From an uncultured Blautia sp. (GTDB taxonomy: Bacteria > Bacillota > Clostridia > Lachnospirales > Lachnospiraceae), in the NCBI GenBank assembly GCA_944384185.1, contig CALWSM010000011.1:1-33043 (forward strand): a stretch of DNA of 33,043 bases, given 5' to 3'. The notes beneath the pieces were generated by a model that had not been told where the DNA came from, searched no databases, and saw only the letters and a list, made by a program, of their open reading frames with translations. Below, one piece after another: positions 1 through 33,043 of the stretch (position 1 is the stretch's first letter; the number at the start of each line of letters is the position of its first letter). The position numbers were made by a program, and so were the translations under genes.

Positions 1-1
1 T

Positions 2-358
2 GTTCCTATGATGACGGTGGGAAAATATCTGGTATATCTTTTTGTCTCTGAGAATGTAGGGGATATCATCGGCCAGGTAGACATCTATCTGAAATGCGCA
101 GGAGTTTTCCTGATCCCGCTGACGGTGGTCAATGTTTACCGGAACGGGATCCAGGGAATGGGCTATGGGCTTCTGCCTATGATGGCCGGAGTAGCAGAGC
201 TTTTGGGAAGGGGCGCCGTAGCCCTCTGGGCTTCCTGGAAGAGAAGCTACGTGGGAGCCTGTATGGCCAGTCCGGTAGCCTGGATACTGGCAGGCGGTCT
301 TCTGCTTGTCATGTATTTCTGGATCATGAAGCGGCAGAGCCGATACCTGGAAAATTAA
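2..358 (+). CDS. MATE family efflux transporter, C-terminal part (5' truncated by window)
   Basis: The reading frame is already open at the window edge, so only about 118 C-terminal residues are present and the true start lies upstream. The visible part is hydrophobic, with about three membrane segments and a short basic end (KRQSRYLEN). The stretch around VYRNGIQGMGYG followed by an AGVAELLGR segment resembles the last helices of MATE (multidrug and toxin extrusion) antiporters, which export cationic compounds in exchange for Na+ or H+. A good terminator follows directly, so this gene ends its own transcript and is not coupled to the next operon. Assignment is by family resemblance; substrate cannot be inferred. 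Confidence 0.75.
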   Translation, partial: VPMMTVGKYLVYLFVSENVGDIIGQVDIYLKCAGVFLIPLTVVNVYRNGIQGMGYGLLPMMAGVAELLGRGAVALWASWKRSYVGACMASPVAWILAGGLLLVMYFWIMKRQSRYLEN

Positions 359-363
359 GAAGG

Positions 364-405
364 AAGAGAGAACAGAGGGGCGCCTTTTGTTCTCTCTTTT
401 CTTTT
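364..405 (+). terminator. Intrinsic terminator after the MATE gene
   Basis: An 11-bp perfect stem (AAGAGAGAACA at 364-374 pairing with TGTTCTCTCTT at 388-398) encloses a 13-nt loop and runs into a T-rich tail. It starts six bases after the transporter stop codon. Confidence 0.8.
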
Positions 406-450
406 ACAAAAAAATGCGGTAAGATAGAAGAAAATCTGCGAGGTAAAAAA

Positions 451-1269
451 GTGAAAAAATTTGTTACGGCAAAATATCAGATAGAGTCAGAGAAAATCCA
501 TACGCCTTTTACGGTGGTAATGATCAGCGACCTGCACAACGTAGTCTTTGGAAAGAAAAACCAGAGGCTTTTGGAAGCGATCCGCAGGCTGCAGCCGGAT
601 CTTCTGGCTGTGGCCGGAGATCTGGTCCTTGGAAAGCCGGGGGCTTCTTTGGAGGAACCGGAGACCTTTCTGCGGGAGGTACTGAAGATCGCTCCGGTAT
701 TTTATGCACCGGGCAATCATGAACAGAGAATGAAGCTTTACCCTGAGACTTATGGAAAAGCTTATCTGGGTTATGAGAAAAGGATCCGGAGGATGGGCGT
801 AAGGCTTTTGGAGAACCGGACGGAGAAGATCCATATCAAGGGACAGGATATAGCGGTTACCGGCCTGGAACTGCCTTATGAGTATTACCTGAAAAGAAAA
901 CAGAAAAAACTGGAAACAAAGGAGCTTAGAAGACTTCTGGGGAAACCGGAAAGGGATGTTTTCCAGATTCTGCTGGCCCATACGCCCAAATATGGGAAAG
1001 CCTATCTGGAGTGGGGAGGAGATCTGACCTTTTCCGGCCATTACCACGGCGGTATGATCCGGCTGCCTTTTCTGGGGGGTGTGATCAGTCCGGATCTGAG
1101 GATTTTTCCGGGCTTCTGCCGGGGGAAATTTTCCAGGGAGGACCGATATCTGATCGTAGGCGCAGGCCTGGGAGAACATACCATACCTCTTCGGGTCTTT
1201 AATCCCAGAGAACTGGTGGCGGTGTCCTGTGTGCCGAAAAACCGGCAGGAGAAAGGAAGAAAAAAATGA
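451..1269 (+). CDS. Calcineurin-like metallophosphoesterase (YkuE/YaeI type)
   Basis: A predicted 272-residue metal-dependent phosphoesterase. The five blocks of the calcineurin-like fold are visible in order: SDLHN (D-x-H), GDLV, GNHE, LLAHTP and GHYHGG, which together supply the dinuclear metal ligands. The family includes YkuE/YaeI-type proteins acting on phosphoesters at the membrane or cell wall; the substrate here is not known. The frame is open far upstream, but I chose GTG at 451 because a GCGAGGT ribosome binding site lies about seven bases before it and the family-like sequence begins there. The stop codon overlaps the next start (ATGA at 1266-1269), so it is translationally coupled to the moxR gene and probably heads that operon. 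No clear transmembrane anchor is seen. Confidence 0.9.
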   Translation: MKKFVTAKYQIESEKIHTPFTVVMISDLHNVVFGKKNQRLLEAIRRLQPDLLAVAGDLVLGKPGASLEEPETFLREVLKIAPVFYAPGNHEQRMKLYPETYGKAYLGYEKRIRRMGVRLLENRTEKIHIKGQDIAVTGLELPYEYYLKRKQKKLETKELRRLLGKPERDVFQILLAHTPKYGKAYLEWGGDLTFSGHYHGGMIRLPFLGGVISPDLRIFPGFCRGKFSREDRYLIVGAGLGEHTIPLRVFNPRELVAVSCVPKNRQEKGRKK

Positions 1270-2201
1270 GCAGAGAAAGTTTAAAAGCAATCGGAGACAA
1301 TATAGAAAAGGTGATCGTTGGAAAACGGGAGGCCATAGATCTGATCCTCACGGCATTGATCGCTCAGGGACATGTCCTTCTTGAGGATGTGCCCGGTACC
1401 GGGAAGACCAAGCTGGCCAAAGCTCTGGCAAGATCTGTAGAGGGAAAATTTTCCAGGATCCAGTTTACTCCGGATCTGCTGCCTTCCGATGTGACAGGAC
1501 TGAATTACTACAACCAGAAAGAAGGAGAGTTCCGATTTAAGCCGGGACCGGTGTTCTGTCATGTGCTGCTGGCGGACGAGATCAACCGGGCGGCTCCCAG
1601 AACCCAGTCCAGCCTTCTGGAATGCATGGAGGAAAAACAGGTGACAACAGAAGGGGAGACCAGAAAGCTGGAAGCGCCCTTCTTCGTGATCGCTACTCAG
1701 AATCCTATTGAAAATGCAGGAACCTTTCCTCTTCCGGAAGCCCAGATGGACCGCTTCCTCATGCGGCTGTCTCTGGGAATGCCGAAACGGGAGGAGGAAC
1801 TTCAGATCCTGGACCGTTTTGAACGGGAGGATCCTCTGGAGGGTCTGGATGCGGTAACCTCTGTGGAGGAACTGAGAAAAGACCAGGAAGCTTATAAAGA
1901 AACCTATGTACATCCGGACCTGAAGGGATATCTGGTGGATCTCTGTGAAAAAACCAGGAATACGGGAGAAATCCTGGGAGGGGTCAGCCCGAGAGGGACC
2001 ATTGCCCTTTACCAGGCTGTGCGGGCCTGGGCTTATCTCCACGGAAGAGAGTTTGTGGTTCCGGAGGATATTAAGAAACTGGCTGTTCCGGTGCTTTCCC
2101 ACCGTTTGATCCTGGGCGGCGGCTTTCAAAAGGGAGAGGAGCTGATGACCAGGATCCTGGAAGAAGTGCCGGTACCTACTGAGGAGTGGGGAAAAAGATG
2201 A
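1266..2201 (+). CDS. MoxR-family AAA+ ATPase
   Basis: A 311-residue AAA+ ATPase. The Walker A motif is DVPGTGKT near residue 45 and the Walker B motif is LLADEINRA near residue 105, followed by a sensor-1 region (FVIATQNPIE) and a C-terminal lid domain containing GVSPRG. MoxR ATPases act as chaperones in assembling or activating metal- or membrane-associated complexes and are typically encoded beside DUF58 and transglutaminase/DUF4129 genes, exactly as here. The start overlaps the upstream stop by four bases. The stop overlaps the DUF58 start in the same ATGA fashion, so the genes are coupled. The client of this MoxR is unknown. Confidence 0.95.
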   Translation: MSRESLKAIGDNIEKVIVGKREAIDLILTALIAQGHVLLEDVPGTGKTKLAKALARSVEGKFSRIQFTPDLLPSDVTGLNYYNQKEGEFRFKPGPVFCHVLLADEINRAAPRTQSSLLECMEEKQVTTEGETRKLEAPFFVIATQNPIENAGTFPLPEAQMDRFLMRLSLGMPKREEELQILDRFEREDPLEGLDAVTSVEELRKDQEAYKETYVHPDLKGYLVDLCEKTRNTGEILGGVSPRGTIALYQAVRAWAYLHGREFVVPEDIKKLAVPVLSHRLILGGGFQKGEELMTRILEEVPVPTEEWGKR

Positions 2202-3322
2202 TATTTTTGCTGATTCTGGCAGGAGGCCTTCTGGCGCAGTTTCTGGCAGAAAAATATTATGAGAAAAACTGGAGCAGAAAGCTGAAGGTGGATATCCGGT
2301 TTCAGCCGGAGCCGGTGTTCCAGGGGGAAGAGGGCTTTCTGACGGAGGTTATAGAGAATGACAAGCGGCTGTTTCTCCCGGCTCTTCAGGCAGGGTTTGT
2401 TGTGAGCCGGAATCTGTCCTTTGGTCAGGAAGAGAACACCAGCGTATCGGACCAGAGCTATAAAAGAGATATTTTTTCGGTTATGGGAAGACAGCGTATT
2501 ATCCGCAAGGTATCCTTTGAGGCCAAAAAGCGAGGTTATTATGAGATCCAAAAAGCAGATCTGGTGGCCAGAGGGATCCTCCTTGCCCCAGAGCTGTATC
2601 ATACCATTCCCTGCAGCACCTACCTGTATGTCTACCCGGGGAAGATAGCAGGGGAAAAGAGAGAGCTCCTTTTCCGCCGGATCACCGGCGTCTATGAGTC
2701 CAGGAAAAGGCTTCTGGAGGATCCTTTTTTGTTCCGGGGGATCCGGGAGTATACCCCGGAGGATCCGATGAATAAGATCAACTGGAAAGCCAGTGCCAGA
2801 GCCGGAAGTTTTATGGTGAACCAGCATAACTCGGCAGTATCGGGAAATGTCTGCATACTTCTGGATGTAGAAGACGAGACGGTATGGAAGTATGAAGAGA
2901 TCCATGAAGAAGGGATCCGACTGGCTGCGGCCCTGGCGGAGGATTTTCTGTCCCGGGGGATCGAGGTGGGACTTATTACCAATGGAAGAGACTGCCAGGA
3001 AAAATCCGAGATCTTTCTTTCCGGACAGTCCGGCCGGGGGCAGCGGGAGAAGATGCTTCAGTGCCTTGCCAGGATCGACCTGGGAGAAAGAAGCCGGAAA
3101 TTTTCGGATTGCGTGGAAGAGAAAAAAGACCTTCTTCTGGCCAAAGAAAGCTTCTGCATACTGATCACAAAAAATCAGTATCGGGAACTGGAAGAAGTGA
3201 TGGGGACGCTGGGAGAGAAGAACCAGGGAAGCCTCTGTCTGGCTACCCTGTATCCGGAAATGGAACTGAAGATAAAAAGCAGGAGGAATCTGGAAGTCCT
3301 GCGCTGGGAGGTGAAAAGATGA
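2198..3322 (+). CDS. DUF58 domain-containing protein
   Basis: A 374-residue protein with an N-terminal hydrophobic segment (MIFLLILAGGLLAQFLA) and a C-terminal DUF58 region marked by the conserved block REYTPEDPMNKINWKASAR near residue 190. DUF58 proteins have a von Willebrand A-like fold and are the usual partners of MoxR ATPases. The ATG at 2198 was preferred because it gives the same ATGA stop/start overlap as the other junctions in this operon; an in-frame GTG at 2186 is an alternative adding four residues. The stop again overlaps the next start. Biochemical function is unknown; a membrane-anchored MoxR partner is the likely role. Confidence 0.9.
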   Translation: MIFLLILAGGLLAQFLAEKYYEKNWSRKLKVDIRFQPEPVFQGEEGFLTEVIENDKRLFLPALQAGFVVSRNLSFGQEENTSVSDQSYKRDIFSVMGRQRIIRKVSFEAKKRGYYEIQKADLVARGILLAPELYHTIPCSTYLYVYPGKIAGEKRELLFRRITGVYESRKRLLEDPFLFRGIREYTPEDPMNKINWKASARAGSFMVNQHNSAVSGNVCILLDVEDETVWKYEEIHEEGIRLAAALAEDFLSRGIEVGLITNGRDCQEKSEIFLSGQSGRGQREKMLQCLARIDLGERSRKFSDCVEEKKDLLLAKESFCILITKNQYRELEEVMGTLGEKNQGSLCLATLYPEMELKIKSRRNLEVLRWEVKR

Positions 3323-4542
3323 GAGAAGACAGGATTTTGAAGATATATGGCTTTCTCCACCTGTGGCTTTTGGCAGCAGGGATCCTGTTCCTCCCACTGT
3401 ATGCGGGAGAAGGCTTCTCGCCGGAAACCGGGGCAAAGCTGCTGTTTTTGGCGGCGCCGGAGTTGGTTCTCCGGGAGATCTCAGTGAGAGGCAAAAAGAT
3501 CTGGAGCTACCTGGGAGCTTCTCTTCTGGTTTTTGCCCTTTTCTGGTTCCTGGGCGAAGGGATCCTGGAAAAGGCCTGTTTTCTTTCGGGAGCCGTTTTT
3601 TTTATGATCCTGTTTTTCTGGCAGAGACTCACAGGAAACAGGGAGGCTTTTTTCCGTCCCTCCTATGTATGCCTCTTGTTCTTTGCTCTGGAATATATTT
3701 TTACGCTGTTTTATGATCTGGGAAAACTGGGAAATGTGTTCCTGATCGTTGCCGGAGGTTATTGGCTGCTGATCCTGTGGAGCAGGAACCGGGAGCACTT
3801 TCTTGGCTATTGCGGGGATTACGAAAGGCTTTACCGCTTTCCGAGGCAGGGGATCGCTTATGGAAGCCGGCTGATGCTGATCTTCCTTACAGTTTTTACA
3901 GCGGGATGCATGGCCCTGCTTCCTGTTCTGGGGATAGACCGGGGGATCCTGGCAGTGCTGGCGCTTATCCGCAGGGGGCTGGCAATACTGTTATCCGGAA
4001 CAGGTGAAGAAGAGACGCCTCAGGAACTCCCCCAGGAAGAAATGGGACCTCAGCCCATGCTTCCGGAAACAGGAGAGGCGGCTTCTCCTTTTCTGACAGC
4101 TCTGTGGGATATTCTGGAAAAGCTGCTTATGCTGGCAGTGATATTGGGAACCCTGGTAGGTATCTGCGCTCTTTTTTACTGGCTGTATAAAAAATACAAC
4201 AGCCAGGCTTCTGAAAATGGGGATATCCTGGAAGATCTGGAGAGCTCCGGGATGGAAACCAGAGAAAAGATAAAAAGAAAAGTTTCTTTCCTTTCCCCTT
4301 TTCTGAAAGGGAGAACTCCCCGGGCCAGGATACGCAGGGCTTATAAACAAAAGCTGGAAAGGCTGGGAAAACCTTCTTCTTTGGCATCGCCTGAAGAGCT
4401 GGAAGATCAGGCGGGGCTTTCTCCGGGAGAAAAACGGGAAGAATTCCACAGACTTTACGAAAAGGCCCGCTATGGAAATATCCCCTGCACCCAGGAAGAA
4501 GCAAAACGAATGGGAAAACTGGAGAGGGTGGACTTTTTTTGA
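3319..4542 (+). CDS. Multi-pass membrane protein with C-terminal DUF4129-like region
   Basis: A 407-residue protein with several predicted membrane segments in the N-terminal 220 residues, an acidic Pro/Glu-rich linker (around EEETPQELPQEE), one further membrane segment near residue 275 and a basic cytoplasmic tail. The tail carries the pattern RIRRAYKQKLE ... SPEELEDQAGL ... FHRLYEKARYG, typical of DUF4129, which is usually the C-terminal part of membrane transglutaminase-like proteins in MoxR/DUF58 operons. No transglutaminase Cys-His-Asp core was found, so only the membrane and tail parts of that architecture remain. It is the last gene of the coupled four-gene set; no strong terminator follows. 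Confidence 0.8.
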   Translation: MREDRILKIYGFLHLWLLAAGILFLPLYAGEGFSPETGAKLLFLAAPELVLREISVRGKKIWSYLGASLLVFALFWFLGEGILEKACFLSGAVFFMILFFWQRLTGNREAFFRPSYVCLLFFALEYIFTLFYDLGKLGNVFLIVAGGYWLLILWSRNREHFLGYCGDYERLYRFPRQGIAYGSRLMLIFLTVFTAGCMALLPVLGIDRGILAVLALIRRGLAILLSGTGEEETPQELPQEEMGPQPMLPETGEAASPFLTALWDILEKLLMLAVILGTLVGICALFYWLYKKYNSQASENGDILEDLESSGMETREKIKRKVSFLSPFLKGRTPRARIRRAYKQKLERLGKPSSLASPEELEDQAGLSPGEKREEFHRLYEKARYGNIPCTQEEAKRMGKLERVDFF

Positions 4543-4557
4543 AAAATGATGTAGAAT
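4529..4557 (+). promoter_or_regulatory. Possible sigma-A promoter for scpAB
   Basis: TGGACT at 4529 and TAGAAT at 4552 are separated by 17 bases, about 60 bases before the scpA start. The -10 matches five of six consensus bases, the -35 only four. It overlaps the end of the preceding gene, so read-through from that operon is the alternative. Confidence 0.35.
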
Positions 4558-4618
4558 GGCATGTATATGTGGAAAATCAAGGAGATAGGACACTGGCAAG
4601 TAAAAGGGGCAGGAAAAT

Positions 4619-5374
4619 ATGGAAACAGGAATTCCGGTGAAGCTGCAGGTCTTTGAGGGACCTTTGGATCTGCTTCTCCATCTGATCGAGAAAAATAAAG
4701 TAAATATTTACGATATACCCATTGCGCAGATCACAGACCAGTATATGGAATATATACATCTGATGCAGCGGGAAGACCTGAATATTATGAGCGAATTTAT
4801 GGTGATGGCGGCTACCCTGATCTCCATAAAGTGCCGGATGCTCTTGCCAAAAGAGGTCAATGAAGAGGGAGAGGAAGAAGACCCCAGAGAGGAACTGGTC
4901 CGGCAGCTTCTGGAATATAAGATGTATAAATATATGTCCTATGAGCTCCGGGACCGTATGTCGGCTGCGGCAAAGAATGTATATAAAGGTCCCAGCATTC
5001 CCGGGGAGGTCCTCTCCTATAAAGAGCCGGTGGATGCCAAAGAACTGCTGGATGGACTTACCCTGGCAAAGCTGAACGATATTTTTCAGAGTGTGATCCG
5101 CAGGCAGGAGGACAAGGTGGATCCGATCCGTAGTAAGTTCGGAAAGATCGAAAAGGAAGAGGTGAGCATGCCTGATAAAATGGAAGAAGTAGAAGCCTAC
5201 GCCAGAACCCATAAAAAATTTGGCTTTCGGGATCTTCTTTCAAGGCAGTCCAGCAAGGTCCAGGTGATCGTTACCTTTCTTTCTATCCTGGAGCTGATGA
5301 AAATGGGAAAGATCTATATCAGCCAGAAAGAGATTTTCGGAGAAATTTATATTGAAAGCTGTATGAAAGGATAA
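4619..5374 (+). CDS. scpA: Segregation and condensation protein A
   Basis: A 251-residue kleisin subunit of the bacterial SMC-ScpAB condensin, which organises and segregates the nucleoid. The N-terminal signature FEGPLDLLLHLIEKNK (residues 12-27) is diagnostic and is followed by the helical SMC head-binding region (NIYDIPIAQITDQYMEYI). The acidic middle (EEGEEEDPREELV) and the C-terminal winged-helix-like region (FLSILELMKMGKIYISQ) match the family. Length is normal. An AGGGGCAGG ribosome binding region precedes the ATG. scpB follows after nine bases, the usual paired arrangement. Confidence 0.97.
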   Translation: METGIPVKLQVFEGPLDLLLHLIEKNKVNIYDIPIAQITDQYMEYIHLMQREDLNIMSEFMVMAATLISIKCRMLLPKEVNEEGEEEDPREELVRQLLEYKMYKYMSYELRDRMSAAAKNVYKGPSIPGEVLSYKEPVDAKELLDGLTLAKLNDIFQSVIRRQEDKVDPIRSKFGKIEKEEVSMPDKMEEVEAYARTHKKFGFRDLLSRQSSKVQVIVTFLSILELMKMGKIYISQKEIFGEIYIESCMKG

Positions 5375-5383
5375 GAATAAATC

Positions 5384-5953
5384 ATGGAACGGAAGAAGAT
5401 GGAGGGAGCCATAGAGGCCATACTCTTTGCCATGGGGGAGGCAGTGCCGCTGAAGGATATTGCAAAAACCCTGGGTCAGGATCTGGAGACTACCGGAAAG
5501 GTTATCCGGAATATGATGACGAAATACCAGGCAGAGGACAGAGGAGTCAAGATCATTGAGCTTGAAGATTCCTATCAGATGTGTACGAAAGAAGAATACT
5601 ATGATTCTCTGGTGGCCATGGCTCTGCAGCCCAAGAAGGCGGTTCTTTCCGAAGTGGCGCTGGAAACCCTGTCGATCATCGCTTATAAGCAGCCGGTGAC
5701 AAAACTGGAGATTGAAAAGATCCGGGGGGTAAAGAGCGATCATGCGGTCAATAAGCTTATCGAGTACGGCCTGGTGAGAGAAGTGGGGCGTCTGGACGCT
5801 CCGGGAAGGCCGATCCTGTTCGGGACCACGGAAGAATTCCTTCGGAATTTCGGCGTTCAGGGATTGGATGATCTGCCGGAGATCGATCCGGTGCAGATGG
5901 AAGATTTTAAAGCAGAAGCAGAGGAAGAGATCCAGCTTCAGCTGGACGTATAA
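5384..5953 (+). CDS. scpB: Segregation and condensation protein B
   Basis: A 189-residue ScpB, which binds the kleisin ScpA as a dimer and stabilises the SMC complex. The two winged-helix domains are recognisable: an N-terminal block starting EGAIEAILFAMGEAVPLKDIA and a second with LETLSIIAYKQPVTKLEIEKIRGV, ending in the conserved GRPILFGTTEEFLRNFG. The C-terminus is acidic. Translation probably uses an AAGGA site inside the end of scpA. A terminator begins three bases after the stop, ending the scpAB transcript. Confidence 0.97.
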   Translation: MERKKMEGAIEAILFAMGEAVPLKDIAKTLGQDLETTGKVIRNMMTKYQAEDRGVKIIELEDSYQMCTKEEYYDSLVAMALQPKKAVLSEVALETLSIIAYKQPVTKLEIEKIRGVKSDHAVNKLIEYGLVREVGRLDAPGRPILFGTTEEFLRNFGVQGLDDLPEIDPVQMEDFKAEAEEEIQLQLDV

Positions 5954-5956
5954 AAG

Positions 5957-5999
5957 GATACTGCAGACAGGCGGAGAACTGTTTGTGGTATCTTTTTTT
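5957..5999 (+). terminator. Intrinsic terminator after scpB
   Basis: GATACTGCAGACAG (5957-5970) pairs along its full length, including G-T wobbles, with CTGTTTGTGGTATC (5979-5992) around an 8-nt loop. Seven consecutive T follow at 5993-5999. Confidence 0.85.
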
Positions 6000-6067
6000 G
6001 CGCCTGTTCATACCTTACTAAATAGGGAGCGCAAAGGCTGCTTTTTAGAAGGGGAGGAGTGACAGGT

Positions 6068-7300
6068 ATGAAAACAAGAGTGAAATTATGGCTGGCAGGG
6101 ATCCTGGCCGGTCTGGAGATCCTTTGGTTTCCGGCCAGGGTGCTGGCAGAGGAGCCGGTACGGGAACCGGACAGCCTTTATGCGCTGTCTGCGGTGCTGA
6201 TGGACGGGGATTCCGGCAGGGTGCTCTTTGAAAAAAACGGAGAGGAACAGCGGCCAATGGCCAGTACAACGAAGATCATGACCTGTATCCTGGTCCTGGA
6301 ATCCGGTAAGCAGGAGGAAACTGCCCGGACCTCTGCCTATGCCGCTTCTATGCCGGAGGTACATATGGGGGCAAAAGAGGGAGAAAGTTATAAGGTCCGG
6401 GATCTTCTTTACGGACTGATGCTGGAAAGCTATAACGACGCAGCGGTGATCCTGGCGGAACATGTGGGAGGCAGTACTCCGGCCTTTGCTGAAATGATGA
6501 ACGAAAAAGCCGGGGAGATCGGATGTGAAAACACCTGGTTTATCACCCCCAACGGACTGGACGCCCGGGAAGAAACCCGGGAAGGGGTGAAGACCCATTC
6601 CACCACTGCGGAAGATCTGGCGAGGATCCTCCGATACTGTATCCAGGATTCTCCTGCCAGGGAGGAATTTCTGGAGATCACCCGGACAGCTTCTTATACG
6701 TTTTATGATACCGCAGGGACGAAAACCATTGCCTGTACCAACCATAACGCCTTCCTTGGCATGATGGAAGGGGCGCTTACCGGGAAGACAGGATTTACCG
6801 CAGATGCGGGGTACTGTTATGCAGGGGCCCTTCAAAAAGACGGGAAGACCCTGATCGTAGCTCTTCTTGGCTGCGGCTGGCCCAATAATAAAAGCTATAA
6901 GTGGTCGGACACCAGAAAACTGATGGAGTACGGACTGGAAAATTATACCTGGCAGAGCTTTGCCCAGGCAGAATGTCCCCAGCTCCCTCAGTATCTGCAG
7001 GTGGAAAACGGACAGACAGAAATACTTGGATCGGCAGCCCGGACGGCGGCAGCTCTGGAAGAGCTCTCACAGGCGGAAGGTATGCTTCTCCGGAAAGATG
7101 AGAAAATGGAGATCGTTCCCCGGATACAGGAAAAGCTGGAGGCGCCGGTAGAAAAAGGGGAGAAAGCAGGAGAAATCCTGTATCAGGTAAACGGAGAGAC
7201 CTGGAAAACAAGGAGGGTCTATGCAGCAGAGACTGTGGAAAAAATTAATTTTTCCTGGTGTCTGGAGGAGACTTTAAAGAGACTGGCCTTTACGTCCTGA
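6068..7300 (+). CDS. D-alanyl-D-alanine carboxypeptidase (class A low-molecular-weight PBP, DacF/PBP5-like)
   Basis: A 410-residue secreted or membrane-anchored peptidase that trims the terminal D-alanine of peptidoglycan pentapeptides. A signal peptide occupies roughly residues 1-27 (ending FPARVLA-E). The three active-site motifs of serine penicillin-binding proteins are present: S66-T-T-K69 with the acyl-serine, S121-Y-N123, and K240-T-G242. A C-terminal PBP5-like beta domain follows. The ATG at 6068 is preferred because a GGGGAGGAG site sits eight bases upstream; an in-frame GTG at 6059 would fall inside that site. It lies just after the scpB terminator, so it should have its own promoter, though I see no clear one. 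Confidence 0.95.
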   Translation: MKTRVKLWLAGILAGLEILWFPARVLAEEPVREPDSLYALSAVLMDGDSGRVLFEKNGEEQRPMASTTKIMTCILVLESGKQEETARTSAYAASMPEVHMGAKEGESYKVRDLLYGLMLESYNDAAVILAEHVGGSTPAFAEMMNEKAGEIGCENTWFITPNGLDAREETREGVKTHSTTAEDLARILRYCIQDSPAREEFLEITRTASYTFYDTAGTKTIACTNHNAFLGMMEGALTGKTGFTADAGYCYAGALQKDGKTLIVALLGCGWPNNKSYKWSDTRKLMEYGLENYTWQSFAQAECPQLPQYLQVENGQTEILGSAARTAAALEELSQAEGMLLRKDEKMEIVPRIQEKLEAPVEKGEKAGEILYQVNGETWKTRRVYAAETVEKINFSWCLEETLKRLAFTS

Positions 7301-7341
7301 CCGTGATAAAATAAATTAAAAACATAAAGGAGGAATGGAAC

Positions 7342-7860
7342 ATGAATGCAGCAATGGAAAATCTTCTTACGAGAAGAAGTGTGAGAGCTTTTGAGGAAAA
7401 AGAGATCCCCAGAGAAGAACTGGAGCAGATCGCAAAAGCAGCGGTCTATGCTCCCAGCGGGCAGAATAAGCAGACCTGGAAGATCACGGTGGTCACAGAC
7501 CGGAACAAGATCCAGGCGCTGGCAAAGGCTGTGGGGAAAGAACTGGGAAGGGCAGAGTATGATATGTACAGTCCCCAGGCTCTTGTGATTCCCTCTAACG
7601 CCAGAGACAACCGTCATTCACAGGATGACAATGCCTGCGCTATGGAGAATATCATGCTGGCGGCCCATTCTTTTGGGATCGGTTCGGTATGGATCAATCA
7701 GGTGCGGGAGGTCTGCGACGCTCCGGAGGTTCGGAGCATCTTAAAAGAGTGGGAGATCCCGGACAGCCATGTGATCTTCGGGATCGCCGCATTAGGCTAC
7801 GCAAAAGGGCCTGTAAACCAGAATCCTGAAAAAACCGGGGCAATACATTTTGTAGACTGA
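7342..7860 (+). CDS. Nitroreductase-family FMN oxidoreductase
   Basis: A 172-residue member of the nitroreductase fold, which binds FMN as a homodimer and reduces nitro compounds, quinones or other acceptors with NAD(P)H. Typical features are the N-terminal RRSVRAFEEKEI, the FMN-contacting block PSGQNKQTW near residue 37, the middle helix DNACAMENIMLAAHSFGIGSVWI and the C-terminal GIAALGYAKG. It is at the short end of the family. An AAAGGAGG site precedes the ATG. The next gene starts 11 bases after its stop, so the two are probably co-transcribed. Physiological substrate cannot be told from sequence. Confidence 0.9.
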   Translation: MNAAMENLLTRRSVRAFEEKEIPREELEQIAKAAVYAPSGQNKQTWKITVVTDRNKIQALAKAVGKELGRAEYDMYSPQALVIPSNARDNRHSQDDNACAMENIMLAAHSFGIGSVWINQVREVCDAPEVRSILKEWEIPDSHVIFGIAALGYAKGPVNQNPEKTGAIHFVD

Positions 7861-7871
7861 GGACAGGGAAA

Positions 7872-8645
7872 ATGAGACCCATTATCATGGATTTTTCGGG
7901 AATTTACCGGGAAGAAGATTTTTGGAAAGACCAGGAGCCGGTATGGCTGGATTTCCGGAAGCTGCAGGGAGTAAACTGCTACTGTACGCCGGAAGCGGAA
8001 GAGGCGGTGAAGGAGAAGCTCCGCTGCCTGCCTGTCCGGGGGATCCATTTCCTGGATTCGGGGAATTATCATTATCTGACCAAATTCTGGCTGGAAAAGA
8101 TCCGTACCCCCTTTTCCCTTCTGGTCTTTGACAATCACACAGATATGCAGGAGGCAGCCTTTTTCGGACTGCTTTCCTGCGGAAGCTGGGCGGGAGAAGT
8201 GCTGGATGCCTGTGCGTCCCTCTCCCATATCTGTGTGGCGGGTCCTCCCCGGAAGGACTTTCAGGAATATAAGGGGAAGGCTTTAGAAAAGCTGACCGGG
8301 ATATGCAGGGAAGAGCTGGAAGAGAAAGGAGAAGAGCTCCTTCGGAAGTTTCTAAAGACCGATCCGGCTCTGCCCCTGTATATTTCCATAGATAAGGACA
8401 TACTGGGGAAAGAGGACGCCAGGACCAACTGGGATCAGGGAGAGCTTTCCCTGGAACAGCTTTTAAAATGGCTGGAGCTGGTCTTTGCGGAAAGAAAGGT
8501 TCTGGCTGTGGATATCTGTGGCGAGGATCCCCCGGATACAGCCAGACCTGTTTCGGGAGGAGATCTGGCTGTTAATGACCGGACAAACAGAAAAATATTG
8601 GAATTTGTAAAAAACAGGATGGAAAAGCAAGTTATACTTGACTAA
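7872..8645 (+). CDS. Arginase/ureohydrolase-fold family protein, divergent
   Basis: A 257-residue protein with the metal-ligand pattern of the arginase-agmatinase-formiminoglutamase fold: a histidine in GNYHYL (in place of the usual GGDHS), D-x-H-x-D in FDNHTDM, and D-x-D in SIDKDIL. These would supply the binuclear Mn ligands. Outside these motifs it is diverged and shorter than true arginases (about 300 residues), so hydrolysis of arginine or agmatine should not be assumed. A GAGG site nine bases before the ATG fits initiation. It follows the nitroreductase gene closely, and its last bases overlap the -35 of the cooS promoter. Confidence 0.75.
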   Translation: MRPIIMDFSGIYREEDFWKDQEPVWLDFRKLQGVNCYCTPEAEEAVKEKLRCLPVRGIHFLDSGNYHYLTKFWLEKIRTPFSLLVFDNHTDMQEAAFFGLLSCGSWAGEVLDACASLSHICVAGPPRKDFQEYKGKALEKLTGICREELEEKGEELLRKFLKTDPALPLYISIDKDILGKEDARTNWDQGELSLEQLLKWLELVFAERKVLAVDICGEDPPDTARPVSGGDLAVNDRTNRKILEFVKNRMEKQVILD

Positions 8646-8667
8646 TTTACTCCGGATTTGTTATGAT
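8638..8667 (+). promoter_or_regulatory. Sigma-A promoter of the cooS-like operon with overlapping dyad
   Basis: TTGACT (8638-8643) and TATGAT (8662-8667) are separated by 18 bases and lie 36 bases before the cooS start. A TGTTA-N6-TAACA dyad at 8659-8674 overlaps the -10. Its 5-6-5 spacing is that of CRP/FNR-family operators. The promoter is seen directly; the operator role is inference. Confidence 0.65.
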
Positions 8668-8702
8668 TTTAACATAGATTTATTACATAGGAGGAAGAAA
8701 AA

Positions 8703-10586
8703 ATGAACCAGTGTTATGGATGCAATACCTGTGCCAGCGCAGATAAGCCTTTGGAGGGATTTATCCGCAGCCTTCCCATGGAAACTTCCCATCACAGAGT
8801 GGAAGGACAGAGCACCAAGTGCGGTTTCGGTCTTCAGGGAGTATGCTGCCGCCTCTGCTCCAACGGCCCATGCCGGATCACGCCGAAAGCTCCGAGAGGG
8901 ATCTGCGGCGCTACCGCAGATGTGATCGTGGCAAGAAACTTCCTGCGGGCAGTCGCCAGCGGTTCCGGCTGCTATATCCACATTGTGGAGAATACAGCGC
9001 TGAACGTAAAAAAGACTGCTGAGATCAAAGGAGAGATCAAGGGGGAAAAATCCCTGGCAAAGCTGGCTGAGATCTTCGGCGTACAGGGAACAGACAAATG
9101 GGATACTGCAAAACAGGTGGCGCAGAAAGTTCTGGACGATCTGTATAAACCGGAATATGAAAAAATGGAACTGGTGGAGAAGATGGCTTACGGCCCCAGA
9201 TTTAAGAGATGGCAGGAGCTGGATATCCTTCCAGGAGGTGCAAAGGGCGAAGTATTCCACGGCGTTGTGAAATGCTCCACGAACCTCAATTCCGATCCTG
9301 TAGATATGTATACAGACTGTCTGAAGCTGGGTATTTCCACAGGTATCTACGGACTGACACTGACAAACCTGCTGAACGATGTGCTTTTAGGAGAGCCGGA
9401 GCTGCGCATGGCGCCGGTAGGCCTTCGTGTCATCGATCCGGATTATATCAACATTATGATCACAGGACATCAGCACACGATTTTCGTAGATCTTCAGGAG
9501 AGACTTACCTCCAAAGAAGCTGTTGCAAAAGCTCAGGCAGCAGGAGCCAAAGGCTTTAAGCTGGTTGGCTGTACCTGCGTGGGACAGGACCTTCAGCTTC
9601 GTGGTGCGCACTATACGGAAGTGTTTGACGGACATGCAGGAAATAATTATACCAGCGAGGCTGTTCTTGCCACAGGGGGCATTGACGCTGTCCTTTCTGA
9701 GTTTAACTGTACCCTGCCGGGTATCGAGCCAATCTGCGATGAGCTGATGATCAAACAGATCTGTCTGGATGACGTGGCTAAGAAAGCAAATGCAGAGCTG
9801 AAGCCATTCAAATTTGAAGAGAGAGAAAAGCAGAGCGAAGAGATCATTGATGAGATCGTAGAGGCTTATAAAGCAAGAAGGGGCAAAGTATCCATGAACC
9901 TTCAGCCGGAGCACGGAAACGACCATACCCTTACAGGGGTTTCCGAAGGCTCCTTAAAGGAATTCCTGGGCGGAAACTGGAAACCTCTCATTGATCTGAT
10001 CGTATCCGGAGATATCAAAGGCGTTGCCGGAGTGGTAGGATGCTCCAACCTGACAGCAGGAGGCCATGACGTGCTTACCGTAGACCTGGTGAAAGAGCTG
10101 ATCTCCAGAGACATTATCGTTCTCACTGCAGGATGTTCTTCAGGCGGAATTGAAAACTGCGGTCTGATGACCCCGGAAGCTGCAAAACTGGCAGGGCCAA
10201 AGCTCCGTGCAGTCTGTGAAAAACTGAATATCCCTCCGGTACTGAACTTCGGTCCATGTCTGGCTATCGGACGTCTGGAGATCGTTGCCACAGAACTGGC
10301 AGAAGCTCTGGGAATCGATATCCCCCAGCTTCCTCTGGTACTTTCCGCCGCACAGTGGCTGGAAGAGCAGGCTCTGGCAGACGGATGCTTCGGCCTGGCC
10401 CTGGGACTGCCTCTCCATTTAGGGCTGCCTCCATTTGTCACAGGAAGCAATCTGGCAGTGAAGCTCCTTACAGAGGATATGAAGAGCCTTACCGGCGGTC
10501 AGGTAATTATCAATCCCGACGCAAAGGCAAGCGCAGATATCCTGGAGAAGATCATTGAGGAGAAACGTGCAGGTTTAAATATTTAA
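8703..10586 (+). CDS. cooS: CooS-like anaerobic carbon monoxide dehydrogenase catalytic subunit, with altered active-site residues
   Basis: A 627-residue homologue of Ni,Fe CO dehydrogenase. D- and B-cluster cysteines are present (C40, C48, C49, C52, C57, C68). The C-cluster ligands align with those of CODH-II of Carboxydothermus: H256, C292, C336, C447, C478 and C519. However, the segment after the ICGAT block aligns without gaps and places Y91, I94, N97 and L100 where canonical enzymes have the proton-relay histidines 93, 96, 99 and 102. Q556 sits where the catalytic lysine 563 should be, and D560 where an isoleucine lines the CO pocket. The N-terminus carries an extra C4-x2-C7-x2-C10 motif. 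It is followed by a CooF-like ferredoxin and an FAD/NAD(P) oxidoreductase, and no acetyl-CoA synthase is nearby. Family membership is certain; CO oxidation activity is doubtful. Alignment was done by eye from memory. Confidence 0.9.
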   Translation: MNQCYGCNTCASADKPLEGFIRSLPMETSHHRVEGQSTKCGFGLQGVCCRLCSNGPCRITPKAPRGICGATADVIVARNFLRAVASGSGCYIHIVENTALNVKKTAEIKGEIKGEKSLAKLAEIFGVQGTDKWDTAKQVAQKVLDDLYKPEYEKMELVEKMAYGPRFKRWQELDILPGGAKGEVFHGVVKCSTNLNSDPVDMYTDCLKLGISTGIYGLTLTNLLNDVLLGEPELRMAPVGLRVIDPDYINIMITGHQHTIFVDLQERLTSKEAVAKAQAAGAKGFKLVGCTCVGQDLQLRGAHYTEVFDGHAGNNYTSEAVLATGGIDAVLSEFNCTLPGIEPICDELMIKQICLDDVAKKANAELKPFKFEEREKQSEEIIDEIVEAYKARRGKVSMNLQPEHGNDHTLTGVSEGSLKEFLGGNWKPLIDLIVSGDIKGVAGVVGCSNLTAGGHDVLTVDLVKELISRDIIVLTAGCSSGGIENCGLMTPEAAKLAGPKLRAVCEKLNIPPVLNFGPCLAIGRLEIVATELAEALGIDIPQLPLVLSAAQWLEEQALADGCFGLALGLPLHLGLPPFVTGSNLAVKLLTEDMKSLTGGQVIINPDAKASADILEKIIEEKRAGLNI

Positions 10587-10602
10587 GAGACAGGAGCCTA
10601 AG

Positions 10603-11049
10603 ATGAAGAGAATAATGATAGACGCCTCGAAATGCGACGGCTGCAAGAGCTGCTCCGTGGCATGTATGCAGGCCCACAGAAAAGATGAAGGCGATGTCTA
10701 CACACTGGATCTCACAGACATTGCCAATGAGACCAGGAATTTTATCTACAAAAATCCTGACGGAAGCTACACCCCTGTATTTTGCAGACACTGCGACCAG
10801 CCGGAATGCGTCATGTCCTGTATGAGCGGGGCTCTTACGAAAGATCCTGAAACAGGGCATGTCCAGTATGATGAGAAGAAATGCGGTTCCTGTTTTATGT
10901 GCGTGATGAACTGTCCTTACGGCGTACTGAAACCCGACGACAGCACCCGCAGCAAAGTGATCAAGTGCGACTTCTGTATCGGTAAAGGCGAAGATCCAAG
11001 CTGCGTAAAGGCCTGTCCCAAGCAGGCCATCTGGGTTGAGGAGGTGTAG
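10603..11049 (+). CDS. CooF-like 4x[4Fe-4S] ferredoxin / electron-transfer subunit
   Basis: A 148-residue iron-sulfur protein of the DMSO-reductase-B/HycB/CooF type. Four cysteine groups can supply four [4Fe-4S] clusters: CDGCKSCSVAC, CRHCDQPECVMSC, CGSCFMCVMNC and CDFC with CVKAC near the end. There is no signal peptide, so it is cytoplasmic. It lies 16 bases after cooS and two bases before the oxidoreductase gene, which makes a single transcript likely. CooF proteins shuttle electrons between CooS and a partner; here the partner is presumably the adjacent flavoprotein. Confidence 0.93.
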   Translation: MKRIMIDASKCDGCKSCSVACMQAHRKDEGDVYTLDLTDIANETRNFIYKNPDGSYTPVFCRHCDQPECVMSCMSGALTKDPETGHVQYDEKKCGSCFMCVMNCPYGVLKPDDSTRSKVIKCDFCIGKGEDPSCVKACPKQAIWVEEV

Positions 11050-11051
11050 AG

Positions 11052-12290
11052 ATGGAATATGTGATCTTAGGAGCAGGAGCGGCAGGCATCACTGCGGCAA
11101 AGACGATCCGGAAAGCAGACAGTGAAGGAAAGATTACGGTGATCTCTACAGACACCCAGGTACATTCCAGATGTATGCTCCACAAATATCTGAGCCACGA
11201 AAGAGACGCCGCAGGGATCAGCTTTATCGATCCGGACTTTTTCGAGAAAAATCAGATCGCCTGGCTGCCGGGGAAAACGGTAAACCGTCTGGATACCCGG
11301 GGGAAAAAGGTTTATACCGACCAGGGAGAGGAAGTAAGCTATGACCGGCTCCTCATTGCCACAGGAGCAGAGAGCTTTATCCCTCCGGTGGGAAATTTAA
11401 GAGAAGCGGAAAATGTTTTCGGACTCCGCCATTTAAGAGACGCTCAGGCCATTGACGAGCTGGCAGAAGGGGCGGAGAATATTGTGATCATCGGTTCCGG
11501 TCTGGTAGGCCTGGATGCCGCTTACGGACTGATGGAGACCGGAAAGAAGGTATCCATTGTCGAGATGGCGGATCAGATCCTGCCGGTACAGCTGGACAAG
11601 ACGGCGGCATTTGAATACCAGAAACGCTTTGAAGAAGCGGGAGCCCGGTTCTATCTGGGAAGAAAGGCTGAGGACACCATTATGGGAGAGGATAAGAACA
11701 TTCATGAGATTATCCTGGATAATGGGGAAAAGCTGGCCTGCGACCTGATCATCGTGGCTGCCGGAGTCCGTTCTGCAGTGGCAGGAATGGAAGGAGAAGG
11801 GATCGTCATTGACCGTGGGATCAAGGTAGACGGTTATCTCCAGACCGGAGCGGAAGGGGTATATGCGGCGGGCGATGTCACCGGTCTTTCCGGTATCTGG
11901 CCAAACGCCCAGAAGCAGGGAGAGACAGCTGCTTTGAATATGTGCGGTTCTCACGTAGAGTACACAGACCGTTACGCCATAAAGAACACCATTAACTTTT
12001 TCGGACTGGTTTCCATGTGCGTAGGCGTGATCCTTCCCCAGGAAGGCGACGTAGTCATTGCCAGAGAGGATTCCAGAAACTACAAACGAGTGATTCTTCG
12101 GGATGGCAAAGTAGCCGGCGTTCTTCTCCAGGGAGATATTTCCCATGGCGGGATCTGGCAGTATCTGATCAAAAACCAGATTTCCATATCCGGGATCCGG
12201 AAAGATATCTTTGACCTGAACTTTGGAGATTTCTACGGGATCAAGGACAACGGGGAATACCAGTGGAGAATGAAAGCCATAAGCAGATAA
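11052..12290 (+). CDS. FAD-dependent NAD(P)H oxidoreductase (pyridine nucleotide-disulfide class, CODH-associated)
   Basis: A 412-residue flavoprotein of the NirB/rubredoxin-reductase-like group. The FAD-binding GAGAAG is at residues 7-12, the NAD(P)-binding GSGLVG at 148-153, and the second FAD motif VYAAGDVTG near residue 275. The SRCMLHKYL segment near residue 39 is typical of this subgroup. It starts two bases after the CooF stop and is the last gene of the operon. CooS-CooF-FAD/NAD oxidoreductase sets occur in other anaerobes and are thought to exchange electrons between NAD(P)H and the CooS site. Direction here is unknown. Confidence 0.9.
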   Translation: MEYVILGAGAAGITAAKTIRKADSEGKITVISTDTQVHSRCMLHKYLSHERDAAGISFIDPDFFEKNQIAWLPGKTVNRLDTRGKKVYTDQGEEVSYDRLLIATGAESFIPPVGNLREAENVFGLRHLRDAQAIDELAEGAENIVIIGSGLVGLDAAYGLMETGKKVSIVEMADQILPVQLDKTAAFEYQKRFEEAGARFYLGRKAEDTIMGEDKNIHEIILDNGEKLACDLIIVAAGVRSAVAGMEGEGIVIDRGIKVDGYLQTGAEGVYAAGDVTGLSGIWPNAQKQGETAALNMCGSHVEYTDRYAIKNTINFFGLVSMCVGVILPQEGDVVIAREDSRNYKRVILRDGKVAGVLLQGDISHGGIWQYLIKNQISISGIRKDIFDLNFGDFYGIKDNGEYQWRMKAISR

Positions 12291-12328
12291 GCTGGGTTAC
12301 TGCGCTATTGCAAGTTGTTAAAGTGCCC

Positions 12329-12358
12329 TTGACAAATCCGGGAAGGGTTCTGTATACT
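12329..12358 (+). promoter_or_regulatory. Sigma-A promoter of the T-box-tyrS unit
   Basis: TTGACA (12329-12334), a perfect -35, and TATACT (12353-12358) are separated by 18 bases, directly before the T-box leader. Confidence 0.8.
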
Positions 12359-12364
12359 GGTCTT

Positions 12365-12650
12365 CGTAAATGAGAAAAGCGAAGAAGGGAACAAGTAGTA
12401 TGCAGAGAGACCCACAGAAAGGCGCCGGCGGATGAGAGGCCCGGGAGAACTGCAGTGCGAATACATCCCGGAGCTTCACACCGAAAAGCAATGAGTAGGC
12501 TGTGACGTTTTGGTGTACGTTACAACACTTTGAGTATCGCATAAGCTGTACTTGCAGAGGCAGGCAGTGTGAACTGTCTGTGAATAAAGGTGGTAACACG
12601 GGGATCTACAGGCTCCCGTCCTTTTGTAACAGAAAGGGCGGGAGCTTTTT
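12365..12650 (+). ncRNA. Tyrosine T-box leader of tyrS
   Basis: A tRNA-sensing leader that allows tyrS transcription when uncharged tRNA-Tyr accumulates. Stem I carries AAGTAGTA-like and AGAGAG elements. The specifier codon is TAC (Tyr) at 12462-12464, inside GAATACA after a GAGAACTGCAGTGC segment. The T-box proper is AAAGGTGGTAACACGG near 12585-12600; its TGGT can pair with the ACCA end of tRNA-Tyr. The 3' part can form either the antiterminator (CACGGGG with CTCCCGT) or a terminator. The specifier agrees with the downstream gene. The 5' boundary is estimated from the promoter. Confidence 0.93.
12612..12650 (+). terminator. Regulated terminator of the tyrS T-box
   Basis: GCTCCCGTCCTTT pairs with AAAGGGCGGGAGC around a short loop and is followed by TTTTT at 12646-12650. 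Its left arm overlaps the antiterminator, as expected for T-box control. Confidence 0.9.
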
Positions 12651-12679
12651 ATCATTTAAAAAGAAAAGGAGAATCTGAG

Positions 12680-13903
12680 ATGGAAATTTATGAGGAACTG
12701 CAGGCCAGGGGGCTGATCGCCCAGGTGACAGATGAGGAAGAGATCCGGGAACTGATCAACAACGGAAAAGCGACTTTTTATATCGGGTTTGACCCCACGG
12801 CGGACAGCCTTCATGTGGGGCACTTTATGGCGCTGTGTCTGATGAAGCGTCTTCAGATGGCAGGAAACAAGCCTATCGCCCTGATCGGAGGAGGCACCGG
12901 TTATATCGGAGATCCTTCCGGAAGATCCGATATGCGGTCCATGATGACAGCGGAGACGATCCAGCACAACTGCGACTGCTTTAAGAAGCAGATGGAGAGG
13001 TTTATTGATTTTTCTGATGGAAAAGCCCTTATGGTAAATAATGCAGAGTGGCTGTTAGATCTGAATTACATTGACTTTTTAAGAGAGGTAGGACCTCATT
13101 TCTCCGTAAACCGTATGCTTACTGCAGAGTGTTATAAGCAGCGTATGGAGAAGGGGCTGAGCTTCCTGGAGTTTAACTACATGATCATGCAGAGCTACGA
13201 TTTCTATATGCTGTATCAGAAATACGGCTGTAATATGCAGTTCGGCGGAGACGATCAGTGGAGCAATATGCTGGGCGGCACCGAGCTGATCCGGAGAAAG
13301 CTGGGCAAGAACGCCTGTGCTATGACCATTACCCTTCTGCTGAACTCTGAGGGCAAAAAGATGGGCAAGACCCAGTCCGGGGCTGTATGGCTGGATCCCA
13401 ATAAGACATCACCTTTTGATTTCTACCAGTACTGGAGAAATGTGGCAGACGCCGATGTGCTGAAATGTATCCGTATGCTCACCTTCCTTCCCCTGGAACA
13501 GATCGATGAGATGGATAAATGGGAAGGCAGCCAGTTAAATAAGGCAAAAGAGATCCTGGCCTATGAGCTTACAGAACTGGTCCACGGAACGGAAGAAGCC
13601 CGGAAGGCCCAGGAAGCGGCAAAGGCGCTGTTTACCAGCGGAAACGCTGCCAATATGCCTTCCGCCCAGATCCAGGAGACGGATCTTGCAGATGGAAGCA
13701 TTGATCTGATCTCTCTTCTCCACAAAAGCGGACTGGCAGGCTCCCGTTCCGAGGCCAGAAGAGCCATTGAACAGGGGGGCGTAGCCATTGACGGAGAAAA
13801 GATCACCGATATCAAACATCTGGTTCCCGGAGAAAAACTCCAGGGAGAGGGTATTGTCCTGAAAAAAGGAAAGAAAAACTTCCGGAAGATCACATTGAAA
13901 TAA
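12680..13903 (+). CDS. tyrS: Tyrosyl-tRNA synthetase
   Basis: A 407-residue class I aminoacyl-tRNA synthetase that charges tRNA-Tyr, the normal length for TyrRS. The HIGH-type motif is H45-V-G-H48. Tyrosine-binding residues lie in [15 protein letters not shown] and the [11 protein letters not shown] block, and the KMSKS-type motif is KMGKT. A C-terminal S4 RNA-binding domain follows ([18 protein letters not shown]). I chose ATG at 12680 because AAAGGAG lies just upstream and it gives the family N-terminus; the open frame extends further upstream into the T-box but without coding sense. Expression is governed by the preceding T-box, and a terminator follows. Confidence 0.98.
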
Positions 13904-13929
13904 TAAGATCTGCCTGAGAAAAAGCAGGG

Positions 13930-13974
13930 AGCTGCCATATGGATCAGATTGAGGAATATGGCAGCTTCTTTTTT
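13930..13974 (+). terminator. Intrinsic terminator after tyrS
   Basis: AGCTGCCATAT (13930-13940) pairs perfectly with ATATGGCAGCT (13956-13966) around a 15-nt loop and runs into TCTTTTTT. Confidence 0.9.
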
Positions 13975-14271
13975 CAGGAAGGCGCAGGAAAATTTTAGTG
14001 AATCTGCCAGTTGTTTCCCGGCTCTCACTGTAGTAGACTGAAAGTCAGAGAGGCTGACAAATAACAAGTCTGTATCTGCATTTCATTTTTCAGCCGGAAA
14101 ATACAGGATTTCTGATCTTTCATCATTTCACAGGTCTATTGCTTATCTATACTCTTTTCGAAGAGTTCTTTCAGATTCTGAAAAATTCCAGGAAAAATTT
14201 CTCTATCAGCCATATACTGCAAAAAGTATTCTTACTTTTGGGAGATGCACTGCAGACAGAAAAGAGGTTTT
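13975..14271 (+). other. Intergenic region before the unrecognised gene
   Basis: About 300 A+T-richer bases between the tyrS terminator and the next likely start. I see a TATACT at 14148-14153 with only a poor -35 (TTTCAC, 16-base spacer), which could be a weak promoter for the following gene. A CTCTTTTCGAAGAG palindrome lies just after it. No conserved RNA or coding sequence was recognised. Confidence 0.4.
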
Positions 14272-14961
14272 ATGCTAAAAAGAGGTATTTTGTTTCAGGG
14301 ACTGCCAAAAATGGAAGGAGGCGGGGGCAGAGATATCACCTATCTTTTTCTGTATGGCCTTTCCAGAAATGTGCTATGCAGGGCGAAGATCCGGGATATG
14401 AAAAGAGAATGGAGGGAATATCTTCTGGAAAAAGCTGACAGAAGCGCTTATCAGAGTACGGCTTTCTGGAAAATGCTGAAGAAGGAAGAAAAAAAGTGCG
14501 CCAGGATTGTCCTTGGATTGGTAGAGGATCTGCGAAACTGTGACGACGGAAGGGCAGAGAAGGCATGGATCTGCCTTAGATATCTGATCCGCTCCGGATA
14601 TCGCCAGGAAGAAGCATATCTGAGAGAGAGAAAAGAGATTGTCTTTTCCGCTCTCTGGGAATTGGCTGGCGAAGAAACGGGGGATCTCCTTTTAAGGAGC
14701 AGTCGGATATGTATGTGCTTGATCATGGCAGAGGAAGATCACAGAGAGATACGAACAGACAGAAAACGCTTTCTTTTTGAAGACAGTATAAAAAAGACGG
14801 AAGATTTATGGAACAATGAAAAGAAAACGGAACGCAGCGGATCCCTCGGAGAGAGGAAGAAAGAACTTCTGTATATCATTATGCCTTTTCGTTTCTGGAT
14901 GAATAAGGTGTCGGCAGGGGGTGCAGGAATTGGAAAAAAACAAACAAAAGTCTTGACATGA
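14272..14961 (+). CDS. Hypothetical protein, not recognised
   Basis: About 229 residues if begun at ATG 14272 (AAAGAGG just upstream with short spacing); ATG 14245 is an in-frame alternative and ATG 14398 a later one. I do not recognise the family. The protein is rich in Lys, Arg and Glu and mostly helical in character. It has a short glycine run (EGGGGRD), alternating charged and hydrophobic blocks (WKMLKKEEKKCARIVLGLVEDLRNC, RYLIRSGYRQEEAYLRERKEIVFSALWELAGE) and a charged C-terminal half. No signal peptide, membrane segment or metal motif is evident. It stands alone between two terminators. Base composition and codon use look similar to neighbours, though less biased to frequent codons than the adjoining operons. 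Confidence 0.55.
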   Translation: MLKRGILFQGLPKMEGGGGRDITYLFLYGLSRNVLCRAKIRDMKREWREYLLEKADRSAYQSTAFWKMLKKEEKKCARIVLGLVEDLRNCDDGRAEKAWICLRYLIRSGYRQEEAYLRERKEIVFSALWELAGEETGDLLLRSSRICMCLIMAEEDHREIRTDRKRFLFEDSIKKTEDLWNNEKKTERSGSLGERKKELLYIIMPFRFWMNKVSAGGAGIGKKQTKVLT

Positions 14962-14984
14962 TGGGTGATACCGCAGGAGAGGAT

Positions 14985-15037
14985 TCCCTTGTCCCAATGG
15001 AAGCAGAGACGCTTTCGTTGAGACAGGGGATTTTTTT
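14985..15037 (+). terminator. Intrinsic terminator after the hypothetical gene
   Basis: TCCCTTGTC (14985-14993) pairs with GACAGGGGA (15022-15030). The loop contains a smaller AAGC/GCTT hairpin, and seven T follow at 15031-15037. Confidence 0.7.
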
Positions 15038-15173
15038 GTGGAAATAGGCAGGATTGTGAAAATTGTGGAGGAATATGGAGAAAGAGCGGTCCCCTATGTA
15101 AAAGAATATGTGGGAAATATGAAAAATGTACTGAAAAAAGGCCTGTGAGATGTTAAAATATTATCACAGCCTA
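15038..15173 (+). other. Intergenic region before the carboxyltransferase operon
   Basis: Between the preceding terminator and the next promoter. A 36-codon open frame (GTG 15038 to TGA 15148) encodes a charged, helix-like peptide beginning VEIGRIVKIVEEYGER, but its start abuts the terminator T-tract, so it is probably not expressed on its own. A CTGTGA/TCACAG hairpin near 15142-15170 lacks a T-tract. Nothing else was recognised. Confidence 0.3.
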
Positions 15174-15202
15174 TTGAAAAATAATTTAAAAAAGGGTAAA
15201 AT
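15174..15202 (+). promoter_or_regulatory. Sigma-A promoter of the carboxyltransferase/Na+-pump operon
   Basis: TTGAAA (15174-15179) and TAAAAT (15197-15202) are separated by 17 bases. The untranslated leader of about 65 bases contains an imperfect inverted repeat (TTGGTTTT at 15214-15221 and AAAAGACCAA at 15238-15247). Confidence 0.7.
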
Positions 15203-15273
15203 TAATACGCACGTTGGTTTTATTTATGCAATGTTTTAAAAGACCAAAATATTAAAAAACGGAGGGCTGATAA

Positions 15274-16710
15274 ATGAGTAGTACAGCACAAAGCTTGGCA
15301 GGCAAAAGAATCTATTCTTTGCTTGATGAGAACAGTTTTGTTGAAATTGGCGGCTGTGTGACCGCAAGAAATACAGATTTCAACTTATCTGAAAAAGAAA
15401 CGCCGGCAGATGGTGTCATTACCGGATACGGCGTCATCGACGGCAGCCTGGTGTATGTTTACAGCCAGGATGCATCTGTGTTAAACGGATCTGTAGGCGA
15501 GATGCATGCAAAGAAGATCGTACATCTGTATGATCTGGCTATGAAGACAGGAGCTCCGGTGATCGGTCTGATCGACTGCGCAGGTCTCAGACTGCAGGAG
15601 GCTACAGACGCTTTGAACGCTTTCGGTGAAATTTACACAAAACAGGTTATGGCTTCAGGGGTGATCCCTCAGATCACCGGGATTTTCGGAACCTGTGGCG
15701 GCGGTCTGGCAGTAGTTCCGGCTTTGACGGATTTTACCTTCATGGAGAAGGATAAGGGCAGATTGTTTGTAAATTCTCCAAACGCTCTGGAAGGAAACGA
15801 AATTTCCAAATGTGATACTTCCAGTGCTCAGTACCAGAGCCAGAAAGCAGGTCTTGTTGACGTTCTGGGCAGCGAGGAGGAAATCCTGGCACAGATGAGA
15901 CAGCTGGTTTCCATGCTGCCTTCCAACTATGAAGATAACTCTGCATATACCGAATGCACAGACGATCTGAACCGGGTGTGCCCGGAGCTGGCAAACTGTG
16001 TGGGAGATACTTCCATCGCACTGTCCCAGATCGCAGACAACAATGAATTCTTTGAGGTAAAGACAGAGTACGCAAAAGATATGGTAACCGGCTTTATCCG
16101 CTTAAACGGCGCTACCGTAGGCTGTGTGGCAAACAGAAGCGAGATCTACAATGAAGAAGGAGAAAAGACAGACTCCTTTGACAATGTATTATCTGCAAGA
16201 GGCTGCAAGAAAGCGGCAGAATTTGTAAAATTCTGCGATGCATTCGAGATCCCTGTGCTGACCCTTACCAATGTGAAAGGATATAAGGCCACAAAATGCT
16301 CCGAAGCCAATATGGCGAGAAATGCGGCGGAGCTGACAAACGCATTTATCAGCGCCACTGTCCCGAAAGTAAACGTGGTGATCGGAGAAGCCTTCGGAAG
16401 CGCTTATCTGACCATGAACAGCAAATCTACCGGAGCGGATATGGTATATGCCTGGCCTTCTGCCCAGATCGGCATGATGGACGCAAAACTGGCGGCAAAG
16501 ATCATGTATGCCGGATCCGACGTACAGACCATCAATGAGAAAGCGGCGGAATACGCCATGCTCCAGTCCAGCGCTCTTTCAGCAGCGAAGAGAGGCTATG
16601 TAGATACCATTATAGAGCCTCTGGATACCAGAAAATATGTCATCGGTGCTTTTGAAATGTTATTCACAAAGAGAGAAAATCGTCCAGACAAAAAACACGG
16701 CACGGTTTAA
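15274..16710 (+). CDS. Biotin-dependent acyl-CoA-type carboxyltransferase subunit (MmdA/PccB/GcdA superfamily), divergent
   Basis: A 478-residue carboxyltransferase of the crotonase fold, predicted to move CO2 between biotin and an acyl-CoA. Family blocks include LLDENSFVEIGG, GVITGYGVIDG, NGSVGEMHAKKI, ASGVIPQITGIFG and GADMVYAWPSAQIG. It is about 30 residues shorter than usual at the N-terminus. The two oxyanion-hole loops differ from the textbook forms: D101-C-A-G-L-R106 instead of DSGGAR, and G142-G-G-L-A-V-V-P instead of AGGAVYSP. It heads an operon with a gamma subunit, biotin carrier, OadB and OadA, and is preceded by a CGGAGGG site. Substrate (methylmalonyl-CoA, malonyl-CoA, glutaconyl-CoA or other) cannot be decided from sequence. 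Confidence 0.85.
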   Translation: MSSTAQSLAGKRIYSLLDENSFVEIGGCVTARNTDFNLSEKETPADGVITGYGVIDGSLVYVYSQDASVLNGSVGEMHAKKIVHLYDLAMKTGAPVIGLIDCAGLRLQEATDALNAFGEIYTKQVMASGVIPQITGIFGTCGGGLAVVPALTDFTFMEKDKGRLFVNSPNALEGNEISKCDTSSAQYQSQKAGLVDVLGSEEEILAQMRQLVSMLPSNYEDNSAYTECTDDLNRVCPELANCVGDTSIALSQIADNNEFFEVKTEYAKDMVTGFIRLNGATVGCVANRSEIYNEEGEKTDSFDNVLSARGCKKAAEFVKFCDAFEIPVLTLTNVKGYKATKCSEANMARNAAELTNAFISATVPKVNVVIGEAFGSAYLTMNSKSTGADMVYAWPSAQIGMMDAKLAAKIMYAGSDVQTINEKAAEYAMLQSSALSAAKRGYVDTIIEPLDTRKYVIGAFEMLFTKRENRPDKKHGTV

Positions 16711-16724
16711 GCGAGGTGAAGCAT

Positions 16725-17510
16725 ATGAAGCAGATAGGAAAAAAATTAGGAGGACTCGTATCCTTAGGTATCCTGACCCTTTCTATGACAGGCTGTATGG
16801 GCTCTCAGGAAGAGATCAATGAGACCGTCATGAACAACCTGTACAGCACCACGACCTCTACCATGGAAACCCTTGTCACTTATGACAGCGCTACCATGGA
16901 ACAGGCCATGGAAGAGAATCCCAATATGGACGATTTTACCAAGAGCGCTTTTCAGTCTTGGATGGATTCTTCCGAAGAGTTAGGTGCTTATGTGGGATTT
17001 GAGAACGTAGATCCGGAAGACGCAGTCAGGAAAGACGGAAGCAACTATGTGGTGGATCTGGAAGCAGAATTTGAAAACGGCACGGCTGACGTGGAGATGG
17101 TTTACGACAGCAAGCTGAACGCAGAGAGCATCGGTTTCAGTCCTCAATATACTATGGGCGAAAAAATGCAGTCTGCAGTCATGAATACAATTGTCGGTCT
17201 TGGCACAGTATTTATTATTCTGTTCTTCCTGTGCTATGTTATTGATGTTTTAAAATTTGTCCCCGGCTGGGTAGAAGCTGTGGGAAAGAAATTTAAAAAG
17301 CAGCAGCCGGAAGAAGCTCAGGAAACTGTCAGGACAGCACAGCCGGTCCCGGCTCCTGCAGCGGCTCCTGAAATCCCGGAAGAAGGAGAACCGGGTGATC
17401 TGGAACTGGCAGCCGTTATCGCAGCGGCCATAGCAGCTTCTGAAAATACTTCACCGGACAGCTTTGTAGTCCGCTCTATCAGAAAATCAAAGAAAAATAA
17501 TTGGCGTTAG
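16725..17510 (+). CDS. OadG-like gamma subunit with N-terminal lipoprotein domain
   Basis: A 261-residue membrane subunit of a sodium-pump decarboxylase. It starts with a lipoprotein-type signal (LTLSMTGC, Cys24), followed by about 120 polar residues expected outside the cell. One membrane segment is centred near residue 160 (VGLGTVFIILFFLCYVIDVLKFV). A Pro/Ala-rich linker leads to a C-terminal cytoplasmic piece with LELAAVIAAAIAAS and VVRSIR, typical of OadG/gamma proteins in this family. Canonical OadG is under 100 residues, so the extracytoplasmic domain is an extension. ATG 16725 is chosen over GTG 16716 because GAGGTG lies six bases upstream. It sits 14 bases after the carboxyltransferase gene. 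In pumps of this type gamma holds the complex together. Confidence 0.8.
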   Translation: MKQIGKKLGGLVSLGILTLSMTGCMGSQEEINETVMNNLYSTTTSTMETLVTYDSATMEQAMEENPNMDDFTKSAFQSWMDSSEELGAYVGFENVDPEDAVRKDGSNYVVDLEAEFENGTADVEMVYDSKLNAESIGFSPQYTMGEKMQSAVMNTIVGLGTVFIILFFLCYVIDVLKFVPGWVEAVGKKFKKQQPEEAQETVRTAQPVPAPAAAPEIPEEGEPGDLELAAVIAAAIAASENTSPDSFVVRSIRKSKKNNWR

Positions 17511-17535
17511 CTGAAGATCATAGGAGGAAAAGAAT

Positions 17536-17907
17536 ATGAAATCTTATACAATCACTGTAAATGGCGTTGCATATGACGTAACAGTAGAAGAAGGCGCAGG
17601 TAATGGAGCAGCGCCTGCACCGGCTCCCAAAGCCGCTCCCAAAGCCGCTCCAAAGGCAGCACCTGCACCGGCAGCACCTGCGGCACCGGCCGGAGGCATT
17701 GAAGTAAAGGCTTCCGTACCGGGAAAGGTATGTAAGATCGAGGCAAACGTAGGACAGGTTGTGAAGCCTGGAGATCCTATCGTTGTTCTGGAAGCCATGA
17801 AGATGGAAATTCCCGTTGTAGCACCTCAGGACGGCACAGTGGCCAGCATTAACGTGGCAGTAGGAGACGCTGTGGAAAACGGCGATATCCTGGCTACCAT
17901 GAACTAA
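17536..17907 (+). CDS. Biotin carboxyl carrier protein of the decarboxylase/transcarboxylase complex
   Basis: A 123-residue carrier with three parts. An N-terminal strand region (MKSYTITVNGVAYDVTVEE) is followed by a flexible Ala/Pro/Lys linker at about residues 24-54 containing repeated AAPK units. The C-terminal biotinyl domain ends in the EAMKM motif, with K89 as the biotin site. It carries CO2 between the carboxyltransferases and the membrane OadB subunit. Because OadA in this operon lacks its own biotin domain, this protein probably serves both carboxyltransferases. A TAGGAGGAAAAG site precedes the ATG. Confidence 0.95.
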   Translation: MKSYTITVNGVAYDVTVEEGAGNGAAPAPAPKAAPKAAPKAAPAPAAPAAPAGGIEVKASVPGKVCKIEANVGQVVKPGDPIVVLEAMKMEIPVVAPQDGTVASINVAVGDAVENGDILATMN

Positions 17908-17953
17908 ACAGCGCAGGCTGTGTTAAAGTCAAAAAAATACGGGAGGTAAAAAC

Positions 17954-19102
17954 ATGACAAGCATTACAGATGTGGTGTCAAATCTTATCGGTCAGACCGC
18001 TTTTATGAATTTGACATTTGGAAATCTGATTATGATTTTAGTGGCGTTTGTGTTCCTGTTCCTCGCCATTAAAATGGGTTTTGAACCCCTTTTGCTGGTG
18101 CCCATCGCATTCGGTATGCTTCTGGTAAATATTTATCCGGATATCATGATCACAGCGGAAGAGGCTTCAAATGGAACGCCGGGACTTCTGCACGTTTTCT
18201 ATATCCTGGATGAGTGGAGCGTTCTGCCCTCTCTGATCTTCCTGGGAGTAGGAGCGATGACAGACTTCGGTCCCCTGATCGCAAATCCCAAGAGCTTCCT
18301 TATGGGAGCTGCGGCACAGTTAGGTATTTATGTGGCCTATTTCCTGGCCATCTTTATGGGCTTCAACGGAAAGGCAGCAGCAGCCATCTCCATTATCGGA
18401 GGCGCCGACGGCCCTACCTCTATTTTCCTGGCAGGAAAGCTGGGCCAGTCCGGACTTATGGGAGCCATCGCTGTGGCGGCTTATTCCTATATGTCCCTGG
18501 TTCCTATTATCCAGCCGCCTATTATGAAACTTCTTACCACAGAGGAAGAGAGAAAGATCAAGATGGAGCAGCTCCGTCCGGTATCCAAACTGGAAAAGAT
18601 CCTGTTCCCCATCGTTATCACTGTAGTAGTATGTCTGATCCTGCCTACCACCGCTCCTCTGGTTGGTATGCTGATGCTTGGAAACCTGTTCCGTGAGTCC
18701 GGCGTGGTAAAACAGCTGACAGAGACGGCTTCCAATGCGCTTATGTATATCGTCGTTATCCTTCTGGGAACTTCTGTAGGCGCTTCTACAAGCGCAGAGG
18801 CTTTCCTGAAGATGGATACTCTCAAGATCGTTGTCCTGGGTCTGGTGGCCTTTGCCTTCGGTACTGCAGGCGGCGTGCTCCTGGGCAAGCTGATGTGCAA
18901 GCTGTCCCACGGCAAGATCAATCCGCTGATCGGTTCCGCCGGCGTATCCGCCGTGCCTATGGCAGCCCGTGTATCTCAGAAAGTGGGAGCAGAAGCGGAT
19001 CCTACCAACTTCCTGCTGATGCACGCCATGGGACCGAACGTTGCCGGAGTTATCGGTACAGCCGTAGCTGCGGGAACCTTTATGGCGATCTTCGGCGTGT
19101 AA
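17954..19102 (+). CDS. Na+-translocating carboxybiotin decarboxylase, beta subunit (OadB/MmdB/GcdB)
   Basis: A 382-residue polytopic membrane protein that decarboxylates carboxybiotin and couples this to Na+ export. The conserved functional block [14 protein letters not shown] near residue 145 contains the key aspartate. Other typical blocks are [18 protein letters not shown] and the C-terminal [14 protein letters not shown] ... [13 protein letters not shown] with Na+-site residues. About nine to eleven membrane segments are expected. It follows the biotin carrier by 46 bases with a GGGAGG site and precedes oadA by about 33 bases. Length is slightly below that of Klebsiella OadB. Confidence 0.95.
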
Positions 19103-19135
19103 GGGATTAGAAGAATTTAGATGGAGGAAAAAAAG

Positions 19136-20548
19136 ATGGCAGAAGTAGTAAAAAAACCTATTAAAATTACTGAGACGATCCTGCGTGACGCTCATCAGTC
19201 TCTGATCGCCACAAGAATGACGACAGAGCAGATGCTGCCGATCGTAGATAAACTGGATAAAGTGGGTTATTACTCTGTGGAGTGCTGGGGCGGCGCAACT
19301 TTTGACGCTTCTCTGCGTTTCCTGAAGGAAGACCCATGGGAAAGACTTCGTAAATTCCGGGACGGATTTAAGAATACAAAGCTTCAGATGCTTTTCAGAG
19401 GACAGAATATCTTAGGATATCGCCCCTATGCAGATGACGTAGTGGAGTATTTTGTACAGAAGTCCATTGCAAACGGTATTGATATCATCCGTATCTTTGA
19501 CTGTATGAATGATATCAGAAATCTGCAGACTGCAGTAAAAGCCGCAAACAAAGAAAAAGGACATGCACAGGTGGCTATGTCTTATACTTTAGGCGAGGCC
19601 TACACGCTGGACTACTGGGTGGAACTGGCTAAGAAGATCGAGGATATGGGTGCAAACTCCATCTGTATCAAGGATATGGCAGGCCTGCTCCTTCCATATA
19701 CGGCTACAGAGCTGGTAACCGCCTTGAAAGAGGCCGTGGATATTCCGATCCAGCTTCATTCACATTATACTTCCGGCGTGGCTTCCATGACTTATCTGAA
19801 GGCCGTGGAGGCAGGGGTAGATGTGATCGATACGGCCATGTCTCCTTTCGCTCTGGGTACTTCCCAGCCGGCTACAGAGGTTATGGTAGAAACCTTTAAG
19901 GGAACTCCTTATGACACAGGCTTTGACCAGAAGCTGTTATCTGAGATCGCAGATTACTTCCGTCCGATCCGCGACGAGGCTCTGGAATCCGGCCTGCTCA
20001 ATCCAAAGAACCTGGGCGTAAATATCAAGACGCTTCTGTATCAGGTGCCGGGCGGTATGCTTTCCAACCTGACTTCACAGCTGAAAGAACAGCATGCAGA
20101 AGATAAATATTATGAAGTTCTGGAAGAGGTTCCAAGAGTCCGCAAAGATCTGGGCGAGCCCCCGCTGGTTACTCCGTCTTCCCAGATCGTGGGAACTCAG
20201 GCGGTATTCAATGTGCTGATGGGCGAGCGCTATAAGATGGTGACAAAGGAAACCAAAGATGTTTTAAGCGGCAAATACGGCGCTACTGTAAAACCGTTCA
20301 ATCCGGAAGTACAGAAGAAGTGCATCGGCGACGGAGAAGTGATCACCTGCCGTCCGGCAGACCTTCTGGAGCCGGAGCTGGATACTTTAAGAGGAGAAAT
20401 GGCCCAGTGGTCTGAGCAGGAGGAGGACGTACTGACTTATGCTCTGTTCCCACAGGTTGCCACAGACTTCTTTAAGTACAGAGAGGCACAGCAGACCAAG
20501 GTAGACCCAAAGGAAGCTGATACAGAAAACGGAGTATATCCGGTATAA
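19136..20548 (+). CDS. oadA: Oxaloacetate decarboxylase/pyruvate carboxylase-type carboxyltransferase subunit (OadA/PycB, no biotin domain)
   Basis: A 470-residue carboxyltransferase that interconverts oxaloacetate and pyruvate using biotin. The TIM-barrel HMGL-like domain is clear: ETILRDAHQSL with metal ligand D18, CIKDMAG with K179 (the lysine that is carbamylated), and LHSHYTSG with H208 and H210. A PYC_OADA domain follows. It ends without the C-terminal biotinyl domain of classical OadA, which is supplied separately in this operon. ATG 19136 is preferred over ATG 19121 because GGAGG (19123-19127) is then correctly spaced; the upstream start would place that site inside the gene. It is the last gene of the operon and a terminator follows. 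Confidence 0.93.
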   Translation: MAEVVKKPIKITETILRDAHQSLIATRMTTEQMLPIVDKLDKVGYYSVECWGGATFDASLRFLKEDPWERLRKFRDGFKNTKLQMLFRGQNILGYRPYADDVVEYFVQKSIANGIDIIRIFDCMNDIRNLQTAVKAANKEKGHAQVAMSYTLGEAYTLDYWVELAKKIEDMGANSICIKDMAGLLLPYTATELVTALKEAVDIPIQLHSHYTSGVASMTYLKAVEAGVDVIDTAMSPFALGTSQPATEVMVETFKGTPYDTGFDQKLLSEIADYFRPIRDEALESGLLNPKNLGVNIKTLLYQVPGGMLSNLTSQLKEQHAEDKYYEVLEEVPRVRKDLGEPPLVTPSSQIVGTQAVFNVLMGERYKMVTKETKDVLSGKYGATVKPFNPEVQKKCIGDGEVITCRPADLLEPELDTLRGEMAQWSEQEEDVLTYALFPQVATDFFKYREAQQTKVDPKEADTENGVYPV

Positions 20549-20567
20549 CGAGTTTTAAAGAAAGATA

Positions 20568-20623
20568 AGCTGTCCTGCCTGGAGTCGGTGAAAAATTTCA
20601 CCGCTCCGGGGGCAGCTTTTTTT
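20568..20623 (+). terminator. Intrinsic terminator after oadA
   Basis: A long imperfect stem: AGCTG...CCTGGAG...CGGTGAAA on the left pairs with TTTCACCG...CTCCGG...GGCAGCT on the right, followed by seven T. Confidence 0.9.
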
Positions 20624-20650
20624 GATTTCCCGGGAAAAATGTGTTATGAT
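20622..20650 (+). promoter_or_regulatory. Likely promoter of the RpiR-family regulator gene
   Basis: TTGATT (20622-20627) and TATGAT (20645-20650) are 17 bases apart, about 40 bases before the gene. The -35 overlaps the preceding terminator tail. Confidence 0.5.
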
Positions 20651-20690
20651 AAAATGCATGTGAAGAAAAAGAAAAGAAGAGGCACATGAC

Positions 20691-21617
20691 ATGAAAAATA
20701 GTACGGAACATCTGCTTGGCAGGATCAATCATCAATATCACAGCTTCAGTAAAGGCCAGAAAAAACTGGCGTCTTATATTCTGGAGAATTATGATAAGGC
20801 GGCGTTCCTCACTGCGGCAAAGCTGGGGGAAACTGTGGGAGTCAGTGAATCCACAGTGGTTCGTTTTGCCATACATCTGGGCTACAAGGGATATCCGGAA
20901 TTCCAAAAGGTCCTGGAAGAGCTGGTGAGGACTAAATTGAACTCTATACAGCGGATGGAGGTAACCTATGGGAAGGTACCTCAGTCAGAAATCCTAGATA
21001 CGGTGCTTCATTCAGACATTGACAAGATCAAGCTGACCATGGAAGGAATTGACCACCGGGCCTTTGAACTGGCTATAGAGCTTCTGCTTTCCGCCAGAAA
21101 TATTTATGTGGTGGGGATCCGAAGCTGCGCACCCCTGGCGAATTTTATGAGTTTTTATCTCAATCTGATCTTTGATAACGTAAGGCTTCTGACCACCAGC
21201 AGCTCCAGCGAGATTTTTGAACAGATGATCCATATCGGACAGGAAGATGTGATCGTGGGTATCAGTTTTCCGAGATATTCTATGCGTACTTTAAAAGCTC
21301 TGGAATTTGCCAACAACCGGAAGGCGAAGGTGATCACCCTGACAGACAGCATACATTCTCCCATGAATCTGTACTCTTCCTGTAATCTTATCGCCAGAAG
21401 CGACATGGCTTCTATCGTGGATTCGCTGGTAGCGCCCCTGAGCGTGATCAATGCCCTGGTGGTGGCCCTCAGTATGAGAAAGCAGAAGGAAGTCGTGGAA
21501 AGGCTGGAATCCCTGGAAAAAATATGGGACGAATATCAGGTGTACAATAATGATGAGATCGATCCTGCAGACGGCGAGGAAATCCATCTGCTGGATCCCA
21601 ACCGTTCAGACCGGTAG
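20691..21617 (+). CDS. MurR/RpiR family transcriptional regulator
   Basis: A 308-residue regulator with an N-terminal RpiR-type helix-turn-helix domain (about residues 1-77; FLTAAKLGETVGVSESTVVRFAIHLGYKGYPEFQ is the recognition region). A C-terminal SIS sugar-phosphate isomerase-like domain spans about residues 115-270 (NIYVVGIRSCAPLANF, VIVGISFPRYSMRTLKAL). Family members usually sense phosphosugars and repress or activate sugar catabolism genes. No sugar genes are adjacent, so its target is not evident. It has its own promoter and is followed by a flavoprotein gene after 48 bases. Confidence 0.93.
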   Translation: MKNSTEHLLGRINHQYHSFSKGQKKLASYILENYDKAAFLTAAKLGETVGVSESTVVRFAIHLGYKGYPEFQKVLEELVRTKLNSIQRMEVTYGKVPQSEILDTVLHSDIDKIKLTMEGIDHRAFELAIELLLSARNIYVVGIRSCAPLANFMSFYLNLIFDNVRLLTTSSSSEIFEQMIHIGQEDVIVGISFPRYSMRTLKALEFANNRKAKVITLTDSIHSPMNLYSSCNLIARSDMASIVDSLVAPLSVINALVVALSMRKQKEVVERLESLEKIWDEYQVYNNDEIDPADGEEIHLLDPNRSDR

Positions 21618-21665
21618 AGATATGGGACAGGAAGTTTGCAGGAGTGGGAATTATAGGAGCGGTAT

Positions 21666-22913
21666 ATGGAAAAAATAGTGATCATAGGAGGCGGTGCGGC
21701 AGGAATGGCCGCCGGGATCTTTCTGGGAGAACAGGGCCATAAGGTCCATATTTTTGAGAAAAATGAAAAGCTGGGAAAAAAATTGTTTATCACGGGAAAG
21801 GGCAGATGTAATCTGACAAATTCCTGCGATGAGGAGACCTTTTTCCAGTCTGTAGTCACAAATCCTAAATTTCTCTACAGCGCCTTTTACGGCTTTACGA
21901 ATCAAGATACAGTGGACTTTTTTGAAGGCCTGGGACTGAAGGTGAAAGAAGAGCGGGGAGGAAGGATCTTTCCTGTATCGGATCATTCATCAGATGTGAT
22001 AGGCGTACTGGAGAAAAGGCTGAAACAATTAGATGTGAAGATCCATTTAAAAAGCCGGGTTCAGGAAATTCTCACTGAGGAAGAACCGGAGGGAGAAAGA
22101 AGAGTAAAAGGGATCCGGCTGGAAAACGGAGCAAAGATCCAAGGGGACAGGGTCATTATAGCCACGGGAGGATATTCCTATCCGGCTACCGGTTCTACCG
22201 GGGACGGCTACCGCTTTGCGGAAGAGACGGGACATCAGATTGCAGACATCCGCCCGGCGCTGGTCCCTGTGGAGACCAGGGAAGAATATGTTACCCGCAT
22301 GCAGGGGCTTTCTCTGAAAAATGTGGAACTGACGGTGAAGGATGGGAAAAAGCTCCTGTATCAAAATTTCGGAGAGCTTTTGTTTACTCACTTCGGTATG
22401 TCGGGACCGCTGGTGCTGACTGCCAGTTCTTATATCGGCAGACGGTTGGAGAAAGGGCCTCTCCAGGGATTTTTAGATCTGAAACCGGCCCTGACGGCAG
22501 AGCAGTTGGACCGGCGGCTTTTGCGGGAATTTGAAGAAGGAATGAACCGTCAGTTTAAAAACGTGATCACCGGATGGTTCCCGGCAAAGCTTTATCCGGT
22601 GATGCTGGAGCTGGGCGGGATCCTTCCGGAAAAGAAGGTAAATGAGATCACAAGAGAAGAGAGGATGGCTTTTCTTGACAAGGTGAAAAGGTTTCCTTTT
22701 ACGATCACAGGGCTGAGAGATTTCAGGGAAGCGATCATCACCCAGGGAGGCGTTAAGGTAAGAGAGATCGATCCGGGGACCATGGAATCCAGGAAAGTAA
22801 GGGGGCTTTATTTCATAGGGGAGGTATTGGATCTGGACGCCGTTACCGGCGGCTTTAATCTCCAGATCGCCTGGTCCACGGCAAAAGCAGCGGCAAGGAA
22901 AGAGATCAGTTGA
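21666..22913 (+). CDS. HI0933/YhiN-family NAD(P)/FAD-dependent oxidoreductase
   Basis: A 415-residue flavoprotein. The N-terminal dinucleotide motif GGGAAG is at residues 8-13, followed by the family signature LGKKLFITGKGRCNLTNS and, later, ATGGYSYPATGSTGDGY. The C-terminus has GGFNLQIAWSTAKAAA. This is the HI0933-like group (COG2081), which includes BaiN-type enzymes proposed to act in bile acid dehydroxylation, but most members have no proven substrate. An AGGAG site sits six bases before the ATG. cmk follows after 25 bases, so it may share a transcript with cmk-ispH-S1. Confidence 0.9.
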   Translation: MEKIVIIGGGAAGMAAGIFLGEQGHKVHIFEKNEKLGKKLFITGKGRCNLTNSCDEETFFQSVVTNPKFLYSAFYGFTNQDTVDFFEGLGLKVKEERGGRIFPVSDHSSDVIGVLEKRLKQLDVKIHLKSRVQEILTEEEPEGERRVKGIRLENGAKIQGDRVIIATGGYSYPATGSTGDGYRFAEETGHQIADIRPALVPVETREEYVTRMQGLSLKNVELTVKDGKKLLYQNFGELLFTHFGMSGPLVLTASSYIGRRLEKGPLQGFLDLKPALTAEQLDRRLLREFEEGMNRQFKNVITGWFPAKLYPVMLELGGILPEKKVNEITREERMAFLDKVKRFPFTITGLRDFREAIITQGGVKVREIDPGTMESRKVRGLYFIGEVLDLDAVTGGFNLQIAWSTAKAAARKEIS

Positions 22914-22938
22914 AAAGTTAAAAAAAGGAGTTTGAGAT

Positions 22939-23616
22939 ATGGCAGTGAATATTGCGATCGACGGACCGGCTGGAGCCGGAAAAAGCACTATAGCCAAAGC
23001 AGTAGCGAAAGAACTGGAATTTATTTATGTGGATACGGGAGCCATGTACAGAGCCATGGCCCTGTATCTGATCCGTCAGGGGATCTCTCCTGAGGAAAAA
23101 GAAAAAATGGAAGAAGCCTGCCGTAAGGCGGATATTTCCATTGTATATGAAAACGGGACCCAGCAGGTGATCCTGAACGGGGAAAATGTAACGTCTTACC
23201 TCAGAAAGGAAGAGGTGGGGAATATGGCTTCCGTAAGCTCCGGGAATCCTGTGATAAGAGAAAAGCTGGTAGAGCTTCAGAGAAATCTGGCGGCCAGGGC
23301 CAATGTAGTGATGGACGGCAGAGATATCGGAACCTGTGTCCTTCCGGATGCGGACGTGAAGATTTATCTTACCGCAAGCGTTGAAACACGGGCTTTAAGA
23401 AGGTGCAGGGAGCTGGAGGAAAAAGGGATCCCCTGCAGCCTGGAAGAGATCCGGGACGACATCTGCCAGAGGGATAAAAGAGATATGGAGAGGGAGATAT
23501 CCCCTCTGCGCCAGGCCGCAGATGCGGTACTGGTAGATTCTTCGGAGATGGGTATCCAGGAGGTAAAGGGGGAGATCCTTCGCCTTTACAGAGAAAAGCT
23601 CAGGGAAGGAAAGTAG
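22939..23616 (+). CDS. cmk: Cytidylate kinase
   Basis: A 225-residue nucleoside monophosphate kinase that phosphorylates CMP and dCMP with ATP. The P-loop GPAGAGKST starts at residue 9. The CMP-binding block VDTGAMYRAMALYLI and the DGRDIGTCVLPDADVKIYLTA block are standard, and the lid region RDKRDMEREISPL is present. Length is typical. It lies four bases before ispH. The cmk-ispH-S1 order is widespread in Clostridia. Confidence 0.97.
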   Translation: MAVNIAIDGPAGAGKSTIAKAVAKELEFIYVDTGAMYRAMALYLIRQGISPEEKEKMEEACRKADISIVYENGTQQVILNGENVTSYLRKEEVGNMASVSSGNPVIREKLVELQRNLAARANVVMDGRDIGTCVLPDADVKIYLTASVETRALRRCRELEEKGIPCSLEEIRDDICQRDKRDMEREISPLRQAADAVLVDSSEMGIQEVKGEILRLYREKLREGK

Positions 23617-23620
23617 CAGG

Positions 23621-24472
23621 ATGGAAGTAAAAGTTGCTAAGACTGCCGGTTTTTGCTTTGGCGTAAAAAGAGCGGTGGAAAAGGCTTATGAGGTGGCAGA
23701 GCTAAAAAAAGGCCCGGTATATACCTATGGTCCTATCATCCATAATGAGGAAGTGGTCTCGGATCTGGAGAAAAGAGGGGTCCGGGTGCTGGAAACGGAG
23801 GAAGAACTGAGAAATCTCAACGAGGGAACTGTGATCATCCGTTCACATGGAATACCGGAACGTATCTATAAACTTCTGAAAGAGAAGGGACTGGATTATG
23901 TGGATGTTACCTGCCCTTTCGTATTAAAGATCCACAGGATCGTGGAGAGAGAGAGTAAGGAGGGCCGCCACATAGTGATCATCGGAAATCCGGATCATCC
24001 GGAAGTGGCAGGAATCCAGGGATGGTGCCATGGCCCTTCTACTGTGATACGCACAAAGGACGAAGCAAGGGCTTTTCTGTCGGAAGAACACGAAAAAGTT
24101 TGTATTGTGTCTCAAACGACATTTAATTACAATAATTTTCAAGAAATAGTTGAAATTTTGAACGAAACGAGGTATGATAGACTTGTTTTAAATACGATTT
24201 GCAATGCCACACAGGACAGACAGACGGAGGCGGAGGAGATCGCAAAACAGGTAGACGCCATGATTGTCATTGGGGGCAGGCATAGCTCAAATACCCAGAA
24301 GCTTTACGAAATATGTAAAAAGGAATGTAGAAATACTTACTATATACAGACACTTGCGGATTTGGATTCTGAACGTTTTCGTTCCGTTCAATGTATAGGT
24401 ATTACAGCAGGGGCGTCAACCCCAAATAAAATAATTGAGGAGGTTTCAAAACATGTCAGAATTAAGTTTTGA
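23621..24472 (+). CDS. ispH: 4-hydroxy-3-methylbut-2-enyl diphosphate reductase
   Basis: A 283-residue [4Fe-4S] enzyme that makes IPP and DMAPP in the last step of the MEP isoprenoid pathway. The three cluster cysteines are C12 (GFCFGVKRAV), C98 (VTCPFV) and C194 (TICNATQ). The HNE (ligand His) and SHG blocks and the TAGASTP signature near the C-terminus are present. In many Clostridia this enzyme is fused to ribosomal protein S1. Here the stop lies 20 bases inside the S1 gene, in a different frame, so the two proteins are separate but strongly coupled. The stop context is TTT-TGA. Confidence 0.97.
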   Translation: MEVKVAKTAGFCFGVKRAVEKAYEVAELKKGPVYTYGPIIHNEEVVSDLEKRGVRVLETEEELRNLNEGTVIIRSHGIPERIYKLLKEKGLDYVDVTCPFVLKIHRIVERESKEGRHIVIIGNPDHPEVAGIQGWCHGPSTVIRTKDEARAFLSEEHEKVCIVSQTTFNYNNFQEIVEILNETRYDRLVLNTICNATQDRQTEAEEIAKQVDAMIVIGGRHSSNTQKLYEICKKECRNTYYIQTLADLDSERFRSVQCIGITAGASTPNKIIEEVSKHVRIKF

Positions 24473-25562
24473 ACAGATGCTGGACGAGACATTTAAAACT
24501 ATAAGGAATGGAGAAGTAGTCGAAGGCACCGTTATTGATGTAAAAGAAGATCAGATCATCCTGAATATTGATTACAAGGCAGACGGCATCATTACCAGAA
24601 GTGAATATTCCAACGACCAGAATCTGGATCTGAGAACTGTAGTTCACCCGGGAGATACCATGGAAGCAAAGGTTCTGAAGCTCAATGACGGCGATGGACA
24701 GGTTCTGCTGTCTTCCAAGAGACTGGCTGCCGACAAAGGTAATAAGAGGCTGGAAGAAGCCTTCGAGAATAAGGAAGTGCTGAAAGCAAAAGTTACCCAG
24801 GTGTTAGAAGGCGGTTTAAGCGTTGTCATCGACGAAGCCAGAGTCTTCATCCCGGCAAGCCTTGTATCCGATACTTATGAAAAAGACCTGACCAAATATC
24901 AGGATCAGGAGATTGAATTTGTGATCACAGAATTCAACCCGAGAAGAAGAAGAGTGATCGGCGACAGAAAGCAGCTCCTGGTTGCTAAGAAGGAAGAGAT
25001 GAAGAAGGAACTCTTTGAGAAGATCCAGGCAGGAGACGTAGTAGAAGGAACTGTAAAGAATATAACAGATTTCGGCGCTTTTATTGATCTTGGCGGCGCA
25101 GACGGACTCCTTCATATTTCCGAAATGTCCTGGGGAAGAGTAGAGAACCCTAAGAAGGTATTTAAGACAGGAGAAAAACTCACTGTTCTGATCAAAGACA
25201 TCAATGGCGATAAGATTGCTCTGAGCCTGAAATTCCCGGAACAGAATCCATGGCTCCATGCTGCAGAGAAATATGCGGTAGGCAATATTGTGGAAGGCAA
25301 GATCGCCCGTATGACAGACTTCGGCGCATTCATCGAACTGGAGCCGGGAGTAGACGCCCTTCTGCATGTATCTCAGATTTCAAGAGCCCATGTGGATAAG
25401 CCCTCCGATGTACTGAAAGTGGGCCAGGAGGTAACTGCGAAAGTTGTAGACTTCAATGAAGAAGAGAAAAAGATCAGCTTGAGCATGAAAGTGCTGGAGC
25501 CTGCAAAAGAGGAAGCTGCTCAGCCTGTTCAGGAAGCTGAGGAAGAGACCGCTGAAGAATAA
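24453..25562 (+). CDS. rpsA: 30S ribosomal protein S1-like protein with four S1 domains
   Basis: A 369-residue RNA-binding protein with four OB-fold S1 repeats at roughly residues 15-90, 100-175, 190-260 and 275-345. The third and fourth are the most canonical (VEGTVKNITDFGAFIDLGGADGLLHISEMSW and VEGKIARMTDFGAFIELEPGVDALLHVSQIS). The C-terminus is acidic (EEAAQPVQEAEEETAEE). It is shorter than the six-repeat S1 of proteobacteria, as usual in Firmicutes, and probably aids mRNA binding to the ribosome. ATG 24453 has GAGGAGG nine bases upstream. The gene overlaps the end of ispH by 20 bases. Confidence 0.93.
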   Translation: MSELSFEQMLDETFKTIRNGEVVEGTVIDVKEDQIILNIDYKADGIITRSEYSNDQNLDLRTVVHPGDTMEAKVLKLNDGDGQVLLSSKRLAADKGNKRLEEAFENKEVLKAKVTQVLEGGLSVVIDEARVFIPASLVSDTYEKDLTKYQDQEIEFVITEFNPRRRRVIGDRKQLLVAKKEEMKKELFEKIQAGDVVEGTVKNITDFGAFIDLGGADGLLHISEMSWGRVENPKKVFKTGEKLTVLIKDINGDKIALSLKFPEQNPWLHAAEKYAVGNIVEGKIARMTDFGAFIELEPGVDALLHVSQISRAHVDKPSDVLKVGQEVTAKVVDFNEEEKKISLSMKVLEPAKEEAAQPVQEAEEETAEE

Positions 25563-25575
25563 ATAAAAGAAAAGA

Positions 25576-25609
25576 GGGGAGAACGGCGTGATAACCGTTC
25601 TCCCCTTTT
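25576..25609. terminator. Strong terminator between convergent genes
   Basis: GGGGAGAACGG (25576-25586) pairs perfectly with CCGTTCTCCCC (25595-25605). A-rich sequence on the left and TTTT on the right allow use in both directions, between the S1 gene and the minus-strand nuclease gene. Confidence 0.88.
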
Positions 25610-25625
25610 ATGATGGTGCGCATTT

Positions 25626-26747
25626 TCAAAGGGGGCGGCACCATTTTAAGATTTCCAGAAGATATTGGCGCAGGAGCCCGGGAGAAGGATCCTTAAAAGG
25701 CCAGAGGGCATATGTGGAGGGAGCTTTATAGTCCTCTCTCAGAAGGGGAAGGGGAGGGTTTCCCGGAGCAGATACAAAGGTGCCCGTATATTTTTTGTAG
25801 CACTCCGATGCTTTGGCTTTTCGCCGTCTGGATGGATCTGTGTAGACAGCTACGCTTTTATGAATCGCCTCGTCTTCATAAGGAAGAAAATAATAGTTCT
25901 GATAATCAGGATAGTAATATTTTAAAGTGCCTTCATAGAGAGGCATTTTTATTTTTCCTCTGAAATTTTCCAGGGAGATGCGGCACAGATCGGTGGAAGC
26001 GCTGAGCCTTACAGGAACCGGGTAAGGAAGCTCCAGGGAAAAGAGCAGTTCTTTTATGGGGTAGCCCTCTAACGGGGCTTCCTGTATCTCCCGGACTTCG
26101 GTAACCGAAAAACAGCCGGAGAAAAAATCCTTCAGATGTCCCAGGGGGAGGAGAGACAGCATCCCTTTTAAGTCGTCACGATTGTGGAGCAGGAGCAGCT
26201 TTTCCAGTTCTTTGTCTTTAGATTTAACATAGGTTTGATAAAATTTTATCATTTCTTTTCCGGAAAGCTGGTCTGTTCTGGGATACTGCATCAGATTTTC
26301 ATAAGACTTCTGCTTGTGATCCGGCATCTGTGAAAAGAAAGAGGGAAACCTTGCCAGTTCCCGGTAAAGATCGATCTGCAAAAGCAGAGAAAAATCCTGA
26401 TCCAGATTAAGATGACGGCAGCGGTGGGAGAGATAGGGAAGGTCAAAGGTGCTGCCATTAAAGTGGACAAGATATTTTTTCTCCTTTGTCAGTGCGGAGA
26501 AGGACTTTATTATGGCTATTTCTTCCTCTTCCGTGTTTTCTTCTGCTAAAAACTGTATCAGGACGGGAGAGGAGGTTTCCAGATTTTTTTCTATAACGCC
26601 GATCAGGAATACCCGGCTGTTGCCGGGACTAAGACCGGTAGTTTCAATATCAAAGAAGAGCACATCTTCCAGGCCGATTCCTTCCGGGAAAAACCCCTTA
26701 TCTATATTGATATTTTTTTGACAGAGAATTTCTTTATTTGTTATCAT
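25626..26747 (-). CDS. YprB-like RNase H-fold exonuclease domain protein
   Basis: A 373-residue protein with a DEDD-type exonuclease core: D-x-E in FFDIETTGLSPG near residue 33, an aspartate in HFNGSTFDLPYL near residue 103, and H-x3-D in HNRDDLKGM near residue 190. This matches the ribonuclease_H_2 / YprB group, which has predicted 3'-5' nuclease activity but little direct characterisation. The C-terminal third (after about residue 220) carries no domain I recognise. The start at 26747 has a GAAAGG site about 11 bases upstream. It converges on the S1 gene and diverges from the PF06541 gene. Confidence 0.85.
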   Translation of the reverse strand: MITNKEILCQKNINIDKGFFPEGIGLEDVLFFDIETTGLSPGNSRVFLIGVIEKNLETSSPVLIQFLAEENTEEEEIAIIKSFSALTKEKKYLVHFNGSTFDLPYLSHRCRHLNLDQDFSLLLQIDLYRELARFPSFFSQMPDHKQKSYENLMQYPRTDQLSGKEMIKFYQTYVKSKDKELEKLLLLHNRDDLKGMLSLLPLGHLKDFFSGCFSVTEVREIQEAPLEGYPIKELLFSLELPYPVPVRLSASTDLCRISLENFRGKIKMPLYEGTLKYYYPDYQNYYFLPYEDEAIHKSVAVYTDPSRRRKAKASECYKKYTGTFVSAPGNPPLPLLREDYKAPSTYALWPFKDPSPGLLRQYLLEILKWCRPL

Positions 26748-26853
26748 TTTAACAAAAACCTTTCAAATTGTATTTAAAATAGTACGAAAAATGCCTAAAT
26801 TTTTCTAGTGATTTCTCCAAAGAGATGATATATTATATAGAAAGGAGAAAACT

Positions 26854-27777
26854 ATGGACAATAAAATAGCAGGAATATCTCTTTATTATATCATAAGCTG
26901 GTTTTTTATCTACAGTTTTTTAGGCTGGGTCTGGGAATCTGCTTATGTATCCATCAAGAATAGAAAATTTGTAAACAGAGGATTTATTAACGGTCCTCTC
27001 TGTACGATCTACGGGGCCGGGGCTGTAGCCGTCTATCTGATCCTCAGACCTTTTGAGGGAAATCTGGGTTTTCTGTATATTGGCGGGGTGGTTACAGCTA
27101 CCGCACTGGAGTATGTTACAGGCTGGATCATGGAAACGGTTTTTCACACCAGATGGTGGGATTACAGTGATAAAAAATACAATCTCCACGGGTACATATC
27201 CCTGGCCTCCTCATTGCTGTGGGGAGTTTTTTCTATTCTGCTCTTTCAACTGCTGCAGCCTTTTGTATCCTGGATCACAAGTCTGTATCCACGATCGGTG
27301 GGCGAGATCGCTTTGGCTGTGGTTTCTGTTCTTTACGGGATCGACTTTGGCGTTTCGGCCTATACGGCGTTTGGACTATCCAAAACCTTTGGAAAAGTGG
27401 AAGATATGCTGGAAGAGCTTGTATCTTATATGGAGAGCCGCCGTCTCTATGAAACCAGGGAGGAGATCCGGGAAAAGCTGGATGGCATCCGCAGTTCCCT
27501 TAAGAAGGGAGAACTTATGGAGCGGCTGTCTGCCAGAAAAGAAGAGTTTATCAGCCGTTTTGAAGCTGTGATCGCTGACAGCCCCCTTGCAGAAAACAAT
27601 TTCTACAATGCCAAAAGACAGGAGCTGGAACAGCGTCTGGACGATTTCTCCAGAAAATATATAGAAATCCGCAGTAAACAAAATATATTAAAAAGACGTA
27701 TGGTCCGCGCTTATCCGAATCTGAAAAACGGATTTAAGCGTTACAGAGAAAAACATCAGGATAAAAGGACCAGATAG
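26854..27777 (+). CDS. PF06541-type membrane protein (putative ABC transporter permease family) with C-terminal helical tail
   Basis: A 307-residue protein. The N-terminal 165 residues contain about four or five membrane segments with the conserved blocks FLGWVWESAYVSIKNRKFVNRGFINGPLCTIYGAG and TRWWDYSDKKYNLHGYIS, typical of the PF06541 family (named CmpB/ABC permease-like, function unproven). The C-terminal part from about residue 190 is charged and likely coiled-coil (EELVSYMESRRLYETREEIREKL), ending in a basic tail. A GAAAGGAG site precedes the ATG. TATATT at 26829 may be a -10, without a clear -35. No ATPase partner is nearby. Confidence 0.8.
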   Translation: MDNKIAGISLYYIISWFFIYSFLGWVWESAYVSIKNRKFVNRGFINGPLCTIYGAGAVAVYLILRPFEGNLGFLYIGGVVTATALEYVTGWIMETVFHTRWWDYSDKKYNLHGYISLASSLLWGVFSILLFQLLQPFVSWITSLYPRSVGEIALAVVSVLYGIDFGVSAYTAFGLSKTFGKVEDMLEELVSYMESRRLYETREEIREKLDGIRSSLKKGELMERLSARKEEFISRFEAVIADSPLAENNFYNAKRQELEQRLDDFSRKYIEIRSKQNILKRRMVRAYPNLKNGFKRYREKHQDKRTR

Positions 27778-27806
27778 ACAATAATCGGACTTTGTCCGGT
27801 TATACA
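27775..27806 (+). promoter_or_regulatory. Possible rnf promoter with a palindrome in a long spacer
   Basis: TAGACA (27775-27780) and TATACA (27801-27806) are 20 bases apart. The spacer is filled by an 8-bp inverted repeat with a 3-nt centre (AATCGGAC-TTT-GTCCGGTT, 27783-27801). This geometry resembles MerR-family controlled promoters, but the dyad could also act as an RNA hairpin. Seen directly: the sequences and spacing. Function is inferred. Confidence 0.4.
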
Positions 27807-27828
27807 TAGATAAAGGAGGGACTAACTA

Positions 27829-29151
27829 ATGGCGTTTTTAACCTTTCGAGGCGGCGTTCATCCCTATGATGGAAAAGAGCTGTCAAAGGAAAAGCCGGTC
27901 CGGGAGCTTCTTCCCGGAAAAGAATTGATCTATCCTCTGTCACAGCATATCGGCGCTCCGGCGAAACCGATCGTGGCCAAGGGGGATCATGTTCTGGCAG
28001 GTCAGAAGATTGCAGAGATGGGAGGATTCGTTTCTGCAAATATTCACGCTTCCGTATCAGGAACCGTGAAAGAAATTAAAAAAGTCAGAAATAATGTAGG
28101 AGCCATGGTGGACGCCATCGTGGTGGAAAATGATGAAAAGTATGAAACTGTCGGGTTTCAGAAAGCGGATTCTTTAGAGGCGCTGTCCAAAGAGGAGATC
28201 CTGGAGCGAATCAAAGAAGGCGGCGTAGTGGGAATGGGAGGCGCAGGTTTCCCCACTCATGTGAAGCTGGCTCCCAAGGAACCGGAGAAGATTGAATATG
28301 TTCTGGTAAACGGTGCGGAGTGCGAGCCTTATCTTACTTCTGACTACAGAAGGATGCTGGAACAGCCGGAATGGATCATCGGGGGCTTAAAATGCATTCT
28401 GAAACTTTTCGACAATGCCAAGGGTTATATCTGCATTGAAGATAACAAGCCGGACTGTATTGCAAAAATATCAGAGATGGTAAAAAACGAGCCGAAGATA
28501 GAAGTACAGACTCTGAAAACAAAGTATCCCCAGGGAGCTGAGCGGTGTCTGATCTATGCGGTCAGCGGCAGGGAGATCAATTCCTCCATGCTTCCGGCAG
28601 ACGCCGGCTGTGTGGTAGATAATATTGATACGGTTTGTGCCATCTATCGGGCAGTTATGGCAGGAGAACCGGTCATGGACCGTATCGTCACCGTAACCGG
28701 CGAAGCCGTGGCAGATCCCTGCAACCTTAAGGCGAAAACAGGAACCTCCTTTGCGGAACTTCTGGAAGCTGCAGGAGGATTGAAGCAGCCTGCCAAGAAG
28801 ATTATTTCCGGCGGCCCTATGATGGGCTTTGCCATGTTCGATTATCATGTTCCTGTTGTAAAGACCTCTTCGGCCATGCTGTGCATGACAGAAGATGATA
28901 TCTCAGAGAAAGAGCCTACAGCCTGCATTAACTGCGGCAGATGTGTAAACGCCTGCCCGGCCAGACTGGTGCCTTCCAGGCTGGCTACCTATTCGGAACA
29001 CGGCCAGGCGGAGCTGTTTGAGAAACATCATGGGATGGAGTGTGTGGAATGTGGCTGCTGCAGCTTTGCCTGTCCGGCTAAACGTCCCCTGACCCAGTCC
29101 ATGCGGTCCATGAGAAAAATGGTTATGGCAAACCGCAGAAAACCGAAATAG
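27829..29151 (+). CDS. rnfC: Rnf complex subunit C (NADH/ferredoxin-linked electron input module)
   Basis: A 440-residue peripheral subunit of the ferredoxin:NAD+ oxidoreductase (Rnf). The N-terminal barrel-like region (GGFVSANIHASVSGTV) is followed by the NuoF-like nucleotide/FMN block VGMGGAGFPTHVKLAP near residue 140. Two [4Fe-4S] cluster motifs lie near the C-terminus: CINCGRCVNACP and CVECGCCSFACP. RnfC carries the NAD(H) site. The gene has an AAAGGAGGG site and begins a six-gene operon in the order C-D-G-E-A-B, standard for Clostridia. The complex couples ferredoxin oxidation to Na+ or H+ export. Confidence 0.97.
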   Translation: MAFLTFRGGVHPYDGKELSKEKPVRELLPGKELIYPLSQHIGAPAKPIVAKGDHVLAGQKIAEMGGFVSANIHASVSGTVKEIKKVRNNVGAMVDAIVVENDEKYETVGFQKADSLEALSKEEILERIKEGGVVGMGGAGFPTHVKLAPKEPEKIEYVLVNGAECEPYLTSDYRRMLEQPEWIIGGLKCILKLFDNAKGYICIEDNKPDCIAKISEMVKNEPKIEVQTLKTKYPQGAERCLIYAVSGREINSSMLPADAGCVVDNIDTVCAIYRAVMAGEPVMDRIVTVTGEAVADPCNLKAKTGTSFAELLEAAGGLKQPAKKIISGGPMMGFAMFDYHVPVVKTSSAMLCMTEDDISEKEPTACINCGRCVNACPARLVPSRLATYSEHGQAELFEKHHGMECVECGCCSFACPAKRPLTQSMRSMRKMVMANRRKPK

Positions 29152-29163
29152 GAGGAGAACGTC

Positions 29164-30123
29164 ATGAGTGAATTATTACACGTATCATCTTCCCCTCATG
29201 TAAGGTCGAAGGTGGACACCAGCAGTATCATGCTTACTGTTATCATTGCATTACTGCCTGCTGCATTGTTCGGAATTTATAATTTCGGACCCCATGCTCT
29301 GCTGCTGATCCTGGTTACTATCGCAACCTGTGTGGCAACAGAAGCAGTTTATGAAAAGATCGTACATAAAAAACTTACTGTGAAGGATTACAGCGCAGTG
29401 GTTACGGGACTTCTGCTGGCACTGAACCTTCCGCCTAAGGCGCCATGGTGGATCGCTGTGATCGGCGGCGTTTTTGCGATTTTAGTAGTGAAGCAGCTTT
29501 TCGGCGGCCTGGGACAGAATTTTATGAACCCGGCTCTTGCAGCAAGATGCTTCCTGCTGATCTCCTTTACAGGGAGAATGACCGATTTCACCGTACCAGG
29601 CGGCGCCTGGGGGAATATTGTGGATACTGTGTCAGGAGCCACCCCTCTTGCGGCGATGAAATCCGGAGAAACTGTAGATCTGTTAAGCCTTTTTATCGGA
29701 AATATCCAGGGTACCATCGGTGAGACATCAGCTCTTGCTATTCTGATCGGCGCTGCCATCCTCCTGCTCAGAGGGATCATTGACTTCCGGATCCCGGTTG
29801 CCTATCTCCTTACCTTCAGTGTATTTGCCCTGATCTTCGGGGGACATGGACTGGATTTCTATTATCTGCTTTGCCAGCTCTGCGGCGGCGGACTGATGCT
29901 GGGCGCCTGGTTTATGGCAACGGATTACGTTACGTCTCCCATTACAAGCAAGGGGCGGATCGTATACGGTATCTGCCTTGGTATTTTCACAGGGCTTTTC
30001 CGTATCTTCGGAGGATCAGCGGAGGGCGTTTCCTATGCGATCATCTTCTGTAACCTGATGGTTCCGCTTATCGAGCGCTTTACCATGCCGGCAGCCTTCG
30101 GAAAAGGAGGTAAGAAAGCATGA
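29164..30123 (+). CDS. rnfD: Rnf complex subunit D (membrane flavoprotein)
   Basis: A 319-residue membrane subunit related to NqrB, with about eight to ten membrane segments. The flavinylation motif S157-G-A-T160 lies in DTVSGATPLAAM; the threonine would carry covalently attached FMN. Other conserved blocks are GGLGQNFMNPALAARCFLL and ATDYVTSPIT. It starts 12 bases after rnfC and its stop overlaps the rnfG start (ATGA at 30120-30123), so translation is coupled. ApbE, needed for flavin attachment, is not in this window. Confidence 0.96.
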   Translation: MSELLHVSSSPHVRSKVDTSSIMLTVIIALLPAALFGIYNFGPHALLLILVTIATCVATEAVYEKIVHKKLTVKDYSAVVTGLLLALNLPPKAPWWIAVIGGVFAILVVKQLFGGLGQNFMNPALAARCFLLISFTGRMTDFTVPGGAWGNIVDTVSGATPLAAMKSGETVDLLSLFIGNIQGTIGETSALAILIGAAILLLRGIIDFRIPVAYLLTFSVFALIFGGHGLDFYYLLCQLCGGGLMLGAWFMATDYVTSPITSKGRIVYGICLGIFTGLFRIFGGSAEGVSYAIIFCNLMVPLIERFTMPAAFGKGGKKA

Positions 30124-30728
30124 AAAATACAATCATAAAAGATACAGTCATACTGACCCTGATCACTTTAGTATCCGGCGGTCTTCTGGGACTGGTTTAT
30201 CAGGTTACCAAAGAACCCATCGCCCAGCAGGAAGAAATGGCCAAACAGGAAGCATATCAGGCAGTCTTTGAAGACGCAGATTCCTTTGAGGTCTGCGTGG
30301 AAGCGGGAGATACAGAGATCGCCCAGTATCTTGCCGATAACGGATTTACAGCCCAGACGGTCAACGAAGTCATGGAGGCTAAGGACGCTTCAGGAGAAAC
30401 CATCGGCTATGCCCTGAATATGACCACTTCGGAAGGCTATGGCGGAGATATTTCTTTCTCTATGGGCGTGCAGCTTGACGGAACCTTAAACGGCATTTCC
30501 ATTCTGACCATCAACGAGACGGCAGGTCTTGGAATGAACGCCACAGAGGATTCTTTTAAGGGGCAGTTCAGCGATAAAAATGTGGAATCTTTCACAGTGA
30601 CCAAAACAGGGGCTTCCGCAGACAATGAGATCAATGCGATCAGTGGTGCGACCATTACTTCAGAGGCCATTACAGGCGGTGTAAACGCCGGTCTGTGCGC
30701 CTTCAATTATGTAAAGGAGGGAGAATAA
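30120..30728 (+). CDS. rnfG: Rnf complex subunit G (covalent FMN subunit)
   Basis: A 202-residue subunit with one N-terminal membrane segment (DTVILTLITLVSGGLLGLVYQVT) and an extracytoplasmic FMN-binding domain. The flavinylation motif is S175-G-A-T178 within ISGATITSEAI. The ETAGLGMNA block is typical of the FMN-binding family. It moves electrons between RnfD and the other membrane subunits. The next gene starts one base after its stop, inside a GGAGGGAGAATAAG initiation region. Confidence 0.96.
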   Translation: MKNTIIKDTVILTLITLVSGGLLGLVYQVTKEPIAQQEEMAKQEAYQAVFEDADSFEVCVEAGDTEIAQYLADNGFTAQTVNEVMEAKDASGETIGYALNMTTSEGYGGDISFSMGVQLDGTLNGISILTINETAGLGMNATEDSFKGQFSDKNVESFTVTKTGASADNEINAISGATITSEAITGGVNAGLCAFNYVKEGE

Positions 30729-30729
30729 G

Positions 30730-31434
30730 ATGAAAGCAAATACACCTGCAGAACGTTTGTTTAACGGTATCATTAAAGAGAATCCCACCTTTGTACTGGT
30801 TTTGGGGATGTGTCCCACTCTGGCGGTCACCACGGCAGCTATAAACGGTATCGGCATGGGACTTACCACTACGGTGGTCCTTGCTATGTCCAATCTGTTT
30901 ATTTCCCTTTTGCGGAAGATCATTCCGGATAAAGTCCGTATGCCTGCATATATCGTAGTGGTTGCGTCTTTCGTAACTATTGTGCAGCTGCTTTTACAGG
31001 GCTTTATCCCAAGCCTTTATGATTCTCTGGGACTTTATATCCCTCTGATCGTGGTAAACTGCATTATCCTGGGAAGAGCGGAAGCTTATGCTTCTCAGAA
31101 CGGGCCGGTAGCTTCTATCTTTGACGGCATCGGAATGGGGCTTGGCTTTACCATGTCCATTACCATTCTGGCGGCTTTCCGTGAGCTCATCGGCGCAGGA
31201 ACGGTTTTCGGCTTCCAGATCATGCCGGCGGCTTATGAGCCTGCGACGATTTTCATTCTGGCTCCCGGCGCTTTCTTCGTGCTGGCTTTCCTGGCTGCAG
31301 TCCGGGCAAAGATCATGGAGAAGAAACCAAAAGAAGAGCAGAAGCCGGTGCACTGTATGGAAGGCGGCTGCGCTTCCTGCAGCAATGAGGCCTGCAGCGG
31401 AAAATTCTACGACAATACGGTAGTAAAGAAGTAA
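30730..31434 (+). CDS. rnfE: Rnf complex subunit E with Cys-rich C-terminal tail
   Basis: A 234-residue integral membrane subunit (NqrD/RnfE family) with about six membrane segments. Family blocks include NPTFVLVLGMCPTLAVTTAA and IPLIVVNCIILGRAEAYAS, the latter holding one of the membrane cysteines shared with RnfA for an iron-sulfur centre. After the last helix the protein has a polar tail (KKPKEEQKPVH) with four cysteines at 209, 214, 217 and 222, spaced C-x4-C-x2-C-x4-C, which could bind metal. It is followed by rnfA after 14 bases. Confidence 0.95.
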   Translation: MKANTPAERLFNGIIKENPTFVLVLGMCPTLAVTTAAINGIGMGLTTTVVLAMSNLFISLLRKIIPDKVRMPAYIVVVASFVTIVQLLLQGFIPSLYDSLGLYIPLIVVNCIILGRAEAYASQNGPVASIFDGIGMGLGFTMSITILAAFRELIGAGTVFGFQIMPAAYEPATIFILAPGAFFVLAFLAAVRAKIMEKKPKEEQKPVHCMEGGCASCSNEACSGKFYDNTVVKK

Positions 31435-31448
31435 GGGGGGACAGATAG

Positions 31449-32033
31449 ATGGAAGGTTTAGGAAATTTATTGATCATAGCAGTCAGCGCTGCGGTAGTAA
31501 ATAATGTTGTATTAAGCCAGTTCTTAGGTCTGTGTCCTTTCTTCGGAGTTTCCAAGAAGATCGAGACGGCGGCAGGCATGGGGGGAGCGGTAATCTTCGT
31601 TATTACCCTTGCTTCCTTTGTGACCGGTCTGGTGTACAAGTTTATCCTGGTTCCGCTGGACATGAGCTATATGCAGACTATCGTATTTATCCTGGTGATC
31701 GCAGCCCTGGTACAGTTTGTGGAAATGTTCCTGAAGAAGTCTATGCCTTCTCTGTATCAGAGTCTGGGCGTATATCTTCCGCTGATCACTACAAACTGTG
31801 CAGTATTAGGCGTCGCCCTGAATAATGTCCAGTATGGCTACAACCTGCTGGAAGGGGTGGTTTACGGCTTTGCCACAGCAACAGGCTTCACCATCTCCAT
31901 TATTTTAATGGCAGGATTAAGAGAAAAAATGGAGTACAATGATATTCCCAAATATTTCCGGGGATTTCCCCATGTACTCCTTACAGCCGGATTGATGGCG
32001 ATCGCCTTCTTCGGCTTTTCAGGAATCATATAA
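31449..32033 (+). CDS. rnfA: Rnf complex subunit A
   Basis: A 194-residue membrane protein of the NqrE/RnfA family with six predicted helices and inverted topology relative to RnfE. Conserved blocks are NNVVLSQFLGLCPFFGVSKK, with one of the cluster cysteines, and GVYLPLITTNCAVLGVALNN, with the second. RnfA and RnfE together hold a membrane-embedded iron-sulfur cluster in known Rnf/Nqr structures. It ends in a short hydrophobic tail. rnfB follows after 13 bases with an AAGGAGG site. Confidence 0.96.
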   Translation: MEGLGNLLIIAVSAAVVNNVVLSQFLGLCPFFGVSKKIETAAGMGGAVIFVITLASFVTGLVYKFILVPLDMSYMQTIVFILVIAALVQFVEMFLKKSMPSLYQSLGVYLPLITTNCAVLGVALNNVQYGYNLLEGVVYGFATATGFTISIILMAGLREKMEYNDIPKYFRGFPHVLLTAGLMAIAFFGFSGII

Positions 32034-32046
32034 GGAGGCGTAGGAT

Positions 32047-32835
32047 ATGGTAACAGGTATTATCATTGCGGCAGTCCTGGTAGGCGGCGTAGGTCTCTTT
32101 ATTGGACTTTTCCTGGGAATTGCCGGAAAGAAATTTGCAGTAGAAGTAGATGAAAAGGAAATACTGGTAAGGGAAGCTCTTCCCGGAAACAACTGCGGCG
32201 GCTGCGGCTATCCGGGTTGCGACGGCCTGGCGGCGGCTATCGCCAAAGGGGAAGCTCCCGTAAACGCATGTCCCGTAGGCGGGGCTGCGGCAGCAGCCAG
32301 GATCGGAGAGATCATGGGACAGGAAGCAGGAGAAAGCGTCCGTATGACGGCCTTTGTGAAATGTGCAGGGGACTGTGAGAAGGCTGGACAGAGCTACGAA
32401 TATACAGGAGTCAAAGACTGTAAGATGGCGGCTCTGATGCAGAACGGCGGCTCCAAGACCTGTACCTACGGCTGTCTGGGGTATGGCTCCTGCGTAAAGG
32501 TCTGCCCCTTTGATGCCATCCACATTGTAAACGGCATTGCAAAGGTAGACAAAGAAAAATGTAAGGCCTGCGGCAAATGCGTGGCGGAATGTCCGAAGAA
32601 GATCATTGAGCTGATCCCTTACGAGCAGAAACAGGCAGTGGCCTGCAGCTCCAAGGACAAAGGAAAAGCAGTTATGAGCGCCTGTGAAGCAGGCTGTATC
32701 GGATGCAGAAAATGTGTAAAGGAATGTCCGAAAGAGGCCATTACCGTAGTGGACAACGTAGCCCACATTGATCCGGAAAAATGTATCAACTGCGGCAAGT
32801 GCAAAGCCACCTGCCCAAGGAAGATCATTGTATAA
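32047..32835 (+). CDS. rnfB: Rnf complex subunit B (polyferredoxin)
   Basis: A 262-residue electron-input subunit with one N-terminal membrane anchor (about residues 5-28). Next comes a 4Fe-4S region CGGCGYPGC ... C and several ferredoxin-like repeats: CTYGCLGYGSCVKVCP, CKACGKCVAECP, CIGCRKCVKECP and CINCGKCKATCP. It accepts electrons from reduced ferredoxin and passes them into the Rnf complex. It closes the operon, and a strong terminator lies 22 bases downstream. No C-terminal truncation is apparent; the end at CPRKIIV is usual for clostridial RnfB. Confidence 0.96.
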   Translation: MVTGIIIAAVLVGGVGLFIGLFLGIAGKKFAVEVDEKEILVREALPGNNCGGCGYPGCDGLAAAIAKGEAPVNACPVGGAAAAARIGEIMGQEAGESVRMTAFVKCAGDCEKAGQSYEYTGVKDCKMAALMQNGGSKTCTYGCLGYGSCVKVCPFDAIHIVNGIAKVDKEKCKACGKCVAECPKKIIELIPYEQKQAVACSSKDKGKAVMSACEAGCIGCRKCVKECPKEAITVVDNVAHIDPEKCINCGKCKATCPRKIIV

Positions 32836-32857
32836 GAAAAAGGATTGAGAAAGAACG

Positions 32858-32934
32858 GCAGCCCGCCTGCCCCTTCTCTTTGGCGAATTTCAGTCTGAGC
32901 CGGAAGAAGGGACAGGTGGGCTGCATTCTTTTTT
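32858..32934 (+). terminator. Intrinsic terminator of the rnf operon
   Basis: A long stem, GCAGCCCGCCTGCCCCTTCT pairing with an arm ending GGTGGGCTGC at 32924, is followed by a T-rich run to 32934. Confidence 0.88.
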
Positions 32935-32953
32935 CTCCTCTTTTTTATTCGAT

Positions 32954-32982
32954 TTGCAATTTCCACCCTCCTATGTTAAGAT
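32954..32982 (+). promoter_or_regulatory. Sigma-A promoter of the gene at the window end
   Basis: TTGCAA (32954-32959) and TAAGAT (32977-32982) are 17 bases apart, 30 bases before the next start codon and after the rnf terminator. Confidence 0.6.
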
Positions 32983-33012
32983 AAAGCACAGCGAATGGAA
33001 CAGGAGAGATCC

Positions 33013-33043
33013 ATGAAGAAAAGAGACTTTTTATTGATCGGGG
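33013..33043 (+). CDS. Start of a gene cut by the window end
   Basis: Only ten codons are visible (MKKRDFLLIG), after an AGGAG site and a promoter. The beginning looks like a membrane anchor. In related genomes a small NusG-domain-II protein often follows rnf and begins similarly, but so little sequence cannot decide this. Confidence 0.45.
   Translation, partial: MKKRDFLLIG

Follow-up and report, generated by a model that had tools for sequence, protein, structure and literature searches.

Clade C CooS of an uncultured Blautia: a predicted active site joining the C-cluster ligands of CO dehydrogenase to a hybrid-cluster-type glutamate

In CO dehydrogenases (CODHs), a His and a Lys are the acid-base catalysts, and in all clade C members of the CooS family this pair is reported to be Tyr and Gln (Inoue 2019, PMC6344411). 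Within that clade, group C-1 (representative WP_039226206) is described there as occurring with an FNOR, a COG0437 CooF and an NsrR/IscR-like regulator. Earlier, Matson 2011 (PMC3082573) had noted that such cooS genes are accompanied by NarB/NarC-like partners and by Rrf2 genes; that study describes the partner genes as homologous to the NarB/NarC pair of the C. perfringens nitrate reductase, reports no similarity between NarA and CODH, and states that bacteria holding only this cooS type are not known acetogens. The clade letters of Matson 2011 come from that study's own tree; their match to clade C is our reading.

CooS-V of Carboxydothermus hydrogenoformans (group D-1; 7b7q) contains a hybrid cluster that has been attributed to the replacement of Cys295 by Glu; Glu556 coordinates Fe3, and Asn337 hydrogen-bonds a cluster water (Jeoung 2022, PMC9311411). 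The same report describes neither CO oxidation nor CO2 reduction as detected, and a slow reduction of hydroxylamine (kcat 0.13 s-1, 20 M-1 s-1) that falls below that of R. rubrum CODH; the enzyme gives EPR signals at g 1.98/1.90/1.80. In hybrid cluster proteins (HCP, class I-III), the matching Glu binds the cluster as its seventh ligand and matters for activity, and the His that occupies this position in CODH-II of C. hydrogenoformans is not a ligand (Fujishiro and Takaoka 2023, PMC10502027). In Inoue's network (PMC6344411), the group of CooS-V has mainly other neighbours, with an FNOR in some genomes only.

The window, by which we mean the whole 33,043-nucleotide stretch of Blautia DNA that was analysed (contig CALWSM010000011.1 of assembly GCA_944384185.1), carries a cooS gene (Table 1) that starts with ATG, 8 bases downstream of an AGGAGG at 8689-8694. 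Its product scores 759.2 bits against TIGR01702, the anaerobic CODH catalytic subunit, where the curated cut-off is 478; this establishes membership of the CooS fold family only, as the family name is no test of activity. It shares Pfam PF03063 with HCP but lies far below the cut-off for the HCP family itself (TIGR01703, 26 bits versus 360.8). Among PDB sequences ranked by phmmer, CooS-V comes first (343 bits), followed by Thermococcus CODH (6t7j, 338), CODH-IV (6elq, 305) and CODH-II (1su6, 251); the alignment spans residues 37-626 of the window protein for the best match and 3-626 for R. rubrum CODH. An AlphaFold2 model, a monomer without metals, reached a pLDDT of 74.1 and a pTM of 0.79, with residues 1-68 below 50. 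A fold search with this model again placed CooS-V first (TM 0.86-0.87, 32-33% identity), with CODHs close behind. As the model is too coarse for side-chain claims, we dropped pocket geometry and used the fold match alone. The PDB also contains the CODH-II variants H93A, K563A, H96D and I567A, for whose structures a literature search by variant name found no paper.

Table 1. Features of the cooS operon and of its product; positions are those of the window.
Feature	Position	Strand	Basis
IscR Type-1-like operator ATACTTGACTAATTTACTCCGGATT, 4/25 mismatches to the published consensus	8634..8658	+	predicted from sequence
Sigma-70-like promoter: -35 TTGACT (8638-8643), 18-base spacer, -10 TATGAT (8662-8667)	8638..8667	+	sequence, inspection
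cooS, clade C group C-1, CODH/prismane-family catalytic subunit, 627 aa	8703..10586	+	ORF, TIGR01702, residue columns, tree
N-terminal CxxCxxC motif (C4, C7, C10), extra motif of group C-1	8712..8732	+	sequence; alignment
Y91, I94, N97, replacing CODH-II H93, H96, H99	8973..8993	+	alignment
H256, cluster ligand (CODH-II H261)	9468..9470	+	alignment
C292, cluster ligand (CODH-II C295; Glu295 in CooS-V)	9576..9578	+	alignment
N335 (CooS-V Asn337 position; Gln in canonical CODHs) and cluster ligand C336 (CODH-II C333)	9705..9710	+	alignment
C447, cluster ligand (CODH-II C446)	10041..10043	+	alignment
C478, cluster ligand (CODH-II C476)	10134..10136	+	alignment
C519, cluster ligand (CODH-II C526)	10257..10259	+	alignment
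Q551 (for E558), E554 (HCP Glu494 / CooS-V Glu556 position), Q556 (for K563), D560 (for I567)	10353..10382	+	alignment
CooF-like ferredoxin subunit, 148 aa, 16 Cys in four 4Fe-4S-type motifs	10603..11049	+	profile and sequence
FNOR: FAD/NAD(P)-binding oxidoreductase (Pyr_redox_2 and Rubredoxin_C), 412 aa	11052..12290	+	domain match

Residue columns were read, in CODH-II numbering after the 1su6 row, from a MAFFT alignment that comprised the window protein, six PDB sequences and the sequences from the loci, in total 157 distinct entries. Tyr at 93 and Gln at 563 were used to form a clade C set of 100 distinct sequences, and His and Lys at these columns define a canonical set of 13. An earlier reading of the DNA from sequence alone had proposed that all six C-cluster ligands are kept and that Lys563 and Ile567 are replaced by Q556 and D560; the alignment bears out each of these assignments. 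It had also seen a replaced histidine ladder (Y91, I94, N97 and L100, the last at the H102 position). The four residues are as it described, but canonical sequences have His at position 99 in 1 of 13 cases and at position 102 in 6 of 13, so the claim is meaningful for H93 and H96 only.

The substitutions extend across the clade. Tyr at 93 (100/100) and Gln at 563 (99/100) are the grouping columns, and the sole exception, a Pro in L067, lies on a contig-end fragment. Position 94 is Ile or Val (51/49); N97, T213, N335, Q551, E554 and D560 are each found in 100/100 sequences, and A521 in 97/100. Columns so nearly fixed mean that the substitutions in the window protein are not chance or decay. The canonical set is equally uniform for H96, D219, Q332, D528, E558 and I567 (each 13/13). 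Relative to CODH-II, the clade-wide changes are thus H93Y, H96I/V, D219T, D528A (97/100), E558Q (100/100) and K563Q, so that clade C has lost ionisable groups at six positions (93, 96, 219, 528, 558, 563), not two. The D219 change is weaker evidence than the others, because 3 of 21 further His/Lys CODHs have Asn there and 18 have Asp; H96, Q332 and I567 are present in all 21.

With CODH-II (clade F), the window protein has in common the fold, the six C-cluster ligands and the B- and D-cluster Cys, but it lacks H93, H96, D219, D528, E558, K563 and I567 and has E554 and N335. With CooS-V it shares the fold, the Tyr at the H93 position, the residues matching Asn337 and Glu556, and the Asp at the I567 position; it differs in having Cys292, Gln556 and Ile94 where CooS-V has Glu295, Lys558 and His96. 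At the D-cluster, CooS-V uses Cys41 for a [2Fe-2S] cluster, and the window protein has Gly43 there. Of the two residues that mark the CooS-V type, the Glu that ligates the cluster, two positions ahead of the Lys, is thus present (E554), but the change of Cys295 to Glu is not. As Cys292 is retained, the ligand set is not of CooS-V type. The likeness to that enzyme drawn by the sequence-only reading holds for sequence, fold, E554 and N335, and fails at this Cys, which also separates the window protein from HCP.

Placed on the HCP position Glu494 by way of CooS-V, E554 means that the clade C site is predicted to combine the full set of C-cluster ligands with a hybrid-cluster Glu. The literature searched, which for Inoue 2019 comprised the text and not the figures, yielded no statement of this combination for clade C. 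The alignment finds it also in two other groups, with Tyr/Lys and Asn/Lys at the acid-base columns, yet these keep Lys and His96.

By residue definition, the window protein is a clade C, group C-1 CooS. Every residue character given for C-1 in Table 2 of Inoue 2019 is found: His to Tyr, Lys to Gln, the C-cluster His and five Cys, a type II D-cluster (C-(X)7-13-CC, here C40-X7-C48-C49) and an N-terminal motif of 2-4 Cys. Cys 4, 7 and 10 are the only Cys within the first 16 residues in 69/100 clade C rows, and the others vary, with start sites that were chosen mechanically. Compared by published description, we found no feature that separates the locus from C-1: it has the CooF (COG0437) and FNOR neighbours and the association with an NsrR/IscR-like regulator, with the particulars that its rrf2 is non-adjacent and that an operator and a promoter of its own precede the operon.

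In a tree built without Inoue's reference accessions, the Tyr/Gln sequences are monophyletic (34 rows, SH-aLRT 100) and the canonical sequences form a separate group (12 rows, 99), so the window protein, with Y91 and Q556 in place of the acid/base His and Lys, does not cluster with the characterised CO-oxidising enzymes of clades E/F, a result that supports the sequence-only reading. Three Lys-bearing groups also stand apart from the Tyr/Gln group: Glu295/Tyr (with CooS-V), Asn/Lys and Tyr/Lys. The tree was made by a quick method with a midpoint root and flagged long branches, which leaves its root and the order of clades C and D unsure; our label 'D3-like' was drawn from Inoue's table, not from an accession. 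In wider phylum scans against L151, Tyr/Gln sequences reached at least 58% and Tyr/Lys sequences at most 46% (residues read for all fetched loci; four matches were without a locus). Other cooS genes of the same kind came from gut Lachnospiraceae and spirochaetes of insect-gut type, and 19 of 20 same-genus genomes hold an orthologue at 91% or above.

The protein is thus no unnoticed exception. Clade C, its Tyr/Gln replacement, its CooF/FNOR partners and its Rrf2-type regulators are published biology, and on these points the finding is correct but known. What we add is the six-position loss of ionisable groups, an IscR Type-1-like operator at the promoter, and a set of clade-C-only genomes without a true CooC match.

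We compared the surroundings of cooS in 81 loci (80 relatives and the window). Of these, 70/81 contain a CooF-like gene and 76/81 an FNOR. An arginase-like gene, considered as an operon partner, was rejected: it lies directly upstream in 8/81 loci, the window and close Blautia-type relatives only. In 38/81 loci, a gene of about 133 aa directly precedes cooS, and both members that we scanned are Rrf2 proteins; in the Rrf2 cluster (n=39), the commonest C-terminal Cys spacings are 4-8 (11 proteins) and 6-8 (5), plus variants. No rrf2 adjoins cooS in the window. An orphan Rrf2 elsewhere in the same genome (L176) shares 45% identity with the Rrf2 that adjoins cooS in R. torques.

The predicted operator, a palindrome, overlaps the -35 box of the cooS promoter. 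Its core, ACTAWWWTAGT, was found with one mismatch or none in 44/81 upstream regions versus about 2 expected from shuffles, and 37/81 are without a good core. As close relatives are not independent, we also thinned the regions to below 90% identity, and 12/31 still contained the core versus 0.73 expected. The IscR Type-1 consensus (PMC6599224), with at most 5/25 mismatches, was found in 35/80 upstream regions and in 0/1600 shuffles. The Rrf2 association is already in print, and the titles and abstracts in the literature searched name no such operator. Two extensions were rejected. The L176 promoter has 9 mismatches to the operator, no better than shuffles, so we do not claim an autoregulated Blautia repressor. 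As for a wider regulon, the operator pattern gave 4 matches in the window genome versus 16 for a reversed control, and the best match was the site at cooS itself.

We then surveyed 48 of the 80 genomes behind the loci; they were chosen by hand and represent close relatives of a single protein. In 22/48, TIGR01702 matches nothing but the clade C gene, and in a 23rd genome (G564) the only CODH genes are two of clade C; sorting second CODHs by score was given up, since the 683-bit match of G564 is by its residues the second clade C gene. Reading the residues of the 31 other TIGR01702 matches, we found one or two His/Lys CODHs with Ile567 in 18 genomes, a Tyr/Glu295/Lys (CooS-V-type) CODH in 7/48 and, in two of the 18 (G546, G547), a further match of about 500 bits in which Asp replaces a cluster Cys, a trait of Inoue's clade B. 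Two His/Lys CODHs (L002, L003) are encoded in the window genome. A full-length CooC that shares 67-99% identity with the CooC in the CODH/ACS cluster of the window genome (L178) occurs in exactly the 18 genomes with His/Lys CODHs; none was found in the remaining 30, among which three showed weak matches of 31-34%. The clade-C-only set includes a genome recorded as complete (L097) and isolates (L063, L071, L102), so it reflects more than incomplete metagenome assemblies. As the window genome's CooC sits in the CODH/ACS cluster, a missing CooC elsewhere in part reflects a missing cluster, and some hosts can metallate CODHs without the help of CooC. HCP is present in 32/48 genomes and in 14/22 clade-C-only genomes; clade C CooS is thus not a plain HCP substitute, and the survey gave no sign that it replaces HCP.

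If the residues, operon and operator are read together, we put a probability of about 0.5 on clade C CooS being an NAD(P)H-fed, CooF/FNOR-linked, hybrid-cluster-like reductase for redox or nitrosative stress, under the control of an Fe-S Rrf2 protein. NAD(P)H would reduce the flavin of FNOR, and electrons would pass to the four-cluster CooF-like ferredoxin, enter the CooS dimer by its D- and B-clusters, and then reach an active-site cluster presumably held by the six C-cluster ligands and E554. Lacking the acid/base pair and four more ionisable residues, the site would work mainly as a reductase and not as an efficient CO oxidase. Candidate substrates are small oxidised molecules: nitrogen oxides, oxygen species or other electrophiles. 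An Fe-S-binding repressor of Rrf2/IscR type would hold transcription down at the promoter and would release it once its cluster is damaged or absent. Exposure of C. ljungdahlii to O2 raises the C-1 operon (as cited in PMC6344411). A cooS-cooF-NAD/FAD oxidoreductase operon of C. difficile, comparable in make-up, is reported to be reduced in a fur mutant (PMC6311696), a misfit with simple derepression upon Fe-S loss. Against a reductase also stands the retention of all six [Ni-4Fe-4S] ligands, as Ni may still bind.

These retained ligands are the starting point of a serious rival, to which we give a smaller but substantial chance: a genuine though slow Ni,Fe-CODH, in which CooF and FNOR link the oxidation of CO (or the reduction of CO2) to NAD(P) and which serves to scavenge CO, to tolerate it or to balance redox state, with Tyr/Gln and a nearby water replacing the His/Lys relay inefficiently. 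FNOR contexts are usually interpreted as CO-to-NAD(P) (PMC6344411, PMC11338639), and T. kivui CooS (CooSF1; TKV_c08080) is reported to oxidise CO with methyl viologen at 13.9 U/mg, versus 214 for AcsAB, its gene being needed for growth on CO (PMC8683389). This is the only purified enzyme called clade C, a name given to it, along with the judgement that it is unrepresentative, by Bohm and Land 2026 (PMC13056359); by our own inference, its 65-kDa band would not resolve contamination with the 67-kDa AcsA. The sequence-only reading had argued from the lost acid/base pair against efficient CO oxidation. The pair is indeed missing clade-wide, but with a slowly CO-oxidising T. kivui enzyme, loss of CO activity in clade C cannot be claimed. 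The genetics of C. autoethanogenum, whose FNOR-linked cooS is called C-2 by Inoue (PMC6344411), point both ways: for the rival, growth of a cooS1 knockout is described as impaired on CO and improved on H2/CO2, and an acsA knockout as having made 2.03 mmol CO; against it, the acsA knockout, with cooS1 and cooS2 intact, is described as not oxidising CO (PMC4895105). That CooC was not found where clade C stands alone (22 genomes of 48) speaks against a working CODH, as does the operator, whose type suggests a sensor with an Fe-S cluster and not one for CO.

From a survey in which they occur together with active CODHs and with regulators, Bohm and Land 2026 (PMC13056359) suggest that clades C and D are redox sensors or regulators and not metabolic enzymes, and the altered growth but persisting autotrophy of a clade C knockout (PMC4895105) would fit such a role. 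We consider it improbable here, with ferredoxin and flavoprotein genes in 70/81 and 76/81 loci, a near-invariant active-site core, and 22/48 genomes that have no other CODH to regulate. These 22 genomes agree with Matson 2011 and fit uneasily with an auxiliary role drawn from co-occurrence. Least probable, in our estimate, is the hydroxylamine reductase of CooS-V type that the earlier reading had offered. CooS-V is the closest solved structure and has the Tyr, Asn, Glu and Asp positions in common, but the window protein has Cys292 in place of Glu295 and has lost the Lys that CooS-V keeps. Hydroxylamine is moreover a poor substrate even for CooS-V (PMC9311411) and so a weak guide to function. 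The earlier warning that a CO dehydrogenase label misleads was fair: of the 1380 putative CODH genes in a survey of the gut, 179 are of clade C (PMC11338639).

Returning to the hybrid-cluster-like reductase, a more specific and more tentative form of it can be put forward. The clade C cluster might be a chimera without a counterpart among the CODH and HCP structures described in the literature searched, in which six C-cluster ligands, a hybrid-cluster Glu and a water-binding Asn surround a perhaps Ni-free centre. Fed from NAD(P)H by way of CooF/FNOR and freed from repression by an Fe-S Rrf2 protein, it would act as a widespread stress reductase of the gut. If this is true, gut surveys now count a reductase of nitrosative or oxidative stress as CO utilisation. 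The residue set, the IscR-type operator and the clade-C-only genomes without CooC reduce the old question of the role of clade C to a few experiments.

In our alignment, every one of the 100 distinct clade C sequences carries a cysteine at the position of CooS residue C90, and we did not find a cysteine at this position in any of the other groups aligned. C90 could serve as an extra cluster ligand or as a redox thiol. The Tyr/Lys group (L154-L163), named for its residues at the CODH-II H93 and K563 positions, is another intermediate and is uncharacterised. Its 10 distinct sequences are 38-42% identical to the window CooS, and they retain the complete set of C-cluster ligands together with the hybrid-type Glu and Asp.

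The 257-aa protein encoded upstream of cooS matches the Arginase family only weakly, and a member of this protein's gene cluster directly precedes cooS in 8 of the 81 loci.

Features in the window
Feature	Position	Basis
257-aa protein	7872-8645	weak Arginase-family match, 26.7 bits (cut-off 22)
CooS residue C90	8970-8972	Cys adjoining Y91
Operon with two different carboxyltransferase subunits	15274-20548	profile matches
rnfC, rnfD, rnfG, rnfE (Rnf complex)	27829-31434	

In the carboxyltransferase operon, one such subunit resembles methylmalonyl-CoA decarboxylase alpha, scoring below that model's cut-off, and the other resembles oxaloacetate decarboxylase alpha, scoring above the cut-off. A biotin carrier and one Na+-pumping beta subunit are also encoded, as is a gamma subunit in which one stretch resembles DUF3887 weakly, scoring below threshold. 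The operon may specify a dual decarboxylase or a Na+-linked transcarboxylase. The CooS operon is followed, ~15 kb further downstream, by the Rnf genes, whose products may provide a link between NADH and ferredoxin within this CooS-bearing genome.
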